Source of the DNA: Mesorhizobium sp. B2-4-3
Lineage (GTDB): Bacteria; Pseudomonadota; Alphaproteobacteria; Rhizobiales; Rhizobiaceae
Assembly (NCBI RefSeq): GCF_006442815.1
Contig: NZ_VFVL01000021.1
Span: 1-64,000, forward strand
DNA: 64,000 nt
Direction: 5' to 3'
The position numbers and the translations under genes are program-made. The notes under the pieces are model-generated. The model ran no database searches, was not told the origin of the DNA, and was given only the letters and a program-made list of their open reading frames with translations. Below, piece by piece: positions 1 to 64,000 of the stretch. Within the stretch, counting starts at the first letter, position 1, and each line of letters opens with the position of its first letter.

Positions 1-100
1 AGTTCATCCATCACTCTTGACCACGGTCATAAGAGGGTCTGCGCTCCGCTTCGCGTCGCTCCGCCCTAGAATGACGATGTTACGGCAGGGCGCGCCACGA

Positions 101-1522
101 CTACTTCCCTGCGGTCCCCACCGTTTCCAGCGTCTTCGGCGTGGTCAGCCGGCCATGGCCCGAGACGGCGTTGCCGGCGTCCGGCGCCAGCCGCATGAAG
201 GTGATCGATGCCGCCGCTGAAACGGCCGCCACGATGAAGAAGGCGATGTGGAAGTCGCTGAGCGTAAGCGGTCCGCCATGGATCGAGGTCGACACTTCCA
301 GGATGCCGCCGGCGAGCGCTACGCCGAGCGCGATCGACAGTTGCTGAAAGACAGCAACGATCGGCGTCGCCTTGCTGGTGTCGGTGGTCGAGACTTCGGC
401 GTAGGAGAGCGCGTTGACGCCGGTGAAGAACATCGAGCGGATGAAGCCGCCGACCAGGAGGATCGCCAGCATCAGCGCATAAGGTGTCTGCGGCGTGAAC
501 AGGCCGTAGATGGCGATCGAAGCGGCCGCGACAAGCGAGCCCCAGATCAGCACCCGACGGAAGCCGGCGAGGCGGAAAAGCAGTGCCGTGACGAACTTCA
601 TGCCGATGGCGCCGATCGCCGAGACGAAAGTGATCATGCCCGACTGGAAGGGCGTGAGCCCGAAGCCGATCTGGAACATCAGCGGCAACAGGAACGGCAC
701 CGCGCCGATGCCGATGCGAAACAGCGAGCCGCCGAGCACGGAGGATCGGAACACTTGGTTGCGGAACAGCTCCAGCGCGAGCAGCGGGTTCCTGGCGCGC
801 CGGGCATGGAGGAGATAGAGCACGCCCGAGACCACGCCGACGACGACGGTGATGAAGCCCGCCATCGGCGGCAGCGCCGGCAGGCTGATGACGGAAAGGC
901 CGAACACGACGCCGGAAGCGGCAAGCCCCGAGAGCACGAAGCCTGGGAAATCGAGCGGCGGCGTCTGGGCGGCCTCCGTCTCCGGCAGATAGCGCGTGGC
1001 GAGCCACATGCCGATCAGGCCGATCGGCACGTTGATCAGAAAGATCCAGTGCCAGGTAAAATAGGTGGTGATGAAACCGCCGATCGGTGGGCCGACCAGC
1101 GGACCGACCAGCGCCGGCACGGTCAGCCAGGACATTGCCGCGACCAGCTCGTTCTTCGGCGTGGCACGCACCAGCACCAGGCGCCCGACCGGCGTCATCA
1201 TCGCGCCGCCCATGCCTTGCAGGAAGCGCGACACCACGAAAGCCGGCAGCGAATTGGAAAACGCGCAGGCGACCGAGCCGGCGATGAAGACGCCGATCGC
1301 GGCGCGAAAGACGGTCTTGGCGCCGAACCGGTCCGCCATCCAGCCGCTGATCGGAATGAAGATCGCCAGCGACACCAGATAAGCCGTCAGCGCCAGCTTC
1401 AGCGCGATCGGGCTGGTGTGGATGTCGACGGCGATCGCCGGCAGCGACGTCGCGATCACGGTCGAATCCATGTTCTCCATGAAAAGTGCGACCGCCAGGA
1501 TAAGCGGGATGATGCGGTTCAA
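101..1522 (-). CDS. MFS multidrug exporter, DHA2 (EmrB/QacA) type
   Basis: Predicted proton-driven drug exporter in the inner membrane. The protein is about 473 aa and almost wholly hydrophobic, with roughly 14 membrane segments. Near the N terminus it has the DHA2-type stretch MENMDSTVIATSLPAIA, followed by the MFS signature GWMADRFGAKTVF in the loop after helix 2. I chose the TTG start at 1522 (LNRIIPLILAVALF) because an AGGG lies 8 nt upstream and the family similarity begins there; the frame stays open further upstream, with ATG options at 1597 and 1618. The gene is divergent from guaB. No regulator is adjacent, so the substrate cannot be inferred. Confidence 0.85.
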   Translation of the reverse strand: MNRIIPLILAVALFMENMDSTVIATSLPAIAVDIHTSPIALKLALTAYLVSLAIFIPISGWMADRFGAKTVFRAAIGVFIAGSVACAFSNSLPAFVVSRFLQGMGGAMMTPVGRLVLVRATPKNELVAAMSWLTVPALVGPLVGPPIGGFITTYFTWHWIFLINVPIGLIGMWLATRYLPETEAAQTPPLDFPGFVLSGLAASGVVFGLSVISLPALPPMAGFITVVVGVVSGVLYLLHARRARNPLLALELFRNQVFRSSVLGGSLFRIGIGAVPFLLPLMFQIGFGLTPFQSGMITFVSAIGAIGMKFVTALLFRLAGFRRVLIWGSLVAAASIAIYGLFTPQTPYALMLAILLVGGFIRSMFFTGVNALSYAEVSTTDTSKATPIVAVFQQLSIALGVALAGGILEVSTSIHGGPLTLSDFHIAFFIVAAVSAAASITFMRLAPDAGNAVSGHGRLTTPKTLETVGTAGK

Positions 1523-1821
1523 GGGAAGCGCCCTGATTTGTCTTCGCGATTCTAGGCCCGGCTTGGGGGCGAACCGGTGCGACCGGGCGGTTATCATGCC
1601 TCGGCCCGGATGTCGCATTAAATTGCTGTCACTTTTGCGCGACCGCAACCACTGGTAGGGCAATTTTTCGGCGGAATGTCGTTGTACCGGGCGTCGCGCA
1701 ACGACCCGCTTTTCAACCGCGACAGGACGTGTTACCAGCCAGCGCCAATCCTGAAAGGGAAGATGAGAGTCGGCGCTGGCCAATCGGCCCAGCGCCTTTT
1801 CCGCATTCAAAAGGACTGGCC

Positions 1822-3324
1822 ATGGCAAAAATCATCGAAACGTCCACCGGCGCGCTGGCGCTGACCTTCGACGACGTGCTCTTGCAGCCCGGCCACTCCG
1901 AAGTCATGCCGGGCGAGACCGACATCCGCACCCGCATTGCCGGCGACATCGATCTCAACGTGCCGATCCTGTCGGCGGCCATGGACACCGTCACCGAGGC
2001 GCGGCTGGCCATCGCCATGGCACAGGCCGGCGGCATCGGCGTCATCCACCGCAATTTCTCGCCGTCCGAGCAGGCCGAGCAGGTCAGGCAGGTGAAGAAA
2101 TTCGAGTCCGGCATGGTGGTGAACCCCGTCACCATCGGCCCCGACGCAACGCTCGCCGACGCGTTGGCGCTGATGCGCACCTATTCGATTTCGGGCATTC
2201 CAGTGGTCGAGAATGGCGGCACCGGCGGCCACACGGTCGGCCGGCTCGTTGGTATCCTCACCAACCGCGACGTGCGCTTCGCCTCCGATCCGGCGCAGAA
2301 GGTCTACGAGCTGATGACCCGTGAGAACCTGATCACGGTCAAGGAGAATGTCGACCAGGACGAGGCCAAGCGCCTGCTCCACAAGCACCGTATCGAGAAG
2401 CTGGTGGTGGTCGACAGGAAGGGCAATTGCGTCGGCCTGATCACCGTCAAGGACATCGAGAAGTCGCAGCTCAACCCGCATGCCACCAAGGACGCGCAGG
2501 GACGCCTGCGCGCCGCAGCCGCCACCAGCGTCGGCGACGACGGCTTCGAGCGCGCCGAGCGCCTGATCGACGCCGGTGTCGACTTGCTCGTCATCGATAC
2601 CGCACACGGCCATTCGCAGCGTGTGCTGGATGCCGTTACCCGGGCGAAGAAGCTGTCCAACTCCGTGCGCATCCTTGCCGGCAATGTCGCAACCGCCGAT
2701 GGCACGCGGGCGCTGATCGATGCCGGCGCCGACGCCGTCAAGGTCGGCATCGGCCCGGGCTCGATCTGCACCACCCGAATCGTCGCCGGTGTCGGCGTGC
2801 CGCAGCTTTCGGCGATCATGTCGGCGGTCGAGACGGCCAGCAAGGCCGGCGTGAGCGTGATCGCCGATGGCGGCATCAAATATTCGGGCGATCTGGCCAA
2901 GGCGCTCGCCGCGGGCGCAAGCGCAGCCATGATCGGCTCGCTGCTTGCCGGCACCGACGAGAGCCCGGGCGAGGTCTATCTGCATCAGGGCCGCTCCTTC
3001 AAGGCGTATCGCGGCATGGGTTCGGTCGGCGCCATGGCGCGCGGCTCGGCCGATCGGTACTTCCAGGCCGAGGTCCGCGACACCCTCAAACTGGTTCCGG
3101 AGGGCATTGAAGGGCAGGTTCCCTACAAAGGACCTGTGGCTGGCGTGCTGCACCAGCTTGCAGGCGGCCTGAAAGCCGCTATGGGTTATGTGGGTGGACG
3201 TGACCTTGCAGATTTCCGCGAGCGCGCCACTTTTGTGCGCATATCCAATGCCGGACTTCGTGAAAGCCACGCCCATGACGTCACGATCACCCGCGAAAGC
3301 CCCAATTACCCGGGCGGACTTTGA
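1822..3324 (+). CDS. guaB: Inosine-5'-monophosphate dehydrogenase
   Basis: Oxidises IMP to XMP with NAD+, the committed step of GMP synthesis. The 500-aa length is normal for bacterial GuaB. The N-terminal [11 protein letters not shown] motif, two CBS domains (about residues 95-215) inserted in the TIM barrel, and the catalytic loop GPGSICTTR with nucleophile Cys316 are all present, as are the DGGIKYSGD phosphate-binding stretch and the YRGMGS flap region. The ATG at 1822 has an AAGGA ribosome site 7 nt upstream; the frame is open earlier but those residues are not conserved. The next gene starts within its last 50 bases in another frame. Confidence 0.98.
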
Positions 3325-3919
3325 TCGGGAGGCCGATCGGTCCGACCGCCAGCGGGGACTGTGGCGTGGCTTGAGCGTGGCGGTTCTGCGGCTGTCGCGG
3401 CACGCGGCGGCGCTCTCTATTGCCTCGATCGCGCTTTTCCTCGTCATGACGGCGCTGGAGTTTCTCTATTTCCAGCGCTTGAGCGGTGGCTTGGCCGCGC
3501 TCGACATGCGTGTCGCCGGCTTCACGCCCGACGAAGGCATGGCGTGGCTCACCGCGCTCGGCCGTCGCGGCGGCGAGATCATCATCGTCTGGCACTATTT
3601 GACCTTCGACCTTTTGTTCCCGGCGCTGCTGTCGCTGACGCTGGTCAGCCTCATCCTTGCCTTCGGTAGGCGGCTCGGCACCTTCCGCGCCATGCCGGCG
3701 CAGCTGCAAGCTCTGTTCGCGCTCGTGCTGGTGCTGCCCTATACGGTCGCCGACTATGCTCAGAATTTTGCCCTGGCGCGGCTGCTCTCCGATTTCCAGC
3801 TGGCCAACCCCGATTCGCTGGCCTTCGCCTCTTCGCTGACCGTCACCAAATTCGCGCTGCTGGCCATTCCATTTTTTGTCGTCGCATTCTTCGCGCTGGC
3901 CGGGCAGCGGCGGCGCTGA
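3275..3919 (+). CDS. Uncharacterised membrane protein
   Basis: A protein of about 214 aa with no family that I recognise. After a charged N-terminal 50 residues there are about four hydrophobic segments, with a soluble loop (GFTPDEGMAWLTALGRRGGE) between the first and second. The start overlaps the end of guaB by 50 bases; an ATG at 3248 in the same frame is an alternative. It lies 20 bases before the MAPEG gene, so guaB, this gene and the MAPEG gene may be co-transcribed. Confidence 0.75.
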   Translation: MTSRSPAKAPITRADFDREADRSDRQRGLWRGLSVAVLRLSRHAAALSIASIALFLVMTALEFLYFQRLSGGLAALDMRVAGFTPDEGMAWLTALGRRGGEIIIVWHYLTFDLLFPALLSLTLVSLILAFGRRLGTFRAMPAQLQALFALVLVLPYTVADYAQNFALARLLSDFQLANPDSLAFASSLTVTKFALLAIPFFVVAFFALAGQRRR

Positions 3920-3939
3920 CGGGAGGAGAGGGCGCACAT

Positions 3940-4359
3940 ATGCACCAGACCGCCATCTTCTGGCCGATGCTGGCGCATGTGCTCCTAGTCTACATCGTCT
4001 ATCTGGTGATGTTCAAGCGGCGCTATCTCGCCGTGAAGTCCGGCAAAGCGAAGATCGGCCAGTACAAGGTCCGCTCCACCGAGCCGGCCTCGAGCGTCAC
4101 AGTCGCCAACAACCTGATCAACCAGTTCGAGCTGCCGGTTCTCTTCCACGTGCTTTGCTTGGCGCTGTTCGTCACCAACGGCGTGAACTATCTGACGCTG
4201 GCATTGATGTGGCTCTTCATAATCACGCGCTATGTGCACGCCTGGGTGCATCTCGACAGAAACTATGTGCTGCACCGCAGCCGCGCCTTCTTCCTTGGCG
4301 CCGGCATACTTTTCGTTGCCTGGATATGGTTCGCGCTGCACTTGCTGGGGGCGGTGTGA
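3940..4359 (+). CDS. MAPEG family membrane protein
   Basis: A 139-aa protein with about four membrane helices, matching the size and pattern of the MAPEG family (membrane-associated proteins in eicosanoid and glutathione metabolism). Bacterial members are small trimeric membrane proteins, mostly of unknown substrate. The family-like stretch NNLINQFELPVLFHVLC in the middle and the RYVHAWVHLDRNYV segment support the call. A strong GGGAGGAGAGG ribosome site precedes the ATG. The stop codon is 6 bases before a long palindromic repeat. Confidence 0.85.
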   Translation: MHQTAIFWPMLAHVLLVYIVYLVMFKRRYLAVKSGKAKIGQYKVRSTEPASSVTVANNLINQFELPVLFHVLCLALFVTNGVNYLTLALMWLFIITRYVHAWVHLDRNYVLHRSRAFFLGAGILFVAWIWFALHLLGAV

Positions 4360-4364
4360 CTCCC

Positions 4365-4508
4365 CCTTCTCCCCTTGTGGGAGAAGGTGTCGCCGAAGGC
4401 GACGGATGAGGGGTGTTCCAGGGAACACCAGCCTCTCACTCCGCTGGAACACCCCTCATCCGTCTCGGCGCTGCGCGCCGATCCACCTTCTCCCACAAGG
4501 GGAGAAGG
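4365..4508. repeat. Long intergenic palindromic repeat, family A
   Basis: Outer arms of 25 bases at 4365-4389 and 4484-4508 are perfect inverted repeats (CCTTCTCCCCTTG...). An inner pair starting GACGGATGAGGGG is also perfectly inverted over about 21 bases. The outer arm is itself a partial palindrome (TTCTCCC/GGGAGAA), so the RNA would fold into a branched structure. It fills the gap between two convergent genes. A second copy lies at 13764-13911 and a half copy at 40292-40350. It resembles the RIME-like elements of rhizobia and may also end transcription. Confidence 0.9.
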
Positions 4509-4516
4509 AAGAGGCG

Positions 4517-5668
4517 CTACAGGTCGAACACCGCGATCCTGCGCTTGTCGAACTTGATGCCGATCTCGCCGCGCACCAGCCTCAGCGCCTGCTCGCCGAA
4601 AACGGCGCGCCGCCAGCCCTGCAGCGCCGCCACGTCGGCTTCGTCGCCCTCGGCGGCGATGCGGTCGATATCGTCGCTGGAGGCAAGCACCTTGGTGGCG
4701 ACGCCTTCCTTCTCCGCGACGATCCTGAGCAACACCTTGAGAAGCTCCGACGCCGCGCTCGATCCTTCCGGCGGCTGGACGCTTTTCGGCAGTTTCGGCA
4801 TCGCATCCTTGGGCAGGGCAAGGGCGGTGTTGACCGCGCCAAGCAGCGCGGTTGCCGTCGCGGAGCGCTCCCAGCCCTTCGGCGTGGTGCGCAGCTTGCC
4901 GAGCCCCGCCGCGTCGCGCGGCGCCTGCTGCGCGATCTCGTAGATCGCGTCGTCCTTGAGCACGCGCCCGCGCGGCACGTCGCGCTCGCGCGCCTCGCGC
5001 TCGCGCCAGGCGGCCACCGCCTGCACGATCGCCAGCTCCTGCGGCTTGCGCAACCGCATCTTCAGCCGCTTCCAGGCATCCTCGGGATGCGGATCGTAGG
5101 TCTCGCGCGAGGTCAGGACATCCATCTCCTCGTTCAGCCAATGGGCACGGTCCTCGCGCTTCAGCTCGGCGCTGAGATGCTGGTAGACCTCGATCAGATG
5201 GGTGACGTCGGCGAGCGCGTATTCGAGCTGCTTGTCGGAGAGCGGCCGGTGCCGCCAGTCGGTGAAGCGCGAGGACTTGTCCAGCCGGGCTCCGGTGACC
5301 TTCTGGACGAGCTGGTCGTAGGAAACGCTGTCGCCGAAGCCGCAGACCATCGCCGCCACCTGGGTGTCGAACACCGGATGCGGCACCAGATCGCCTAGGT
5401 GGACGATGATTTCGATGTCCTGGCGCGCCGCGTGGAAGACCTTCAGCACCGCTTCGTTGGCCATGAGCCGGAAAAACGGTTTCAGGTCGATGCCGGGCGA
5501 CAACGGATCGATAAGCGCCTCAATCCCAGGCGCGGCGATCTGGATCAGGCAAAGGATCGGCCAGAAGGTCGTCTCGCGGATGAATTCGGTATCGACGGTA
5601 ACGAATTCCGACTTTTCGAACGCCGCGACAACGCTCTCGAGTTCTTCTTGTGTGGTGATGACCTGCAT
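4517..5668 (-). CDS. rnd: Ribonuclease D
   Basis: 3'-5' exoribonuclease that trims tRNA precursors. The 383-aa protein has the DEDD exonuclease start (FVTVDTEFIRETTFWP, residues about 21-36), the FHAARQDIE stretch with the second catalytic Asp, and a Tyr/Asp-containing third motif (LEYALADVTHLIEVY). An HRDC-like domain follows near residue 210. Its length is normal. The ATG at 5668 is preceded by an in-frame TTG, which is a less likely start. The stop lies 8 bases from the palindromic repeat that separates it from the convergent MAPEG gene. Confidence 0.95.
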   Translation of the reverse strand: MQVITTQEELESVVAAFEKSEFVTVDTEFIRETTFWPILCLIQIAAPGIEALIDPLSPGIDLKPFFRLMANEAVLKVFHAARQDIEIIVHLGDLVPHPVFDTQVAAMVCGFGDSVSYDQLVQKVTGARLDKSSRFTDWRHRPLSDKQLEYALADVTHLIEVYQHLSAELKREDRAHWLNEEMDVLTSRETYDPHPEDAWKRLKMRLRKPQELAIVQAVAAWREREARERDVPRGRVLKDDAIYEIAQQAPRDAAGLGKLRTTPKGWERSATATALLGAVNTALALPKDAMPKLPKSVQPPEGSSAASELLKVLLRIVAEKEGVATKVLASSDDIDRIAAEGDEADVAALQGWRRAVFGEQALRLVRGEIGIKFDKRRIAVFDL

Positions 5669-5797
5669 CAAATCGCTTTTGGCACAATATTAGGCCTCTT
5701 TCAATTTCAGCCGCGCGCGCTTTCGTCAAGCGCCACGACGTCGTCACGCACCGCTAGTTTCGCTCGATGGCGATATGCGATGGCCCGGCGGGGCGGT

Positions 5798-7006
5798 TCA
5801 GGCCTCGCCGGCTTGCGCCTCCAATCTTTGCCTTGCGATATCCGCGACTTTGGCTGATGGCCGCCGGCCAAGCGCGCCGGCTGTGGCCAGGCTGAGCACG
5901 ATGAACGGTATGCCGATGCCATAGGCCGAGCGGATGCCCCAGTGGTCCGAGACGAAGCCGAGCAGCGGCGGGCCGAGCAGGAAGGCGACGAAGGAGATCT
6001 GCGACAATGCGGCAACGTTGATCGCGGCGGAGCGGCCCGTCATCTGGGCGGCCGCCGAAATCGCCAGCGGAAAGATCGCGCTGCAGCCGATGCCCATGAG
6101 AGCGAAGCCCAGCATCGAGACGAAGGGCAGGGGCGAGAAGAAGACGATCAACACGCCGGCAGCCATCGTTGCCAACAACACGCGCGCCACGCCGCTCGGC
6201 GAGTGGCGGTCGACGAAGCTGTCGGCGAAGAAGCGTGTCGCCGCCTGCGAGAAGGCGAACAGCGCCACGGTGATCCCGGCAACGAAGGGCCCTGAGTCGA
6301 ACACGGTGCGCATATAGATTGCCGACCAGTCCATGCTGGCGCCTTCCATCAGCATGGCCGAAAGCGTCACCGCGACGAGGATGAGGATCGGCAGAGTCGG
6401 CCGGGCGAACATCGGCGCTTTGTCGCCAGACGTGGCGAAGCGGGCGGGCGCCGGTTGGAAGCCGCGGAGGAACAGCGCCATCGCAACCGCCACCATCGGC
6501 ACCACCAGCGCCAGATGCAGTTGCGGCGACAAGCCGAGATGCGCCAGCGCGCCGCCGAACAGGCCGGCGCCGAAGAAGCCGATGCTCCAGAAGGAATGCG
6601 CCCTGTTCATGATGCGGCGTTGGAGCAGGAACTCCGTCCTGTCGGCCTCGACATTCAAGATGATCTCGATGCTGCCGATCATCAGTCCGACCGGAAGCAG
6701 CATCAGGAACAACGCAGCCGGGCCCGGCGCGTGCACCGCGGCGGAATAGGCAAGCGCCAGCAGCGGCACCAGCCACAGCAGCGCGCGGCGAAAGCCGACG
6801 CGCTCCAGGATCGGCGTCGCCAGCGTCAGCGCGATCAGCGTGCCGATCGGCGTGCCGATCAGGGCGAGTCCCAGCGTGCCGTCCTCGATCTGCATGGCAT
6901 GCTTGATGTCGGGCAGGCGCGGGAAGATGTTGCCCATGGCGAAGGAATAGATCGCGAAGCCGGCATAGACGCGGTGCTGCGGAGCGAGTTTCAGGCCAAG
7001 GGTCAT
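5798..7006 (-). CDS. MFS transporter
   Basis: A 402-aa, 12-segment major facilitator protein. It begins MTLGLKLAPQHRVYAGFAIYSFAMGNIFPR and resembles the sugar/fucose-like or YbjJ-like MFS branch; the substrate is not clear. The start at 7006 is preferred because the earlier open frame runs into the divergent DeoR-type gene. The shared upstream region (7007-7124) carries short inverted and direct repeats that could bind the DeoR protein, so regulation by that neighbour is likely (inference). Confidence 0.85.
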   Translation of the reverse strand: MTLGLKLAPQHRVYAGFAIYSFAMGNIFPRLPDIKHAMQIEDGTLGLALIGTPIGTLIALTLATPILERVGFRRALLWLVPLLALAYSAAVHAPGPAALFLMLLPVGLMIGSIEIILNVEADRTEFLLQRRIMNRAHSFWSIGFFGAGLFGGALAHLGLSPQLHLALVVPMVAVAMALFLRGFQPAPARFATSGDKAPMFARPTLPILILVAVTLSAMLMEGASMDWSAIYMRTVFDSGPFVAGITVALFAFSQAATRFFADSFVDRHSPSGVARVLLATMAAGVLIVFFSPLPFVSMLGFALMGIGCSAIFPLAISAAAQMTGRSAAINVAALSQISFVAFLLGPPLLGFVSDHWGIRSAYGIGIPFIVLSLATAGALGRRPSAKVADIARQRLEAQAGEA

Positions 7007-7071
7007 CACGGGCAATCCAACATGGAGATTTTGCGCGGGCGACCTCTCGGGTCCGCCGGCGACTCCGTTTC

Positions 7072-7111
7072 TTGCATAAACAGGCAAAACATGCAATAAC
7101 GTGTATAAACA
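7072..7111. promoter_or_regulatory. Candidate operator between MFS and DeoR genes
   Basis: The 118-base divergent gap holds a perfect 6-base inverted repeat, TTGCAT (7072-7077) and ATGCAA (7091-7096), and two direct copies of ATAAACA (7076-7082 and 7105-7111). DeoR-type repressors usually bind repeated short sites near their own promoter. The assignment is inferred from position and symmetry only. Confidence 0.4.
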
Positions 7112-7124
7112 AATAGGATCGTGC

Positions 7125-7883
7125 ATGCTCACCGAAGAACGCCACCAACTCATTCGCGACCGGCTTGCGGCGGACGGAAAGGTGCTGGCGGGAGAGCTCG
7201 CCAGCCGTTTCGGCGTGTCGGAAGACACGGTGCGCCGCGATCTCAGGGAGCTCGCCAAGGCGGGGCAGCTGCGCCGCGTCTATGGCGGCGCGGTCACCTC
7301 GGCGCCCTTTGCTGCCGCGACGCTCAGCCAGCGCAGCCGTCATGCGGTGGAGGAGAAGACGCGGCTCGCCAGGGCAGCGGTTGGGCTGCTGAGCGCGGGG
7401 CAGTCGCTGTTCATCGACGGCGGCACGACCAATGAGGCAATCGCCAGGGCGCTCCCGCGCGACATCCAACTGACCGTCGCCACCAATTCGCTGGGCGTCG
7501 CCTCGGCGCTCACGGACCTTCCCCTGGTCGAGCTGATCGTGCTCGGCGGCCGCTATGTGCCCGATCTCGGCACCTGCGTTGGGTCCGATACGCTCGCCGC
7601 CGTGGCGCAGCTCGGCGCCGATCTGTTCTTTCTGGGCTCCTGCGGGCTGGATGCCGCGCGCGGCGTCACCGCCTTCGATTCGGCCGAAGCGGAGGTGAAA
7701 CGCGCCATGGCGAAAAACAGCGCCGGTATCGTCATTGCCGTCACCAACGACAAGCTTGCCACCGCCGCACCCTATCGCGTGGCGGGGGCGGATGCGATCC
7801 GCCATCTCGTGGTGGAAAAGACCGCTCCTCCCGTCACGCTCGCCGCTTTCCAAAGCCAGGGTGCCCAGGTCCACTTTGCTTGA
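7125..7883 (+). CDS. DeoR/GlpR family transcriptional regulator
   Basis: A 252-aa repressor of the DeoR family, whose members sense phosphorylated sugars. The N-terminal winged helix (residues about 1-55) has the family signature in EERHQLIRDRLAADGKV and the recognition stretch VSEDTVRRDLRELAKAGQLRRVYGG. The C-terminal effector domain shows FIDGGTTNEAIARAL and the late VTNDKL motif. Length is normal. The ATG at 7125 has an AGGATC ribosome site; a GTG at 7101 in frame is less likely. It is divergent from the MFS gene and probably controls it. Confidence 0.92.
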   Translation: MLTEERHQLIRDRLAADGKVLAGELASRFGVSEDTVRRDLRELAKAGQLRRVYGGAVTSAPFAAATLSQRSRHAVEEKTRLARAAVGLLSAGQSLFIDGGTTNEAIARALPRDIQLTVATNSLGVASALTDLPLVELIVLGGRYVPDLGTCVGSDTLAAVAQLGADLFFLGSCGLDAARGVTAFDSAEAEVKRAMAKNSAGIVIAVTNDKLATAAPYRVAGADAIRHLVVEKTAPPVTLAAFQSQGAQVHFA

Positions 7884-7997
7884 GTGGCCGCGGCAGCGCG
7901 CCTGTGTGACCGCTTGCCTTGACAAAGCCGGCCTCTCATGCGCTTTTCGCGCCAATTTTCGAGCCGGGCCGATGCCCGCAATTTCCGGACTTTACCC

Positions 7998-9794
<1,797 letters not shown>

Positions 9795-9846
9795 AAGCCG
9801 TAGCCAAGATATTCTTTTCGCTACAAGAATCGCCTTCAACAAGAAG

Positions 9847-9875
9847 AGCCCGGCATCGCTGCCGGGCTTTTCTTT
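9847..9875 (+). terminator. Rho-independent terminator after aspS
   Basis: Perfect 9-base stem AGCCCGGCA / TGCCGGGCT with a TCGC loop, followed by TTTTCTTT. It lies between the convergent aspS and the gene at 9892-11082. The minus strand also ends in a pyrimidine run (CTTCTT), so it may work in both directions. Confidence 0.9.
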
Positions 9876-9891
9876 GGAACTGACTGTCCGA

Positions 9892-11082
9892 TCAGTCCTG
9901 GTTCGCCTTGACCTTGACGCCAAGCGTCTTCGGCAGGTCGAGCGGGTTGGACATGGCGCCGGCCATGATCAGCGCGAACGGCACCGACGACGGCGGCTCG
10001 GCCGAGATTTCCAGGCTCTTCGGGTCGTCGAGGAAGGTGTTGACGGCGGCCGACACCTCGGCCGTCAGCTCGGGATTGTTGAGCTGCGCCATGCCGAACG
10101 GCACGATCGCCTTGGCCTGGTTGGCGATGTCCTTACCTGACATGCCCTGCTGTTTGCCGACATAGTCGAGCACCTTGCCGGTCAATGAATCGTCCTCGAA
10201 GCGCACCGAGGCGCCGTTGAAGGAAAGCTGCTGCATCAGGCCGAGCATAGCCATGCCCTGCGCCGATTTGTCGGCACCTTCCGGCTGCGAGGCGAGCTGC
10301 TTCTGCATGGCCTGCATCGACTTGATGAAGTCGACCGTGTAGCCGCCGAGGTTGAAGGTCATGCCGAGCGTGCCGGCATTCTCGACCGAGACGTCATATT
10401 TCGACAGCTCCATCTTGCCGTCGCTCGGCTGCCAGGTGCCGGCCATCGCAATGTTGCCCGAGATGTTCTGGTAACCCAGCGCCTCGATGGCTTCCTTCGA
10501 CTTCGGATCGTCGACCAGCGACAGGTCGGCGGTGAATTTTTCGGTATTGGCGGTGAAGTCCATCGCCTTGCCGTCGGCCGGCGGGGTGATCTGGACCGCA
10601 AGCCCGTCCATCGCGAACGCCGTCTTGTCGCCGACCTTGACCGTCATGTTGGAGAGCTCGGCCGACTTGTACATCATCAGCGAGCCGAGCGGATCGGTGC
10701 CGCCTTCGGCCGGGACCTTCATGTCGTGGATGACCACCGGGCTGAGGTTGAGCGTCACGCCATCCTTGCTGTGCTCGAAAGGCGAGGTCGAGAGGGTGGC
10801 GATCTCATAGCCGCCATTGGCTTCGCTGACCCCTTCCAGCTTCACGTCGCCGATCGGCAGCGCTTCCTTCTCGGCCGCCGGCTTGATGGAAACGCCCTGC
10901 AGCACGGCGTTCGAATCGTCGCCGGAGACGCCTGTCCAGGAAATCTCGACGCCCTGGGCGGCAAGGGTTGCCTTGATACGCTCGGCCACCGCCGGATCGG
11001 CGGCGAAGGCCGAATTGAGCGGCAGCGTCAGCAGAAAGGTCGAAAAGGCCAATTTCTTGAGCGTTGAGCGTTGGATTGTCAT
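9892..11082 (-). CDS. Exported protein of unknown function
   Basis: A 396-aa protein with a clear Sec signal peptide (MTIQRSTLKKLAFSTFLLTLPLNSAFA, cleavage after AFA at about residue 27). The mature part is acidic and rich in beta-type repeats, with no membrane helix, so it is probably periplasmic. I do not recognise the family. It resembles rhizobial proteins annotated only as hypothetical exported proteins. An AGGGAA ribosome site stands before the ATG. It is the only gene on its strand here and is separated from parC by a 414-base divergent gap. Confidence 0.8.
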   Translation of the reverse strand: MTIQRSTLKKLAFSTFLLTLPLNSAFAADPAVAERIKATLAAQGVEISWTGVSGDDSNAVLQGVSIKPAAEKEALPIGDVKLEGVSEANGGYEIATLSTSPFEHSKDGVTLNLSPVVIHDMKVPAEGGTDPLGSLMMYKSAELSNMTVKVGDKTAFAMDGLAVQITPPADGKAMDFTANTEKFTADLSLVDDPKSKEAIEALGYQNISGNIAMAGTWQPSDGKMELSKYDVSVENAGTLGMTFNLGGYTVDFIKSMQAMQKQLASQPEGADKSAQGMAMLGLMQQLSFNGASVRFEDDSLTGKVLDYVGKQQGMSGKDIANQAKAIVPFGMAQLNNPELTAEVSAAVNTFLDDPKSLEISAEPPSSVPFALIMAGAMSNPLDLPKTLGVKVKANQD

Positions 11083-11496
11083 GGCGAGTTCCCTGTCCTG
11101 ATTGGCTATGGTGAAATTGTTTTGAAATCTGCTCCATCACCATTCCGTGACGAACGGGACGGGAAAAAGGCATTTCCCGGCACATTTGTCGAAAATGGCG
11201 ATGAAAGGCAAACGCCGGTCGGCAGCCATTGCTCGATGCGGTGAATTTGTCATGAAGGCCGCGGCCCCTTCCGCCTGCGTGTTGCATGCCAGATAGAGGC
11301 CGCATGTAACGGATTGATGTTGGCCGGCGTCATGATGCCGCCGCGGCCTGTTGCAGATCGGCGGCAAATTGCAGCCGCCGCGGCGCCGCTTCCGTGAAAT
11401 CCTTCACACCGCCGGCGGCGTGTCTATAGCCGCGGCGAATGCGCCGACGTTCACGCGGCGCTTGCCGCGAATCACCCGCTCGGCTAGTCCAAATCC
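11083..11496. other. Divergent intergenic region, no gene seen
   Basis: This 414-base gap lies between the exported-protein gene and parC and must hold both promoters. I see no supported gene, repeat-family member or riboswitch. TTCACA (11403) with TATAGC (11425) at a 16-base spacing is a weak promoter candidate for parC. Two direct copies of GCCGCCGCGGC lie around 11337-11390. Confidence 0.5.
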
Positions 11497-13752
<2,256 letters not shown>

Positions 13753-13763
13753 CGCGGCCTTTT

Positions 13764-13911
13764 CCTTCTCCCCTTGTGGGAGAAGGTGGCTCGGCGCGCA
13801 GCGCCGAGACGGATGAGGGGTGCTCCAGTGGAGTGACACGTCTGCGTTCCCTGGAACACCCCTCATCCGGCCGAGCTTCGCTCGTCCACCTTCTCCCACA
13901 AGGGGAGAAGG
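13764..13911. repeat. Long intergenic palindromic repeat, family A
   Basis: Second full copy of the element at 4365-4508. The same 25-base outer arms begin at 13764 and end at 13911, and the same inner GGATGAGGGGTG.../...CACCCCTCATCC pair is present. The inner GGCTCGGCGCGCAGCGCCGAG hairpin differs from the other copy. It lies 12 bases after the parC stop codon. Confidence 0.9.
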
Positions 13912-14003
13912 AAAAGTCGCTATTTGGACTATCGTCACGATTGCTGCACTATGATGGTGCATAAGCATCCATTGGAACCACAGGGCAGGGGAGAAACGCA
14001 CGC

Positions 14004-15203
14004 TTGAAGCGGGCTGAGATCCAGAAGCCGGGACAGCGCCTGTTCGGCCTGTCGACGCCGTTGAGGGCTGCCGTCATCCCGCCGCTGTCGGCGGCGCGTT
14101 GGCTCCTGGTGCTGATCGCCGCCGCCGGCGTCTATTTCTTCCACGGTTTCCTGTTCCCGGTGCTGGCCGCGCTCGTCATCGCCTTCGCCAGCTGGCCGCT
14201 CTACCGTCGGCTGCTCGCCGCTGTCGGCGGCAACCGCACTGTCGGCGCGACCTTGGCGATCCTTTTCATCCTCACCTTCCTGGTGGTGCCGATCGCGCTT
14301 GCCGGCACCTATGCCATCAACGAGCTGCGCGAGTGGGTGACCTGGGCGATCGAGACCAATCGGCACGGCGCGGTGACACCGGGTTGGATCGCCACCATGC
14401 CGGTGGTCGGCGAATGGCTGAACGAGCAGTGGACGGCCTATCTCGGCCATCCCGGCGGTATCGGCGAGTTGATCCAGCTGATCAGCGGCTCCAATATAGG
14501 CAGCATCTATCGCGGCGCCTTGGCCGCCGGCGGCAGCGCCTTCAGCCTGATGCTGACGCTCCTGTTCATGATGATCGCGCTGTTCTTCGCCTATCGCGAT
14601 GGCGAGGCTTTCGCGGCCCAGGTCGATCGCCTCGGCGAACGCATCCTGCCGACGCGCTGGGAGCGTATCTCGCGCGTCGTGCCGGCAACCATTTCCTCGA
14701 CGGTCACCGGCATGACCATCATCGCCATCGGCGAGGGCCTAGTGCTCGGCATCGCCTATTGGCTCGCCGGCGTGCCGTCGCCGGTGACGCTCGGCGCGCT
14801 CACCGGCATCATGGCGCTGATCCCGGGCGGTGCGCCGCTCTCCTTCACCCTGGTGTCGATCTACCTCGCCGCCAGCGGCAAGCTTTTCGCCGGCGCGGCC
14901 CTGTTCATCTGGGGCGCGGTCGAGCTCTTCATCGTCGACAAGACCTTGCGGCCCAAGCTCGTCGGCGGCCCGATCAAGCTGCCTTTCCTGCCGACCTTTT
15001 TCGGCCTGATCGGCGGCGTCAAGACGATGGGCTTCCTCGGACTGTTCATCGGCCCGGTGTTGATGGCGCTGCTCGTCGCCATCTGGCGCGAATGGCTGCG
15101 CGAGGTCGAGATCATGGACGAGCTTCCGCCTGTCGCCGACGAGGCTGGCGCGCCGCCCCGGATCGAGGCGGCCGCCGAGCCAAGGAAGATTCAGGCTGGG
15201 TGA
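14004..15203 (+). CDS. AI-2E family transporter (PerM/YdiK type)
   Basis: A 399-aa inner-membrane protein with about eight helices. It has the family features: two N-terminal hairpins, a long soluble central segment (residues about 95-190), and a C-terminal block with GLVLGIAYWLAGVPSPVTLG and a late DKTLRPKLVGG motif. Members export signals or act as Na+/H+ antiporters; the substrate here is unknown. The start is a TTG at 14004 with GGGGAG upstream; no ATG precedes the first helix. Its last 13 bases overlap the convergent EamA gene. Confidence 0.88.
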   Translation: MKRAEIQKPGQRLFGLSTPLRAAVIPPLSAARWLLVLIAAAGVYFFHGFLFPVLAALVIAFASWPLYRRLLAAVGGNRTVGATLAILFILTFLVVPIALAGTYAINELREWVTWAIETNRHGAVTPGWIATMPVVGEWLNEQWTAYLGHPGGIGELIQLISGSNIGSIYRGALAAGGSAFSLMLTLLFMMIALFFAYRDGEAFAAQVDRLGERILPTRWERISRVVPATISSTVTGMTIIAIGEGLVLGIAYWLAGVPSPVTLGALTGIMALIPGGAPLSFTLVSIYLAASGKLFAGAALFIWGAVELFIVDKTLRPKLVGGPIKLPFLPTFFGLIGGVKTMGFLGLFIGPVLMALLVAIWREWLREVEIMDELPPVADEAGAPPRIEAAAEPRKIQAG

Positions 15204-16087
15204 TGCACCGCGAGGTCCGCACGGCGCTTGCGGCCCTCATGCAATTGCCAGAGCGAATGCGCGACCAGCGTTACGATCATGATGCCGCCGCCGATCAGGC
15301 TGTTGCGTGACGGTGTCTCGGCGAAGATCATCCACACCCAGACCGGCGCGAGGACCGTTTCCAAGAGATAGAACATCGCGACTTCCGCGCCCGAGATGTA
15401 TTTCGGTCCGTTGGCGAGGCAGAAGAATGCGATCGGCATGACGACGCCGCCGTTCAGGATGATCCACCACGGCGCTTCGACTTGAAAGCCGGTCCTGGAG
15501 ACCATGAACGCCGCCACCCCAAGAGGCAGGATCACGCCGATCAGCGCGGTAAAGCCCATGTCCTTGCCGCTGGCGCGCGAGATGGTGATGGCGCAGGCAA
15601 TCAGGAAGGCCGAACACAATGCCATCAGGTCGCCGAACAAATATCCCGTGCCGACGGAATCGCCGACGATGATGGCGACGCCGCCGATCATCAGCGCCAT
15701 CGCGGCGAGGGTCAGCGGTCGCGGCCGCTCCTTCAGGAACAGCCACGACAGCAGCGCCGCGAAGACGGTGTTGAAGGCCAGGATGAAGACCAGATCGGCT
15801 GTCGATGTATGATAGACGGCTGTCATGAAGGCGATCGCGCCGAGCCCATAAATCACGGCCACGACCAGCCCCGACCAGCCGGGTATGAGCTGCGGCGCAT
15901 TCTTGCTGTACAAGCGCCAGACGGCCCACATGATCAGCGCCGCCGCCAAGGTGCAGCTGGTGCGCAGCAAAAGGATGGTCCAAGCTTCGCCATCTGCGAG
16001 CCGGATCAGCGGAATATCTATGCTCAGCACCAGCCCGCCGATGGCGGTGACGAGGAGGCCTTTCTGGTGATCGGTGTGGGAAGACAT
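15191..16087 (-). CDS. EamA/DMT family permease
   Basis: A 298-aa, ten-helix transporter of the drug/metabolite superfamily, made of two EamA repeats (about residues 10-140 and 150-285). Typical motifs are the RTSCTLAAALIMW end of repeat 1 helix 2, LSWLFLKERP at the end of repeat 1, and the matching VWVWMIFAETPS in repeat 2. The substrate is unknown. The ATG at 16087 (MSSHTDHQKGLL) is chosen because the first helix follows directly; an earlier in-frame start at 16135 adds non-conserved residues. Confidence 0.88.
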   Translation of the reverse strand: MSSHTDHQKGLLVTAIGGLVLSIDIPLIRLADGEAWTILLLRTSCTLAAALIMWAVWRLYSKNAPQLIPGWSGLVVAVIYGLGAIAFMTAVYHTSTADLVFILAFNTVFAALLSWLFLKERPRPLTLAAMALMIGGVAIIVGDSVGTGYLFGDLMALCSAFLIACAITISRASGKDMGFTALIGVILPLGVAAFMVSRTGFQVEAPWWIILNGGVVMPIAFFCLANGPKYISGAEVAMFYLLETVLAPVWVWMIFAETPSRNSLIGGGIMIVTLVAHSLWQLHEGRKRRADLAVHHPA

Positions 16088-16211
16088 GTGATCGTTCTCG
16101 AAATAAAGCGAGAGCAAGGGCCGGCGCGATTGCACACCACGCGCGCGAGGGCGCGCAAGACCGGCGTCTTCTCCCTTGAAACACTATAAGGGCGGGTTCG
16201 GGAAAACTGTT

Positions 16212-16976
16212 TTAGCGACTGACCGCTTCGTGGTCGTAGCGTTCCCAACCTTTCGGGCCGAGATGCTCCTGCGGCATGAAGCGCATCTTATAATTCATCT
16301 TGCGCGAGCCGTTGACCCAGTAGCCGAGATAGACGTGGGGCAGTCCCATCGCCTTGGCGCGGGCGATGTGATCGAGGATCATGAAGGTGCCGAGCGAGCG
16401 GTCCTCGAAGTCGGGATTGAAGTAGGAATAGACCATCGACAGGCCATCGGCCATCTTGTCGGTGAGCGCGACGGCTATCAGTTCGCCCTGGCCTTTGCCG
16501 GTGATGAAAGTGTCCGGGCCGCGACGCCGGTATTCGATGATCTTGGTGTCGACATGCGTGTCTTCCACCATCATCGCATAGTCGAGCACGGTCATGTCCG
16601 ACATGCCGCCACGGCGATGGCGGGCGTCGAGATAGCCGCGGAAGAGCGAGTATTGCTCGGTCGAAGGCTGCGCGTCATGCATGGCGCCGACGAGGTCGGC
16701 ATTGTGCTGGACGACGCGGCGCATGTTGCGGCTGGGGCTGAATTCCTGTGCCAGGATGCGAACCGACACACAGGCACGGCACGACTCGCACGCCGGACGG
16801 TAGGCGATGTTCTGCGAGCGCCGGAAGCCGCCTTGCGTCAAGAGGTCGTTCATCTCCGGCGCCTTGTCGCCGACAAGGTGCGTGAACACCTTGCGCTCGA
16901 ACTGTCCCTCCAGATAAGGGCACGGCGACGGCGCGGTCAGGAAGAACTGCGGCGACTGGGTCGGATGCTGCGTCAT
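16212..16976 (-). CDS. bpt: Aspartate/glutamate leucyltransferase
   Basis: Transfers leucine from tRNA to proteins with N-terminal Asp or Glu, marking them for ClpS/ClpAP degradation in the N-end rule pathway. The 254-aa length fits the Bpt/ATE1 family. Visible family motifs are the N-terminal [16 protein letters not shown], the cysteine cluster [12 protein letters not shown] (about residues 62-73), and the C-terminal [13 protein letters not shown] with the PQEHL stretch. The gene is monocistronic, with 124 bases before the EamA gene. Confidence 0.95.
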
Positions 16977-17125
16977 CTAATCTTGGAAACGCTCCTGCGA
17001 ATCGCCCTACCTTTGGCCCGGTCGGCGAAAAATTCAACAGGATTGTGCGGCCGAGATGGCCTCGACCTGTTCATATTTAAGCAGAGGCGGCGCGGCGGTC
17101 TGATCGACACGGCCATGGAACGCCG

Positions 17126-17596
17126 TCAGATATCGGTGCGGGTGACCACCGTGCCGAGCAAAAGGTCGTGCAGCGTGCGCTTGCGGTCGGAGAACAGAGT
17201 GACCAGGAGCACCAGCGGCGTCAGGATGACGTTGCCGGCCCAGAACAGCACCGAGTGAACCACGGCCGTCATGCCGTCGATGCGGCTGCCGTCGAGCTTC
17301 TCCAGGCGGATGCCCATGATCTTCATGCCTGTCGTCGCCTGGTCGCGGCTGCCCAGTGTGTTCCAGATGTAGAGAATGGCGACCATCGGCACCAGCACCG
17401 AAAACAGCGCCCAGCCGAGGCCGAAGGTCAAAAGCCCGAGAATGGCGACCAGGATGGCGAAAGGAATGGTCAGCAGCGCGACGAAGAAATAGTCAAGCAG
17501 GAAGGCGAAGATGCGCCTTGTCCGCACCCCGCGATAGGCGCGAGTGTCCTCGAACCTGGTCGTGATGATCTCGCCGTCCAATACGCGTGCGTTCAT
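17126..17596 (-). CDS. RDD family membrane protein
   Basis: A 156-aa protein with about three membrane segments and the RDD-domain signatures: Arg-containing RRIFAFLLDYFFVALL near residue 27, and the later GMKIMGIRLEKLDG. The usual closing motif appears as DRKRTLHDLLLGTVV. RDD proteins are small membrane proteins with a reported role in ion exchange in some cases; function here is unknown. The ATG at 17596 has a GAGGAAC ribosome site. Confidence 0.88.
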   Translation of the reverse strand: MNARVLDGEIITTRFEDTRAYRGVRTRRIFAFLLDYFFVALLTIPFAILVAILGLLTFGLGWALFSVLVPMVAILYIWNTLGSRDQATTGMKIMGIRLEKLDGSRIDGMTAVVHSVLFWAGNVILTPLVLLVTLFSDRKRTLHDLLLGTVVTRTDI

Positions 17597-17703
17597 ATCC
17601 GTTCCTCGAGTGCGGCATCCGCATGAAGATGCCTGCCGCCATCTCAAATGGTGAGGGTGGCCCGGAATTCAAGGAAAGTGCCCGTCGGCGGACCAGCGCG
17701 ATA

Positions 17704-18027
17704 TCAGAAGATGCCGGGGCAGAGCCTGTAGCGGACCCGCTCGAGATAGTCGCGATATTCGTCGGTGAGCGCCAGGATGCGTTCCTCGCGCAGGATGCGA
17801 TGGACCTGGAACAAGGTGATGATCGCATAGACGATGAAGTTGTAGATCGAGAAGCTCGACAGCAGGAACAGGATGTGTCCCGCCAGGTAGCCGGCATAGA
17901 TCGGATGCCGGACGTACCGGTAGGCGCCGCTGGTGACGACGCCGCGATTGGCGGGCAGGATGGCGAAGGAGCGGCCGAGCGACATCTTTAAGGTTTTGCG
18001 TGCTTTTGGTTGTATCGCGCGATTCAC
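17704..18027 (-). pseudogene. Truncated isoprenylcysteine-methyltransferase-like protein
   Basis: Only the C-terminal half of this methyltransferase-type membrane protein is present (107 codons from a GTG). The remaining part is clear: GAYRYVRHPIYAGYL, two hydrophobic segments, then ILREERILALTDEYRDYLERVRYRLCPGIF. Full relatives have about 180-200 residues with two further N-terminal helices; an in-frame TGA lies about 12 bases upstream of the GTG, and only 89 bases separate it from sthA. It is therefore probably a remnant, though a short functional protein cannot be excluded. A full-length relative of the same superfamily lies at 41328-41876. Confidence 0.65.
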
Positions 18028-18116
18028 CCGCTGCGAGGCTCAACTTCACGACCTGGGCAGTTGAACATGACATTCTTCCCGGTCTAGCTTGCTGCGGCGC
18101 ACAAAGGGGACGGGAC

Positions 18117-19505
18117 ATGGACTACGACATGCTGGTCATCGGCAGCGGCCCTTCGGGGCGCCGCGCCGCGGTGCAATCGGCTAAGCTCGGCAAGTCGGTG
18201 CTGGTGGTCGACAGGGGCCGGCGCCTGGGCGGCGTCTCGGTGCATACCGGCACCATCCCGTCGAAGACGCTGCGCGAGACGGTGCTCAACCTCTCGGGCT
18301 GGCGCGAACGCGGTTTCTACGGACGCGGCTACCGGGTCAAGCAGGACATTTCGATCTCGGATCTGGTCGACCGGCTGCACAAGACGCTCGACCATGAGGT
18401 CGAGGTGCTGCAGCACCAGTTCATGCGCAACACGGTGAGGAGCGCGCGCGCCGCGGTAAAATTCCTCACGCCGAACAAGGTCAGCCTGACCGCCGACAAT
18501 GGCGACTACAGCGAGGTTGGCTTCGCCAACGCGCTAATCGCCGTCGGCACCAGGCCGCACCGCCCGGCCGACGTGCCCTTCGACAAGAAGCGCGTCTTCG
18601 ACAGCGACGAGATGCTGGAGCTCCATCATCTGCCGCGCACGCTGACGGTGATCGGCGCCGGCGTCATCGGCGTCGAATACGCCACCATCTTTTCCGCCCT
18701 CGACGTGCCGGTGACGCTGGTCGAGCCGCGCAACACCATCCTCGACTTCATCGATCGCGAGATCGTCGACGACTTCATCCACCAGATGCGCGACCGCGGC
18801 ATGACCATCCGGCTGGGCAGCACGGTGAAGGAGATCGCCTCGAAACCCGACCATGCCGAAGTGACGCTGGCCGACGGCCGCACCATCCGCTCCGAGATGG
18901 TGCTCTACGCCGCCGGCCGCACCGGCAATGTCGCCAGCCTCGGCCTCGATACGGTCGGCATCGAGGCCGACGCCCGAGGGCGCATCAAGGTCGATCCGCA
19001 CACCTTCCAGACCAGCGTGCCGAACATCTACGCGTCCGGCGACGTCATCGGCTTCCCGAGCCTGGCCTCGACCTCGATGGAGCAGGGCCGGGTGGCGGCC
19101 TGCCACGCCTTCGGGGTCCACCTGCCGCCGCCGCCGGAGAGCTTTCCCTATGGCATCTACGCCGTGCCGGAAATTTCCACGGTCGGCCTGTCGGAAGAAC
19201 AGGTGCGCGACAGCGGCGCCGCCTATGAGGTCGGCCTGGCGCGTTTCCGCGAGACCTCGCGCGGCCACATCATGGGCGTCTCGAGCGGCTTCCTGAAGCT
19301 GCTGTTCTCGGTCGAGACGCGCCGCCTGCTCGGCGCCCATATCGTCGGCGAGGGCGCCACCGAGCTCATCCATATCGGCCAGGCGGTGATCAACCTCGGT
19401 GGCACGGTCGACTTCTTCGTCAACAACACCTTCAACTACCCGACGCTGGCAGAGGCCTACAAGATCGCCGGGCTGGACGCTTGGAACAGGATGGGGCAGG
19501 GCTAA
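18117..19505 (+). CDS. sthA: Soluble pyridine nucleotide transhydrogenase (Si-specific)
   Basis: FAD-dependent enzyme that moves reducing equivalents between NADPH and NAD+. The 462-aa protein has the FAD motif VIGSGPSGRRAA at residues 6-17, an NAD(P) motif VIGAGVIGVEYA near residue 180, the second FAD motif IYASGDVIGFPSLA, and a dimerisation domain after residue 345. At the place of the redox disulphide of related lipoamide dehydrogenases it reads GGVSVHTGTIPSKTL, with no cysteines, which is the SthA pattern. The ATG at 18117 follows AAGGGGACGGGAC. Confidence 0.95.
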   Translation: MDYDMLVIGSGPSGRRAAVQSAKLGKSVLVVDRGRRLGGVSVHTGTIPSKTLRETVLNLSGWRERGFYGRGYRVKQDISISDLVDRLHKTLDHEVEVLQHQFMRNTVRSARAAVKFLTPNKVSLTADNGDYSEVGFANALIAVGTRPHRPADVPFDKKRVFDSDEMLELHHLPRTLTVIGAGVIGVEYATIFSALDVPVTLVEPRNTILDFIDREIVDDFIHQMRDRGMTIRLGSTVKEIASKPDHAEVTLADGRTIRSEMVLYAAGRTGNVASLGLDTVGIEADARGRIKVDPHTFQTSVPNIYASGDVIGFPSLASTSMEQGRVAACHAFGVHLPPPPESFPYGIYAVPEISTVGLSEEQVRDSGAAYEVGLARFRETSRGHIMGVSSGFLKLLFSVETRRLLGAHIVGEGATELIHIGQAVINLGGTVDFFVNNTFNYPTLAEAYKIAGLDAWNRMGQG

Positions 19506-19565
19506 GAACCATTCCTGTCGCTCAAGTCGCCATATGTCGAGGCTGCCGTCTGTTGGCAGGTCGAA

Positions 19566-20369
19566 TCACGAGTTAATTGATTGAGGAACCAATCTGTTGT
19601 CGGACCTCAAATAAATGGCACCGTAAGGATTATACTTGAAGTCGTCTTCGTCATAATCGTCGACTGGTAGCAACACCGCACCGTAACGGGCCAAAATCTC
19701 CTCGACTCCTTCCGCGAACATCTCGTCGGCAACGCTGTCGATTATATAGCTGAGCATCAGTTCATCGTCCGTGCGGCTCCTTGGCACGAAAACCTCCGGC
19801 AGTCCGATGAGATGGAAACCGACGCTGCAGAGGAATTCTCCGTCACTTAGTGGCCGCCTGCTGAAAGCAAGGCGGCATAGACGAGCTAAGGTGGCGTCTT
19901 CCTTGGCGTGTTCCACATTTTGGCCAAGCTGCTTCCACCGGGCGGCGCCGTGCGCAACGCCAGCACTCTCGCCCTTTGCAGCGATAGCGCCATTGTTCAG
20001 TGCGTAGACGATTAGACGAAGAGCGGTCGCGGACGTTTCAACGGCACCTTCCGCATCCATGTGGGGACCAAGCACATAAATCACACACCCATGTTCGAGA
20101 ACCGCCTCTTCATCCTCCTCAGTCCAGGCACCTTTGTGCACACGGTCCCAACACAAATCAAACGACCGCGCCATGCGATCATCCGCCGCCTCCTGCGAAA
20201 ACTCCGTGTCAATTTCAAAACCGGGGGCGAAGTTGTCGATTGCCGACTGGATCAAGCGGCACAATTCGAGAAATCGCCCCTTTCGTCCCAAGAGGCAAAG
20301 CACATGGCGTGGCTGAAACTCTGAAAAGCTCACAGATGTAGACCCTGTAGACACTCGCCCGGGCACCAT
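19566..20369 (-). CDS. Orphan protein of unknown function
   Basis: A 267-aa acidic, soluble protein with no signal peptide or membrane segment. It begins with a globular region (PRHVLCLLGRKGRFLELCRL), has a central ESAGVAHGAARWKQL stretch and ends with IGLPEVFVPRSRTDDELML and an acidic DDYDEDDFKYNPYG segment. I cannot name a family with confidence. Its base composition is visibly less G+C-rich than its neighbours, and it stands alone between sthA and the TelA cluster, which suggests recent acquisition. Confidence 0.65.
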   Translation of the reverse strand: MVPGRVSTGSTSVSFSEFQPRHVLCLLGRKGRFLELCRLIQSAIDNFAPGFEIDTEFSQEAADDRMARSFDLCWDRVHKGAWTEEDEEAVLEHGCVIYVLGPHMDAEGAVETSATALRLIVYALNNGAIAAKGESAGVAHGAARWKQLGQNVEHAKEDATLARLCRLAFSRRPLSDGEFLCSVGFHLIGLPEVFVPRSRTDDELMLSYIIDSVADEMFAEGVEEILARYGAVLLPVDDYDEDDFKYNPYGAIYLRSDNRLVPQSINS

Positions 20370-20423
20370 AGTTGATTAACGCGCATGCAAACACCAAGAC
20401 GCAGGAGGAAGTTCTGGGTGAGC

Positions 20424-21530
20424 CTAGACTTCCATCTGCGACAGCAGCGAAAGCATCACGTCGGCCGAAGGCATCGGCAGCACCGCCTCGATCTCGGCCG
20501 GCCGCACGCCGGCGATGGCGTCTGCATCGCCCGCCACGGTGCCGAGCGGCCCGCGGAACCCGTGCTTCGACCAGGCAAGTTGCTGCAGCTTCGGGCTGCT
20601 CAGCGCTTCGAGCAGCGGATCGACCGCCGGATCGATGACGATCAGCGGATGCGCCGAATAGACGGTGGGGCGCGGATAGAGGATCTCCGGCTTGGCGCCG
20701 GCGCCGGCCTGCACGCGCTGCCAGCGCGCCGGGTCGGCGAGCGCCCATTCCACCAGCTGGTTCTCGTAGCCTACCACCATCGGCTCGGCGCCGAGGCCGC
20801 CGGCGATATACTGGTCGAACAGCTTGCCCGACGAGGACGATTTCAGCCCCATGCCGCGGAAGATCGACTTCGCCTCCTCGCCATGCCGGGCAAGCAGTTC
20901 CTGCGTCGCCACGTCGCCGCTCAGCAGGCTGAGCACCAGCCCTGCGAACATGAAGCCGGAATTGGAGCGGTTGGGATCGGTGGAGACGATGCGGGCGCGG
21001 CCGTAGAGCTCGGAAATGCCCAGATCCGACCAGTTCTTGCCGGCCAGGATGGCATCGAGCAGCGCCTTGAGGTCGAGCTGGTTGTAGCCGCCCTTGGCGG
21101 CGACGGTTACCAGGCCGCCCTTCTTCAGCCCCTCGACCACCGGTCCCCAGGTGTAGACGACGATCGGCGAATTGAGCACGACCTGGTCGTTGCGGATCGA
21201 GACGCCGCTCTTGCGCGCGAGATCGACCATGATCGACGAGGACGGCCACAGGAATTGCGGCTTCTGCGTCAGGAGCGCCGGCTCGCGCACCATCTCGACC
21301 GAACCGGCGACACGCGCATCGAGCTCCAGTCCGTAGCCGCCCAGCGCGCCGACCACGTCGGGGTCGGCCAGGAAAGCCTGCTTCTCGCCGCCGATGAAGC
21401 CGAACAGATGCGCGCGGTTGCCGAGATAACCGCGGAACTCCGGCCGGTCCTTGAGCGTCAGATAGCCGCCCGTTCCGGCCGCGGCGGCGGCAAGCAGTCC
21501 CAGTCCGAATGCGCGGCGAGAAAGGGCCAT
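20424..21530 (-). CDS. Periplasmic binding-protein-like exported protein
   Basis: A 368-aa protein with a twin-arginine-like signal (SRRAFGLGLLAAAAAG, residues 4-19). The mature part resembles type 2 extracytoplasmic binding proteins: a lobe with FLWPSSSIMVDLARKSG and PIVVYTWGPVVEGLKKGG, a long central segment, and a return strand region with VVGYENQLVEWAL. Its ATG overlaps the stop of the XpaC-like gene (TGATG), so translation is coupled. It is the last gene of the cluster telA - VWA lipoprotein - XpaC-like - this gene. The ligand is unknown. Confidence 0.75.
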   Translation of the reverse strand: MALSRRAFGLGLLAAAAAGTGGYLTLKDRPEFRGYLGNRAHLFGFIGGEKQAFLADPDVVGALGGYGLELDARVAGSVEMVREPALLTQKPQFLWPSSSIMVDLARKSGVSIRNDQVVLNSPIVVYTWGPVVEGLKKGGLVTVAAKGGYNQLDLKALLDAILAGKNWSDLGISELYGRARIVSTDPNRSNSGFMFAGLVLSLLSGDVATQELLARHGEEAKSIFRGMGLKSSSSGKLFDQYIAGGLGAEPMVVGYENQLVEWALADPARWQRVQAGAGAKPEILYPRPTVYSAHPLIVIDPAVDPLLEALSSPKLQQLAWSKHGFRGPLGTVAGDADAIAGVRPAEIEAVLPMPSADVMLSLLSQMEV

Positions 21531-22147
21531 CAGCGACCGATATCCTCTTTCAGCGACTCCTGGATGAGCCGAAGGTCAACGTCGAGCGTGCCAAGTTCGG
21601 AGTCCGCCTGGCTGTCGGCATAGTGGACGAAGGCGTCCTGCAGCTTGGCGATCACCGCGCCGACGGTGGCAAGCCGCTGTTGGCTTGGCGCGCGTCGATC
21701 GGCAAGCGTGGCATAGCCTTCCGCGACTTCCGCCGCCTGCGGCACGTAATAGGTCAGGAAGCGCCGGACGGAAGCAGCGCTTGCCGGTTTGGCCTCGACC
21801 TTGGAGATGACGTCGGCGGCGATGTCGGACAGGTTTTTCACCTTGGCCTTCATATCCTGGTCGGCGATCGAGCCCGCTGCCGCCGCCAGCCGGTCCGCGG
21901 CGGGCTGCGCCTGCGCCAGCAATTCGCGCGCGAACGCCACCTGGCCGCCGCCGATCGAGCGCAGGTCTAGCCCTTCGAAAAGCTGGCGCGGCGCCAGCAC
22001 GAAGATCAATCCGGCAAAGACCAGAACCGAGATCACCGCCGAGACCAGGAAGGGGAAGTGGGTGAGCGTGCCGAGACCAATCAGCAGCGCGGCCGACACC
22101 AGCCCCGCCGCGATCCAGTTCCAGTCATTGCCGAACAAGCCGCGCAT
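21530..22147 (-). CDS. XpaC-like membrane protein
   Basis: A 205-aa protein with two adjacent membrane helices near the N terminus (residues about 9-50) followed by a cytoplasmic, mostly helical region. It resembles the family named for 5-bromo-4-chloroindolyl phosphate hydrolysis (XpaC). In Bacillus subtilis xpaC is next to yaaN, a TelA homologue, and here too it shares a cluster with a TelA-like gene. The stop overlaps the next start by one base and its own ATG lies 8 bases after the VWA gene, so the genes are tightly coupled. Its biochemical role is not known. Confidence 0.75.
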   Translation of the reverse strand: MRGLFGNDWNWIAAGLVSAALLIGLGTLTHFPFLVSAVISVLVFAGLIFVLAPRQLFEGLDLRSIGGGQVAFARELLAQAQPAADRLAAAAGSIADQDMKAKVKNLSDIAADVISKVEAKPASAASVRRFLTYYVPQAAEVAEGYATLADRRAPSQQRLATVGAVIAKLQDAFVHYADSQADSELGTLDVDLRLIQESLKEDIGR

Positions 22148-22155
22148 GGTTGGCC

Positions 22156-23727
22156 TTAGTTGTAGCCGCGCGCCGCGCGGAAGGCACCCGCAAGGTCGCC
22201 GCCGCCGTCGAAGACGCGCGCAGAGGTCGCCTTGGCGAGACTGTCGAGCTGGCTCTTGTCGGCATCGCCGAAGGTGATCCCGAACACCGGCACCCGCAGC
22301 GACGCCTGGCGCCATTCCGCCAAGAACGGCTCGGCGCTGCCGTCGGTGCGGCCGTCCGTCATGATGACGATGGCCGGCAGGTATTTCGGCAGGTCGGGCG
22401 TCGCCAGGATCTTCTGCAGCGCCTGCGAGGCGCAGGCATACATGTCGGTACCGCCGCCGGCGCGCTGCTGCGCCACGTGGCCAAGCAGCTGGTTCTGGCC
22501 CGCCGGATCGCCGGTTGCGTCGAAAATGTCGCGCACTTTGCCGTCGAAAGGCAGCACGAAGATGTGGTCGGACGGCGTCCATTGCGCCAGCACCTCGCTC
22601 GACTTTTCCGGCGTGAACAGGAACTGCGCGGCCTGCTGCAACTGCGTTTCGCCCTCGTTCTCCATCGAACCCGAGAAGTCGAAGCAGAGCGCCGTCAATG
22701 ACGGTTTGCGCAGCGCCTGCTGGTAGAGGTCAAGCGCCTTGCGGATCACCGCGGGCTCCGGCATGCGGATCGACGTCACCAGCTTGCCCGGATCGAAATT
22801 CCAGTCGGGCTCGGCCGTCGCCTGGACCGCGGCGCCGCCGAGCGGCAGTCGCCGGCCGGTGTCGGCGATGCGCTTGCGCACCGTGTCCGACTGCAGATAG
22901 GCGAGCAGGTCGGTGAAGAACTTTTCAACGTCGGCGCCGCGCCCGTGATCGATGAAGCCGAGCGGCGAATCGCCGACCGCGACGCCATCGGCCGGATAGA
23001 CCGCGTAGAGCGGCTCGTCGCCCATCTGCTTCAGCTTGTCGTTGGTCTCCTTCAGCGTCGCCTCGTAATTCCACATCGCGTCATAGAGCGTGCCCTTGCG
23101 CGCGGAATCGACATAGAGATCGGCCAGCCAGCCTGAAGACCCGGAAGAGCGCTCGACGCCCTGCAACAGGGCGCCGACCGCATCGTGCACGGAGGGGTTG
23201 TCGAGGTCGCCGGGCTGGATCACTTCCTTGCCGCCGAGCGCGCTGGAGAGCATCGCCAGATAGGCGCTGGCGCCGGAATTGGACTGCGTGGCCGAAGTCA
23301 TCAGGAATTTGAGCTTACCATCCTTCACCGCGGCAAGAATGTCCTTCATGAACACGTCCTTGCCGATCCAGCCGAGTTCGGCGGCCTTGGATTTGCGCAC
23401 GCCGAGGATAACCGGCATCTGCGCGATCGAAGTGAGGTTGCGGACCTTGCGGCCGGAATCGAACAGGTCGACCCAGGCGCTCGATGCCGGCCAGACCGCG
23501 TCCTGATCGAGCCCGCTGGCCTTCTGCAGTCCGAGACCGATGTCGAGCGAGCCCTGGTAGGAGATGGTGCAGGTCGCGCCCTGCTTGGCGCAGAACTCCT
23601 GCACGATCGGCTCCAGCACCGTGTTCTCGGAACCGGAGACGATCGAAAATTTGACGTTGCTCGAATTGCAGGCCGCCAGCAGCAGCGCGGCCGCCAACGG
23701 CAGAACGGACGAAAGCTTCATTCGCAT
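22156..23727 (-). CDS. Lipoprotein with binding-protein and VWA domains
   Basis: A 523-aa protein with a lipoprotein signal ending LAAC at Cys20, so it is anchored in the membrane facing the periplasm. Residues about 25-310 look like a type 2 solute-binding fold (FSIVSGSENTVLEPIVQEF; GVAVGDSPLGFID). Residues about 343-523 form a von Willebrand A domain with a complete metal site: DFSGS (350-354), Thr427 in GGGTD and Asp458 in MTDGR. VWA domains usually hold protein partners through a metal ion. It lies between telA and the XpaC-like gene. ATGs at 23727 and 23721 are both possible. Confidence 0.82.
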   Translation of the reverse strand: MRMKLSSVLPLAAALLLAACNSSNVKFSIVSGSENTVLEPIVQEFCAKQGATCTISYQGSLDIGLGLQKASGLDQDAVWPASSAWVDLFDSGRKVRNLTSIAQMPVILGVRKSKAAELGWIGKDVFMKDILAAVKDGKLKFLMTSATQSNSGASAYLAMLSSALGGKEVIQPGDLDNPSVHDAVGALLQGVERSSGSSGWLADLYVDSARKGTLYDAMWNYEATLKETNDKLKQMGDEPLYAVYPADGVAVGDSPLGFIDHGRGADVEKFFTDLLAYLQSDTVRKRIADTGRRLPLGGAAVQATAEPDWNFDPGKLVTSIRMPEPAVIRKALDLYQQALRKPSLTALCFDFSGSMENEGETQLQQAAQFLFTPEKSSEVLAQWTPSDHIFVLPFDGKVRDIFDATGDPAGQNQLLGHVAQQRAGGGTDMYACASQALQKILATPDLPKYLPAIVIMTDGRTDGSAEPFLAEWRQASLRVPVFGITFGDADKSQLDSLAKATSARVFDGGGDLAGAFRAARGYN

Positions 23728-23745
23728 CGAGGCCCCGTCAGCCTT

Positions 23746-23792
23746 GGAGCCGGATGATTTCAGGTCCACTCGACCTGAAATCGTCCGGCTCC
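23746..23792. repeat. Palindromic element upstream of VWA gene
   Basis: Inverted arms of 21 bases (23746-23766 and 23772-23792) match at 20 positions and are separated by CACTC. The arms start GGAGCCGGATGATTTC. It lies just upstream of the VWA gene start, between it and telA, so it could end or slow transcription from telA or mark an mRNA processing point. Confidence 0.85.
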
Positions 23793-23805
23793 AATCAAAG
23801 AGATT

Positions 23806-23854
23806 GAGCATGATGTCGTCCGAAAACCGCTTCACACTTTTCGGCATCATGCTC
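23806..23854. repeat. GCATGAT-type palindromic repeat, family C
   Basis: A 49-base imperfect palindrome bounded by GAGCATGAT and ATCATGCTC with a CCGAAAAGTG / CGGTTTTCGG core. Read on the minus strand it matches the copy at 47221-47270 closely. The stop codon of the TelA-like gene lies inside its first GCATGA. Other copies are at 34301-34349, 41213-41256, 51275-51319 and 52949-52996. Confidence 0.85.
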
Positions 23855-24926
23855 CGGTGAGCGCTTTCTTGAGGTCTGCGGTCATCTGGTCCATCTGCTT
23901 TTCGGCGTCGGCTCGCTTTTGCCGGCCTTGCTCCTGGACCTTGAGCACGCCTTGCACCGTGTCGATCAGATCGCGGTTGGCCTGCGCCAGCGTCTCGACG
24001 TCGACGATGCCGCGCTGCGCCTGCTCCTCGATGGAGATGGCCTGATCCTTCATCATCTTCGATGTCTGGCGGATCATCTCGTTGGTGGCGTCGGTCACTG
24101 TCTTCTGCAGCTCCAGCGCCGACTTCTGGTTGGTCAGCCCGAGCAGGATGACCATCTTTTGCTTCCAGGCCGGCACGGTCAGCGCCGAGGTCGCCTGCAG
24201 GTTCTCGATCAGCGTCTCGTCGCCCGACTGCACAATGCGGATCTGCGGCAATTGCTGGATGCCGAGCTGGCGCGCCTGCACCAGATAGAAGACGCGTTTT
24301 TCCAGCCGGTCGAGCGCCTGCACGGCGTCCTGATAGGTCTGCGCTTCCAGCGCTCCGGCGGAATCGCTTGCCTTGGCGTCGGCCGCGGCTTTCAGCTTCG
24401 GCAGCTCGTCGGCGCGGTATTCGTCGACGAATTTCTTGCCAGCCTGCACATAGGCGTCGAGGTTGAGGATGGAGTCCTTGGTCTGCTCATGCAGGTCGTC
24501 GAGCACGGCAATATCGCGGCGCAGCGTATCCTTGTGACGGTCCAGCTCCAGGCCGATACGGTCGATCTGCCCGGCGACGTCCTCGTATTTTTCCTTGAAG
24601 CGCTCGAGTCGCGCCTTGAACGAGGAGAACAAATTGCTCAAGAACCCTTCTTCCTTCAGCGAAGCAGGGTCGAGGTTCTTGGCCTTCATGATGATGTCGG
24701 TGAGCAACGTGCCGGTGTCGCCGAGATCGCGGTTGCGGATCTGCGACAGGATCTTGTCGGCATAGTCGCTGACCGCTTGCTGGGCGCGGTCGCCGAAGAC
24801 CGAAATCGCCGCGCGGTCGCCAATATCGATGCCGCCTTCGATCCTGGCGACCTCGCCCGGGCTGGCGGCAATGGCGGGCAACTTCGAAGTGTCGTCGAGC
24901 AGAGTGATGCTGTTCTCGTTGGCCAT
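23847..24926 (-). CDS. TelA/KlaA-like toxic anion resistance family protein
   Basis: A 359-aa cytoplasmic, mostly helical protein of the TelA family. Typical parts are the IIMKAKNLDPASL and FSSFKARLERFKEKYEDV segments, a long coiled middle with DELPKLKA, and the conserved LTVPAWKQKMVILLGLTNQKSALELQKTVTDA block near residue 255. The family name comes from tellurite resistance in plasmids, but chromosomal members rarely confer it and their role is unclear. A strong GGGGGAGG site precedes the ATG at 24926. It heads a minus-strand cluster with the VWA, XpaC-like and binding-protein genes. The stop codon lies in a palindromic repeat. Confidence 0.88.
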   Translation of the reverse strand: MANENSITLLDDTSKLPAIAASPGEVARIEGGIDIGDRAAISVFGDRAQQAVSDYADKILSQIRNRDLGDTGTLLTDIIMKAKNLDPASLKEEGFLSNLFSSFKARLERFKEKYEDVAGQIDRIGLELDRHKDTLRRDIAVLDDLHEQTKDSILNLDAYVQAGKKFVDEYRADELPKLKAAADAKASDSAGALEAQTYQDAVQALDRLEKRVFYLVQARQLGIQQLPQIRIVQSGDETLIENLQATSALTVPAWKQKMVILLGLTNQKSALELQKTVTDATNEMIRQTSKMMKDQAISIEEQAQRGIVDVETLAQANRDLIDTVQGVLKVQEQGRQKRADAEKQMDQMTADLKKALTGA

Positions 24927-25028
24927 TGAGACCTCCCCCGGAGTGAACAGTATCTCGATAGACAGTGTGTGACAGACATATGACAATGGAGCGGCATGCC
25001 GCTCCATGCTGTGAAGTGCGTTACTCTT

Positions 25029-26234
25029 TCAGCGCGTGCCTGGACGAGGTGCCGGTATCCGTGTTGCCGCCGGCGAACGGGCCGCTGTGAGTAGCGGCAG
25101 GCAGAGCAGATAAAGGGCTGCGCCGGCGATCCACACCAGGCCCGGAAAGAAACTCCGTGTGCGGAAATAGAGCGTTGCGATGGCGAGCGGTCCGACCACC
25201 GAGACGAGGCTGGTCATGCTGGTGAGGACGCCTTGCAACCGACCCTGATGATCGGCGCCGACACGCGAGGTGAGCAGCGCTTGCAGCGCCGGCGCGCCGA
25301 TGCCGCCGAGGCAGAAGAGCGGCAGCAGCGCGAAGGCCATCCAGCCGCGCCAGGCTAGCGCGATCGAGATATAGGCCGCGCTGTCGGCGAGGATCGCGAC
25401 GAGCAGAGCGCGCCTCTCGCCCCAGCGCTCGGCGACCGGGCCGGCGACGAAGCCTTGCGCTGCGGCATGGAACAGGCCGAACAGCGCCAGCGAGATGCCG
25501 ACGGTGAAGAGGTCCCAGCTGAATTTGTCCTGGACATAGAGCACCCAGATCGTGCCGCCGACCTCGCCGACGAGGCCAAGCACTGCGAAGGCGCCGAGCA
25601 GCGGCAGCAGGGCGGGGAAAGCAAAAGCCCATCGCAGCGGCGCCAGCGGGTTGAGCGACGGCATCTCTACCGGGCCGCCGGCGCGCTTCGGTTCCGGCAG
25701 CAGGAAGAAGGCGAGCGCCAGGTTCAGGCCGTTGAGAATGGCGGCGGCCAGGAACGGCGCGCGCAGCCAGACGTCGCCCAGCACACCGCCCAAAGCCGGG
25801 CCGGCAATGAAGCCGACGCCGAAGGCAGCACTCAGATGGCCGAAGCCGCGGGTGCGGCGGTCCTCTTCAGTGATATCGGCCATCAAGGCCGAGGCGACCG
25901 CCATGCTGGCGCCGGTGATGCCGGCGATGATGCGCCCGGCAAACAGCAGCGGCAGCGAGGGCGCGAAAGCCATGAAGAGGTAGTCGGCCATCGCTCCCGC
26001 CAGCGACAGAAGCAGCACCGGCCGGCGGCCAAACCGGTCCGAGAGCGCGCCAAGCAGGGGCGAGAACACCACCTGCATGGCGGCATAAACCGAGAGGAAG
26101 GCACCGAAGATCCAGCCTATGTCATCGACATGGCCGACCGAACGCAGCAGGCCGGGCAGCACCGGCATGACCAGGCCGATGCCGACGGCGTCCATTGCCA
26201 TGACCATCAGCAGAACGAGATAGGCTCTTTTCAC
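25029..26234 (-). CDS. TetA-type tetracycline efflux family MFS transporter
   Basis: A 401-aa, 12-helix exporter of the TCR/Tet family. Conserved features are MDAVGIGLVMPVLPGLLR in helix 1, the loop motif LLGALSDRFGRRPVLLLSL, and GFIAGPALGGVLGDV in helix 5, the antiporter motif. It is divergent from a TetR-type regulator with two tet-like operators between them, the arrangement of classical tetracycline resistance loci. Whether this chromosomal pair handles tetracycline or another compound is not shown by the sequence. Confidence 0.85.
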   Translation of the reverse strand: MKRAYLVLLMVMAMDAVGIGLVMPVLPGLLRSVGHVDDIGWIFGAFLSVYAAMQVVFSPLLGALSDRFGRRPVLLLSLAGAMADYLFMAFAPSLPLLFAGRIIAGITGASMAVASALMADITEEDRRTRGFGHLSAAFGVGFIAGPALGGVLGDVWLRAPFLAAAILNGLNLALAFFLLPEPKRAGGPVEMPSLNPLAPLRWAFAFPALLPLLGAFAVLGLVGEVGGTIWVLYVQDKFSWDLFTVGISLALFGLFHAAAQGFVAGPVAERWGERRALLVAILADSAAYISIALAWRGWMAFALLPLFCLGGIGAPALQALLTSRVGADHQGRLQGVLTSMTSLVSVVGPLAIATLYFRTRSFFPGLVWIAGAALYLLCLPLLTAARSPAATRIPAPRPGTR

Positions 26235-26255
26235 CGCCCGCCACTTTCGATTAAT

Positions 26256-26295
26256 TTATCATCGATAAGGAAGCGCACTGCTTATCATCGATAAG
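26256..26295. promoter_or_regulatory. Twin tet-like operators
   Basis: Two copies of the palindrome TTATCATCGATAA, at 26256-26268 and within CTTATCATCGATAAG at 26281-26295, lie between the divergent tetA-like and tetR-like genes. Each has 5-6 base arms around a central ATC. The core TATCATCGATA differs from the Tn10 operator core TATCATTGATA at one base. Binding would repress both genes. Confidence 0.85.
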
Positions 26296-26311
26296 TAGAC
26301 GGAGGCAAGGC

Positions 26312-27010
26312 ATGAAGCTGGACAGGGAACAGATTGTCGATGCGGCGCTCGACCTCTTGAACGAGGTCGGTATCGACCAACTGTCGACGCGCTTGCTGGC
26401 GCAGCGGCTGAAGGTCCAGCAGCCGGCGCTCTACTGGCATTTCAAGAACAAGCGCGCCTTGCTTGATGCGATGAATGAGGAAATCCTCAGACGCGGCCAC
26501 AGCCACCAGATGCCCGCGCCCGGCGAGAGCTGGCAGGATTTCGTGCGCAACAATGCGCGCAGTTTCCGTGGCGCGCTGATTGCTTTTCGCGACGGCGCGC
26601 GTGTCCACGCCGGCACCGAGGCCGAGCCCGGCGAAGTCGGGCGGATCGAAAGATTGCTGCATTTCCTGGGCGATGCCGGTCTCGCCCCGGCCATGGCGCT
26701 CGAGCTTTTGATCTCGATCGGGCGCTATACGGTGGGTTGCGTCCTCGAGGAGCAGGCGGATTATCCGGCAGGCCCCGGCAGGGGTGCGGCGCTGGACGAG
26801 GCGGCAAGCGGCCTGCCTTTGTTCAGCGAAGCGCTTGCCCGTTACCGGGTGGGTGGTCATGAGGCGCTTTTTGAGAACGGTCTTGACCTGCTGATCGCCG
26901 GCACCGAGGTCCGCTTGGCGGGCGCGGTCAGGCCGCCGGTGCAGGACCCGCCAGCCATTGCCTCACGATCGCGGCGTCGGCGTCGCCGAATTCATGTCCC
27001 GAGGCGATGA
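26312..27010 (+). CDS. TetR family repressor of the adjacent exporter
   Basis: A 232-aa regulator of the class that includes the tetracycline repressor. The helix-turn-helix covers residues 5-50 (QIVDAALDLLNEVGIDQLSTRLLAQRLKVQQPALYWHFKNKRAL), and the second domain has the TetR_C pattern with ALELLISIGRYTVGCVLEEQA. The start is fixed by GGAGGCAAGG just upstream. The last about 30 residues are a basic tail (SRSRRRRRRIHVPRR) and overlap the convergent hydrolase gene by 83 bases; they are not part of the family fold. Confidence 0.9.
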   Translation: MKLDREQIVDAALDLLNEVGIDQLSTRLLAQRLKVQQPALYWHFKNKRALLDAMNEEILRRGHSHQMPAPGESWQDFVRNNARSFRGALIAFRDGARVHAGTEAEPGEVGRIERLLHFLGDAGLAPAMALELLISIGRYTVGCVLEEQADYPAGPGRGAALDEAASGLPLFSEALARYRVGGHEALFENGLDLLIAGTEVRLAGAVRPPVQDPPAIASRSRRRRRRIHVPRR

Positions 27011-27599
27011 TGCGCGCGTCGATCTCGGCGCCGCGCTCGCTGAACAGCGTCACCAGGGCAGGGGCGAACGGGCCGTAGGTCTGGTCGGCGGCGCCGGCGA
27101 CGATCAGCACCCGTGTGCCGCTAAGATCTGATGTTGGAGGATTGTCGAGCACCGGCATCGCCCTCAACAGCGCCGCCTGCCTGGCAATGCCGGGGTGGAG
27201 CAGCATCAGGCTGGAGACGACATTGGCGCCGTTCGAATAGCCAAGGAAGGTCGTGCGTTGCAGGTCTAGCCCATGTAGGCTCGCGGCGTCAGTCACGAAT
27301 TGGGCATAGGCGGCCGTCTCGGCACGGATGGAGGCTTGCTCGAAACTGGTCGGCGTGATTCGCTCGAACCAGCGAAATCCGTCCTCCTGCCGAATGCGGC
27401 CGCGCGCCGCGACGATCACCGAACGCGGCGCGATCTGCATCGCCAGCGGCAGCATCGTCATCTCGTCCACGCCTGACCCGTGCAGCACGAAGAGGCAGTC
27501 GCCGCTGGCGTTTGCCGGCGTCAGCAGACGGTAGGAAAATGTCAGATCCTCGCGCAGGATGCTGTTTTCGTCGCTATATTCGAACACGCTCACATCCAT
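26928..27599 (-). CDS. Alpha/beta hydrolase (predicted carboxylesterase)
   Basis: A 223-aa soluble hydrolase of the phospholipase/carboxylesterase type. It shows the early strand and oxyanion region LFVLHGSGVDE, the nucleophile elbow GYSNG (Ser in GxSxG), an Asp in AGAADQTYGP, and a late SGHEFGDAD with the catalytic His. The ATG at 27599 is the first start in the conserved region; the frame stays open far upstream without similarity. Its end overlaps the tail of the TetR gene. The substrate is unknown. MhqD-like hydrolases are a similar group often found near stress regulators. Confidence 0.82.
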   Translation of the reverse strand: MDVSVFEYSDENSILREDLTFSYRLLTPANASGDCLFVLHGSGVDEMTMLPLAMQIAPRSVIVAARGRIRQEDGFRWFERITPTSFEQASIRAETAAYAQFVTDAASLHGLDLQRTTFLGYSNGANVVSSLMLLHPGIARQAALLRAMPVLDNPPTSDLSGTRVLIVAGAADQTYGPFAPALVTLFSERGAEIDARIIASGHEFGDADAAIVRQWLAGPAPAA

Positions 27600-27792
27600 T
27601 TGATTCCATGAGAGATTCGTTGATTTGCCGGCTTCAAAACGGAATATTTTCGCGCTCCGCGAAAGTTGATTGAACCAGGCGCAATTCAGGCCGTTTCTGC
27701 GCCGATACACTCCCGATGGGAGGAATCGAAGCGATGCGCCCCGGGGGTCGCATTTGCTGGCTATGAACAACCAGCTTTGAGGCCTTTTGTCG

Positions 27793-29010
27793 ATGACCAC
27801 CCCTATTCCTAACGACCGCGATAAGCGTGTCGGAGAGCGCGACACGCGTATCAACGATCGTGACACACGTATCGACGTGCTGCGTGCGCTCGCGCTGCTT
27901 ACCATTTTCGTCGACCATGTGCCTGGCACGGTCTTCGAGAATTGGACCTATAAGAATTTCGGTTTTTCCGACGCGGCGGAGGCCTTCGTGCTGATTTCCG
28001 GCATCTCGGTGGCGCTGGCCTATGGCACGAAGTTCAAGCCGGGCGGCCGGTTGCTCGCGACCTTGAAGATGTGGCGGCGCGCTGGCGTGCTCTACATCTC
28101 CCACATCGTCATCACGATGGTGGTGATCGCGCTGTTTTGCGCCGCCGCGCTGTTCGCGCACCGGCCGGAAATGCTGGCGATGATCAACATCGAACCCTTG
28201 ATGCGCAACACGCCGCAGGCGCTGCTCGGCATCGTCACGCTCGGCCACCAACTCGGCTATAACAACATCCTGCCGGTCTATGCGGCGCTGCTTCTGGCGG
28301 CGCCTGCTTTCGTGCTGTTCGTCAGCTATCGGCCCGTGCCGGCGCTGATCGCGTCCGGCCTCCTGTGGCTCGTCGCCGGCATCTGGCAGATCGCGCCGCC
28401 GAACTATCCGGAGCCGGGCCTTTGGTTCCTCAACCCGCTGTCCTGGCAATTCCTGTTCAACATCGGCCTTGCCGCCATGCTGCATGTCAAGCGCGGCGGG
28501 CGGATACCGGTCAATCCGTGGCTGCTTGGCGCCGCCGGCATCTATGTGATCGGAGCCGCGATTTGGGTCCACAGCCCGCTCTGGGGGCAGATCACCTGGT
28601 TCGACCTGCCGGTGGTGATCGGCGGCTTCGACAAGACCTTCCTGTCGCTGCCGCGGCTGCTGCACATCCTGTCGGTCAGCTATCTGATCGTGGCGCTGCC
28701 GGCTGTCTCGAGCCTCTTCCGCGTCCGGCCCGACAATCCGCTGGCGATCCTGGGCAAGCGCTCGCTGCCTGTGTTCATCGCCGGCACGCTGCTTGCCATG
28801 GCGGCGCAGGTGCTGAAGCTGATCAATCCGGGCGGCCCGGCCTACGACACGCTGCTGATCGCTGCAGGCATCGCCATGCAGCTCGCGCTTGCGCTCTACC
28901 TCGAATGGCTTGCGAGCCTCGGCCCCTCCCGCGCCAAGCCGGTGCGCGGGGAGCCTGCGCGTGCGACGTTCGGCGTGCAGCCGCTGCCGGCGAGGGCGGG
29001 CGGCTACTGA
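27793..29010 (+). CDS. opgC: OpgC family cyclic/periplasmic glucan acyltransferase
   Basis: A 405-aa inner-membrane protein with about ten helices, of the OpgC family that adds succinyl or other groups to osmoregulated periplasmic glucans. The early motif RIDVLRALALLTIFVDHVPG contains the conserved His of acyltransferase-3-like proteins. Other marks are FSDAAEAFVLISGISVALAYG and the RHPLAILGK-like NPLAILGKRSLPVFIAG. The N-terminal region has two near copies of RDTRI. An in-frame TTG at 27787 is the other possible start. It is divergent from the hydrolase gene. Confidence 0.85.
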   Translation: MTTPIPNDRDKRVGERDTRINDRDTRIDVLRALALLTIFVDHVPGTVFENWTYKNFGFSDAAEAFVLISGISVALAYGTKFKPGGRLLATLKMWRRAGVLYISHIVITMVVIALFCAAALFAHRPEMLAMINIEPLMRNTPQALLGIVTLGHQLGYNNILPVYAALLLAAPAFVLFVSYRPVPALIASGLLWLVAGIWQIAPPNYPEPGLWFLNPLSWQFLFNIGLAAMLHVKRGGRIPVNPWLLGAAGIYVIGAAIWVHSPLWGQITWFDLPVVIGGFDKTFLSLPRLLHILSVSYLIVALPAVSSLFRVRPDNPLAILGKRSLPVFIAGTLLAMAAQVLKLINPGGPAYDTLLIAAGIAMQLALALYLEWLASLGPSRAKPVRGEPARATFGVQPLPARAGGY

Positions 29011-29066
29011 CCGCAGCGCAGGGAAAGTGCCGGGCGGTCTATCCGCGCGGGATTACCTGGGCCCGC

Positions 29067-30146
29067 TCAGGCTTTCGGTGCCGGACCGGTCGAGCCTCTG
29101 ACGACGAACTCGACGCCCATCGTCTCGCGCCGCACCGCGCCGTCATGGTCGAGGATCATGCGCGCGGCGCGGCGGCCGATCTCGATGATCGGCTGGGCGA
29201 TCGTCGTCAGCGGCGGCGTGGCCAGCGCGCCGTCCGGCACGCCGTCAAAGCCGACGATGGAGACATCGCCGGGAACATTGAGGCCGCGTGCCCTCAGCCA
29301 GTCGATGGCGATCAGGGCCATGCGGTCCGACATCGCCAGGATGGCGGTCGGCGGCTCCCCCTTGGCAAAGATCGCCTCGAGGCCGGCCCTGGTGCTTTTT
29401 TCTTCGTTCTCGGTCTCATAGACCGGGATTTTCGCCGTATCGATGCCGAAGCGGGAAAGCTCCTCGAAATAGCCGGCAAGGCGATCGCGCGTTCCGGTGT
29501 AGACCGCGCTGCGCACCGCTTCGGGCGTGGCGAAACCGGTGCGATTGTCGGCAAAGCCGAGCGACAGGACTGCGAAACGGCGATGGCCAAGCTCGGCGAG
29601 ATGGCGTGCGGCGAGCCTTGCGCCGGCGACATTGTCGACGCCGATGGCCGACACGGTCTCGTCCTGGAAGCCGAGCTCCAGCGCCACGAAGGGCAATCTT
29701 CGCTCGCGCGTCAGATCGACAAGGCGCGAGCCGCCTTCGATGCAGAACAGCACAAAGCCGTCGACAAGCGCGCTCTGGATGTTCCAGGCCAGCTTTTCCT
29801 GGTTGGCGGCCGAAACCAGCGCGATGCCCGCGCCGGTGGCGTCGCAGGCTTCGGAAATGCCGGCCATCATCACGCGGGCGAACGGATCGTCGAAGAAGTA
29901 GGAGAGGGGCTCGGTGGTGGCGACGCCGATGGCGTTGACCTTGCCGGCGCGCAGCAGGCGGCCCTTCGGGTCCGGGCCGGCATAGCCCATCTGCTCCGCG
30001 ACCGCCTTGACCCGTTCCCGCACTTCGGCGCGCACGATCTCGGGACGGCTGAAAACATTCGAGGCCGTGCCATGCGAGACGCCGGCGGCCTTGGCGATGT
30101 CGGCCAGCCTGATCGGTCTTGCCTGGCCTTCGAGGAGTGATGCCAT
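29067..30146 (-). CDS. LacI family transcriptional regulator
   Basis: A 359-aa repressor. The N-terminal helix-turn-helix (residues about 13-35, IRLADIAKAAGVSHGTASNVFSRPE) and hinge MGYAGPDPKGRLLRAGKVN are normal, followed by a periplasmic-binding-protein-like sensor domain with LPFVALELGF and IVGFDGVPDGAL. The recognition stretch differs from the commoner VSxxTVS form by having GTAS. Divergent from it are two tiny genes with three copies of a LacI-type palindrome, which this protein probably binds. The ligand is likely a sugar or related small molecule (family knowledge). Confidence 0.92.
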   Translation of the reverse strand: MASLLEGQARPIRLADIAKAAGVSHGTASNVFSRPEIVRAEVRERVKAVAEQMGYAGPDPKGRLLRAGKVNAIGVATTEPLSYFFDDPFARVMMAGISEACDATGAGIALVSAANQEKLAWNIQSALVDGFVLFCIEGGSRLVDLTRERRLPFVALELGFQDETVSAIGVDNVAGARLAARHLAELGHRRFAVLSLGFADNRTGFATPEAVRSAVYTGTRDRLAGYFEELSRFGIDTAKIPVYETENEEKSTRAGLEAIFAKGEPPTAILAMSDRMALIAIDWLRARGLNVPGDVSIVGFDGVPDGALATPPLTTIAQPIIEIGRRAARMILDHDGAVRRETMGVEFVVRGSTGPAPKA

Positions 30147-30215
30147 GTCGTTCCTCCGAATCCGGTCACGCGAAGAACATGACCGCTGAATTGTCGCCGG
30201 TCATCTAACATTTTT

Positions 30216-30280
30216 ATTGGATCGATTCAAATTCCGCTTGACTCACGGTGGATACGATCTATGATTTGAATCGATCCAAC
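30216..30280 (+). promoter_or_regulatory. Promoter flanked by two LacI-type operators
   Basis: Two copies of a near-perfect palindrome, TTGGATCGATTCAA (30218-30231) and its reverse TTGAATCGATCCAA (30266-30279), surround a promoter with TTGACT (30238-30243) and TATGAT (30260-30265), spacing 16. The operators are about 48 bases apart centre to centre; the second covers the downstream edge of the -10 and the start site. The arrangement predicts tight repression of the small gene at 30324. A lacI promoter on the other strand would be controlled too. Confidence 0.8.
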
Positions 30281-30323
30281 TTTTCTCCGCTTCGTGATGA
30301 AGCGGGTTTCAGAGGAGGGTGCC

Positions 30324-30467
30324 ATGCATCCGGTGAGCTATCTGTTCGAGGACATCTACCGCAACGACTGGGGCATCGCCTCGGTCACTGCCAGTCAAAA
30401 ACGCAGTGGCCGTTCGAGCCCTTGGCGGCGCGCGCCGCGCTTCTTCGTGGAGCGTAAGCGCGGCTGA
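30324..30467 (+). CDS. Microprotein, MHP..LF.DI.RN.WGI family, copy A
   Basis: A 47-aa gene starting MHPVSYLFEDIYRNDWGIAS, with a strong AGAGGAGGG ribosome site at the right distance. The first 18 residues match the gene at 30531 (M-H-P-x3-L-F-x-D-I-x-R-N-x-W-G-I). The rest is basic (QKRSGRSSPWRRAPRFF). There is no signal peptide or membrane helix. It sits directly behind a promoter with two LacI-type operators. The conserved amino ends with diverged bases argue for selection on the protein. Function is unknown. Confidence 0.7.
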   Translation: MHPVSYLFEDIYRNDWGIASVTASQKRSGRSSPWRRAPRFFVERKRG

Positions 30468-30493
30468 GCCGCAGCCGTTTTTCGTGCCAGTGT

Positions 30494-30509
30494 ATTGGAT
30501 CGATTCAAT
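30494..30509. promoter_or_regulatory. Third LacI-type operator
   Basis: ATTGGATCGATTCAAT at 30494-30509 is the same palindrome as the two sites at 30216-30280, and lies 21 bases before the ATG of the second microprotein gene. It could repress that gene separately or help form a repression loop with the upstream sites, about 230 bases away. Confidence 0.8.
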
Positions 30510-30530
30510 GCAAGAAAAGGAGGAGTGGTC

Positions 30531-30668
30531 ATGCATCCGATTGGCCATCTGTTTCAGGACATCAACCGCAATTATTGGGGCATCACGCCCGGAACCGAGC
30601 AGCCTGAACGGCGCCGCGTCGGCGAGTTGCCTGCGCCCCAGCGCAAGCGGCGTTTGGGCCAAAGATAG
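30531..30668 (+). CDS. Microprotein, MHP..LF.DI.RN.WGI family, copy B
   Basis: A 45-aa gene starting MHPIGHLFQDINRNYWGIT, behind AAAAGGAGGAG. It shares 12 of its first 18 residues with the gene at 30324, and their ribosome-site regions are similar too, so the pair arose by tandem duplication. The tail (PAPQRKRRLGQR) is basic but otherwise diverged. A LacI-type operator lies just upstream. It ends 18 bases from the convergent DUF423 gene. I know of no named family with this motif. Confidence 0.7.
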   Translation: MHPIGHLFQDINRNYWGITPGTEQPERRRVGELPAPQRKRRLGQR

Positions 30669-30685
30669 GTCGGGCCAAAGACAAG

Positions 30686-31060
30686 TCAGGGTCGCGGGCG
30701 CCACAGCGCCGAGACGGCGATCGCCACCCAGCCGGCGATCAGAAGCGTGCCGCCGATGGGCGCCGACATCGGGAACAGCCGCGAGCCGAGAAAGTCGCGG
30801 GCGAGCAGATCGCCGCAGAACAGAAGCAGGCCCGCGAGCAGGACGAGGCTGGCGACCCTGAGGCAGCGGTTGCCGCCGGCAAGGCCGACGGCAAGGAACA
30901 CCGGCGCATGCATCAGCAGGAAATTGGCTGCTGTGCCGGTGAAAGCGCCGCCGCGATGCGCGGCCGCCGCCGACAGCGCCACGCCTGCCGCGCCGGCGAG
31001 GCCGGCTGCCAGCACGAGGACGCGGCTCCCGCCGCCTGATGCTTGGCCCGTAAGGCTCAT
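30686..31060 (-). CDS. DUF423 (YgdD-like) small membrane protein
   Basis: A 124-aa protein with four membrane helices and the DUF423 pattern: a Gly/Ala-rich first helix, an HRGGA-type loop after it, NFLLMHAPVFLAVG, FCGDLLARDFLGSRLFPMSAPIGGTLLIAGW in the second half. The family is widespread and its function is unknown. The ATG at 31060 has GGAGC upstream; the frame stays open further back but without similarity. It is convergent with the microprotein gene and follows the MFS gene on the same strand. Confidence 0.85.
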   Translation of the reverse strand: MSLTGQASGGGSRVLVLAAGLAGAAGVALSAAAAHRGGAFTGTAANFLLMHAPVFLAVGLAGGNRCLRVASLVLLAGLLLFCGDLLARDFLGSRLFPMSAPIGGTLLIAGWVAIAVSALWRPRP

Positions 31061-31097
31061 CTTGGATGCTCCATGCTGCGCTTGGGCGATGCGCCGA

Positions 31098-32345
31098 TCA
31101 GGATTCGCCGGCTTCAAGCAGCATATGCTGTGCCCGCCGCGACTGGACAATCCAGTTGTAGGCAGCACCCAGCGCCATCAGCACCGATGTGCCCAGAAAC
31201 ACCGAGCGCATGCCGAAATGCCCACCGACGAAACCGCCGGACAGCGGTCCCGCGACCTGGCCGACATATTGCGCCGAGATCGCCAGGCCAAGCACATTGC
31301 CGCCGATCCCGTCGGGGATGTTGTGCCGGATGACGCTGGTGATGCAGGGCAACAGTCCGCCCAGCGCCAGTCCCATCAGGAAGCGCAGGCCGATCAATTG
31401 CCAGCCATTGGTCACGAAGGCTTGCGGAATGAGCAGCAGGGCCGAGACGGCAAGGGCGCCGACCACGACGTTCCAGTGGCCGACGCGATCGGCGAGTTTT
31501 CCCAGCCAGGATGAGGACAGGATGGTGCCGAGCGCCGCCGCCGACATGACGACGCCGGCGACCATGGTCACCTTGCTCTGGTCCTCGACGAGCTGTTGCA
31601 CATAGACGGTGATGATCGGTTCGATCGACATGGTGGCGAAGGCGAGCAGCATGCCGGTGGTCAGCATGGCGACGATCGGCCGCTTGTCGGGGATCTGCGA
31701 CCAGCCGCTCTTCGGCTTCGCCATCAAGGCGGGCCTCGGCGCCGGCGGGTTCTCCTTGATCAGGAAAGTCGTCGCCAGGAAGGCCAGGAAGATGACGGCG
31801 CCGGACAGCAGGAAGGTCGCGCGGATGCCGATCAGCGGCGGCAGCAGACCGCCGAGCAGCGGTCCGACCAGCGAGCCCGCCGTGATGCCCGCCGCCAGCA
31901 CGCCCAGCGCCCAGCCTGAACGCTCCTTCGGCGTCTGCATCGCTACCAGGATCGTGGAACCCGATGAATAGCCGCCGGCAAAACCGATCAGCAGCCGAAG
32001 CAGCACCAGTTGCCATACACTCTCGACCATCCCGGTCAGCGACATGCAGATCGCCATGCCGAACGAAGCGCGCACCAGCATCAGCTTGCGGCCGTAGCGG
32101 TCGCCCAGCCGTCCCCACAAGGGCGCGACCAGCGCGGCCGCGAAGAAGGTCGCGCCATAGGCGATGCCCGACCACTGCACGATCGCCGCATGGCCCTCGG
32201 CGCCGAGCTGCTCGACGTAAAGCGGCAGGAACGGAAGAAGCAGCGTCATGGCGACAAGCGTGCTGAACGAGCCGGCGAAGCAGACGGCGAGGTTGCGCCG
32301 CCAATGGATGTTGAAGCCGCTCTGTTCGGATTCGTTGGGCGTCAT
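31098..32345 (-). CDS. MFS transporter (multidrug MdtG-like)
   Basis: A 415-aa, 12-helix exporter-type MFS protein. Family marks are FLPLYVEQLGAEGHAAI after helix 1, the LWGRLGDRYGRKLMLVRA loop motif, and GLVGPLLGG-type helix 5 (SLVGPLLGGLLPPLIG). It resembles the DHA1/MdtG branch of drug exporters. It is divergent from a GntR regulator with a strong palindrome between them, so it is probably that regulator's target. The ATG at 32345 is the last one before the conserved region. Confidence 0.87.
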   Translation of the reverse strand: MTPNESEQSGFNIHWRRNLAVCFAGSFSTLVAMTLLLPFLPLYVEQLGAEGHAAIVQWSGIAYGATFFAAALVAPLWGRLGDRYGRKLMLVRASFGMAICMSLTGMVESVWQLVLLRLLIGFAGGYSSGSTILVAMQTPKERSGWALGVLAAGITAGSLVGPLLGGLLPPLIGIRATFLLSGAVIFLAFLATTFLIKENPPAPRPALMAKPKSGWSQIPDKRPIVAMLTTGMLLAFATMSIEPIITVYVQQLVEDQSKVTMVAGVVMSAAALGTILSSSWLGKLADRVGHWNVVVGALAVSALLLIPQAFVTNGWQLIGLRFLMGLALGGLLPCITSVIRHNIPDGIGGNVLGLAISAQYVGQVAGPLSGGFVGGHFGMRSVFLGTSVLMALGAAYNWIVQSRRAQHMLLEAGES

Positions 32346-32387
32346 GTCATGCGTGCCAATGCTGGGGTTGTTACGGATACCGATTTG

Positions 32388-32406
32388 GGATACCAGGCTG
32401 GTATCC
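32388..32406. promoter_or_regulatory. Palindromic operator between MFS and GntR genes
   Basis: GGATACCAG - G - CTGGTATCC is a perfect palindrome with 9-base arms. A further half-site, CGGATACCG, lies at about 32374-32382. Its position in the divergent gap and perfect symmetry suit a dimeric GntR/FCD regulator acting on the MFS gene and on itself. Confidence 0.75.
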
Positions 32407-32475
32407 GTCATGGACCTGACGCTCGCCGCTGTCAATGCGGGCGCTGTCAATGCTGCTTTGGAAAGCGGGACGACA

Positions 32476-33141
32476 ATGTCGCAGATGCAAAATGTCGAAA
32501 GGCAGCTTCGCGAGATGATCCTCGGGCTGGAGATCGGCCCGGGCGAACGTTTGACCGAGCGTTGGATCGAGAGCCGGTTCGGCGCTTCGCGCACGCCGGT
32601 GCGGGCGGCGCTGCTGCGCCTGGAAACGGAAGGGCTGATCGGCCGCGACGGCCGCGGCTGGACGGTGGCGCCGATCAACCTTGCCGAGCTCGCGCAGATC
32701 GCCGTCTACCGCGAGGCGGTCGAGGTCGCGGCGGTCCGCCTGACGGCGGCGCTCGAAGACCGCGGCGGGATCGACGTGATCGCGGCGATGCTTGAGTCCT
32801 GCGATGTCCAGACGCCGCGCGAGGAGTGGCATCGCGTCGGAATGGATTTCCACATCGAGCTGGCAAGGCTTTCCGGCAATGAGTTTCTGTTCAGGGCCGT
32901 TCGCGACGCGATGACCAGGCTGTCGCGGGCGCGCTGGCTGGAGGTGCGCGATGAAAAGGCGCTCGGCCGTGCCTGGGCCGAACATCATGCCATCCTCGCC
33001 GCCGTCAGGAGCGGCGATGCCGAGGCAGCGGCGCGGCTGCTTTCCGCTCACATCGCAGGCAGCCGCGATCGGCTGGTCGCCTCATTGCATGACGACCGGC
33101 GCGGCCTGCGCGCCAGAGGGTTCGCCGTCGTCGCAGCGTAA
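32476..33141 (+). CDS. GntR family regulator (FCD domain)
   Basis: A 221-aa regulator of the FadR subgroup. The winged helix at residues about 5-70 has GPGERLTERWIESRFGASRTPVRAALLRLETEGLI, and the C-terminal FCD domain shows YREAVEVAAVRLTAA, then the metal-binding histidines in MDFHIELARLSGN, EHHAILAAVRSGD and SAHI. The start at 32476 is chosen because the palindromic operator ends 4 bases before the other candidate ATG at 32410. It is divergent from the MFS gene. Confidence 0.88.
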   Translation: MSQMQNVERQLREMILGLEIGPGERLTERWIESRFGASRTPVRAALLRLETEGLIGRDGRGWTVAPINLAELAQIAVYREAVEVAAVRLTAALEDRGGIDVIAAMLESCDVQTPREEWHRVGMDFHIELARLSGNEFLFRAVRDAMTRLSRARWLEVRDEKALGRAWAEHHAILAAVRSGDAEAAARLLSAHIAGSRDRLVASLHDDRRGLRARGFAVVAA

Positions 33142-33257
33142 GGTTCTCGCGGGGCCATTCGCATTAGCAGGCTTGCAACATGGCCGGGAGAATGCTGTAG
33201 GAGACAAGGGGGATGAAGGCTGACTACCATTGACCATCTTGCTGAACTCGCGGACGC

Positions 33258-34229
33258 ATGGCCACACTCTCACGAACCGCCGCAAAGCTGTTCTACTACG
33301 CGCGCAATTTCGCGCGTGACCGCGCACCGCAGTCCCTGTTCCGCGACCGCCTGGTCAGCCGGCTTGAGCAGGCGAGGCTTTCGGGCAAGACGGTTCGCGA
33401 GCGACTGAACTACTACAACAAGCTGGAACACCCGTTCGCGCCAAGTCCCGACGCCGTGGTCGTCGGCAAGCTGCCGTCCGCTTCCAGCATGTATTATTAC
33501 GATCTCAAGGAATTCGCCCGCTATTTCGATCCCGGCCTGCTGATCGATTTCGAATATGGCGATGTCGTCGGCATTCCGGAGGTTCCGAGGATCGTCAAGG
33601 ACCGGCCCATCGGCAACGACAATGCGAACGGCGTGCTGATGAAGCTGAACAAGTTCCGCCACTTCTACATGCCGCCCGACAACCTGTCTTTCGCCGACAA
33701 GCGCCCGATGGTGGTCTGGCGCGGTCATCTCAACAATCCGCTTCGCACCCGCTTCGTCGAAAAAGCCGCCAACCTGCCGATTTGCGATGCGGGTTCCCAC
33801 AGGGCCGACGCGCCGGACGGATACCGCAAGCCGTTCCTGAACATCGAGCAGCAGCGACAGTATCGCTACATCGTCTCGCTCGAAGGCAATGATGTCGCGA
33901 CGAACCTGAAATGGATCATGAGCTCCAATTCGCTCTGCCTGATGCCGGAGCCGACCTACGAAACCTGGTTCGCGGAAGCCCAGGTCGAGCCCAATGTCCA
34001 CTACGTGCCGCTGCGGCAGGATTTTTCCGACCTGGTCGACAAGGTGGCCTATTTCGAAAAACATCCCGCCGAGGCGGGGCGGATAACCGCCGCCGCCAAT
34101 GCCTATTGCCGCAAATTCGGCAATGAGCGGGACGAGCAGGCGATCTCGCTGCTCGTCCTTTACAAATATTTCGTGCTGAGCGAGCAGATAAAGCCCGACG
34201 CGGAAGTCTGGCGCTTCATCGCCGGCTGA
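33258..34229 (+). CDS. GT90-like (CAP10/LpsA) glycosyltransferase
   Basis: A 323-aa soluble protein resembling the rhizobial LpsA and CAP10 group (glycosyltransferase family 90). The conserved parts are the KDRPIGNDNANGVLMKLNKFRHF region, the donor site stretch MVVWRGHLNNPLRTRF, and late DVATNLKWIMSSNSLCLMPEPTYETWF. Members add sugars to lipopolysaccharide core or capsule. No other envelope sugar genes flank it, so the acceptor is unknown. The ATG lacks a clear ribosome site. A six-codon frame with a good ribosome site begins 47 bases upstream. The palindrome at 34246-34289 follows the stop. Confidence 0.72.
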   Translation: MATLSRTAAKLFYYARNFARDRAPQSLFRDRLVSRLEQARLSGKTVRERLNYYNKLEHPFAPSPDAVVVGKLPSASSMYYYDLKEFARYFDPGLLIDFEYGDVVGIPEVPRIVKDRPIGNDNANGVLMKLNKFRHFYMPPDNLSFADKRPMVVWRGHLNNPLRTRFVEKAANLPICDAGSHRADAPDGYRKPFLNIEQQRQYRYIVSLEGNDVATNLKWIMSSNSLCLMPEPTYETWFAEAQVEPNVHYVPLRQDFSDLVDKVAYFEKHPAEAGRITAAANAYCRKFGNERDEQAISLLVLYKYFVLSEQIKPDAEVWRFIAG

Positions 34230-34245
34230 ACGTTCAGCCGCAGCC

Positions 34246-34289
34246 CTAAAGCGCGTCGCGCTGAAGCGGATTCCGGCGACGCGCTTTAG
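34246..34289. repeat. Palindromic element after the GT90-like gene
   Basis: Perfect 14-base inverted repeat CTAAAGCGCGTCGC (34246-34259) and GCGACGCGCTTTAG (34276-34289), with a 16-base spacer. It lies 16 bases after the GT90-like stop and could end transcription, though there is no long T run. Confidence 0.85.
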
Positions 34290-34300
34290 GCCTTTGGTTC

Positions 34301-34349
34301 ATGCATGTCGTTATCGCAAAACCGCTGCACACTTTTGCGCGACATGCAT
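34301..34349. repeat. GCATGAT-type palindromic repeat, family C
   Basis: ATGCATGTCG... CGACATGCAT ends with a CGCAAAACCG / CACTTTTGCG core. It is a diverged member of the family at 23806, 47221 and others. Its right edge touches the stop codon of the aldo/keto reductase gene (TAA at 34349-34351). Confidence 0.75.
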
Positions 34350-35392
34350 TAAGCGTGAGAGCGGTCGAACACCATATCGGCCGGCCCGAAACGATCCCTG
34401 GCCGTGAACTGCTGGTGCCAGTAGGGATAAAGCACCGGCGGCCGGCTGACGACGTCGAGGCGCTGCCGCTCCTCCTCGGTGAGCGAAAGGCTGGCCGCAG
34501 CGAGGTTGTCCTTGAGCTGCGCCTCGTTGCGGGCGCCGATCACCAGCGAGCTCACGGCCGGGCGGCCAAGCAGCCAGGCAAGCGCGACCTGCGCCCCTGA
34601 GACGCCGCGTGCCTTGCCGATCTCGTTGAGCACGTCGACGATGCGCCACAAGCGGTCCTCGTCGCGGATCGGCGGCTCCTTCCAGCCGCCGACCTGGCGC
34701 GCGGTCGGGCTGTCGCTTGTGTATTTGCCGGAGAGCAGGCCGCCCGCCAGCGGACTCCAGACCAGCACGCCCAGGCCCTGGTCGACCGAGATCGGCAGCA
34801 ATTCGTATTCGGCCTCGCGCGCTTCCAGCGTGTAGTGGATCTGCTGGGTGACGAAACGGGCCTGATGGCGGCTGTCGCTGACGGCAAGAGCCTTCATCAC
34901 CTGCCAGCCCGAATAATTGGAGCAGCCGATGTAACGGATCTTGCCCTGGTTGACCAGGGTGTCGAGCGCCGCGATCGTCTCCTCCAGCGGCGTGAGCCCG
35001 TCCCACTGGTGGACGAAATAGATGTCGATGACGTCGGTCTTGAGCCGCTTCAGGCTCTTCTCGCATTCGCGGATCAGATGGTGGCGCGACAGGCCTTCGT
35101 CATTGGGGCCGGCGCCGATGCGCATGCGCGCCTTCGAGGCGATCAGCACGTCGTTCTTGCGCTTGCCGCCAAGCGCCTCGCCGATGATCTCTTCCGACAA
35201 TCCGTTGGAATAGACATTGGCGGTATCGATGAGGTTGATGCCGGCATCGATGCAGGTGTCGATGATGCGCCTGGCCTCGGCGAGGTCGGAATTGCCGACG
35301 GCTGCGAACGCACCGGCGCCGCCGAAGGTCATGGTGCCAAGCGTCAATGTCGAGACTTTCAAGCCCGATCGGCCCAGCGTGCGGTATTCCAT
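34349..35392 (-). CDS. Aldo/keto reductase
   Basis: A 347-aa NADPH-dependent reductase of the AKR superfamily. The tetrad can be read: Asp and Tyr in DTANVYSNG, Lys in LIASKARM, and His in YFVHQWDG. The family motifs GRSGLKVSTLTLGTMTFGG at the N terminus, GCSNYSGWQ and LAGGLLSGKY support the call, and NADP-binding is marked by GARNEAQLKDNLAA. The substrate is unknown. It stands alone between two repeats and a 255-base gap with no gene. Its start at 35392 has a clean family fit. Confidence 0.92.
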   Translation of the reverse strand: MEYRTLGRSGLKVSTLTLGTMTFGGAGAFAAVGNSDLAEARRIIDTCIDAGINLIDTANVYSNGLSEEIIGEALGGKRKNDVLIASKARMRIGAGPNDEGLSRHHLIRECEKSLKRLKTDVIDIYFVHQWDGLTPLEETIAALDTLVNQGKIRYIGCSNYSGWQVMKALAVSDSRHQARFVTQQIHYTLEAREAEYELLPISVDQGLGVLVWSPLAGGLLSGKYTSDSPTARQVGGWKEPPIRDEDRLWRIVDVLNEIGKARGVSGAQVALAWLLGRPAVSSLVIGARNEAQLKDNLAAASLSLTEEERQRLDVVSRPPVLYPYWHQQFTARDRFGPADMVFDRSHA

Positions 35393-35647
35393 GTCAGTCC
35401 TCGCAATTTGTTTGAAGAGGCGCCGTGGCGAGCGCCGGGAAGAGGCGAGGGGATTTGTAGGACAATTCCCGCCGCTTGTCGCCCCGCTATCGATACGGAC
35501 CGATCACATCTCTTCGAGGCCTGCTGCCGGGCGACTGCAATAAAACCGTCATTGCGCCTCTGTATCTCAGTCGACTTACGGAGTGTCCGCCCGGAGCCGG
35601 AGCGGATTCCGAAGCGATGATGGCCGACAGGCAGACGGAGCTGCGCG

Positions 35648-36568
35648 ATGAATGAACTGAAACCGAATTCCGGGGCGAAGGACTGGCTGGAAGCCGAGCT
35701 CGAGGATACGCTCGACGAGGATTATGAGCTGGAGCTTTCCGAGCCGGCGCTCTCGCTCGAGATCGCCAAGATCTACAAGAAGTCGCATCCGCCCTCCATG
35801 GAGCGCATGACCTATTTCCGCGAGCTGCTCAGGCTGCAGTCGGAATTGATCAAGCTGCAGTCCTGGGTCGCCTACCACAAGAAGAAGCTGGTGGTGGTCT
35901 TCGAAGGCCGCGATTCCGCCGGCAAGGGCGGCGTCATCAAGCGCATCACGCAGCGGCTCAACCCGCGCATCGCCCGCGTCGTGGCGCTGCCGGCGCCGAC
36001 CGAGCGCGAGAAATCGCAATGGTATTTCCAGCGCTACGTGCCGCATCTCCCCGCGGGCGGCGAGATCGTGCTGTTCGACCGCTCCTGGTACAACCGCTCC
36101 GGCGTCGAGCGGGTGATGGGCTTTGCCAATGGGGACCAAGTCGAGGAGTTCTTCAACGACGTGCCGGAATTCGAACGCATGCTGGTCCGTTCCGGTATCA
36201 CGCTGGTAAAATACTGGTTCTCGATCACCGACGAGGAACAGCAGATGCGCTTCCTGATGCGCATTCACGACCCGATGAAGCAGTGGAAGTTGTCGCCGAT
36301 GGACCTGCAGTCGCGCGTGCGTTGGGAGCAGTACACCAAGGCCAAGGAAGAAACTTTTGCCCGCACAAATATCAAGGAAGCGCCTTGGTTCATTGTCGAG
36401 GGCAACGACAAGAAGCGCGCCCGGCTGAATTGCATCGACCATCTCCTGCAGCAATTGCCTTATGAGGAAGTGCCGCACGAGGAAATTTCGCTGCCGGAGC
36501 GCGTCTTCAACCCGCAATACGAACGCCAGGTGCTTCCGCGCGACCTCTACGTGCCGGAGAAGTACTGA
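35648..36568 (+). CDS. ppk2: Polyphosphate kinase 2
   Basis: Uses polyphosphate to phosphorylate nucleoside diphosphates or monophosphates. The 306-aa protein has the P-loop GRDSAGKGG at residues 87-95, the Walker B-type motif VLFDRSWYNR at 141-150 and the lid region KSQWYFQRYVPHLP. A 60-residue acidic N-terminal extension (EDTLDEDYELELS) precedes the domain, like other class I PPK2 enzymes from rhizobia. It is convergent with the HxlR regulator gene, 6 bases apart. Confidence 0.93.
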   Translation: MNELKPNSGAKDWLEAELEDTLDEDYELELSEPALSLEIAKIYKKSHPPSMERMTYFRELLRLQSELIKLQSWVAYHKKKLVVVFEGRDSAGKGGVIKRITQRLNPRIARVVALPAPTEREKSQWYFQRYVPHLPAGGEIVLFDRSWYNRSGVERVMGFANGDQVEEFFNDVPEFERMLVRSGITLVKYWFSITDEEQQMRFLMRIHDPMKQWKLSPMDLQSRVRWEQYTKAKEETFARTNIKEAPWFIVEGNDKKRARLNCIDHLLQQLPYEEVPHEEISLPERVFNPQYERQVLPRDLYVPEKY

Positions 36569-36574
36569 CGAGCG

Positions 36575-37270
36575 CTATGCGGCGGCTTGCTTCGGCATGA
36601 CGGCGAACGGGCTGAGGCCGAGCCATACCTGCATCTTCGCAGCGATGTCGAGGTCTCCCGTCAGCGCCACTTTCTCGCGTTCCTTGTGGACCGTCGTCAG
36701 TCCCATCCAGATCGAAGTCATGGTGCAGAGATCGGTCGAGACATAAAGATCGACCTCGAATCCTGGATCGTACCAACAAAGGTCGACATCGCCGTGTTTT
36801 TCGACGATCAGCCACCATGACCGCTTCGACGCCGGCAGGTCGTGATACAAAAACTGTATCACCGTGCGTCCGTCGGGCAGGGGACTGGGGTTCAGGTTGC
36901 GGCGCATGTCCCACATCAGCAGCGACGGATCGAGATTCTTGAGCGATAGTCTGGCTTCCACCCATTTCTGGCCCCAGAACCCCATAGCTTCGACCACAGG
37001 ACGCAGGTCCTTGCCCGCTTCGGTGAGCCGGTATTCGAAAATGCCCTTTTCGGCTTCGATCTCCGCCCTTTCCACGATGCCAGCGGTCTCGAGCTCCTTC
37101 AGCCGCTGCGACAGAAGCGTTGGCGACATCTTCGGAACACCGCGGCGCAGGTCGTTGAAACGGGTCGAACCCGCCACGAGCTCGCGCAGCAGCACCATGG
37201 TCCAGCGCGTGCATAAGAGTTCCGCCGCCATGGAGAGCGGGCAGAACTGCTTGTATCCGGCTTGCGTCAT
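36575..37270 (-). CDS. HxlR-type regulator with C-terminal SCP2-like domain
   Basis: A 231-aa protein. Residues about 8-105 are an HxlR winged helix: CPLSMAAELLCTRWTMVLLRELVAGSTRFNDLRRGVPKMSPTLLSQRLKELE. The remainder (about 130-231) looks like a sterol-carrier SCP2 domain, seen in some HxlR relatives. Such proteins bind hydrophobic compounds. It is divergent from the DUF1330 gene, and the gap carries a palindrome with a half-site that is a likely operator. The ATG at 37270 is preferred over the open frame to 37405 because the latter covers the operator. Confidence 0.85.
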   Translation of the reverse strand: MTQAGYKQFCPLSMAAELLCTRWTMVLLRELVAGSTRFNDLRRGVPKMSPTLLSQRLKELETAGIVERAEIEAEKGIFEYRLTEAGKDLRPVVEAMGFWGQKWVEARLSLKNLDPSLLMWDMRRNLNPSPLPDGRTVIQFLYHDLPASKRSWWLIVEKHGDVDLCWYDPGFEVDLYVSTDLCTMTSIWMGLTTVHKEREKVALTGDLDIAAKMQVWLGLSPFAVMPKQAAA

Positions 37271-37326
37271 CTGTCGGCCTCCCGCCGTTGAAGCCGAACC
37301 ATAGGCGCTAACCATCACCGCAGCCA

Positions 37327-37358
37327 GTACAGAAGCTGTACCGGCATGGCCAGTACAG
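37327..37358. promoter_or_regulatory. Candidate HxlR operator
   Basis: A perfect inverted repeat GTACAG-AAG-CTGTAC (37327-37341) and one more GTACAG at 37353-37358 lie between the HxlR-type regulator and the DUF1330 gene. The symmetry and position suit a dimeric winged-helix repressor. Confidence 0.65.
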
Positions 37359-37451
37359 ATCGGTGACTGGAGCGGCCTGGCCTTGTCGTGGGAGGCAGCG
37401 GTCACGTCACCGGGTGGTCCGGTGGCCGAATAACGACCGGAGACTACGACG

Positions 37452-37778
37452 ATGACTGTTTACGTGATTGCCGACATCAAGGTGACGGACGACAAATGGG
37501 TGCCGGCTTACGCGGCTTCCGTGCACGATCTCGTGCACAAGCACGGCGGCCGCTATCTGGCGCGCAGCGGCAATGTGAAGACGCTGGAGGGCAAGCCGCT
37601 GGACACCAGCCTGATCGCGCTGATGTCGTTTCCGACCGCGACAGCCGCGGAAGCCTTCACCAGCGATCCGCAATACGCACCTTACGTCGCCGCGCGTAAG
37701 GCTGGCAGCGAAAGCCGTTTCCAGCTGATCGACAACACCGATCTGGCCGGGACGATTTCCTATCTGCCCAAGGGCTGA
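37452..37778 (+). CDS. DUF1330 family protein
   Basis: A 108-aa soluble protein of the ferredoxin-like dimeric alpha/beta barrel fold. The family pattern is visible: VYVIADIKVTDDKW at the start, HGGRYLARSGNVKTLEGK in the middle, and FPTATAAEAFTSDPQYAPYVAARKAGSESRF at the end. Its function is unknown; similar proteins occur next to HxlR or other regulators of stress responses. It has a GGAGAC ribosome site. The stop is shortly followed by a shared terminator hairpin. Confidence 0.88.
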   Translation: MTVYVIADIKVTDDKWVPAYAASVHDLVHKHGGRYLARSGNVKTLEGKPLDTSLIALMSFPTATAAEAFTSDPQYAPYVAARKAGSESRFQLIDNTDLAGTISYLPKG

Positions 37779-37781
37779 GCG

Positions 37782-37814
37782 AAAAAACCGGAACGCGGCT
37801 TGGCCGCGTTCCGG
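37782..37814 (-). terminator. Shared terminator of two convergent genes
   Basis: Perfect 11-base stem CCGGAACGCGG / CCGCGTTCCGG with a five-base loop. On the minus strand it is followed by TTTTTT, a standard terminator for the DHFR-like gene at 37824. On the plus strand it is followed by CATTTCCC, so it may end the DUF1330 transcript less efficiently. Confidence 0.9.
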
Positions 37815-37823
37815 CATTTCCCT

Positions 37824-38471
37824 TCAGGATTTGCGCTTGATGACGACATGCATGGCATCCGCCGTGGCTACCTGTTCCGCGCACTGGTACCCCAGCTTCA
37901 GCATGTCGAGCCCGGCGAACAGATGCTCGCCCGAGCCGAGCAGGAGCGGCGAGATCGCCAGATGCATTTCGTCGATGAGCTTCTCTTGCAGATACTGCCG
38001 GACGGTCGAAACGCCGCCGCCGACGCGCACATCCTTGCCGCCGGCCGCTGCCTTCGCCTGTTCGAGCGCTGAGTGGATGCCGTCGGTGACGAAGTAGAAC
38101 GTCGTGCCGCCTTTCATCTCGATCGGCGCGCGCTTGTGATGCGTCAAAATAAAGGTCGGCACGTGGTAGGGCGGGTTGGCGCCCCACCAGCCTTTCCAGC
38201 TGTCGTCCGGCCATTCGCCGCGGCTCGGCGCGAACATGTTGCGGCCGAGGATCCAGGCGCCGACATTCTCAAAACTGCGCACGGCAAACTCGTCATCGGT
38301 ATCCGTCGTCCCGCCCTCCTTGCCGATCATCTGGTGGAAGGAGCGGGTCTTGATCATCCATTTGTGCAGATTTTCGCCGCCGACGCCGAGCGGATGTTCG
38401 AGGGTCTGGTTGGGACCTGCGCCGTAACCGTCGAGCGACAAGGTAAAAGCGTTGACACGCAGCTTGGACAT
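37824..38471 (-). CDS. RibD-C/dihydrofolate-reductase-like protein
   Basis: A 215-aa protein of the RibD C-terminal/DHFR fold (YwjB/YyaP-like group). It starts LRVNAFTLSLDGYGAGPN, then has GAWILGRNMFAP in the nucleotide region and GGKDVRVGGGVSTVRQYL in the GGG motif that binds NADPH. Related proteins are usually annotated as dihydrofolate reductase family proteins; catalytic activity is not established. An AGGAGA ribosome site and a shared terminator are visible. Confidence 0.9.
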   Translation of the reverse strand: MSKLRVNAFTLSLDGYGAGPNQTLEHPLGVGGENLHKWMIKTRSFHQMIGKEGGTTDTDDEFAVRSFENVGAWILGRNMFAPSRGEWPDDSWKGWWGANPPYHVPTFILTHHKRAPIEMKGGTTFYFVTDGIHSALEQAKAAAGGKDVRVGGGVSTVRQYLQEKLIDEMHLAISPLLLGSGEHLFAGLDMLKLGYQCAEQVATADAMHVVIKRKS

Positions 38472-38661
38472 GATTGTCTCCTAAACCAGTTGTAATTTGC
38501 AAGCAGTTGTTGAGTAGCCTGACTGATTGTGAAATGCAAGCGGTATTTTTCGGCGCGATCGTCGGGCATCGTCGGGATCGTCGTCGGAACGGTAGCTGCC
38601 CGGGAATATTGGGGCGAAGCGGGTAAGGGATGCGGTCGCAATTTCTCGTCGAGAAAAGCGA

Positions 38662-38858
38662 TTAGCTGGGCAACTGTGCGTCGGCCGCATCAAGGATGCG
38701 TTCAATGGCAACGCGTAGCGCAGGCAAATTGTCTGTCACGACAGCCCAGACGATGACCTCGGAAGTCTTGTGATATTCATGACGCAGGATTTTGCACCGA
38801 TGCAATCCAGAACCGCAACGATCTCGGCGAGGATCGGCTTGATCCGACGCGGGGCCAT
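38662..38858 (-). pseudogene. hepT remnant with internal deletion
   Basis: The remains of a HepT-type toxin (HEPN RNase). The start MAPRRIKPILAEIVAVLDCI is intact, but the middle is missing (about 60 residues in typical members) and the frame changes. In the new frame the conserved end follows: LRHEYHKTSEVIVWAVVTDN and ALRVAIERILDAADAQLPS. The RX4-6HXY-type active motif survives only in part, as RHEY. The ATG overlaps the stop of the mntA remnant (TGATG), the normal layout of the pair. The gene cannot produce a full toxin. Confidence 0.75.
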
Positions 38859-39137
38859 CAAAATATACGCACGGCCGATCGCTCGATATCAGCCTTCAAC
38901 ATCGGATGAAGGCTGTCCCGCGTGGTGATGTCGATTTCGGCCGACATTTTCTCTTCGAGAAATTGTTTTATGCCGACGAGGTCGATCAGGGAAAAGCGCC
39001 GCGCCGGATCGTAGTCTACGAAGAGAACGTGCGTCGCCGCGCGCAGCCGACCCAAACAGATAAAGCGAAGTCGCGCCCATGCCTCTGATGGCATCTGCGT
39101 TCTTCTGCAACCGTTCGATCACTTCATTCCTGCTCAT
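38858..39137 (-). pseudogene. mntA remnant with deleted catalytic motif
   Basis: Remains of a MntA-type nucleotidyltransferase antitoxin. The first part MSRNEVIERL...LYLFGSAARGDA is in one frame; the rest, HVLFVDYDPARRFSLIDLVG...LHPMLKADIERSAVRIF, continues in another. The join lacks the residues that would form the catalytic GSx10DxD motif (the SDVD part), so a short deletion removed the active site and shifted the frame. Both this and the following hepT copy are therefore broken, which fits decay of a toxin-antitoxin pair. Confidence 0.75.
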
Positions 39138-39187
39138 GGATCCATTCTAACGGATCCCGTCAGAATTCCAAAAATCGCGAGGCAGGC

Positions 39188-40219
<1,032 letters not shown>

Positions 40220-40291
40220 CGCCGAAACTCTCTTTTGCGCGGCTTTTACCACGCGCCTCCGTCGCTGACCAATGCGACACGATTGTGCCAG

Positions 40292-40350
40292 CCTTCCTTC
40301 GCCCCGTTTACGGGGAGAAGGTGCCCGAAGGGCGGATGAGGGGCAGCGCC
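40292..40350. repeat. Half copy of palindromic repeat family A
   Basis: The region with CCCCGTTTACGGGG and the following GAGAAGGTGCCCGAAGGGCGGATGAGGGGC stretch corresponds to one half of the elements at 4365 and 13764. The second half is absent. It lies in the gap between hemB and the gene at 40355-41176. Confidence 0.7.
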
Positions 40351-40354
40351 GACC

Positions 40355-41176
40355 TCATGGCTGCCCGTTCCCCGACAGGATCTGCGCCGCGCCCCTGATC
40401 GCAACCCGGAACGCCTCGTCGAAGCTGACGCCGCGGACCTGCCACCGATAGGTCTTGCCACGATCGGCCAGCCGCCAGTCGGCGATCCAGCCGAGGTCCT
40501 TGTCGCTCCACACGATGCTGCCGGCGAGCGCCTGGGCCGCTCCCGCTTTCTTCGCGAGTTTGTCGAGCCTTGCCATATTGGCCGCCGCGAGCGCCTTTTC
40601 GTCGAGGCCGCCGAACTGCCTGGCCTTTGGAAAGGCAATGCGCATCAGCAGTGGACCTGTGGCGTTGGCGAAGGATTCCCTCATCGTCTTGCCGTGGTCC
40701 TCATCCGCCGTCAGCACGAAATGCCGCGAACCCTGCTCAGCGGTCATGAAGACGGCGATAGGCGGCCGCTCGCCGAGCCAGGGCCTGCTGCCGAGCTGCG
40801 CAAGGAGCTTGTCGACGACGGCCGGCTTGTAGAGGCAGGTAAGATCATGCGGCCGGTCATGCGTGCCTTGCTCGTCATGGACCGGGATACCTTCGAGCCG
40901 GTCGCGATAGCGGAAGGATTGCACGAAGTCGGCCGCCTTGTCGCGCAGGGCCAGCATCTCAGTCTTCTGCGTCAGGCGCTGGTCGCCCGAGACCTTGACC
41001 AGCACCTTGTCGAGGCAATCCTTGAAACCGATCTGCCGGTTTACGTCTCCAGTGCCGGTGACGATGGTCTGAGATCGATAAAGCTCGTTCGCAGCCGCGG
41101 CCTCGGCAGGGCAAGACATCCGCAGGATGGCGATCAGGCCGATCGCTGCAGCCGCGAGGCGGGAAAATCCGGGCAT
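40355..41176 (-). CDS. DUF2066-like exported protein
   Basis: A 273-aa protein with an N-terminal signal-like hydrophobic segment (SRLAAAAIGLIAILRMSCPAEAAAA), so the mature part is probably periplasmic. Its pattern GFKDCLDKVLVKVSGDQRLT, then SRPWLGERPPIAVFM and late VSFDEAFRVAIRGAAQILSG matches the DUF2066 family. Function is unknown. The gene follows hemB's convergent-side repeat and is alone on its strand. Confidence 0.75.
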   Translation of the reverse strand: MPGFSRLAAAAIGLIAILRMSCPAEAAAANELYRSQTIVTGTGDVNRQIGFKDCLDKVLVKVSGDQRLTQKTEMLALRDKAADFVQSFRYRDRLEGIPVHDEQGTHDRPHDLTCLYKPAVVDKLLAQLGSRPWLGERPPIAVFMTAEQGSRHFVLTADEDHGKTMRESFANATGPLLMRIAFPKARQFGGLDEKALAAANMARLDKLAKKAGAAQALAGSIVWSDKDLGWIADWRLADRGKTYRWQVRGVSFDEAFRVAIRGAAQILSGNGQP

Positions 41177-41212
41177 GGCTTGCCGTCCGGTTCAAGATGC
41201 CCATTTTTCTAA

Positions 41213-41256
41213 GCAATTCCAGGAAAAGTGTGAAACGGTTTTCCGTCCGGGATTGC
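41213..41256. repeat. Diverged family C palindrome
   Basis: GCAATTCC...GGATTGC arms around a GGAAAAGTG / CGGTTTTCC core. It is a shorter and more diverged relative of the repeats at 23806 and 47221. It lies upstream of both divergent genes at 41176 and 41328. Confidence 0.65.
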
Positions 41257-41327
41257 GATAAAACAACGAGATAGAGCGGGTGCGTGCGGTGGCCAGGCGG
41301 ATTGCCGGCTAAACGAAGGAGCAAGGC

Positions 41328-41876
41328 ATGACCTTGATCTGGTTCATCTATGCCGCCTGGCTGCTACTGCTTGTTTATCTGACCGTTCAGGCAATCGGCG
41401 TGAAACGCGATACCGAGCCGCATTTGCTGCAGAGCTTCGGTTTGATGTTTGCCATGATCGCCGCCTTCCTGCTGCCGCGCCTGCCGTTGTTCGGCTTCGT
41501 CAACTTCGCCCCCGTCAACGCGGCCCTGGGCGGCATCGGCGCGGTGATCGCCGTCGCCGGCATGGCGCTGCTGGTCTGGGCGCGGCAAATTCTCGGCCGC
41601 AACTGGAGCCAGACCGTCTCGGCCAAGCAGGACCATAAGCTGGTAAGATCCGGCCCATACCGCAGCCTGCGCCATCCCATGTACACGGGCGGCCTGCTGG
41701 CATGCCTGGGCTCGGCGATCGTGGTGGGCGGCCCTTTCGTCTTTCTGTTCATCCTGCTCGGGGCGATTTTCACATGGCGTGTCGGCGCCGAGGACCGGCT
41801 TCTGGCGCGGCAATTTCCCGATGAATTCCCTGATTATGCGCGCCGCACGAACGCGCTTATCCCATTCGTCTGGTAG
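41328..41876 (+). CDS. Isoprenylcysteine carboxyl methyltransferase family protein
   Basis: A 182-aa integral membrane protein with about five helices. The conserved C-terminal half carries GRNWSQTVSAKQDHKLVRSGPYRSLRHPMYTGGLL, then a two-helix unit and FPDEFPDYARRTNALIPFVW. This is the methyltransferase-like fold of isoprenylcysteine and phosphatidylethanolamine methyltransferases; bacterial members have uncertain substrates. AAGGAG lies 7 bases before the ATG. It is the intact relative of the remnant at 17704-18027. Confidence 0.9.
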   Translation: MTLIWFIYAAWLLLLVYLTVQAIGVKRDTEPHLLQSFGLMFAMIAAFLLPRLPLFGFVNFAPVNAALGGIGAVIAVAGMALLVWARQILGRNWSQTVSAKQDHKLVRSGPYRSLRHPMYTGGLLACLGSAIVVGGPFVFLFILLGAIFTWRVGAEDRLLARQFPDEFPDYARRTNALIPFVW

Positions 41877-41953
41877 CCTGCTTGCCGCGAAAGACGCTGC
41901 CTTTTCCGTGGCACTCGACAATTGACGTTGGCCCGGTCGCCGCTTAGCACTTC

Positions 41954-41977
41954 TCCTCCCGCAGGCGCGGGGGAGGA
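41954..41977 (+). promoter_or_regulatory. Hairpin covering the ribosome site of the next gene
   Basis: TCCTCCC at 41954-41960 is the exact complement of GGGAGGA at 41971-41977, which contains the ribosome site of the hydrolase gene starting at 41988. A stable hairpin would hide the site until opened. It could be a chance palindrome or a control element. Confidence 0.5.
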
Positions 41978-41987
41978 TTCTCTCACT

Positions 41988-43031
41988 ATGGATTTTGGCG
42001 GAGGCGACGAGATCCGCTTCGAGCGGCTGGGCAAGGCGGGTGTGGTCACCTTGACCCGGCCGAAGGCGCTCAACGCCGTCACGCACGACATGGTCAAGGC
42101 GCTCGGCAAGGCGCTCGATGCCTGGGAAGAGAACGCCGGCATCAATGTTGTCGTCGTCAAGGCCGAGGGCAGGGCGTTTTCCGCCGGCGGCGACATCCTG
42201 CACATCTACGAGGCCGGCCGCGCCGGCAAGCCGCCGATCGACTTCTTCGCCGACGAGTACCGGCTCAACGCCCGCATCGCGCGCTTCAAGAAGCCTTATG
42301 TCGCGCTGATCGACGGGATCGTCATGGGCGGCGGCGTCGGCGTCTCCTTCCACGGCTCGCATCGCGTGCTGACCGAGAACGCGCAGTTCGCCATGCCGGA
42401 GGTCGGCATCGGCTTCTTCCCCGATGTCGGCGCCAGTCACTTGCTGCCGGATCTGGGCGGCTGTTTCGGCATGTATCTCGGGCTGACGGGAAATCGCATC
42501 CGCTATGGCGACGCGCTGTGGTCCGGGCTCGCCACCCACACCATCAAGGCCGAGGATCAGGCCGGCCTGCTCGACGAGCTCGCGACAAGCGGCGACGCCA
42601 ATGCGGAATTGCGCGATTTCTTCGTGCCGGCCAAACGCGAGACCGAGCGGCAGGACCTGGAGGCGATCACGCGCCATTTTTCGCAGAGCTCGCTTGCCGG
42701 CATCATCGACAGTCTGGAACGGGCAGGGGCGGAAGATGTTTTTGCCGCAAAGACGCTGGCGACGCTGAAAACCCGCTCGCCGACCAGCCTCAACATTGCC
42801 TGGCGCCAGATCAGCGCCGGCTCGACGCTGTCGATGGATGAATGCATGAGGATGGAGTTCCGCATCCTGAACCGCATGCTTGCCGGCCACGATTTCTATG
42901 AAGGCATCCGCGCCGCCATCATCGACAAGGGCTCGAAGCCCGAATGGCGGCCGGCCAATCTCGAGGGGGTCAGCGCCGCCGACATCGACGCCTATTTCGC
43001 GCCGCTCGGGGATGAGGAGCTCGTCCTGTGA
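41988..43031 (+). CDS. 3-hydroxyisobutyryl-CoA hydrolase family protein
   Basis: A 347-aa crotonase-fold enzyme likely to hydrolyse 3-hydroxyisobutyryl-CoA in valine breakdown. It shows the N-terminal VVTLTRPKALNAVTHDMV, the oxyanion region GRAFSAGGDILHIYEAG, VMGGGVGVSFHGSHRV, and PEVGIGFFPDVGASHLLPDL. The last two are typical of this subgroup rather than plain enoyl-CoA hydratases. The ATG at 41988 follows GGGGAGGA, which sits in a hairpin. It overlaps the next gene by 4 bases. Confidence 0.9.
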   Translation: MDFGGGDEIRFERLGKAGVVTLTRPKALNAVTHDMVKALGKALDAWEENAGINVVVVKAEGRAFSAGGDILHIYEAGRAGKPPIDFFADEYRLNARIARFKKPYVALIDGIVMGGGVGVSFHGSHRVLTENAQFAMPEVGIGFFPDVGASHLLPDLGGCFGMYLGLTGNRIRYGDALWSGLATHTIKAEDQAGLLDELATSGDANAELRDFFVPAKRETERQDLEAITRHFSQSSLAGIIDSLERAGAEDVFAAKTLATLKTRSPTSLNIAWRQISAGSTLSMDECMRMEFRILNRMLAGHDFYEGIRAAIIDKGSKPEWRPANLEGVSAADIDAYFAPLGDEELVL

Positions 43032-43450
43032 GCGAAGTCACCTCCCGGCGCGTGGTGCTGCAGCCCTCGACCACCGAGGTCATATTCGCCTGGTTCCAGC
43101 GCGCGATCGCCGGCTACTGCCTTTTGTTCGGCATCCTCTATTGGATCCGCCTGATCGGCATCTATCCGGGCGAGCTGTGGCGCTTCGACCTGATGCCGGT
43201 GCACTGGCAGGTGGCGGCGGCCATGCTCGCCGTCTTCTTCCCCTTCGCCGCCGCCGGCCTCTGGATGCTGGCGTCCTGGGGGCCGGTGATCTGGTTCATC
43301 TGCGCGGCGACCGAGACGGTGATGTATGCCGGCTTCCCCGATCTCTTCGGCCATCGGCTGCTGATCGTCGTCTCGCATGCCTGCGTGGCCTTGCTCTACA
43401 TCGTCTTTCGCGTCACCATATGGCTGCAGAAGCGCCAGCTTCGCCAATAG
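43028..43450 (+). CDS. Uncharacterised membrane protein (DUF6163-like)
   Basis: A 140-aa protein with four membrane helices and short loops, starting at a GTG that overlaps the previous stop (GTGA), so it is translationally coupled to the hydrolase. It has the stretch FAWFQRAIAGYCLLFGILYWIRLIGIYPG and ends in a basic tail. It resembles a rhizobial family called DUF6163; function is unknown. Confidence 0.72.
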   Translation: MSEVTSRRVVLQPSTTEVIFAWFQRAIAGYCLLFGILYWIRLIGIYPGELWRFDLMPVHWQVAAAMLAVFFPFAAAGLWMLASWGPVIWFICAATETVMYAGFPDLFGHRLLIVVSHACVALLYIVFRVTIWLQKRQLRQ

Positions 43451-43688
43451 GCTGAAGCTGCTTTCCGGATCGGTTTGGCGGCCTCGTTACGCCCCGAAAT
43501 CCATTGGCTAAATCTTTAGGTTAATTGTTCTTGCTCGGGTGACCGATCGTTAAGCGTCTTCCGAAACCTCTTACCGGTAAGCTCTTGTTAGCCCTGGCGT
43601 TTAAGTCGAATTTTATGAGTATTCGATAGTGTCGCGATCAAGGTGAAAAACAAAAAATCACCAAGGCGACAAACGAGAGGCAAAGACA

Positions 43689-44204
43689 ATGATCAATTCG
43701 CGTCCGGCGGCGAAGACCGCAAACGTATCCGACGATCGCCGCGAGGCCATCCGCTCGCTGTACATGGAATCGCTCCAGCTGGTGGAGCGTCTGCACCGCC
43801 GCCTGCTTGACGTGATCAAGGACGAGTTCGACCGCAACGGCCGTTCCGACATCAACGCCATCCAGGCGCTGCTGCTCTTCAACATCGGCAATTCGGAGCT
43901 GACCGCCGGCGAGCTGCGCTCGCGTGGCTACTATCTCGGCTCGAACGTGTCCTACAATCTGAAGAAGCTGGTCGACCTCGGCTTCATCAACCACCAGCGC
44001 TCGCGCATCGACCGCCGTTCGGTCCGCGTCTCGCTGACGCCGAAGGGCAACGAGGTGGCCGACGTCGTCGCCGGTCTCTACGAGCGCCATGTCGGTTCGA
44101 TCGAAGCGGTCGGCGGCATCAACACCGACGAGTTCAAGCAGATGAACCGTGCGCTGCAGCGGCTGGACCGCTTCTGGAACGATACGATCGCGTATCGTAT
44201 GTAG
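43689..44204 (+). CDS. ldtR: MarR family transcriptional regulator LdtR
   Basis: A 171-aa winged-helix regulator of the LdtR group, known in Liberibacter and Sinorhizobium to control an L,D-transpeptidase gene. The recognition region LRSRGYYLGSNVSYNLKKLVDLGFINHQRSRIDRRSVRVSLT is fully conserved in pattern, with the DRR wing. The usual target, an L,D-transpeptidase, follows on the same strand at 45601 but is 1.4 kb away. Upstream, CTTACCGGTAAG (43570-43581) is a perfect palindrome that could be a binding site. Confidence 0.9.
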   Translation: MINSRPAAKTANVSDDRREAIRSLYMESLQLVERLHRRLLDVIKDEFDRNGRSDINAIQALLLFNIGNSELTAGELRSRGYYLGSNVSYNLKKLVDLGFINHQRSRIDRRSVRVSLTPKGNEVADVVAGLYERHVGSIEAVGGINTDEFKQMNRALQRLDRFWNDTIAYRM

Positions 44205-44354
44205 GCATCCGAAGCTTGGAACATCGAAGCCGCGCCAAAGAGGCGCGGCCGAGATAGCAAGCAACCGCGAACGCGTCATCATCTATAGAAGCCGATCCCG
44301 GCGCCTTCTCGTTCGCCAAATTTCAGACCGCGCTGGGGCCAAGGTTCCGCGCTC

Positions 44355-44786
44355 CTATGAGCATGGTCTTATTCTAAAACGGCCCAAGTAACCTGGAACC
44401 GCCTTCCAGCGAACAAGGTGGGCATCGTTGAAAATATCGGACGGCAATTTGAAATGCGCGCTTATCTGTAGATTTTGCTCGCCACAGCCGAAGCCAAAGC
44501 TGTAGTTGATGTCAGGGCAGAGTTGATGTCCATCTCCTCCATAGAAAGTCAGTATGGTGTCGATCGTTCCGTTGGCGATTTGGTAGCCGAATGACGAGCT
44601 TATTCTTACGAAATCGAAAGAAGATTTTGGATAAATGAATACGGTCCCATGAGCGTAGTATATAATCTTGTCAGGGTCTTTTGCCGCCGAAAAAGAAATA
44701 GAGCCCTCGACGTTGATTAGTTTCGACCCGACGCGGTCACCCCGTTCAGCGATTGTAGCAGTCGGTTCTTCGAGTTGGTGTTTCAT
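44355..44786 (-). CDS. Orphan protein of unknown function
   Basis: A 143-aa protein in a stretch with lower G+C than the rest of the window and different codon use. It has no signal peptide, an aromatic- and Ser-rich beta-type middle (YAHGTVFIYPKSSFDFVRISSSFGYQ), and a FGFGCGEQNLQISAHF segment. It faces the opposite way between ldtR and its likely target. I do not recognise a family. Support is its open frame and unusual composition only. Confidence 0.45.
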   Translation of the reverse strand: MKHQLEEPTATIAERGDRVGSKLINVEGSISFSAAKDPDKIIYYAHGTVFIYPKSSFDFVRISSSFGYQIANGTIDTILTFYGGDGHQLCPDINYSFGFGCGEQNLQISAHFKLPSDIFNDAHLVRWKAVPGYLGRFRIRPCS

Positions 44787-45041
44787 TATCTATCCCCTCT
44801 GGCGCCGCTGCGCGGTCTAATATGGCGCGCGGAATGAATCAAAGCGTCTGGCGACTACATGTCAAGGCGGAGCCGCTTCGAGGCGATGGGCGACTGATCC
44901 TGATGATCGTGCTGTGTGTTTGCTTCTGAATTCAGTGAACCCATGCGCATCGCCACGCATCGTTAAAGTGTAGGCGCCGGATTGCAAACGCAATTGGGTG
45001 CGCTACGCCACAATCGCGACTTTCCACTTGAGGGGTTACTA

Positions 45042-45299
45042 ATGCGCAGGGTAATCGCACCAACTCTCTTGGCAGGTTTCGTGGTTGGAAGTGCCGCACC
45101 TGCCGTGTTTGACGAGGCTGGGTGCTACGCCAGTCTCGCGCGGCGGGCTCAGCCCCAACGTAAAGCCCCGTCGATTACCAGATCTACGACGTCAACGATT
45201 AATGTGATGCTCAATGGCTCGGGCGCGCCCGGTTGCGACTATATGATCGAGCAATTCGAACCTCTGTGTCCAAAGCGGTGGGGTAGGAGCAGGGCGTAA
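45042..45299 (+). CDS. Small possibly exported protein
   Basis: An 85-aa frame starting MRRVIAPTLLAGFVVGSAAPA, which looks like a signal peptide, with GAGGGG as ribosome site. The mature part has cysteines at about residues 29, 65 and 76. The region is of atypical composition, as is the neighbouring gene at 44355. No family is recognised and it may not be a real gene. Confidence 0.35.
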   Translation: MRRVIAPTLLAGFVVGSAAPAVFDEAGCYASLARRAQPQRKAPSITRSTTSTINVMLNGSGAPGCDYMIEQFEPLCPKRWGRSRA

Positions 45300-45600
45300 C
45301 GCCCGGCAGGGACACGACTGCGACCACCGATGCAAAAAGGCACCGCTATGATTTCTTTCACCTTGCCTCCGCAAGCAAATCGCGGGCCAAGGCCACGTTG
45401 CCGCCATAATCGCGGTCAATGCGGATGGTGGGTGATGCTGCGGGCCTGTGCCCCGCGCTCCTTGGAACCTGCGTGGCGGCAGCGCGTTTCTGGCGGCCGA
45501 GCGATGCGGGTCATGGTTGGCGAATTGTTAAGTTTGCCGCCCCTAGAGTGCGGACCAAGCCGCCCGGCAAGCGAGTTGAGCGAGAGCGATTAAGCAAAGA
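45300..45600. other. Intergenic region before the L,D-transpeptidase gene
   Basis: This 301-base gap contains short open frames with no supporting features. It should contain the promoter of the transpeptidase gene and, if LdtR acts directly, its site. I see no clear palindrome here. Confidence 0.4.
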
Positions 45601-46863
45601 ATGTCTGCCATGAGAACCAGCCGCCGTTTCTTCCTGACCGGAGCCTCCGCGCTCGCCGCTGCCGTGGTCGCCGGCCATGCCAGCGCGCAGGACGTGATCG
45701 GGGACATCCTGAAATCCTCGACCCGTGGCAATTGGGACGACCAGTTCGACGCCCGCGGCAACGACACCAACAAGGTCGCCTCGACGCTGCCGATCTTCAG
45801 CCAGCAGACGGTCGCCTTCACCGAGCAGGCGGTGGCGCAGTATCAGAACATCGTCTCCCAGGGCGGCTGGGAACAGGTTCCGGCGACCAAGAAATTGCAG
45901 CTCGGCGTCGACGATCCGGATGTCGTTCCGCTGCGCAAGCGCCTGATGGTCTCGGGCGATCTGCCGCAGAGCGCCGGTATTTCGACGGCCTTCGATTCCT
46001 ACGTCGACTCGGCCGTCAAGCGCTTCCAGCTTCGTCACGGCCTGCCGGCCGACGGCGCCATGGGCAAATACACCTATACGGCGATGAACGTCTCGGCGCA
46101 GATCCGGCTCGGCCAGTTGCAGACCAATCTGCAGCGCCTGAAGGAAAAGGCTGGCACGCTCGGCAGCCGTTATGTGCTGGTCGACATTCCGGGCGCCCAG
46201 ATCGAAGCGGTCGAGAACGACCGCGTCGTGCTTCGCCACACGGCGATCGTCGGCAAGATCGACCGTCAGACGCCGATCGTGAACTCGAAGATCAATGAGA
46301 TCATCGTCAATCCGTACTGGAACGCGCCGGTCTCGATCGTGCGCAAGGACATCATTCCGCTGATGCGGAAGGACCCGAACTACCTCAAGGACAGCCACAT
46401 CCGCCTGTTCGCCCCGGACGGCAGCGAGGTCGATCCGATGACCATCGACTGGTCGACGGACGATGCCGCGAAATACCGCTTCCGCCAGGATCCGGGCAGC
46501 AACAACGCGATGGCCTCGGTCAAGATCAACTTCCCGAGCCCGGACGGCGTCTACATGCACGACACGCCGCAGCAGAGCCTGTTCGGCAAGCTGATGCGCT
46601 TCGATTCCTCGGGCTGCGTGCGCGTCCAGAACGTGCGCGACCTCGTCACCTGGATCCTGCGCGACACGCCCGGCTGGGACCGCCAGCATTTCGAGGCGGC
46701 GATCAAGACCGGCGAGAACACGCCGATCAATGTGGTCAATCCGGTGCCGGTCCACTTCCTCTATCTCTCGGCATGGTCGACGGCTCCGGGCGTCGTGCAG
46801 TTCCGCGACGATATCTACGCCCTTGACGGCGCTGCCGAGCTTCAGATCAGCTCCGCGCAGTAA
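45601..46863 (+). CDS. L,D-transpeptidase (YkuD domain)
   Basis: A 420-aa exported enzyme that makes 3-3 peptidoglycan cross-links or attaches proteins to peptidoglycan. A Tat-type signal (TSRRFFLTGASALAAAVV) is followed by a peptidoglycan-binding region with VDSAVKRFQLRHGLPADGAMG (about 136-156), and the YkuD domain with active residues His320 in MHDTPQQ and Cys339 in SSGCVR. In relatives this gene is controlled by LdtR, encoded upstream at 43689. A strong hairpin terminator lies 19 bases after the stop. The start is the first Met before the signal peptide. Confidence 0.93.
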   Translation: MSAMRTSRRFFLTGASALAAAVVAGHASAQDVIGDILKSSTRGNWDDQFDARGNDTNKVASTLPIFSQQTVAFTEQAVAQYQNIVSQGGWEQVPATKKLQLGVDDPDVVPLRKRLMVSGDLPQSAGISTAFDSYVDSAVKRFQLRHGLPADGAMGKYTYTAMNVSAQIRLGQLQTNLQRLKEKAGTLGSRYVLVDIPGAQIEAVENDRVVLRHTAIVGKIDRQTPIVNSKINEIIVNPYWNAPVSIVRKDIIPLMRKDPNYLKDSHIRLFAPDGSEVDPMTIDWSTDDAAKYRFRQDPGSNNAMASVKINFPSPDGVYMHDTPQQSLFGKLMRFDSSGCVRVQNVRDLVTWILRDTPGWDRQHFEAAIKTGENTPINVVNPVPVHFLYLSAWSTAPGVVQFRDDIYALDGAAELQISSAQ

Positions 46864-46881
46864 GTATCTGATCCTTAAAAG

Positions 46882-46913
46882 AAAAAAGGCCGCTCTCGCA
46901 GCGGCTTTTTTTT
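46882..46913 (+). terminator. Terminator of the L,D-transpeptidase gene
   Basis: A perfect GCCGCT / AGCGGC stem (46889-46894, 46900-46905) flanked by an A run before and eight Ts after, so the outer A-T pairs extend it. Because of the A run it can also work on the minus strand. Confidence 0.92.
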
Positions 46914-47013
46914 ATAACAGCCGCTGGTTCACCAGCCGCGCCACGGCCTGCGCGCGGTTCACGGCGCCGAGCTTGCGCCTGGCATTGTCGACATGGAAAC
47001 GCACCGTGGCTTC
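46912..47013 (-). pseudogene. LuxR-type HTH fragment
   Basis: A 33-codon fragment that ends in a stop inside the terminator. It reads TVRFHVDNARRKLGAVNRAQAVARLV and then NQRLL, matching the second half of the LuxR/FixJ helix-turn-helix, including the recognition helix. The rest of the gene is missing; upstream sequence runs into an unrelated fragment at about 47013. It is a remnant of an autoinducer-type regulator. Confidence 0.65.
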
Positions 47014-47129
47014 GACTCTATGAAGGCGATGACATCCTTTCGCTCATCATCTCGAAGGCCATGATGCTGGCCGACGACGCGCACATTGAGAACCAGTCGA
47101 TCTTGGGCCAGATCGGCACCCGGCGGTAA
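47007..47129 (+). pseudogene. Fragment of unknown origin
   Basis: A 40-codon open stretch reading WLRLYEGDDILSLIISKAMM and then LADDAHIENQSILGQIGTRR before a stop. No start or ribosome site is seen. It abuts the LuxR fragment, which suggests a deletion joined the ends of two former genes. The identity is not known. Confidence 0.35.
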
Positions 47130-47220
47130 GCCGCCTGTCGATAACGCCTACGCCTCGAAGACCGGTTGGGGGGCGCCCGGCTGGACGCAGCGCATTCAAT
47201 TGCCCATGGTCGGGCGACTA

Positions 47221-47270
47221 GAGCATGATCCCGAAAAGTGGGAACCGGTTTTCGGAGAAAGATCATGCTC
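47221..47270. repeat. GCATGAT-type palindromic repeat, family C, full copy
   Basis: The most complete copy: GAGCATGATC at the left edge, GATCATGCTC at the right, with CCGAAAAGTG and CGGTTTTCGG inside. It is a 50-base palindrome upstream of the antiporter gene, next to another palindrome at 47281-47323. Confidence 0.9.
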
Positions 47271-47280
47271 CAACAAAGAG

Positions 47281-47323
47281 CTAGGCCGTGATGGCGATTC
47301 AACGAAACGCCATCACGGTCTAG
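47281..47323. repeat. Palindrome upstream of the antiporter gene
   Basis: A 16-base inverted repeat, CTAGGCCGTGATGGCG and CGCCATCACGGTCTAG, with one mismatch and an 11-base loop. It ends 13 bases before the antiporter ATG, so the RNA hairpin would lie in the leader region. Confidence 0.85.
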
Positions 47324-47336
47324 CCGGAATCGCGCC

Positions 47337-48977
47337 ATGGACGTCGCCGTCTTCATTCTCGTCGTGCTCGCCTTCGTAACCGTTTCCGGTGCGCTGGTGC
47401 GGCTGGTGCGTGTGCCGCTGCCGGTGCTGCAGATCGCGATCGGCGCCGCCCTGGCCTGGCCGGCACGCGGCCTGCATGTCGAGATCGACCCCGAGCTTTT
47501 TCTCCTGGTGTTCATTCCGCCGTTGCTGTTCGGTGACGCGTTCTCGGCGCCGAAGCGCGAGCTGATCGCGCTGCGCAGCCCGATCCTCGACCTCGCCATC
47601 GGGCTCGTCTTCTTCACCATCGTCGGTTTCGGTTACGCCTTGCATTGGCTGGTGCCGAGCATCCCGCTGGTCGTCGCCTTTGCTCTGGCCGCCGTGCTGT
47701 CGCCGACCGACGCGGTCGCCGTGTCCTCGATCGTCGACCGCAATGTCGTCCCGGCGCGGCTGATGCACATATTGGAAGGCGAATCCCTGCTCAACGACGC
47801 CTCGGGCCTGGTGATGTTCCGCTTCACGGTCGCGGCGGCGCTGACCGGCAGCTTTTCGTTCGCCGCGGCATCCCTGAGCTTCCTCTTGGCTGTGGCGATC
47901 GGCATTCTCGCCGGCATCGCGGCGCTGTTCATCGCGGCGAAGTCGTTGCAGGTGCTCAGTCGCATCACCAGCACACCGGCCGAAGCGCAGGTGCTGGTCA
48001 TGGTGCTGTTGCCCTTCGTCGCCTATCTGATCGCGGAGCATTTGAACGCGTCGGGCATTCTGGCGGCGGTCACCGCCGGCCTTCTGACAGGATACTCCGG
48101 CATCGTCCGCCACATGGCGGTCTCGGCGCGCATCCAGACGATCTCGCTCTGGTCGATGCTGATCTTCATGTTCAACGGCTCGCTGTTCATCCTGCTTGGC
48201 CTGCAGCTGCCCGACATCATCCGCAACGTGCCGCCGGAGCTGACGACCCGGCACTGGCTGTTCGAGCCGGCACTGACCGTCCTCTTGCTCACGCTCTGCC
48301 TGATCGGCCTGCGCTATGTCTGGATCTGGATCGGCGACATGGGCGCCGTGCTTGCCGCGCGGCTAGGCAAGCGCAAAGCCGAACCCTTTGGCTTTCGCGT
48401 CAGGCTCGCCGGCTCGATCGCCGGCGTGCGCGGCGCCGTCACCCTGGCCGGCATCCTGTCCCTGCCGCTCACCTTGCAGGACGGCTCGCCGTTTCCGGCC
48501 CGCGACCTCGTGATCTTCCTCGCCGCCGGCGTGATCATATGCTCGCTGGCGATCGCGAGCCTCACTCTGCCAAGGGTTTCGCGCGGTCTCGTCGAGCCTG
48601 GCGAGCATCCAGGTGTGGCCGAAGAGCGCCGCGCCCGCGTCGGCGCCGCCAGTGCGGCCATCGCTAGGATCGAAAGCCTGGCCAGCGACGGCAATGAAGG
48701 AGAGGCGGCGGACATGAAGCTTGCCATCGCCGAGAGCGTCGCATCCATCTACCGGCGGCGCATCTCGCTCTCCGACGGCGCCGACGAAGCGCGCGCCGAG
48801 GCTCGTGAATCCGGGCGGATCGAGTTCGAATTCAGGCTTGCCGGCATCGAGGCCGAGCGGGCCGAACTGCAGGCGATGCTTCGCCGTGGCGACATCAACG
48901 ACCATACGGCGCGCAAGCTGTTCACCGAGATCACCTTCTCGGAAGCGATCCTCAAGGGCCGCGACCCGCGGGATTAG
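47337..48977 (+). CDS. CPA1-type Na+/H+ antiporter
   Basis: A 546-aa monovalent cation/proton antiporter. About 12 helices cover residues 1-410, with the CPA1 motifs FIPPLLFGDAF, VLSPTDAVAVSSIV and ESLLNDASGLVMFRF; the ND pair belongs to the ion site. A late helix has GSIAGVRGAVTLAGILSLP. A cytoplasmic helical C-terminal part of about 130 residues follows, with many acidic and Arg residues. It probably keeps internal pH and Na+ in balance. The start has no strong ribosome site. Confidence 0.9.
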   Translation: MDVAVFILVVLAFVTVSGALVRLVRVPLPVLQIAIGAALAWPARGLHVEIDPELFLLVFIPPLLFGDAFSAPKRELIALRSPILDLAIGLVFFTIVGFGYALHWLVPSIPLVVAFALAAVLSPTDAVAVSSIVDRNVVPARLMHILEGESLLNDASGLVMFRFTVAAALTGSFSFAAASLSFLLAVAIGILAGIAALFIAAKSLQVLSRITSTPAEAQVLVMVLLPFVAYLIAEHLNASGILAAVTAGLLTGYSGIVRHMAVSARIQTISLWSMLIFMFNGSLFILLGLQLPDIIRNVPPELTTRHWLFEPALTVLLLTLCLIGLRYVWIWIGDMGAVLAARLGKRKAEPFGFRVRLAGSIAGVRGAVTLAGILSLPLTLQDGSPFPARDLVIFLAAGVIICSLAIASLTLPRVSRGLVEPGEHPGVAEERRARVGAASAAIARIESLASDGNEGEAADMKLAIAESVASIYRRRISLSDGADEARAEARESGRIEFEFRLAGIEAERAELQAMLRRGDINDHTARKLFTEITFSEAILKGRDPRD

Positions 48978-49103
48978 AACTGGACGGGTTTGTCTTGGCG
49001 CAAACCGGCCAGCAAATTTCGCGCCGCAAACGTGGCGGCCCGGAAACAACTGTGTTAATGCGCGGCGACCTCGCAGACCTCCGGCCCCAAGGGAAAGCAA
49101 GCC

Positions 49104-50417
49104 ATGTCAAATGCCGCGGCAGCCTCCAGCAAATTCGAATCCTTCTTCGAGACCACGCTTGCCGATGCCGATCCGGAAATCTTCGGCGCCATCCGCAACG
49201 AGCTTGGCCGCCAGCGCCACGAGATCGAGCTGATCGCGTCGGAAAACATCGTGTCGCGCGCCGTGCTCGAAGCGCAGGGCTCGATCATGACCAACAAATA
49301 TGCCGAGGGTTATCCGGGCAAGCGCTACTATGGCGGCTGCCAATTCGTCGACGTGGCCGAGGAACTGGCCATCGAGCGCGCGAAGAAGCTCTTTGGCTGT
49401 AACTTCGCCAACGTCCAGCCGAACTCGGGCAGCCAGATGAACCAGGCCGTGTTCCTGGCGCTGCTGCAGCCCGGCGACACCTTCATGGGCCTCGACCTGA
49501 ATTCGGGCGGCCATCTCACCCACGGCTCGCCGGTCAACATGAGCGGCAAGTGGTTCAAGGTCATCTCCTACGGCGTGCGCAAGGACGATCACCTGCTCGA
49601 CATGGACGCGATCGAGAAGACCGCGCACGAGACCAAGCCTAAGCTGATCCTGGCCGGCGGCACCGCCTATTCGCGCATCTGGGACTGGAAGCGTTTCCGC
49701 GAGATCGCCGATTCGATCGGCGCTTACCTCATGGTCGACATGGCGCATATCGCCGGCCTCGTCGCCGGCGGCGTGCATCCGTCGCCGTTGCCTCATGCCC
49801 ATGTCGTGACCACGACGACCCACAAATCGCTGCGCGGTCCGCGCGGCGGCATGATCCTGTGCAACGACGAGGATATCGCCAAGAAGATGAATTCGGCGGT
49901 GTTTCCGGGCTTGCAGGGCGGCCCGCTGATGCATGTCATCGCCGCCAAGGCGGTGGCGCTCGGCGAGGCGCTGAAGCCGAGCTTCAAGGCCTATGCCGAA
50001 AGCATCGTCGCCAATGCCAAGGCGCTGGCGTCCAGCCTGCAGGAGACTGGCCTCGATATCGTCTCGGGCGGTACCGACAACCACCTGATGCTGGTCGACC
50101 TTCGGCCGAAGAACGCTACCGGCAAGCGCGCGGAAGCAGCGCTGGGCCGCGCCAACATCACCTGCAACAAGAACGGCATCCCGTTCGATCCGGAAAAGCC
50201 GTTCGTGACGTCGGGCGTACGCCTCGGCACGCCGGCCGGCACCACGCGCGGCTTCGGCCAGGCCGAATTCCGCGAGATCGGCAAGCTGATCGCCGAGGTG
50301 CTGGACGGGCTGAAGGTGGCGAATTCCGACGAAGGCAACGCGGCCGTCGAGGCCGCCGTCAAGGCCAAGGTCACGGCGCTGACCGACCGCTTCCCGCTCT
50401 ACCCTTATCTCGGCTGA
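49104..50417 (+). CDS. glyA: Serine hydroxymethyltransferase
   Basis: PLP-dependent enzyme converting serine and tetrahydrofolate to glycine and methylene-tetrahydrofolate. The 437-aa protein has [15 protein letters not shown] near the N terminus, the active lysine in [14 protein letters not shown] at Lys241, and the [16 protein letters not shown] substrate region. It starts the glyA - nrdR - rib - nusB block common in Rhizobiales. The stop is 119 bases before a small exported-protein gene. Confidence 0.97.
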
Positions 50418-50536
50418 TCGACGGTCGGTTGCCCCCTCGGTTGTCATCCGTCGGTTGACCGCGCGACCTACGTCATCTTTTATCCCTGCGCTTCGCGCCG
50501 CTCCTTGATTGGGCGGCGCGGCCTACCGGAGACCTG

Positions 50537-51130
50537 ATGATGCGCACTTTCCGTCTTGCCACCCTGGCCCTGTCTGGCTCGCTGGCCGTTGTCGTCCTGT
50601 CCGGCGCGGTTGCGCAGGAGCAGGCGCAGCCCGGCTCCGATATGCCGGCCACCAATACCTTCGGCAAGTGGACCACCATCATCGACACGCTCGATACCGG
50701 GCAGGATGCGCACAAGACCTGCGCCGCCTCGACTGCATTCGTCGACGGCGACGGCAATGCCGGTTCCCTGACGCTGTCGATCTCGACCGGCGATGCGCTG
50801 CCGCCTGACGCGTATCCGGCCATCATGTTCATCATCGACAACGGGAACCTGCCGACCGGCGACAAGATCGCCGCGACCTTCGGCGATCCTGGCGTGAAGG
50901 TCGCCGCGACCGTGACCTCCAACGCCGCCGCGGGTGGTCGTCCCAGCTGGATGGTCGATAACCAGGCCAAGACCAGCCTCGCCTTGCTGCGCGCCATGCG
51001 CAAGGTCACCTCGCTCGATGTGACCTTCGGCAAACAGAAGGTCACCAGCATTCCGATGGACGGCTTCACCAAGGCCTATCGCAATCTCGGAACGTCCTGC
51101 GGTTTCTCGACCAAGGATGTCGCGCCCTGA
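50537..51130 (+). CDS. Exported protein of unknown function
   Basis: A 197-aa protein with a signal peptide (FRLATLALSGSLAVVVLSGAVAQ, cleavage after about residue 26). The mature part is beta-rich with two cysteines far apart (about residues 62 and 189), and FGKWTTIIDTLDTGQDAHKTC near its start, vaguely like IalB-type invasion proteins; this is a weak guess. It lies between glyA and nrdR. Its function is not known. Confidence 0.7.
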   Translation: MMRTFRLATLALSGSLAVVVLSGAVAQEQAQPGSDMPATNTFGKWTTIIDTLDTGQDAHKTCAASTAFVDGDGNAGSLTLSISTGDALPPDAYPAIMFIIDNGNLPTGDKIAATFGDPGVKVAATVTSNAAAGGRPSWMVDNQAKTSLALLRAMRKVTSLDVTFGKQKVTSIPMDGFTKAYRNLGTSCGFSTKDVAP

Positions 51131-51220
51131 CGCTTGTCGACCGGCCGGGCAGGGGCGCTGGCAATCTTGCTTATGCCTCGCTATCTCTGAGGTATAAAAG
51201 GCTCTAAGCCTTTCGCCCAC

Positions 51221-51259
51221 AGAGTGAGAAGACGCTTCCTTGAATCGCCCTCTCACTCT
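51221..51259. promoter_or_regulatory. Inverted repeat upstream of nrdR
   Basis: Perfect 9-base arms AGAGTGAGA (51221-51229) and TCTCACTCT (51251-51259) with a 21-base loop. It lies in the gap before nrdR, next to a family C palindrome. It could be a regulator site or an RNA structure. Confidence 0.4.
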
Positions 51260-51274
51260 AAGATTTTGTTTTTG

Positions 51275-51319
51275 AAGCATGATCTTCTCCGAAAAGTCTG
51301 CAACTTTTCGGGATCACGC
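51275..51319. repeat. Family C palindrome upstream of nrdR
   Basis: AAGCATGATC ... GATCACGC with CCGAAAAGTC and GCAACTTTTCGGG inside. It is a copy of the element at 47221 with the core partly altered, and it ends 25 bases before the nrdR start. Confidence 0.75.
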
Positions 51320-51344
51320 CTGAATCGCGAACCCAAGGCTTCCC

Positions 51345-51824
51345 ATGCGCTGTCCCTATTGCCAGTCCGAAGATACGCAGGTGAAGGATTCGCGTCCCGC
51401 CGAGGATGGCGCGGCGATCCGCAGGCGGCGGGTGTGCCCCGATTGCGGCGGCCGTTTCACGACTTTCGAGCGCGTCCAACTGCGCGACCTCGTCGTCGTC
51501 AAGAAGTCCGGCCGCAAGGTGCCTTTCGACCGTGACAAGCTGCTGCGCTCCGTCGAGATCGCCGTGCGCAAGCGCAATGTCGACCCCGAGCGCATCGACC
51601 GCGCCGTCACCGGCATCGTGCGTCAGCTCGAAAGCTCCGGCGAAACCGAGGTGGCCTCGGGTGAGGTCGGCCGGCTGGTCATGGAGGCGCTGAAATCGCT
51701 GGATGACGTCGCCTATGTCCGCTTCGCCTCGGTCTATCGCAATTTCCGTGAGGCCAAGGATTTTCACGAGCTGCTGGGCGAACTGAAGGGTGACGAGGAA
51801 AAAACTGAAGAGGACGCCGGCTGA
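51345..51824 (+). CDS. nrdR: Transcriptional repressor NrdR
   Basis: ATP/dATP-sensing repressor of ribonucleotide reductase genes. The 159-aa protein has the zinc ribbon with Cys3, Cys6, Cys31 and Cys34, followed by the ATP-cone ([30 protein letters not shown]). Its length is usual. It ends 2 bases before ribD, so the two genes are co-transcribed, as is typical in proteobacteria. No NrdR box is recognised within the window. Confidence 0.96.
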
Positions 51825-51826
51825 TC

Positions 51827-52954
51827 ATGGCGGGACCGCGACTGGACGAGGCCGCGCAGGCGGCGCTTGATCGCCGTTTCATGGCCGCGGCCATCAGGTT
51901 GTCGCGCCGCAATGCCGGCCGCACCTCCACCAATCCCTCCGTCGGCACCATCATCGTGCGCGACGACGGCGCTGGACCGATGATCGTCGGCACCGGCGTG
52001 ACGGCCGTGGGCGGCCGGCCGCATGCCGAGACCGAAGCGCTGGCCGAGGCCGGCGAGCTCGCGCGTGGCGCCACCGCTTACGTCACCTTGGAGCCCTGCG
52101 CCCATCACGGCCGCACGCCGCCTTGCGCCAACGCGCTGGTCAATGCCGGCATCGCGCGCGTCGTCGGCGCGGCGAGCGATCCCGACCCGCGCGTCTCCGG
52201 CAAGGGCTACGCCATCCTGCGCGCCGCCGGTGTCGAGGTGGTGGAGAAAGTGCTGGCCGCCGAGGCCGCCGAGCAGATGGCCGGCTATCTGACTCGCTCT
52301 CTGAAGAAGCGCCCGGAAGTAACTCTGAAGCTTGCGCTTTCGAGCGACGGCAAGATCGGCCGCAAAGGCGCGGGCCAGGTCGCCATCACTGGCGAGATCG
52401 CACGGCGCGATGTCTATCTGATGCGCGCCGAGTCCGACGCCATCCTGGTCGGCATCGGCACCGCGCTGGAGGACGACCCGGCGCTGACCGTGCGCCTGCC
52501 GGGATTGGAGAACCGTTCGCCGGCGCGCATCATCCTCGATCGGCAGATCCGGCTGCCGGAGACTTCCAAGCTCATTTCCGGCGTCGATCGCGTGCCGCTC
52601 TATGTCGCCGCGTGCTTGGAGGCCGACCCGCACCGGCGGGCGGCGCTCGAACGCGCAGGCGTGCGCTTCATCGGCACCGAAACCCATGATGGCGTCGTCG
52701 CCTTGCCGGAATTGCTGGAAGACCTTGCCGCGCTTGGCATGGCAAGCGTTTTGGTCGAAGGCGGCGCCAGGGTGGCCAAGGCCTTCCTGGAGGAAGACCT
52801 GGTCGACCGCATTGTCCTGTTCCAGGGCCCGGACGCTATTGGCGAAGACGGTATTGCATCGCCCATCGACGCCGACCATATCCCGGTAGGTTTCCGCAAA
52901 ATGCGTGACATGCGCTTCGGCGAGGACAGTTACGCCGAATGGGTAAGACCATGA
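51827..52954 (+). CDS. ribD: Bifunctional riboflavin biosynthesis deaminase/reductase
   Basis: Catalyses two early steps of riboflavin synthesis. The 375-aa protein has the deaminase zinc motif HAE (66-68) with PCAHHGRTPPC (90-100), and a reductase domain from about residue 155 with LKLALSSDGKIG and LVEGGARVAKAFLEEDLVD. Its final codons and the stop are encoded by a family C palindrome (AGA CCA TGA). It follows nrdR by 2 bases. I see no FMN riboswitch in front of it. Confidence 0.95.
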   Translation: MAGPRLDEAAQAALDRRFMAAAIRLSRRNAGRTSTNPSVGTIIVRDDGAGPMIVGTGVTAVGGRPHAETEALAEAGELARGATAYVTLEPCAHHGRTPPCANALVNAGIARVVGAASDPDPRVSGKGYAILRAAGVEVVEKVLAAEAAEQMAGYLTRSLKKRPEVTLKLALSSDGKIGRKGAGQVAITGEIARRDVYLMRAESDAILVGIGTALEDDPALTVRLPGLENRSPARIILDRQIRLPETSKLISGVDRVPLYVAACLEADPHRRAALERAGVRFIGTETHDGVVALPELLEDLAALGMASVLVEGGARVAKAFLEEDLVDRIVLFQGPDAIGEDGIASPIDADHIPVGFRKMRDMRFGEDSYAEWVRP

Positions 52955-52996
52955 TCCCAGAAAGTGGGAACCGGTTTTTTGGATCAGATCACGGTC
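52949..52996. repeat. Family C palindrome overlapping the ribD end
   Basis: CCATGATCCC ... GATCACGG with AGAAAGTGGGAACCGGTTTT inside, a close relative of the copy at 47221. Its left part holds the ribD stop codon. It fills most of the 62-base gap between ribD and ribE. Confidence 0.85.
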
Positions 52997-53016
52997 AAAA
53001 CGAAAGACACTCTCTG

Positions 53017-53634
53017 ATGTTTACGGGAATTGTCACCGATGTGGGCACCGTTGCCAGCGTGAAGCCGCTCGCCGAAGGCATCGGCCTGCGCATCGACACC
53101 GTTTACGACCCCGAGACCATCACCATCGGCGCCTCGATTTCCTGCGGCGGCGTCTGCCTCACGGTCACAGCGCTCCCGGAACATGGCTCCAACGCGCGCT
53201 GGTTCGAGGTCGAGGCCTGGGAGGAGGCGCTGAGGCTCACTACGGCATCCAGCTGGAAATCCGGCACCAGGATCAATCTCGAACGCGCGCTGAAGATCGG
53301 CGACGAGCTCGGCGGCCACATCGTCTCCGGCCATGTCGACGGCACCGCCGAAATCGTCGAGCGCAAGGACGAGGGCGATGCCGTTCGCTTCACGCTGGAG
53401 GCGCCGCGCCATCTTGCAAAATTCATCGCGCCCAAAGGTTCGGTCGCGCTCGACGGCACCTCGCTGACGGTCAACAAGGTCGAAGGCACCCGCTTCGACG
53501 TGCTTCTGATCCATCACTCGCTGAGCGTCACCACCTGGGGCGAACGCCAGGCCGGCGACCGCGTCAACATCGAGATCGACACCATGGCCCGCTACGCCGC
53601 GCGCCTGGCGGAGGCGGCGAAAGAGGGGCTTTGA
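53017..53634 (+). CDS. ribE: Riboflavin synthase, alpha subunit
   Basis: Makes riboflavin from two molecules of dimethyl-ribityllumazine. The 205-aa protein has the two lumazine-binding repeats of this enzyme, each with a G-shaped motif: MFTGIVTDVGTV at the start and GHIVSGHVDGTA at about residue 102, and CGGVCLTVT / LDGTSLTVNKVEG at matching positions. The start at 53017 removes non-conserved residues that an earlier frame would add. A toxin-antitoxin island follows before ribH. Confidence 0.95.
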   Translation: MFTGIVTDVGTVASVKPLAEGIGLRIDTVYDPETITIGASISCGGVCLTVTALPEHGSNARWFEVEAWEEALRLTTASSWKSGTRINLERALKIGDELGGHIVSGHVDGTAEIVERKDEGDAVRFTLEAPRHLAKFIAPKGSVALDGTSLTVNKVEGTRFDVLLIHHSLSVTTWGERQAGDRVNIEIDTMARYAARLAEAAKEGL

Positions 53635-53690
53635 AACAAGCTTTGAAGTTGCCGGCCACTGGCCGTACATTGTCTTCAGGAGATACGACG

Positions 53691-53990
53691 ATGACGGTAC
53701 ATGCCCATCCACCTCGCAATCGCGCCCGTGGTGAACGCCTGGAAGCTCGCATCACTGCGGATCAGAAGAGCCTGATTGAGCGTGCTGCGGCGCTGCAAGG
53801 CCGCACCGTGACTGACTTCGTGCTGAGCAGCGTCCAAGAGGCTGCCCGCCGGGCCATCGAAGAGCACCAGCGCCTTGAACTATCTGTCCGCGATAGCAGG
53901 GCATTCGTAGATGCTCTACTTAATCCGGAACCAGTGAACGATCGCCTGCGCGATACGGTGCGTCGGTATCGCCAAGCCACTTGCATCTGA
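53691..53990 (+). CDS. DUF1778 (TacA-like) antitoxin
   Basis: A 99-aa ribbon-helix-helix protein. The DNA-binding part RLEARITADQKSLIERAAALQGRTVTDFVLSSVQEAARRAI is typical of DUF1778 antitoxins, followed by a tail (DALLNPEPVNDRLRDTVRRYR) that would block the partner toxin. A CAGGAGA ribosome site precedes the ATG at 53691. The toxin gene begins 2 bases after it, the usual order. It lies between ribE and ribH, where no other gene is usual. Confidence 0.92.
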   Translation: MTVHAHPPRNRARGERLEARITADQKSLIERAAALQGRTVTDFVLSSVQEAARRAIEEHQRLELSVRDSRAFVDALLNPEPVNDRLRDTVRRYRQATCI

Positions 53991-53992
53991 GG

Positions 53993-54505
53993 GTGACGGG
54001 CTCGATCGAGGCCTCTTTGCGAGTTGAGGTGCTCGGTTCGCAGCACGACAGAAACTCGTTCGAATGCGACGTAGAGCCACTTGATCGATATCTTCGAATG
54101 CAGGCCGGACAAGACGCTCGCAAGAACATTGCAGCACCGTTCGTGCTGGTCATGCCGGACGGTGCTATTGCAGGCTACTACACCCTCTCATCGACTGCGG
54201 TGAGTGTCGGCGAATGGCCTATTGAGACGGTCCGCAAGCTGCCGCGTTATCCGCTGATTCCGGCGACGCGGCTCGGCCGTCTGGCAGTCGATCGACGGCA
54301 TCAGGGCAGGGGCTATGGCCGATACCTCCTGGCAGATGCCCTGCTTCGATCTCTCCGCAGTGAGATTGCTGCGTTTGCGGTAATCGTCAACGCAAAGGAT
54401 GACAACGCGTGCCGGTTCTATGAGCGGGAAAGTTTTTTGCCATTTCCGGATCAGCCGATGAAACTATTTAGGCCGATGGCCGATATCGCGGAACTGTTCA
54501 GATGA
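53993..54505 (+). CDS. GNAT toxin (TacT-like tRNA acetyltransferase)
   Basis: A 170-aa acetyltransferase of the toxin class that acetylates charged tRNA. The acetyl-CoA motif RHQGRGYGRYLL is at about 102-113, with LGRLAVD before it and the conserved Tyr143 in ACRFYERESFLPF. The start is set at the GTG at 53993, 2 bases after the antitoxin stop; a TTG at 53981 is an alternative. The stop overlaps the next start (ATGA). Confidence 0.88.
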   Translation: MTGSIEASLRVEVLGSQHDRNSFECDVEPLDRYLRMQAGQDARKNIAAPFVLVMPDGAIAGYYTLSSTAVSVGEWPIETVRKLPRYPLIPATRLGRLAVDRRHQGRGYGRYLLADALLRSLRSEIAAFAVIVNAKDDNACRFYERESFLPFPDQPMKLFRPMADIAELFR

Positions 54506-54678
54506 GAAAGGGAACTCCAACGGAGAATGAGAATTCCAGGCTCAAAGAACGGCTGACCCGCGAAGCAATGGCCGATGTGGATGCCGGCCGTGTGGTGGAT
54601 CATGAAGCCGTTCTTGTCTGGGCTGAAAGCCTGGGTACCGGCTGTCCGCTTCCACCGCCTCGGATAAAGATGCGATAG
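54502..54678 (+). CDS. Orphan antitoxin of a ParE/RelE-type system
   Basis: A 58-aa gene whose ATG overlaps the stop of the GNAT gene (ATGA). It reads SRLKERLTREAMADVDAGRV with the following VDHEAVLVWAESL, which matches short antitoxins with a DVDAGRVxDHxxVxxWAxSL pattern. These normally come right before a ParE-like toxin, but the next gene is ribH, 83 bases on, and no toxin frame is visible. It may have lost its partner or act with the GNAT pair. Confidence 0.7.
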   Translation: MRKGTPTENENSRLKERLTREAMADVDAGRVVDHEAVLVWAESLGTGCPLPPPRIKMR

Positions 54679-54760
54679 ACCAGGCGGCACCCCCGCCAAT
54701 CTTCCGCTTGCGATAAACCTGGCTTCGGCCTAAGTCACCGGCAACCCCCCGGAGACTTTT

Positions 54761-55255
54761 ATGGCAGGCACATCCCAACACGGCAAAGCGTTCATTCGCC
54801 CGAAGGCGAAGGCGCATCTGCTCATTGTCGAAGCGCGCTTTCACGACGATCTCGCCGACGCGCTGCTCGAAGGTGCGACCGGCGCGCTCGACGAGGCTGG
54901 CGCCACCTATGACGTCGTCACGGTTCCTGGCTCGCTCGAAATACCTGCTGTCATCACCTTCGCGCTCGATGGCGCGGCCGAAGGCGGCACGCATTACGAC
55001 GGTTTTGTCGCGCTAGGAACCGTCGTCCGCGGCGACACCTATCATTTCGACATCGTCGCCAATGAATCGAGCCGCGCGCTGATGGACCTTTCGGTGCAGG
55101 AGGCGATCGCGATCGGCAACGGCATTCTGACCACCGAGAACGACGCGCAGGCATGGGCGCGCGCGCGCAAGACCGAAGGCGACAAGGGCGGCTTCGCCGC
55201 GCGTGCGGCGCTGACCATGATCGCGCTCAAAGAGAAACTCGGAGCCCAATCGTGA
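54761..55255 (+). CDS. ribH: 6,7-Dimethyl-8-ribityllumazine synthase
   Basis: Makes lumazine from the pyrimidine and butanone phosphate precursors. The 164-aa protein has the conserved [22 protein letters not shown], the [11 protein letters not shown] loop, and [23 protein letters not shown], which contains the catalytic His. Its ATG follows GGAGACTTTT. The end overlaps the nusB start by 4 bases. The TA island separates it from ribE. Confidence 0.96.
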
Positions 55256-55746
55256 GCGATCCCGCCTCGACCGGAGCGGTGCGCCACGCCAACAAGCGCG
55301 GCGCCGCCCGTCTTGCCGCCGTCCAGGCGCTCTATCAGATGGACGTGTCCGGCAGCGGCGTCTTCGAGATCACGGCCGAATACGAAACCTTCCGCCTCGG
55401 CAAGGAGGTCGATGGCGCGCTCTATCGCGAGGCCGACGCGCAATGGTTCCGCGCCATCCTGACCGGCGTCGTCGAGAACCAGAAGACCATCGATCCCGTC
55501 ATCCGCCAGGCACTGACCGAGGATTGGCCGCTGTCGCGGCTGGATTCGACGCTGCGCGCCATTCTGCGCGCCGGCGTCTATGAATTGATGAAGCGCGAGG
55601 ATGTGCCGGTGGCCGTCATCGTCTCCGAATATGTCGACATCGCCAAGGCGTTCTACGAGGAAGACGAGCCGAAGCTGGTCAACGCCGTCCTCGATCGCGT
55701 CTCGCGCCGGGTACGCGGCGAGGGGCGCGGCAAGGACGCTTCGTGA
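55252..55746 (+). CDS. nusB: Transcription antitermination factor NusB
   Basis: Binds boxA RNA with NusE and supports rRNA antitermination. The 164-aa, all-helical protein shows [16 protein letters not shown] near the start, then [22 protein letters not shown] and [29 protein letters not shown]. The start is a GTG at 55252 overlapping the ribH stop. It ends with a 4-base overlap with the MFS gene. Confidence 0.96.
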
Positions 55747-56966
55747 CAGCCGCAACGGCCGCGGTCGCCGAGACCGGCAGGGAAGGACGTCGCACCGCGG
55801 TGCTGCTTGCCGCCGCGCAGGCGATCGTCGGTTCGGCCGCGCCGATCGCCATTTCGCTCGGCGCGCTTGCCGGTCAATATTTGCTCGGCCCGGACAAGTC
55901 GCTGGCGACGGCGCCGGTCACCGGCTTCAATCTTGGGGTGGCGCTCGGCGCCTTGCCGGCCGCCGCCATCATCCGCCGCCTCGGCCATCGCGGCGGCTTC
56001 ATGATCGGCACGATCGTCACCGCGCTCGGCGGCCTGATCGCAACGCTCGCGCTCTATCAGGCGAGCTTCTGGCTGTTCGCCTTCGGCCTTTGCGTCATCG
56101 GTGTCGGCGGCGCCTTCGTCCAGCAGTTCCGCTTCGCCGCCGCGGACAACGCGCCGCCCGAATTCAAGGCGCGCGCCATCTCCTTTGTGCTGGCGGGCGG
56201 CATCATCACCGCCGTGCTCGGGCCGCAGATCGTCATCTACACACGCGAGTTGCTGGCTCCGGTGATGTTTGCCGGGTCCTTCGTCTCGATCCTGCCCTTG
56301 GCGGCGGTTGGTGCGCTCGTCTTGTCGTTCCTGCGGGTTTCCTCCCGCACGGACGCCGTCACTGAAACCACCGCAAGCGATGCCCGCCCACTGATCGAAA
56401 TCGTCACCCAGCCGCGTTTCGTCGCCGCGTTGTTCTGCACCGTCGGCAGCTACGCGCTGATGAGCTTCGTCATGACCGGCGCGCCGCTCGCCATGGTCGG
56501 CTGCGGCCTGTCGGAAGACAATGCCACGCTTGGCATTTCCTGGCACGTCATGGCCATGTTCGGGCCGAGCTTCTTCACCGGTTCGCTGATCCATCGCTTC
56601 GGCGCCGAGCGCATCGTCGCCACTGGCCTTGTCCTTCTGATCGGCTGCGGCGCCGTGGCGCTTTCCGGCTTGGCGCTGTGGCAGTTCTGGACGGCGCTGA
56701 TCCTGCTCGGGCTGGGCTGGAATTTCGGTTTCATCGGCGCCACGTCGATGGTCGCCGCCAGCTATCGGCCTTCCGAGAAGAGCAAGGTCCAGGGTTTCCA
56801 CGACTTTGTTCTGTTCGGCTCCGTTGCCTTTTCCTCGCTGATGTCGGGTGCGATCTACAATGCGTGGGGTTGGACCATGCTGAACTGGATCGTCTTCCCG
56901 GTCGTCGCGCTCTGCTTCCTGGCGCTTGGCACGCTCAAGCTGCGGGGCTTGCGTGCCGCCAACTGA
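55743..56966 (+). CDS. MFS transporter
   Basis: A 407-aa, 12-helix transporter with the MFS pattern [26 protein letters not shown] in the first loop. It is similar to YajR/UhpC-like exporters, though the family placement is unsure. It starts at a GTG overlapping the nusB stop and so belongs to the riboflavin operon transcript; a role in flavin export is possible but only from position. A 159-base gap with no gene follows. Confidence 0.85.
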
Positions 56967-57125
56967 CATTACGCTGTCGGGACCTGGCCGGAGATCGGCC
57001 TCGCGCGGGGAACAAAAATATTGCGCTGATCCCCCCAGTTATGAAACCGTATACCCCGACTGGCCGTTATAGCCGTGTTCATATGCGGTCACCGGGTTCT
57101 CGGTTCATAGCAAGGGATTTTCACA

Positions 57126-58037
57126 ATGTTTTCAATCGGAAAGCTCGCCGTAGCGGCCATCGCGCTCGGCCTTGCCACCGCCTCGGCCAACGCCCAGGTG
57201 GTCGTCTCCTCGAAGATCGACACGGAAGGCGGGGTGCTGGGCAACATCATCCAGCTCGTGCTCAACGCCAACAACATCAAGACGACCGACCGCATCCAGC
57301 TTGGTGCGACGCCGGTGGTGCGCAAGGCGATCACCGCCGGCGAGATCGACATCTATCCCGAATACACCGGCAATGCCGCCTTCTTCTTCCAGAAGGCCGA
57401 TGATCCGGTCTGGAAGGACGCCGCCAAGGCTTACGAAACCGCCAAGAAGCTGGACTACGATGCCAACAAGATCGTCTGGCTGTCGCCGTCGCCGGCCAAC
57501 AACACCTGGGCGATCGCGCTGCGCAAGGAAGTGGCCGACGAGAACAAGCTCGTCACGCTTTCGGACTTCGGCAAATACGTCGCGGGCGGCGGCAAGGTGG
57601 TGCTCGCGGCTTCGTCCGAGTTCGTCAATTCGGCCGCCGCGCTTCCGGCCTTCCAGACGACCTACGGCTTCACGTTGAAGCCCGATCAGCTGATCACGCT
57701 CTCCGGTGGCGATACCGCGGCGACCATCGCAGCCGCCGCCAACCAGACCAACGGCGCCAACGCCGCCATGGTCTATGGTACCGATGGCGGCATCCAGCCT
57801 TCAGGCCTCGTCGTGCTCGAGGACGACAAGGCTGTGCAGCCCGTCTATCAGCCCGCGCCCATCATCCGCGAGGAGGTCCTGAAGCAACACCCCGAAATCG
57901 AGGCGCTGCTGAAGCCGGTTTTCGCCAAGCTCGATCTCGTCACGCTGCAGGAGCTCAACGGCCGCGTGCAGCTGGGCGGTGAGCCCGCCAAGGGCGTGGC
58001 GGAGGACTTTTTGAAGAAGAACGGGTTTCTGAAGTAG
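57126..58037 (+). CDS. Betaine/choline-type ABC transporter, binding protein
   Basis: A 303-aa periplasmic protein of the OsmF/ProX family. A signal peptide ends near ANA-Q at residue 23. Family stretches are VVVSSKIDTEGGVLGNIIQLVLNA, GEIDIYPEYTGNAAFFF and DGGIQPSGLVVLEDDKAVQPVYQPAPI. It is the first gene of an operon with two permeases and one ATPase, the OsmXYVW arrangement for glycine betaine or choline. The substrate has not been fixed from sequence. Confidence 0.92.
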   Translation: MFSIGKLAVAAIALGLATASANAQVVVSSKIDTEGGVLGNIIQLVLNANNIKTTDRIQLGATPVVRKAITAGEIDIYPEYTGNAAFFFQKADDPVWKDAAKAYETAKKLDYDANKIVWLSPSPANNTWAIALRKEVADENKLVTLSDFGKYVAGGGKVVLAASSEFVNSAAALPAFQTTYGFTLKPDQLITLSGGDTAATIAAAANQTNGANAAMVYGTDGGIQPSGLVVLEDDKAVQPVYQPAPIIREEVLKQHPEIEALLKPVFAKLDLVTLQELNGRVQLGGEPAKGVAEDFLKKNGFLK

Positions 58038-58069
58038 CAGCAGGCGCGTCGAAGAAACGCGACGCCGGT

Positions 58070-58239
58070 GCGAGGCGCCCCCCTCTGTCCTGCCGGACAT
58101 CTCCCCCACAAGGGGGGAGATTGGCAGCTTCGTCGCCGGCGCTCTTCTTGCCACGTTGGGGATTGGCGAAAGCCTGGGCGACATCTGATCTCCCCCCAAG
58201 TGGGGGAGATGTCCGGCAGGACAGAGGGGGGCGCCTCGC
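58070..58239. repeat. Large perfect palindrome within the ABC operon
   Basis: Arms of 40 bases, 58070-58109 and 58200-58239, are exactly complementary with 90 bases between them. Each arm contains a short G-rich/C-rich hairpin. The arms contain CTGTCCTGCCGGACATC. It lies in the gap between the binding-protein and first permease genes and ends 13 bases before the permease ATG. It differs in sequence from families A and C. Confidence 0.92.
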
Positions 58240-58252
58240 GCAAACGCTCCTC

Positions 58253-59419
58253 ATGACCCTCCGTTTCGACAAGCTCGGCGTCGTGATCGCGGCGATCGTG
58301 GCCTATGCCGCGTTCCTCGCACCGTTCGCCACCTTTCGCGCCAACCGCATCGTGCCCGGACAGGCGCGCCCGATCCTCGAAGCGCTGCCGCCGACGCTTG
58401 GTATGTTGTTGCTCGCCATCGTCATTGTTGGTGGCATCATTGCCTTGCTCAGGACGCCGCTGATCCTCAGGCTGGCCGCCAGCATCGTGGCGCTGGCCGC
58501 ACTCGCGGTCCTCATCGGTGTCGCCGGCAGTTTCCTGACACCGGCCGGCAACACCTTCGCCCGCGTCGCCCCAGCGTCCGGTTTCTGGCTGCTGATCTTT
58601 GCCTTCACTCTGCTCCTCGCCGATGTGCTGACCAGGCTGAACCTTTCGCCCTGGTCACGCGTAGGGGTTCTGATCATTGCCGCTTTAGCCATCGCCGTGC
58701 TGCTCATCTCGGGAAGCTGGGACAGCCTTTCCATCCTCAAGGAATACGCCGGCCGCGCCGACAGTTTCTGGGCCGAGGCTTCCAAGCACGTCACGCTGGC
58801 GCTTGGCTCGCTGGCCGGTGCGGTAGTGGTCGGGATACCGCTCGGCATCCTTTGCCACCGCGTCGACAAACTGCGGGCAGGCGTCCTCAATGTGCTCAAC
58901 ATCATCCAGACCATTCCGTCGATCGCGCTCTTTGGCCTTCTGATCGCGCCGCTCGGCTGGGTCGCCCTGCACGTGCCGGGTGCCGCCGCGGTCGGCATCA
59001 GGGGCATCGGTACCGCGCCGGCTTTTGTCGCCCTCTTCCTCTATTCGCTGCTGCCGGTGGTGGCCAACACCGTGGTCGGACTCGCCGGCGTGCCACGCGC
59101 CGCCAACGACGCCGCGCGCGGCATGGGCATGACCGATCGCCAGCGCCTGTTCGATGTCGAGTTCCCGCTCGCCTTTCCGGTGATCCTGACCGGCATTCGT
59201 ATCGTGCTGGTGCAGAATATCGGCCTCGCCACCATCGCCGCGCTGATCGGCGGCGGCGGCTTCGGCGTGTTTGTTTTCCAGGGTGTCGGCCAGACGGCGA
59301 TGGACCTCGTGCTGCTCGGCGCGCTGCCGACCGTGGCGCTGGCCTTTGCCGCGGCCATCATCCTCGACGCGGTCATCGAAATGGCCGCCACCAGGCGCAG
59401 GGCAGTTGAAACGGCATGA
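58253..59419 (+). CDS. Betaine/choline-type ABC transporter, permease 1
   Basis: A 388-aa inner-membrane permease with a long N-terminal membrane region and a C-terminal BPD-type permease domain. That domain begins near residue 180 with SKHVTLALGSLAGAVVVGIPLGI and has GGGGFGVFVFQGVGQ in its EAA-type loop region (RAANDAARGMGMTDRQRLFDVEFPLAFPVILTGIR). The larger N-terminal extension is normal for this partner of the short permease. The ATG at 58253 follows the palindrome; the stop overlaps the ATPase start by 4 bases. Confidence 0.9.
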   Translation: MTLRFDKLGVVIAAIVAYAAFLAPFATFRANRIVPGQARPILEALPPTLGMLLLAIVIVGGIIALLRTPLILRLAASIVALAALAVLIGVAGSFLTPAGNTFARVAPASGFWLLIFAFTLLLADVLTRLNLSPWSRVGVLIIAALAIAVLLISGSWDSLSILKEYAGRADSFWAEASKHVTLALGSLAGAVVVGIPLGILCHRVDKLRAGVLNVLNIIQTIPSIALFGLLIAPLGWVALHVPGAAAVGIRGIGTAPAFVALFLYSLLPVVANTVVGLAGVPRAANDAARGMGMTDRQRLFDVEFPLAFPVILTGIRIVLVQNIGLATIAALIGGGGFGVFVFQGVGQTAMDLVLLGALPTVALAFAAAIILDAVIEMAATRRRAVETA

Positions 59420-60354
59420 TCGAGATCGAAGGCATCACCAAGCGCTATGACCAGACGACGGTGGTCGACAATGTTTCGATGATCGTCGAACCCCGAACCA
59501 TCGCCACCATTGTCGGCACATCAGGGTCCGGCAAGACGACGCTGCTCAGGATGATCAACCGGCTGGTCGAGCCGACCTCGGGCGTCATCAAGCTCGACGG
59601 CGCCGACAACCGCTCCGTGCCCGGTTATCAGCTGCGCCGCAGCATCGGCTACGCCATCCAGGGGCACGGCCTGTTTCCGCATCGCACGGTGGCGCAGAAC
59701 ATCGCCACCGTGCCGCTGCTGCTCGGCTGGGACAGGGATCGCATCAAGGCGCGTGTCGACGAGCTGATGACACTCTACCAGCTCGACCCCCAGGCCTATG
59801 GACCGCGCTACCCGCACGAGCTTTCCGGCGGCCAGCAGCAGCGCGTCGGCGTCGCCCGCGCTTTAGCCGCCGAGCCCAACGTGCTTTTGATGGATGAGCC
59901 CTTCGGCGCGCTCGACCCGATCATCCGCACCAAGGCGCAAGAGGATTTGCTTGCGATCCAGAAGCGTTTCGGCACCACCATCATCCTCGTTACCCACGAC
60001 ATGGAAGAGGCTGTGCATCTGGGCGACAAGATTGCCGTGATGGATGCTGGCAAGCTGGTGCAATACGCCAAGCCGGCTGAAATCCTGGCGAGGCCAGCTA
60101 GCGATTTCGTCGAGACACTGGTCGGCGCCAGCGAAAGGCCGTTCCGGCTGCTGTCGCTGGGACCTGTGCGCGATGCCGTGGAGCCGGGCGGCGCCGAAGG
60201 CGAGGCGATCCCAGGCGAGGCCACGCAGCGCGACGCGCTGGCCGAGCTGTTGTGGTCGGGCCGCCCCGCGCTGCCGGTGAAGGACGCCGACGGCAGGCTC
60301 ATTGGTCGCGTCACCGTCGAAGGCTTGGTGAAACGCGCGGCGAGGCCGCAATGA
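59416..60354 (+). CDS. Betaine/choline-type ABC transporter, ATP-binding protein
   Basis: A 312-aa ATPase. It has Walker A GTSGSGKTT (34-42), signature LSGGQQQR (136-143), Walker B LLMDEP (157-162) and a conserved His in LVTHDMEE. After about residue 240 there is a CBS-like C-terminal part (LPVKDADGRLIGRVTVEGLV), typical of the osmotically controlled ATPases that sense ionic strength. It overlaps permease 1 by 4 bases and permease 2 by 4 bases. Confidence 0.95.
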   Translation: MIEIEGITKRYDQTTVVDNVSMIVEPRTIATIVGTSGSGKTTLLRMINRLVEPTSGVIKLDGADNRSVPGYQLRRSIGYAIQGHGLFPHRTVAQNIATVPLLLGWDRDRIKARVDELMTLYQLDPQAYGPRYPHELSGGQQQRVGVARALAAEPNVLLMDEPFGALDPIIRTKAQEDLLAIQKRFGTTIILVTHDMEEAVHLGDKIAVMDAGKLVQYAKPAEILARPASDFVETLVGASERPFRLLSLGPVRDAVEPGGAEGEAIPGEATQRDALAELLWSGRPALPVKDADGRLIGRVTVEGLVKRAARPQ

Positions 60355-61100
60355 AAGCCTGGCTGCCCGCGATGCTGAGGCTGGCCGTCCTGTTGCTACT
60401 GGTGGTCTTCATCACCAGCCCCAACTGGTTCGAGCCGCTGCTGAAGCCCCTGACCGAGAATGGCGCGCCGGCGATCTACAACCAGGGTAGCCTGCTGACG
60501 CTGACCCTGCAGCATCTGCGGATCGTCCTGGTCGCGACGGTGGCCGCGACGGTCGTCGCGGTGGCGCTCGCCATCCTGGTCACCAGGCCGGCCGGCGCCG
60601 AGTTCCTGCCCTTGTCGCGCAGCCTGGTCAATATCGGCCAGACCTTTCCGCCGGTTGCGGTGCTCGCGCTTGCCGTGCCGGCCGTCGGTTTCGGCGAGAA
60701 GCCGACGCTGATCGCGCTCTTCCTCTACGGATTGCTGCCGATCTTCGAAAACGCGCTGACGGCGCTTACCACGTTGCCCGGCAACGTCATGGAAGCGGCG
60801 CGTGGCGCCGGCATGACCGGTTGGCAAAGGCTGATGAAGGTCGAGCTGCCGCTGAGCGCCCCGGTGATCCTCGGCGGCATCCGGCTCTCGGTCGTCATCA
60901 GCCTCGCCACCGCGACCATCGGCTCGACCGTTGCCGCCAAGACGCTCGGCGAGGTGATCATCGCCGGCCTGATCTCGAACAACCTTGCCTTCGTGCTGCA
61001 GGGCGGCCTGATCGTCGCCGCGCTTGCGGTCCTGATCTATGACGGCCTGTCGGCGGTTGAGCGCTACGCCGCGCGGCGCATGGGGCAGGGGGCGGAATAA
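60351..61100 (+). CDS. Betaine/choline-type ABC transporter, permease 2
   Basis: A 249-aa permease with about six helices. The EAA-type loop reads NVMEAARGAGMTGWQRLMKVELPLSAPVILGGIR. The ATG at 60351 overlaps the ATPase stop. It closes the four-gene operon; 129 bases later a promoter for hppA is visible. Confidence 0.92.
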   Translation: MKAWLPAMLRLAVLLLLVVFITSPNWFEPLLKPLTENGAPAIYNQGSLLTLTLQHLRIVLVATVAATVVAVALAILVTRPAGAEFLPLSRSLVNIGQTFPPVAVLALAVPAVGFGEKPTLIALFLYGLLPIFENALTALTTLPGNVMEAARGAGMTGWQRLMKVELPLSAPVILGGIRLSVVISLATATIGSTVAAKTLGEVIIAGLISNNLAFVLQGGLIVAALAVLIYDGLSAVERYAARRMGQGAE

Positions 61101-61229
61101 ACGCTACGTCTGCGGATTGGCGAATGTGCCCCTGCGTCATTTCAATCGATCTAATTCCAAGCCCGCACTGGCACAACAATTCCTGCCCTCTTCTTTTGGG
61201 CGAAAGCCGGGCAAAAACCGAACAATATC

Positions 61230-61258
61230 TTGACGTTCCAAGCCTTGTTTCGCATACA
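61230..61258 (+). promoter_or_regulatory. Candidate sigma-70 promoter of hppA
   Basis: TTGACG (61230-61235) and CATACA (61253-61258) with a 17-base spacing. The -35 is a 5 of 6 match. It lies 97 bases before the hppA ATG, giving a plausible leader of about 90 bases. Confidence 0.6.
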
Positions 61259-61355
61259 CCCCAGCCAAGGGGTGGATTCCGTGCGCGGGGTCCATCTCCG
61301 TTCCAACGGCCCAGGGAGGGGTTCTTTTGGGCCAACAATCGAGGAAAATCCGGCA

Positions 61356-63497
61356 ATGACCATCATTACCGCCGTCATCGCCTGCGGCTTGCTGTCAGTT
61401 CTGTACGCCATCTGGGCGACACGTTCGGTCCTTGCGTCCGATCAGGGCAATCAGCGCATGCAGGAAATCTCCGCCGCCATCCGCGAAGGCGCCCAGGCCT
61501 ATCTGGCGCGCCAGTACACGACCATCGCGGTCGTCGGTATCGTCGTTCTCCTGCTTGCCTGGTGGCTGCTTTCGATCACCGCCGCTATCGGCTTCCTGAT
61601 CGGCGCGGTGCTCTCGGGCGCCGCCGGCTTCATCGGCATGCATGTTTCGGTGCGCGCCAATGTGCGGACTGCGCAAGCCGCTTCGAACAGCCTTGCCGCC
61701 GGCCTCGACATTGCCTTCAAGTCGGGCGCCATCACCGGCATGCTGGTGGCGGGTCTGGCGCTGCTCGGCGTCTCGATCTACTACGCCATATTGACCGGCC
61801 CGATGGGCCTGCAGCCGAATGACCGCGTCGTCATCGACTCGCTGGTTTCGCTCGGCTTCGGCGCTTCGCTGATCTCGATCTTCGCCCGCCTCGGCGGCGG
61901 CATCTTCACCAAGGGTGCGGACGTAGGCGGCGACCTCGTCGGCAAGGTCGAGGCCGGCATTCCGGAAGACGATCCGCGCAACCCGGCCACCATCGCCGAC
62001 AATGTCGGCGACAATGTCGGCGACTGTGCCGGCATGGCCGCCGACCTGTTCGAGACCTATGCGGTGACCGTCGTCGCCACCATGGTGCTCGCCGCCATCT
62101 TCTTCGGTGGTACCGCCGTGCTGGGTGCGTCGATGCTCTATCCGCTCGCCATCTGCGGCGCCTGCATCCTGACCTCGATCGTCGGCACCTTCTTCGTCAA
62201 GCTGGGTTCCAACGGCTCGATCATGGGCGCCCTCTACAAGGGCCTGATCGTCACCGGGCTGTTGTCGATCGTCGGTCTCGCCATCGCCACTTCGGTAACC
62301 GTCGGCTGGGGCGAGGTCGGCAATGTCGCCGGCATCGCCATCACCGGCAAGAACCTGTTCATCTGCGGCCTGATCGGCTTGGCTGTGACCGGCCTCATCG
62401 TGGTGATCACCGAATACTATACCGGCACCAACAAGCGCCCGGTGAACTCGATCGCCCAGGCTTCCGTGACCGGCCATGGCACCAACGTCATCCAGGGCCT
62501 CGCGGTCTCGCTGGAATCGACCGCGCTGCCGGCCATCGTCATCGTCGGCGGCATCATCGCCACCTACCAGCTCGGCGGCCTCTTCGGCACCGCGATCGCC
62601 GTCACCACCATGCTCGGCCTTGCCGGCATGATCGTGGCGCTCGACGCCTTCGGCCCTGTCACCGACAACGCCGGCGGCATTGCCGAAATGGCCGGCCTGC
62701 CCAAGGAGGTGCGCCACTCCACCGACGCGCTCGATGCTGTCGGCAACACCACCAAGGCCGTCACCAAGGGCTATGCCATCGGCTCCGCCGGCCTCGGCGC
62801 GCTGGTGCTGTTCGCGGCCTATTCGAACGACCTGAAGTTCTTTGCCGCCAATGGCGACAAGTATCCTTACTTCCAGGGCATGGGCGAGGTCTCCTTCGAC
62901 CTCTCCAATCCGTATGTCGTCGCCGGCCTCATCTTCGGCGGCCTGATCCCCTACCTCTTCGGCGGCATCGCGATGACCGCCGTCGGCCGCGCCGCGGGCT
63001 CCATCGTCGAGGAAGTGCGCAAGCAGTTCCGCGAGGACAAGGGCATCATGGCCGGCACCTCGAAGCCGAACTACGCGCGCGCCGTCGACATCCTGACCAG
63101 GGCGGCGATCCGGGAAATGATCATCCCGTCGCTGCTGCCGGTGCTGGCGCCGCTCGTCGTCTATTTCGGCGTGCTGCTGATCTCGGGCTCCAAGGCCTCG
63201 GCCTTCGCGGCGCTCGGCGCCTCGCTGCTCGGCGTCATCGTCAACGGCCTCTTCGTCGCCATCTCGATGACCTCAGGCGGCGGCGCCTGGGACAACGCCA
63301 AGAAGTCGTTCGAGGACGGCTTCACCGACAAGGACGGCGTCAAGCACCTGAAGGGCTCCGAGGCGCACAAGGCATCGGTCACCGGCGACACCGTCGGCGA
63401 TCCCTACAAGGACACCGCCGGCCCGGCCGTCAACCCGGCGATCAAGATCACCAACATCGTCGCGCTGCTTCTGCTCGCCGTGCTCGCGCACGGCTGA
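61356..63497 (+). CDS. hppA: Membrane-bound proton-pumping pyrophosphatase
   Basis: Couples pyrophosphate hydrolysis to H+ export across the inner membrane. The 713-aa protein with about 16 helices carries the pyrophosphate-binding motifs [20 protein letters not shown] and [19 protein letters not shown], and [13 protein letters not shown]. Lys467 in [10 protein letters not shown] marks the K+-independent class; K+-dependent enzymes have Ala there. The ATG at 61356 has GAGGAAAATCC upstream. A hairpin terminator follows closely. Confidence 0.97.
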
Positions 63498-63515
63498 TTG
63501 CAGCTATTCCAGTAC

Positions 63516-63550
63516 AAAGCCCGCGGGAGCGATCCTGCGGGCTTTCTGTT
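63516..63550 (+). terminator. Terminator after hppA
   Basis: A 9-base stem AAAGCCCGC (63516-63524) and GCGGGCTTT (63537-63545) with a 12-base loop, followed by CTGTTT. It ends the hppA transcript and also faces the convergent gene at 63579. Confidence 0.85.
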
Positions 63551-63578
63551 TCGGCATGACATCATGCATTCCGGGCAC

Positions 63579-64000
63579 TCAACTGGCTTCCGGCCTTTCG
63601 CTGCTACGGCGATAGCGGGCCATCAATTCGTCGGCGTCTGGTTCTCGCTCGGGCATCGGCGGCAAGCCGCGTGTCCGGCGCAGCATGGCAATGAACGCGC
63701 CGCGGCGATATTGGCGACGGAAGGAACGCGCCCGCGGATGCATGCCGAGCGCAGCCAGAAGCCAGCGTTTGAGATAGCGGGAGCGCTTGAGGGGAGCAGG
63801 TTCCTCGGCGTTACCGAGAATCCTGACGCGCAACGCGTCTGGCGCATCCATCGCGTCCATCAGTTCTTCCTGCTCCCGCGCCGTATCTCGCGCATAGCTG
63901 CCTTCGCGCTTGCCCGAATGCAGCATCAGCACCGTTAGATGAGGCATTGTCGCAATCACCGCACCCTTGCGCCAGGCACGGAACAGCCAGTCCTGGGAAC
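63579..64000 (-). CDS. Partial gene of unknown function at the window edge
   Basis: The gene extends beyond the right edge: the frame is open through 64000 and reads QDWLFRAWRKGAVIATMPHL there. The first start inside the window is a GTG at 63959, but similarity of the upstream stretch suggests the real start lies outside. The visible 140 residues are basic, with one short motif seen twice in similar form (RAWRKGAVIA and RQYRRGAFIA) and no membrane helix. I do not recognise a family. It is convergent with hppA. Confidence 0.6.
   Translation of the reverse strand, partial: SQDWLFRAWRKGAVIATMPHLTVLMLHSGKREGSYARDTAREQEELMDAMDAPDALRVRILGNAEEPAPLKRSRYLKRWLLAALGMHPRARSFRRQYRRGAFIAMLRRTRGLPPMPEREPDADELMARYRRSSERPEAS

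Follow-up and report, generated by a model that had tools for sequence, protein, structure and literature searches.

A predicted LacI-family repressor and its operator-flanked, arginine-rich microprotein genes in Mesorhizobium and other Rhizobiales

Regulators of the LacI type are best known for their control of enzymes and transporters. In the lac operon, a LacI-family repressor is combined with three operators, one at the start, one upstream of the promoter and one inside the transcription unit, and the genes under control are catabolic. Sugar-related control may also involve a short transcript and a small protein, as in the SgrS/SgrT system, in which SgrT acts on PtsG.

Arginine-rich small proteins carrying the DUF1127 domain are known from several bacteria. 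In Agrobacterium their binding partner is the sensor kinase PhoR, and the DUF1127 protein CcaF1 binds RNA (PMC12501420). In Brucella, the LysR regulator VtlR controls three DUF1127 small proteins, with a link to L-fucose use in B. abortus (PMC12595884). VtlR/LsrB is a LysR activator that also controls the small RNA AbcR2, and more than 250 genes change in the corresponding A. tumefaciens mutant (PMC12595884, PMC7486931).

Here we describe a locus of Mesorhizobium sp. B2-4-3, lying within a stretch of 64,000 nucleotides that was analyzed as a whole (the window), in which the gene of a predicted LacI-family repressor diverges from two microprotein genes (Table 1). An initial annotation had called here two genes of 47 and 45 codons with a shared start and ribosome sites, three identical palindromes (two bracketing a promoter, the third preceding the second gene) and a divergent LacI gene. 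The two genes, their common start (M-H-P-x3-L-F-x-D-I-x-R-N-x-W-G-I) and their GGAGG-type ribosome sites were confirmed in the sequence, and the three palindromes proved to be exact. The proposed promoter was also found, as the sole promoter-like match in window positions 30000-30900, where shuffled sequences average 0.1. The regulator carries the Pfam domains LacI (PF00356, E=5.7e-11) and Peripla_BP_3 (PF13377, E=3.4e-31), both above cut-off, which bears out the call of a LacI gene, and solved LacI-family relatives are 3h5t and 5ysz. Each microprotein combines an N-terminal stretch that is conserved, HPxxxLFxDIxRNxWGI, with a basic tail that varies; the structure predicted with AlphaFold has low confidence (pLDDT 59.5). 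Because the next genes downstream of gene 2, encoding DUF423 and major facilitator superfamily (MFS) proteins, lie on the opposite strand, the unit seems to yield only the two microproteins. O2 directly follows the -10 hexamer, so that bound LacI would cover the likely transcription start. A terminator-like hairpin with a T run spans the stop codon of gene 1 (window 30460-30478), and its perfect-stem form was found in only 2 of 61 related loci.

Table 1. Positions of the predicted LacI-microprotein locus within the window
Feature	Position	Strand	Description
Microprotein gene 1	30324-30467	+	47 codons (47 aa)
Microprotein gene 2	30531-30668	+	45 codons (45 aa)
LacI-family repressor gene	29067-30146	-	Predicted regulator of 359 aa, diverging from genes 1 and 2
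Operator O1	30217-30230	+	Exact TTGGATCGATTCAA; upstream of the -35 box
Promoter TTGACT-16-TATGAT	30238-30265	+	Serves the microprotein unit (predicted)
Operator O2	30266-30279	-	Exact TTGGATCGATTCAA; starts immediately after the -10 box
Operator O3	30495-30508	+	Exact TTGGATCGATTCAA; inside the unit, 22 nt 5' of gene 2
Ribosome site of gene 1	30312-30319	+	Sequence GAGGAGGG
Ribosome site of gene 2	30515-30525	+	Sequence AAAAGGAGGAG

The arrangement resembles that of lac in that three operators occupy the same placements and the regulator is of the LacI family; it differs in that microproteins take the place of catabolic genes, and the two promoter operators of the window lie about 49 bp apart. 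With SgrS/SgrT it would share a short transcript, a small protein and sugar-related control, but the regulator is another one and nothing at the locus points to a conserved RNA that base-pairs. The resemblance to VtlR/LsrB is that of a conserved alphaproteobacterial regulator with small DUF1127 proteins among its main targets, at least in Brucella; there, however, the regulator is a LysR activator, whereas here it is a predicted LacI repressor, and tandem operator-gene modules are not mentioned in the accessible parts of the two reports (PMC12595884, PMC7486931). Like the DUF1127 proteins (the A. tumefaciens SDPs, YjiS and CcaF1; PMC12501420), the window proteins are small, arginine-rich and basic. 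A text search of the literature for three operator strings and two motif strings found none of them, and no publication joining the LacI family, short open reading frames (sORFs) and Rhizobiales was found. LacI and DUF1127 were mentioned together only in what is, by its title, a CRISPR study, and searches for Mesorhizobium, judged by titles and abstracts, brought up no relevant paper.

A profile search of named genomes returned 77 loci with microproteins (a set that may omit near-identical genomes), 73 of them in records named Mesorhizobium. The homologues with the same start motif and operator that the initial annotation had looked to thus exist elsewhere: in 76 of the 77 loci, an operator carrying no more than one mismatch has its end in the 96 nt 5' of the first open reading frame (ORF), the exception being L102 (L and G numbers are our labels for loci and genomes). 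The same holds 5' of gene 2 in all 64 copies examined, at a median distance of 21 nt, and in 72 of 76 loci 47 to 50 bp separate the first and second exact sites upstream. The LacI gene lies next to the microprotein genes and diverges from them in 76 of the 77 loci. At L102, the 1.3 kb upstream (L102:1-1290) contain no LacI gene, operators or gene 1; an IS110-type transposase gene lies directly upstream of a gene-2-type microprotein, and homology to a sister locus starts just before gene 2. Where OpgC, DUF423 and MFS genes are absent within at most 12 kb (L104, L107, L110 and L112), LacI is retained. In the window together with loci L037-L099, the mean frequency of the major base is 0.98 at O1, 1.00 at O2 and 0.99 at O3, against 0.91 at the coding starts and 0.51 to 0.54 in the leaders, and no other DNA of the region is as conserved as the three operators. 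In the promoter, the -35 box stands at 0.90 and the -10 box lower, at 0.68. The conserved palindromes at the linked promoter, our candidate LacI operators, have a CG center.

The same palindromes are scarce elsewhere. In the 6.2-Mb assembly that contains the window (G000), the exact palindrome occurs at O1 to O3 only, with three one-mismatch sites in other places. A degenerate form is present in 38 of 41 Mesorhizobium-group genomes, with none in the smaller genomes G204, G210 and G219, and among the 25 genomes of this group that were listed in full, 24 have one operator-spaced cluster and G215 has one extra site; this count is one of palindromes. Exact sites occur in 19 of 20 LacI-carrying genomes of 14 genera, and in 16 of the 19 they lie only beside LacI, these genomes having been chosen for carrying the LacI and degenerate sites escaping such genome-wide scans. 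Among the other three, the additional site lies 5' of a ThuA-like gene in G455 and G363 and next to a second LacI gene in G062. In the genomes checked, the exact palindromes are near-exclusive to the locus of this putative repressor and its microproteins. The second LacI-like gene of G062 (L181:1501, G062:C14) has palindromes of its own, besides the main switch.

The microproteins themselves bear the marks of selection. Synonymous and amino-acid change are unequal, so that the equal rates which would have spoken against the proposal of the initial annotation were not observed: over codons 1-18, dN/dS is 0.08 for gene 1 (62 loci, taken by position, with L096 dropped) and 0.09 for gene 2 (61 loci, taken by motif, with L068 and L093 missing), and pN/pS between gene 1 and gene 2 within a genome is 0.23, pN being somewhat lowered throughout because all copies were originally found by similarity. 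The tails stand at 0.42 in both genes. When the N-terminal codons are read in the two other frames, pN/pS is 1.15 to 1.54 (for copies picked by motif), and the synonymous difference (pS) in the microprotein genes amounts to 0.44 to 0.51. The N-termini are thus strongly purified while synonymous sites vary freely, which argues that it is the protein that is kept. Ahead of the first ORF, 62 of 77 loci match AGGAGG in 5 or 6 of 6 bases, compared with 7 of 385 random positions, and 50 of 64 copies do so ahead of gene 2.

The two copies have fared differently. Gene 2, as identified by its motif, is intact in 62 of the 63 loci from L037 to L099 and frameshifted in L068; two residues that the motif does not require, G17 and I18, are invariant in the 61 counted copies. 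Gene 1 is altered at one or more of H2, P3, F8, R13 and W16 in 11 of the 63 loci (L096 counted) and is decayed in G073 and G155. Gene 2 is probably the core copy. By the motif used, there is a single microprotein gene at L100, L105, L106, L108, L111, L112 and L113.

The proteins average 47 to 49 aa with a mean net charge above +4, and arginine makes up 17.7% and 19.6% of the two window-family gene sets (the 63 gene-1 rows used for conservation and composition include gene 2 of L093). The initial annotation knew of no family with this motif, and none emerged: 14 members compared with Pfam and NCBIfam gave no family model, the single NCBIfam match having an E value of 0.09, far under the cut-off. 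In Pfam, the two window proteins matched no family at E ≤ 1 and the 14 members none at E ≤ 0.1. Scans with the family profile at order and class level gave six weak matches (E 0.003 to 0.009), and since a capped number of candidates was scored per genome, a lack of matches weighs little; the family- and order-level scans also vary with the genomes sampled, and proteins of 47 residues are hard to detect. Five of the six lie in the arginine-rich tail, none starting before residue 12, and were taken as chance; the sixth, in G804 (residues 6-47, FEQFYRRPWGLP), has no M-x-P start in frame and was also put down to chance, less surely. Plasmids gave no match to the gene 2 protein at E ≤ 0.01 and none to LacI at E ≤ 1e-60.

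Orthologues of the regulator reach farther than the window family does. In a family-level scan, a LacI orthologue was found at E ≤ 1e-80 in 16 of 199 genomes, and all 16 have an operator-flanked tiny ORF in the position beside it (hereafter the slot), some of the sites being degenerate. Eleven slots hold proteins of the window kind (MHP type); those of G175 and G092 are of an MIP/MLP type, those of G102 and G174 are DUF1127-like, and G147 (L145) has a third kind of ORF. At order level, LacI was found at E ≤ 1e-70 in 33 of 297 genomes, and loci were returned for 30, of which 8 belong to the Mesorhizobium group and 16 (L154 and L157-L171) have operator-like sites with a tiny ORF (e.g., MIPASYFFRDLYRRQW, MIPASYLFRSIYRDHF or DUF1127-like); L173 has two sites and another kind of tiny ORF. 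At L172 and L174-L177, where the LacI-like genes are further out, no such operators were seen in the stretch read. In a LacI tree, 30 of 38 rows fall into one clade (support 100/99), and all 30 have the operator-flanked tiny ORF, again with some degenerate sites: 11 are of MHP type, 12 of MIP type, 6 DUF1127-like and 1 of another kind. L170 and L173, with ORFs of other kinds, lie outside this clade. Five of the six DUF1127-like rows cluster weakly (85/63), with L168 apart. Selected paralogous microproteins within a LacI operator unit, with relatives in other Rhizobiales, are in sum what the sequences support, and orthologous LacI repressors of several Rhizobiales families appear to retain the operator-bracketed promoter.

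What occupies the slot differs in kind. The MIP type (MIPASYFF...) is a distant relative of the window microproteins, with M-x-P, an aromatic-F pair and Y-R-x-x-[WF] common to most rows, and we refer to the two types together as MxP. A search with the MIP profile matched 9 of 177 genomes, namely, 5 with LacI-linked MIP genes, 3 with MHP genes and G259; the G259 match (E 0.0013) was taken as chance. The DUF1127-like proteins number six (L146, L147, L164, L167, L168 and L169). Against Pfam DUF1127 (PF06568), L167 scores above gathering (24.3 versus 23.3 bits) and L146, L147, L168 and L169 below it (16.4 to 21.6 bits), and L164, which has no Pfam match at E ≤ 1, was grouped with them by eye and alignment. 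The MHP/MIP family has no Pfam match, and when the MxP and DUF1127-like sets were compared by profile, no similarity emerged between them. The window family is as arginine-rich as the DUF1127-like slot proteins (15.4% in five of them), the MIP type being somewhat less so (13.1% in eight). At the DUF1127-like locus L194 (G432), the neighbors of LacI are hemB, an RDD gene and a gene of the arginyl-tRNA-protein transferase family, and the same neighbors are found at the MHP-type loci L193, L106 and L111, which indicates the same position with a different product. These neighbors are not seen at the DUF1127-like loci L187, L188 and L190 (so that one of the four examined has them), nor at any of seven MIP-type loci (L182-L186, L191 and L192).

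We see about an even chance that the locus is a dedicated ligand-gated switch, in which a LacI repressor governs arginine-rich regulatory microproteins acting like DUF1127 proteins. The regulatory half of this reading, that is, the LacI link and the operators, is well supported as a prediction. LacI would occupy O1, O2 and O3, holding one short transcription unit off, with O2 blocking the promoter start and O1 the upstream side; O3 would probably give looping or a roadblock within the unit, like the auxiliary operators of lac. Once LacI binds its ligand, for which a sugar or a derivative of one is probable, the unit would be transcribed, and its apparent product would be two microproteins of 18 to 20% arginine. 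These may act in trans in the manner of DUF1127 proteins, the conserved stretch serving to dock with a protein and the basic tail aiding protein or RNA binding, and carbon use would be adjusted as the outcome. We infer this mode of action because slot, regulator, size and charge are alike; given that the profiles show no similarity, the likeness is one of analogy and not of sequence.

A wider proposal, which we put forward tentatively, is that of an ancient LacI slot in the Rhizobiales with a constant arginine-rich microprotein output, in which MxP and DUF1127-like proteins have replaced each other in the same job. If this is true, the MxP family would be a second, independently evolved regulator of the DUF1127 type, under direct sugar control. 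The conserved output of this LacI-type regulator would be a protein of some 45 to 90 residues, and the presence of two unrelated small basic proteins in one slot could bear on what arginine-rich small proteins do. The findings suggest a small-protein control layer in the Rhizobiales, and they provide a microprotein family fit for curation together with an operator motif that finds it.

We consider it unlikely that the microproteins instead inhibit or adjust a transporter or enzyme of the pathway of the LacI ligand, as SgrT does with PtsG and in a more explicit form of what the initial annotation had suggested, although the regulator is of sugar type and possible secondary sites lie at ThuA and Gfo/Idh genes. 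The exact site TTGAACCGGTTCAA precedes the ThuA-like gene in G455 and G363. TTGAATCGAACCAA precedes the Gfo/Idh gene in 15 of the 28 Mesorhizobium-group genomes that have the gene; 13 of the 28 are without it, which speaks against this alternative. The ThuA and Gfo/Idh domains of the G000 genes are Pfam confirmed, and no LacI gene was recognized, by eye and from N-termini, in the 20 kb around the site in G000 and G455. That these genes form a second LacI target is possible, and we give it low weight; if the site is real, the ligand would be a disaccharide or keto-sugar. Operator-like sites at ThuA/Gfo-Idh pairs were seen at L306:9790-9803, L178:1501 and L179:1484, which come from Mesorhizobium and from two genomes outside its family, and the Mesorhizobium Gfo/Idh site lies just 5' of the ribosome site of that gene. 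No metabolic gene, moreover, is linked to the locus across genera, where neighbors change and LacI stays.

An MFS gene also came into question as a target. This transporter, which we take to be YbjJ-like, is present in 39 of 41 Mesorhizobium-group genomes; an upstream site with at most one mismatch occurs at all 30 of the returned Mesorhizobium-group loci, and TTGAATCGATCTAA lies upstream in 7 of 9 further regions (not in G204 or G210). We rejected it, since TTAAAYCGATTTAA-type palindromes lie nearby in many genomes without this LacI (E ≤ 1e-80), so that the near-operator is probably the site of another regulator, which also weakens the case for a transporter as the microproteins' partner. The MFS palindrome (L223-L289; gene G000:C17:90930) is of the YTAAAYCGATTTAR type, taking the form TTGAATCGATCTAA in Mesorhizobium. 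Palindromes of this type often stand right behind a TTGAC box at the MFS gene in many Rhizobiaceae, with or without this LacI.

Feedback is another option: the microproteins might target LacI itself, as an anti-repressor or corepressor. LacI is the sole linked gene in 76 of 77 loci, even where other neighbors differ, as such a partnership would have it. Specific binding to LacI fits poorly, however, with an unrelated DUF1127-like protein in the slot of an orthologous LacI, and we regard this as improbable.

To the idea that the transcript is a dual-function small RNA of the SgrS kind, with the peptides secondary, we give a lesser chance still. The unit is short and, in the window, is not directly followed by a gene on its own strand; in the minimum-energy fold predicted for it, O3 is paired with that part of O2 which would be transcribed. 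Nevertheless, the fold has a z-score of only -1.0, synonymous sites are highly divergent, and the leaders are poorly conserved, as are the untranslated parts outside the operators in general, where no SgrS-type base-pairing segment was found; a comparison of the microprotein unit with Rfam likewise gave nothing near a gathering score.

Finally, it is most improbable that the genes are nonfunctional by-products, with only LacI or the operators mattering: 11 of 63 loci do have a decayed or altered gene 1, but both N-termini are under strong purifying selection and ribosome-site matches stand far above those of random positions.

In a few relatives the slot ORF is followed by a gene on the same strand, and the two could be cotranscribed. 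At L106, a DUF2270 gene lies about 100 nt after the ORF, and at L189 (G147) the unusual tiny ORF has a PhoU gene behind it, which is perhaps worth noting given that DUF1127 is elsewhere tied to PhoR. The microprotein frames of L101, L103 and L109 have long C-terminal extensions, to totals of 107, 136 and 137 residues, respectively. At L078, DUF423 starts at 10025 rather than at about 6400, with some 3.6 kb of extra DNA behind gene 2.
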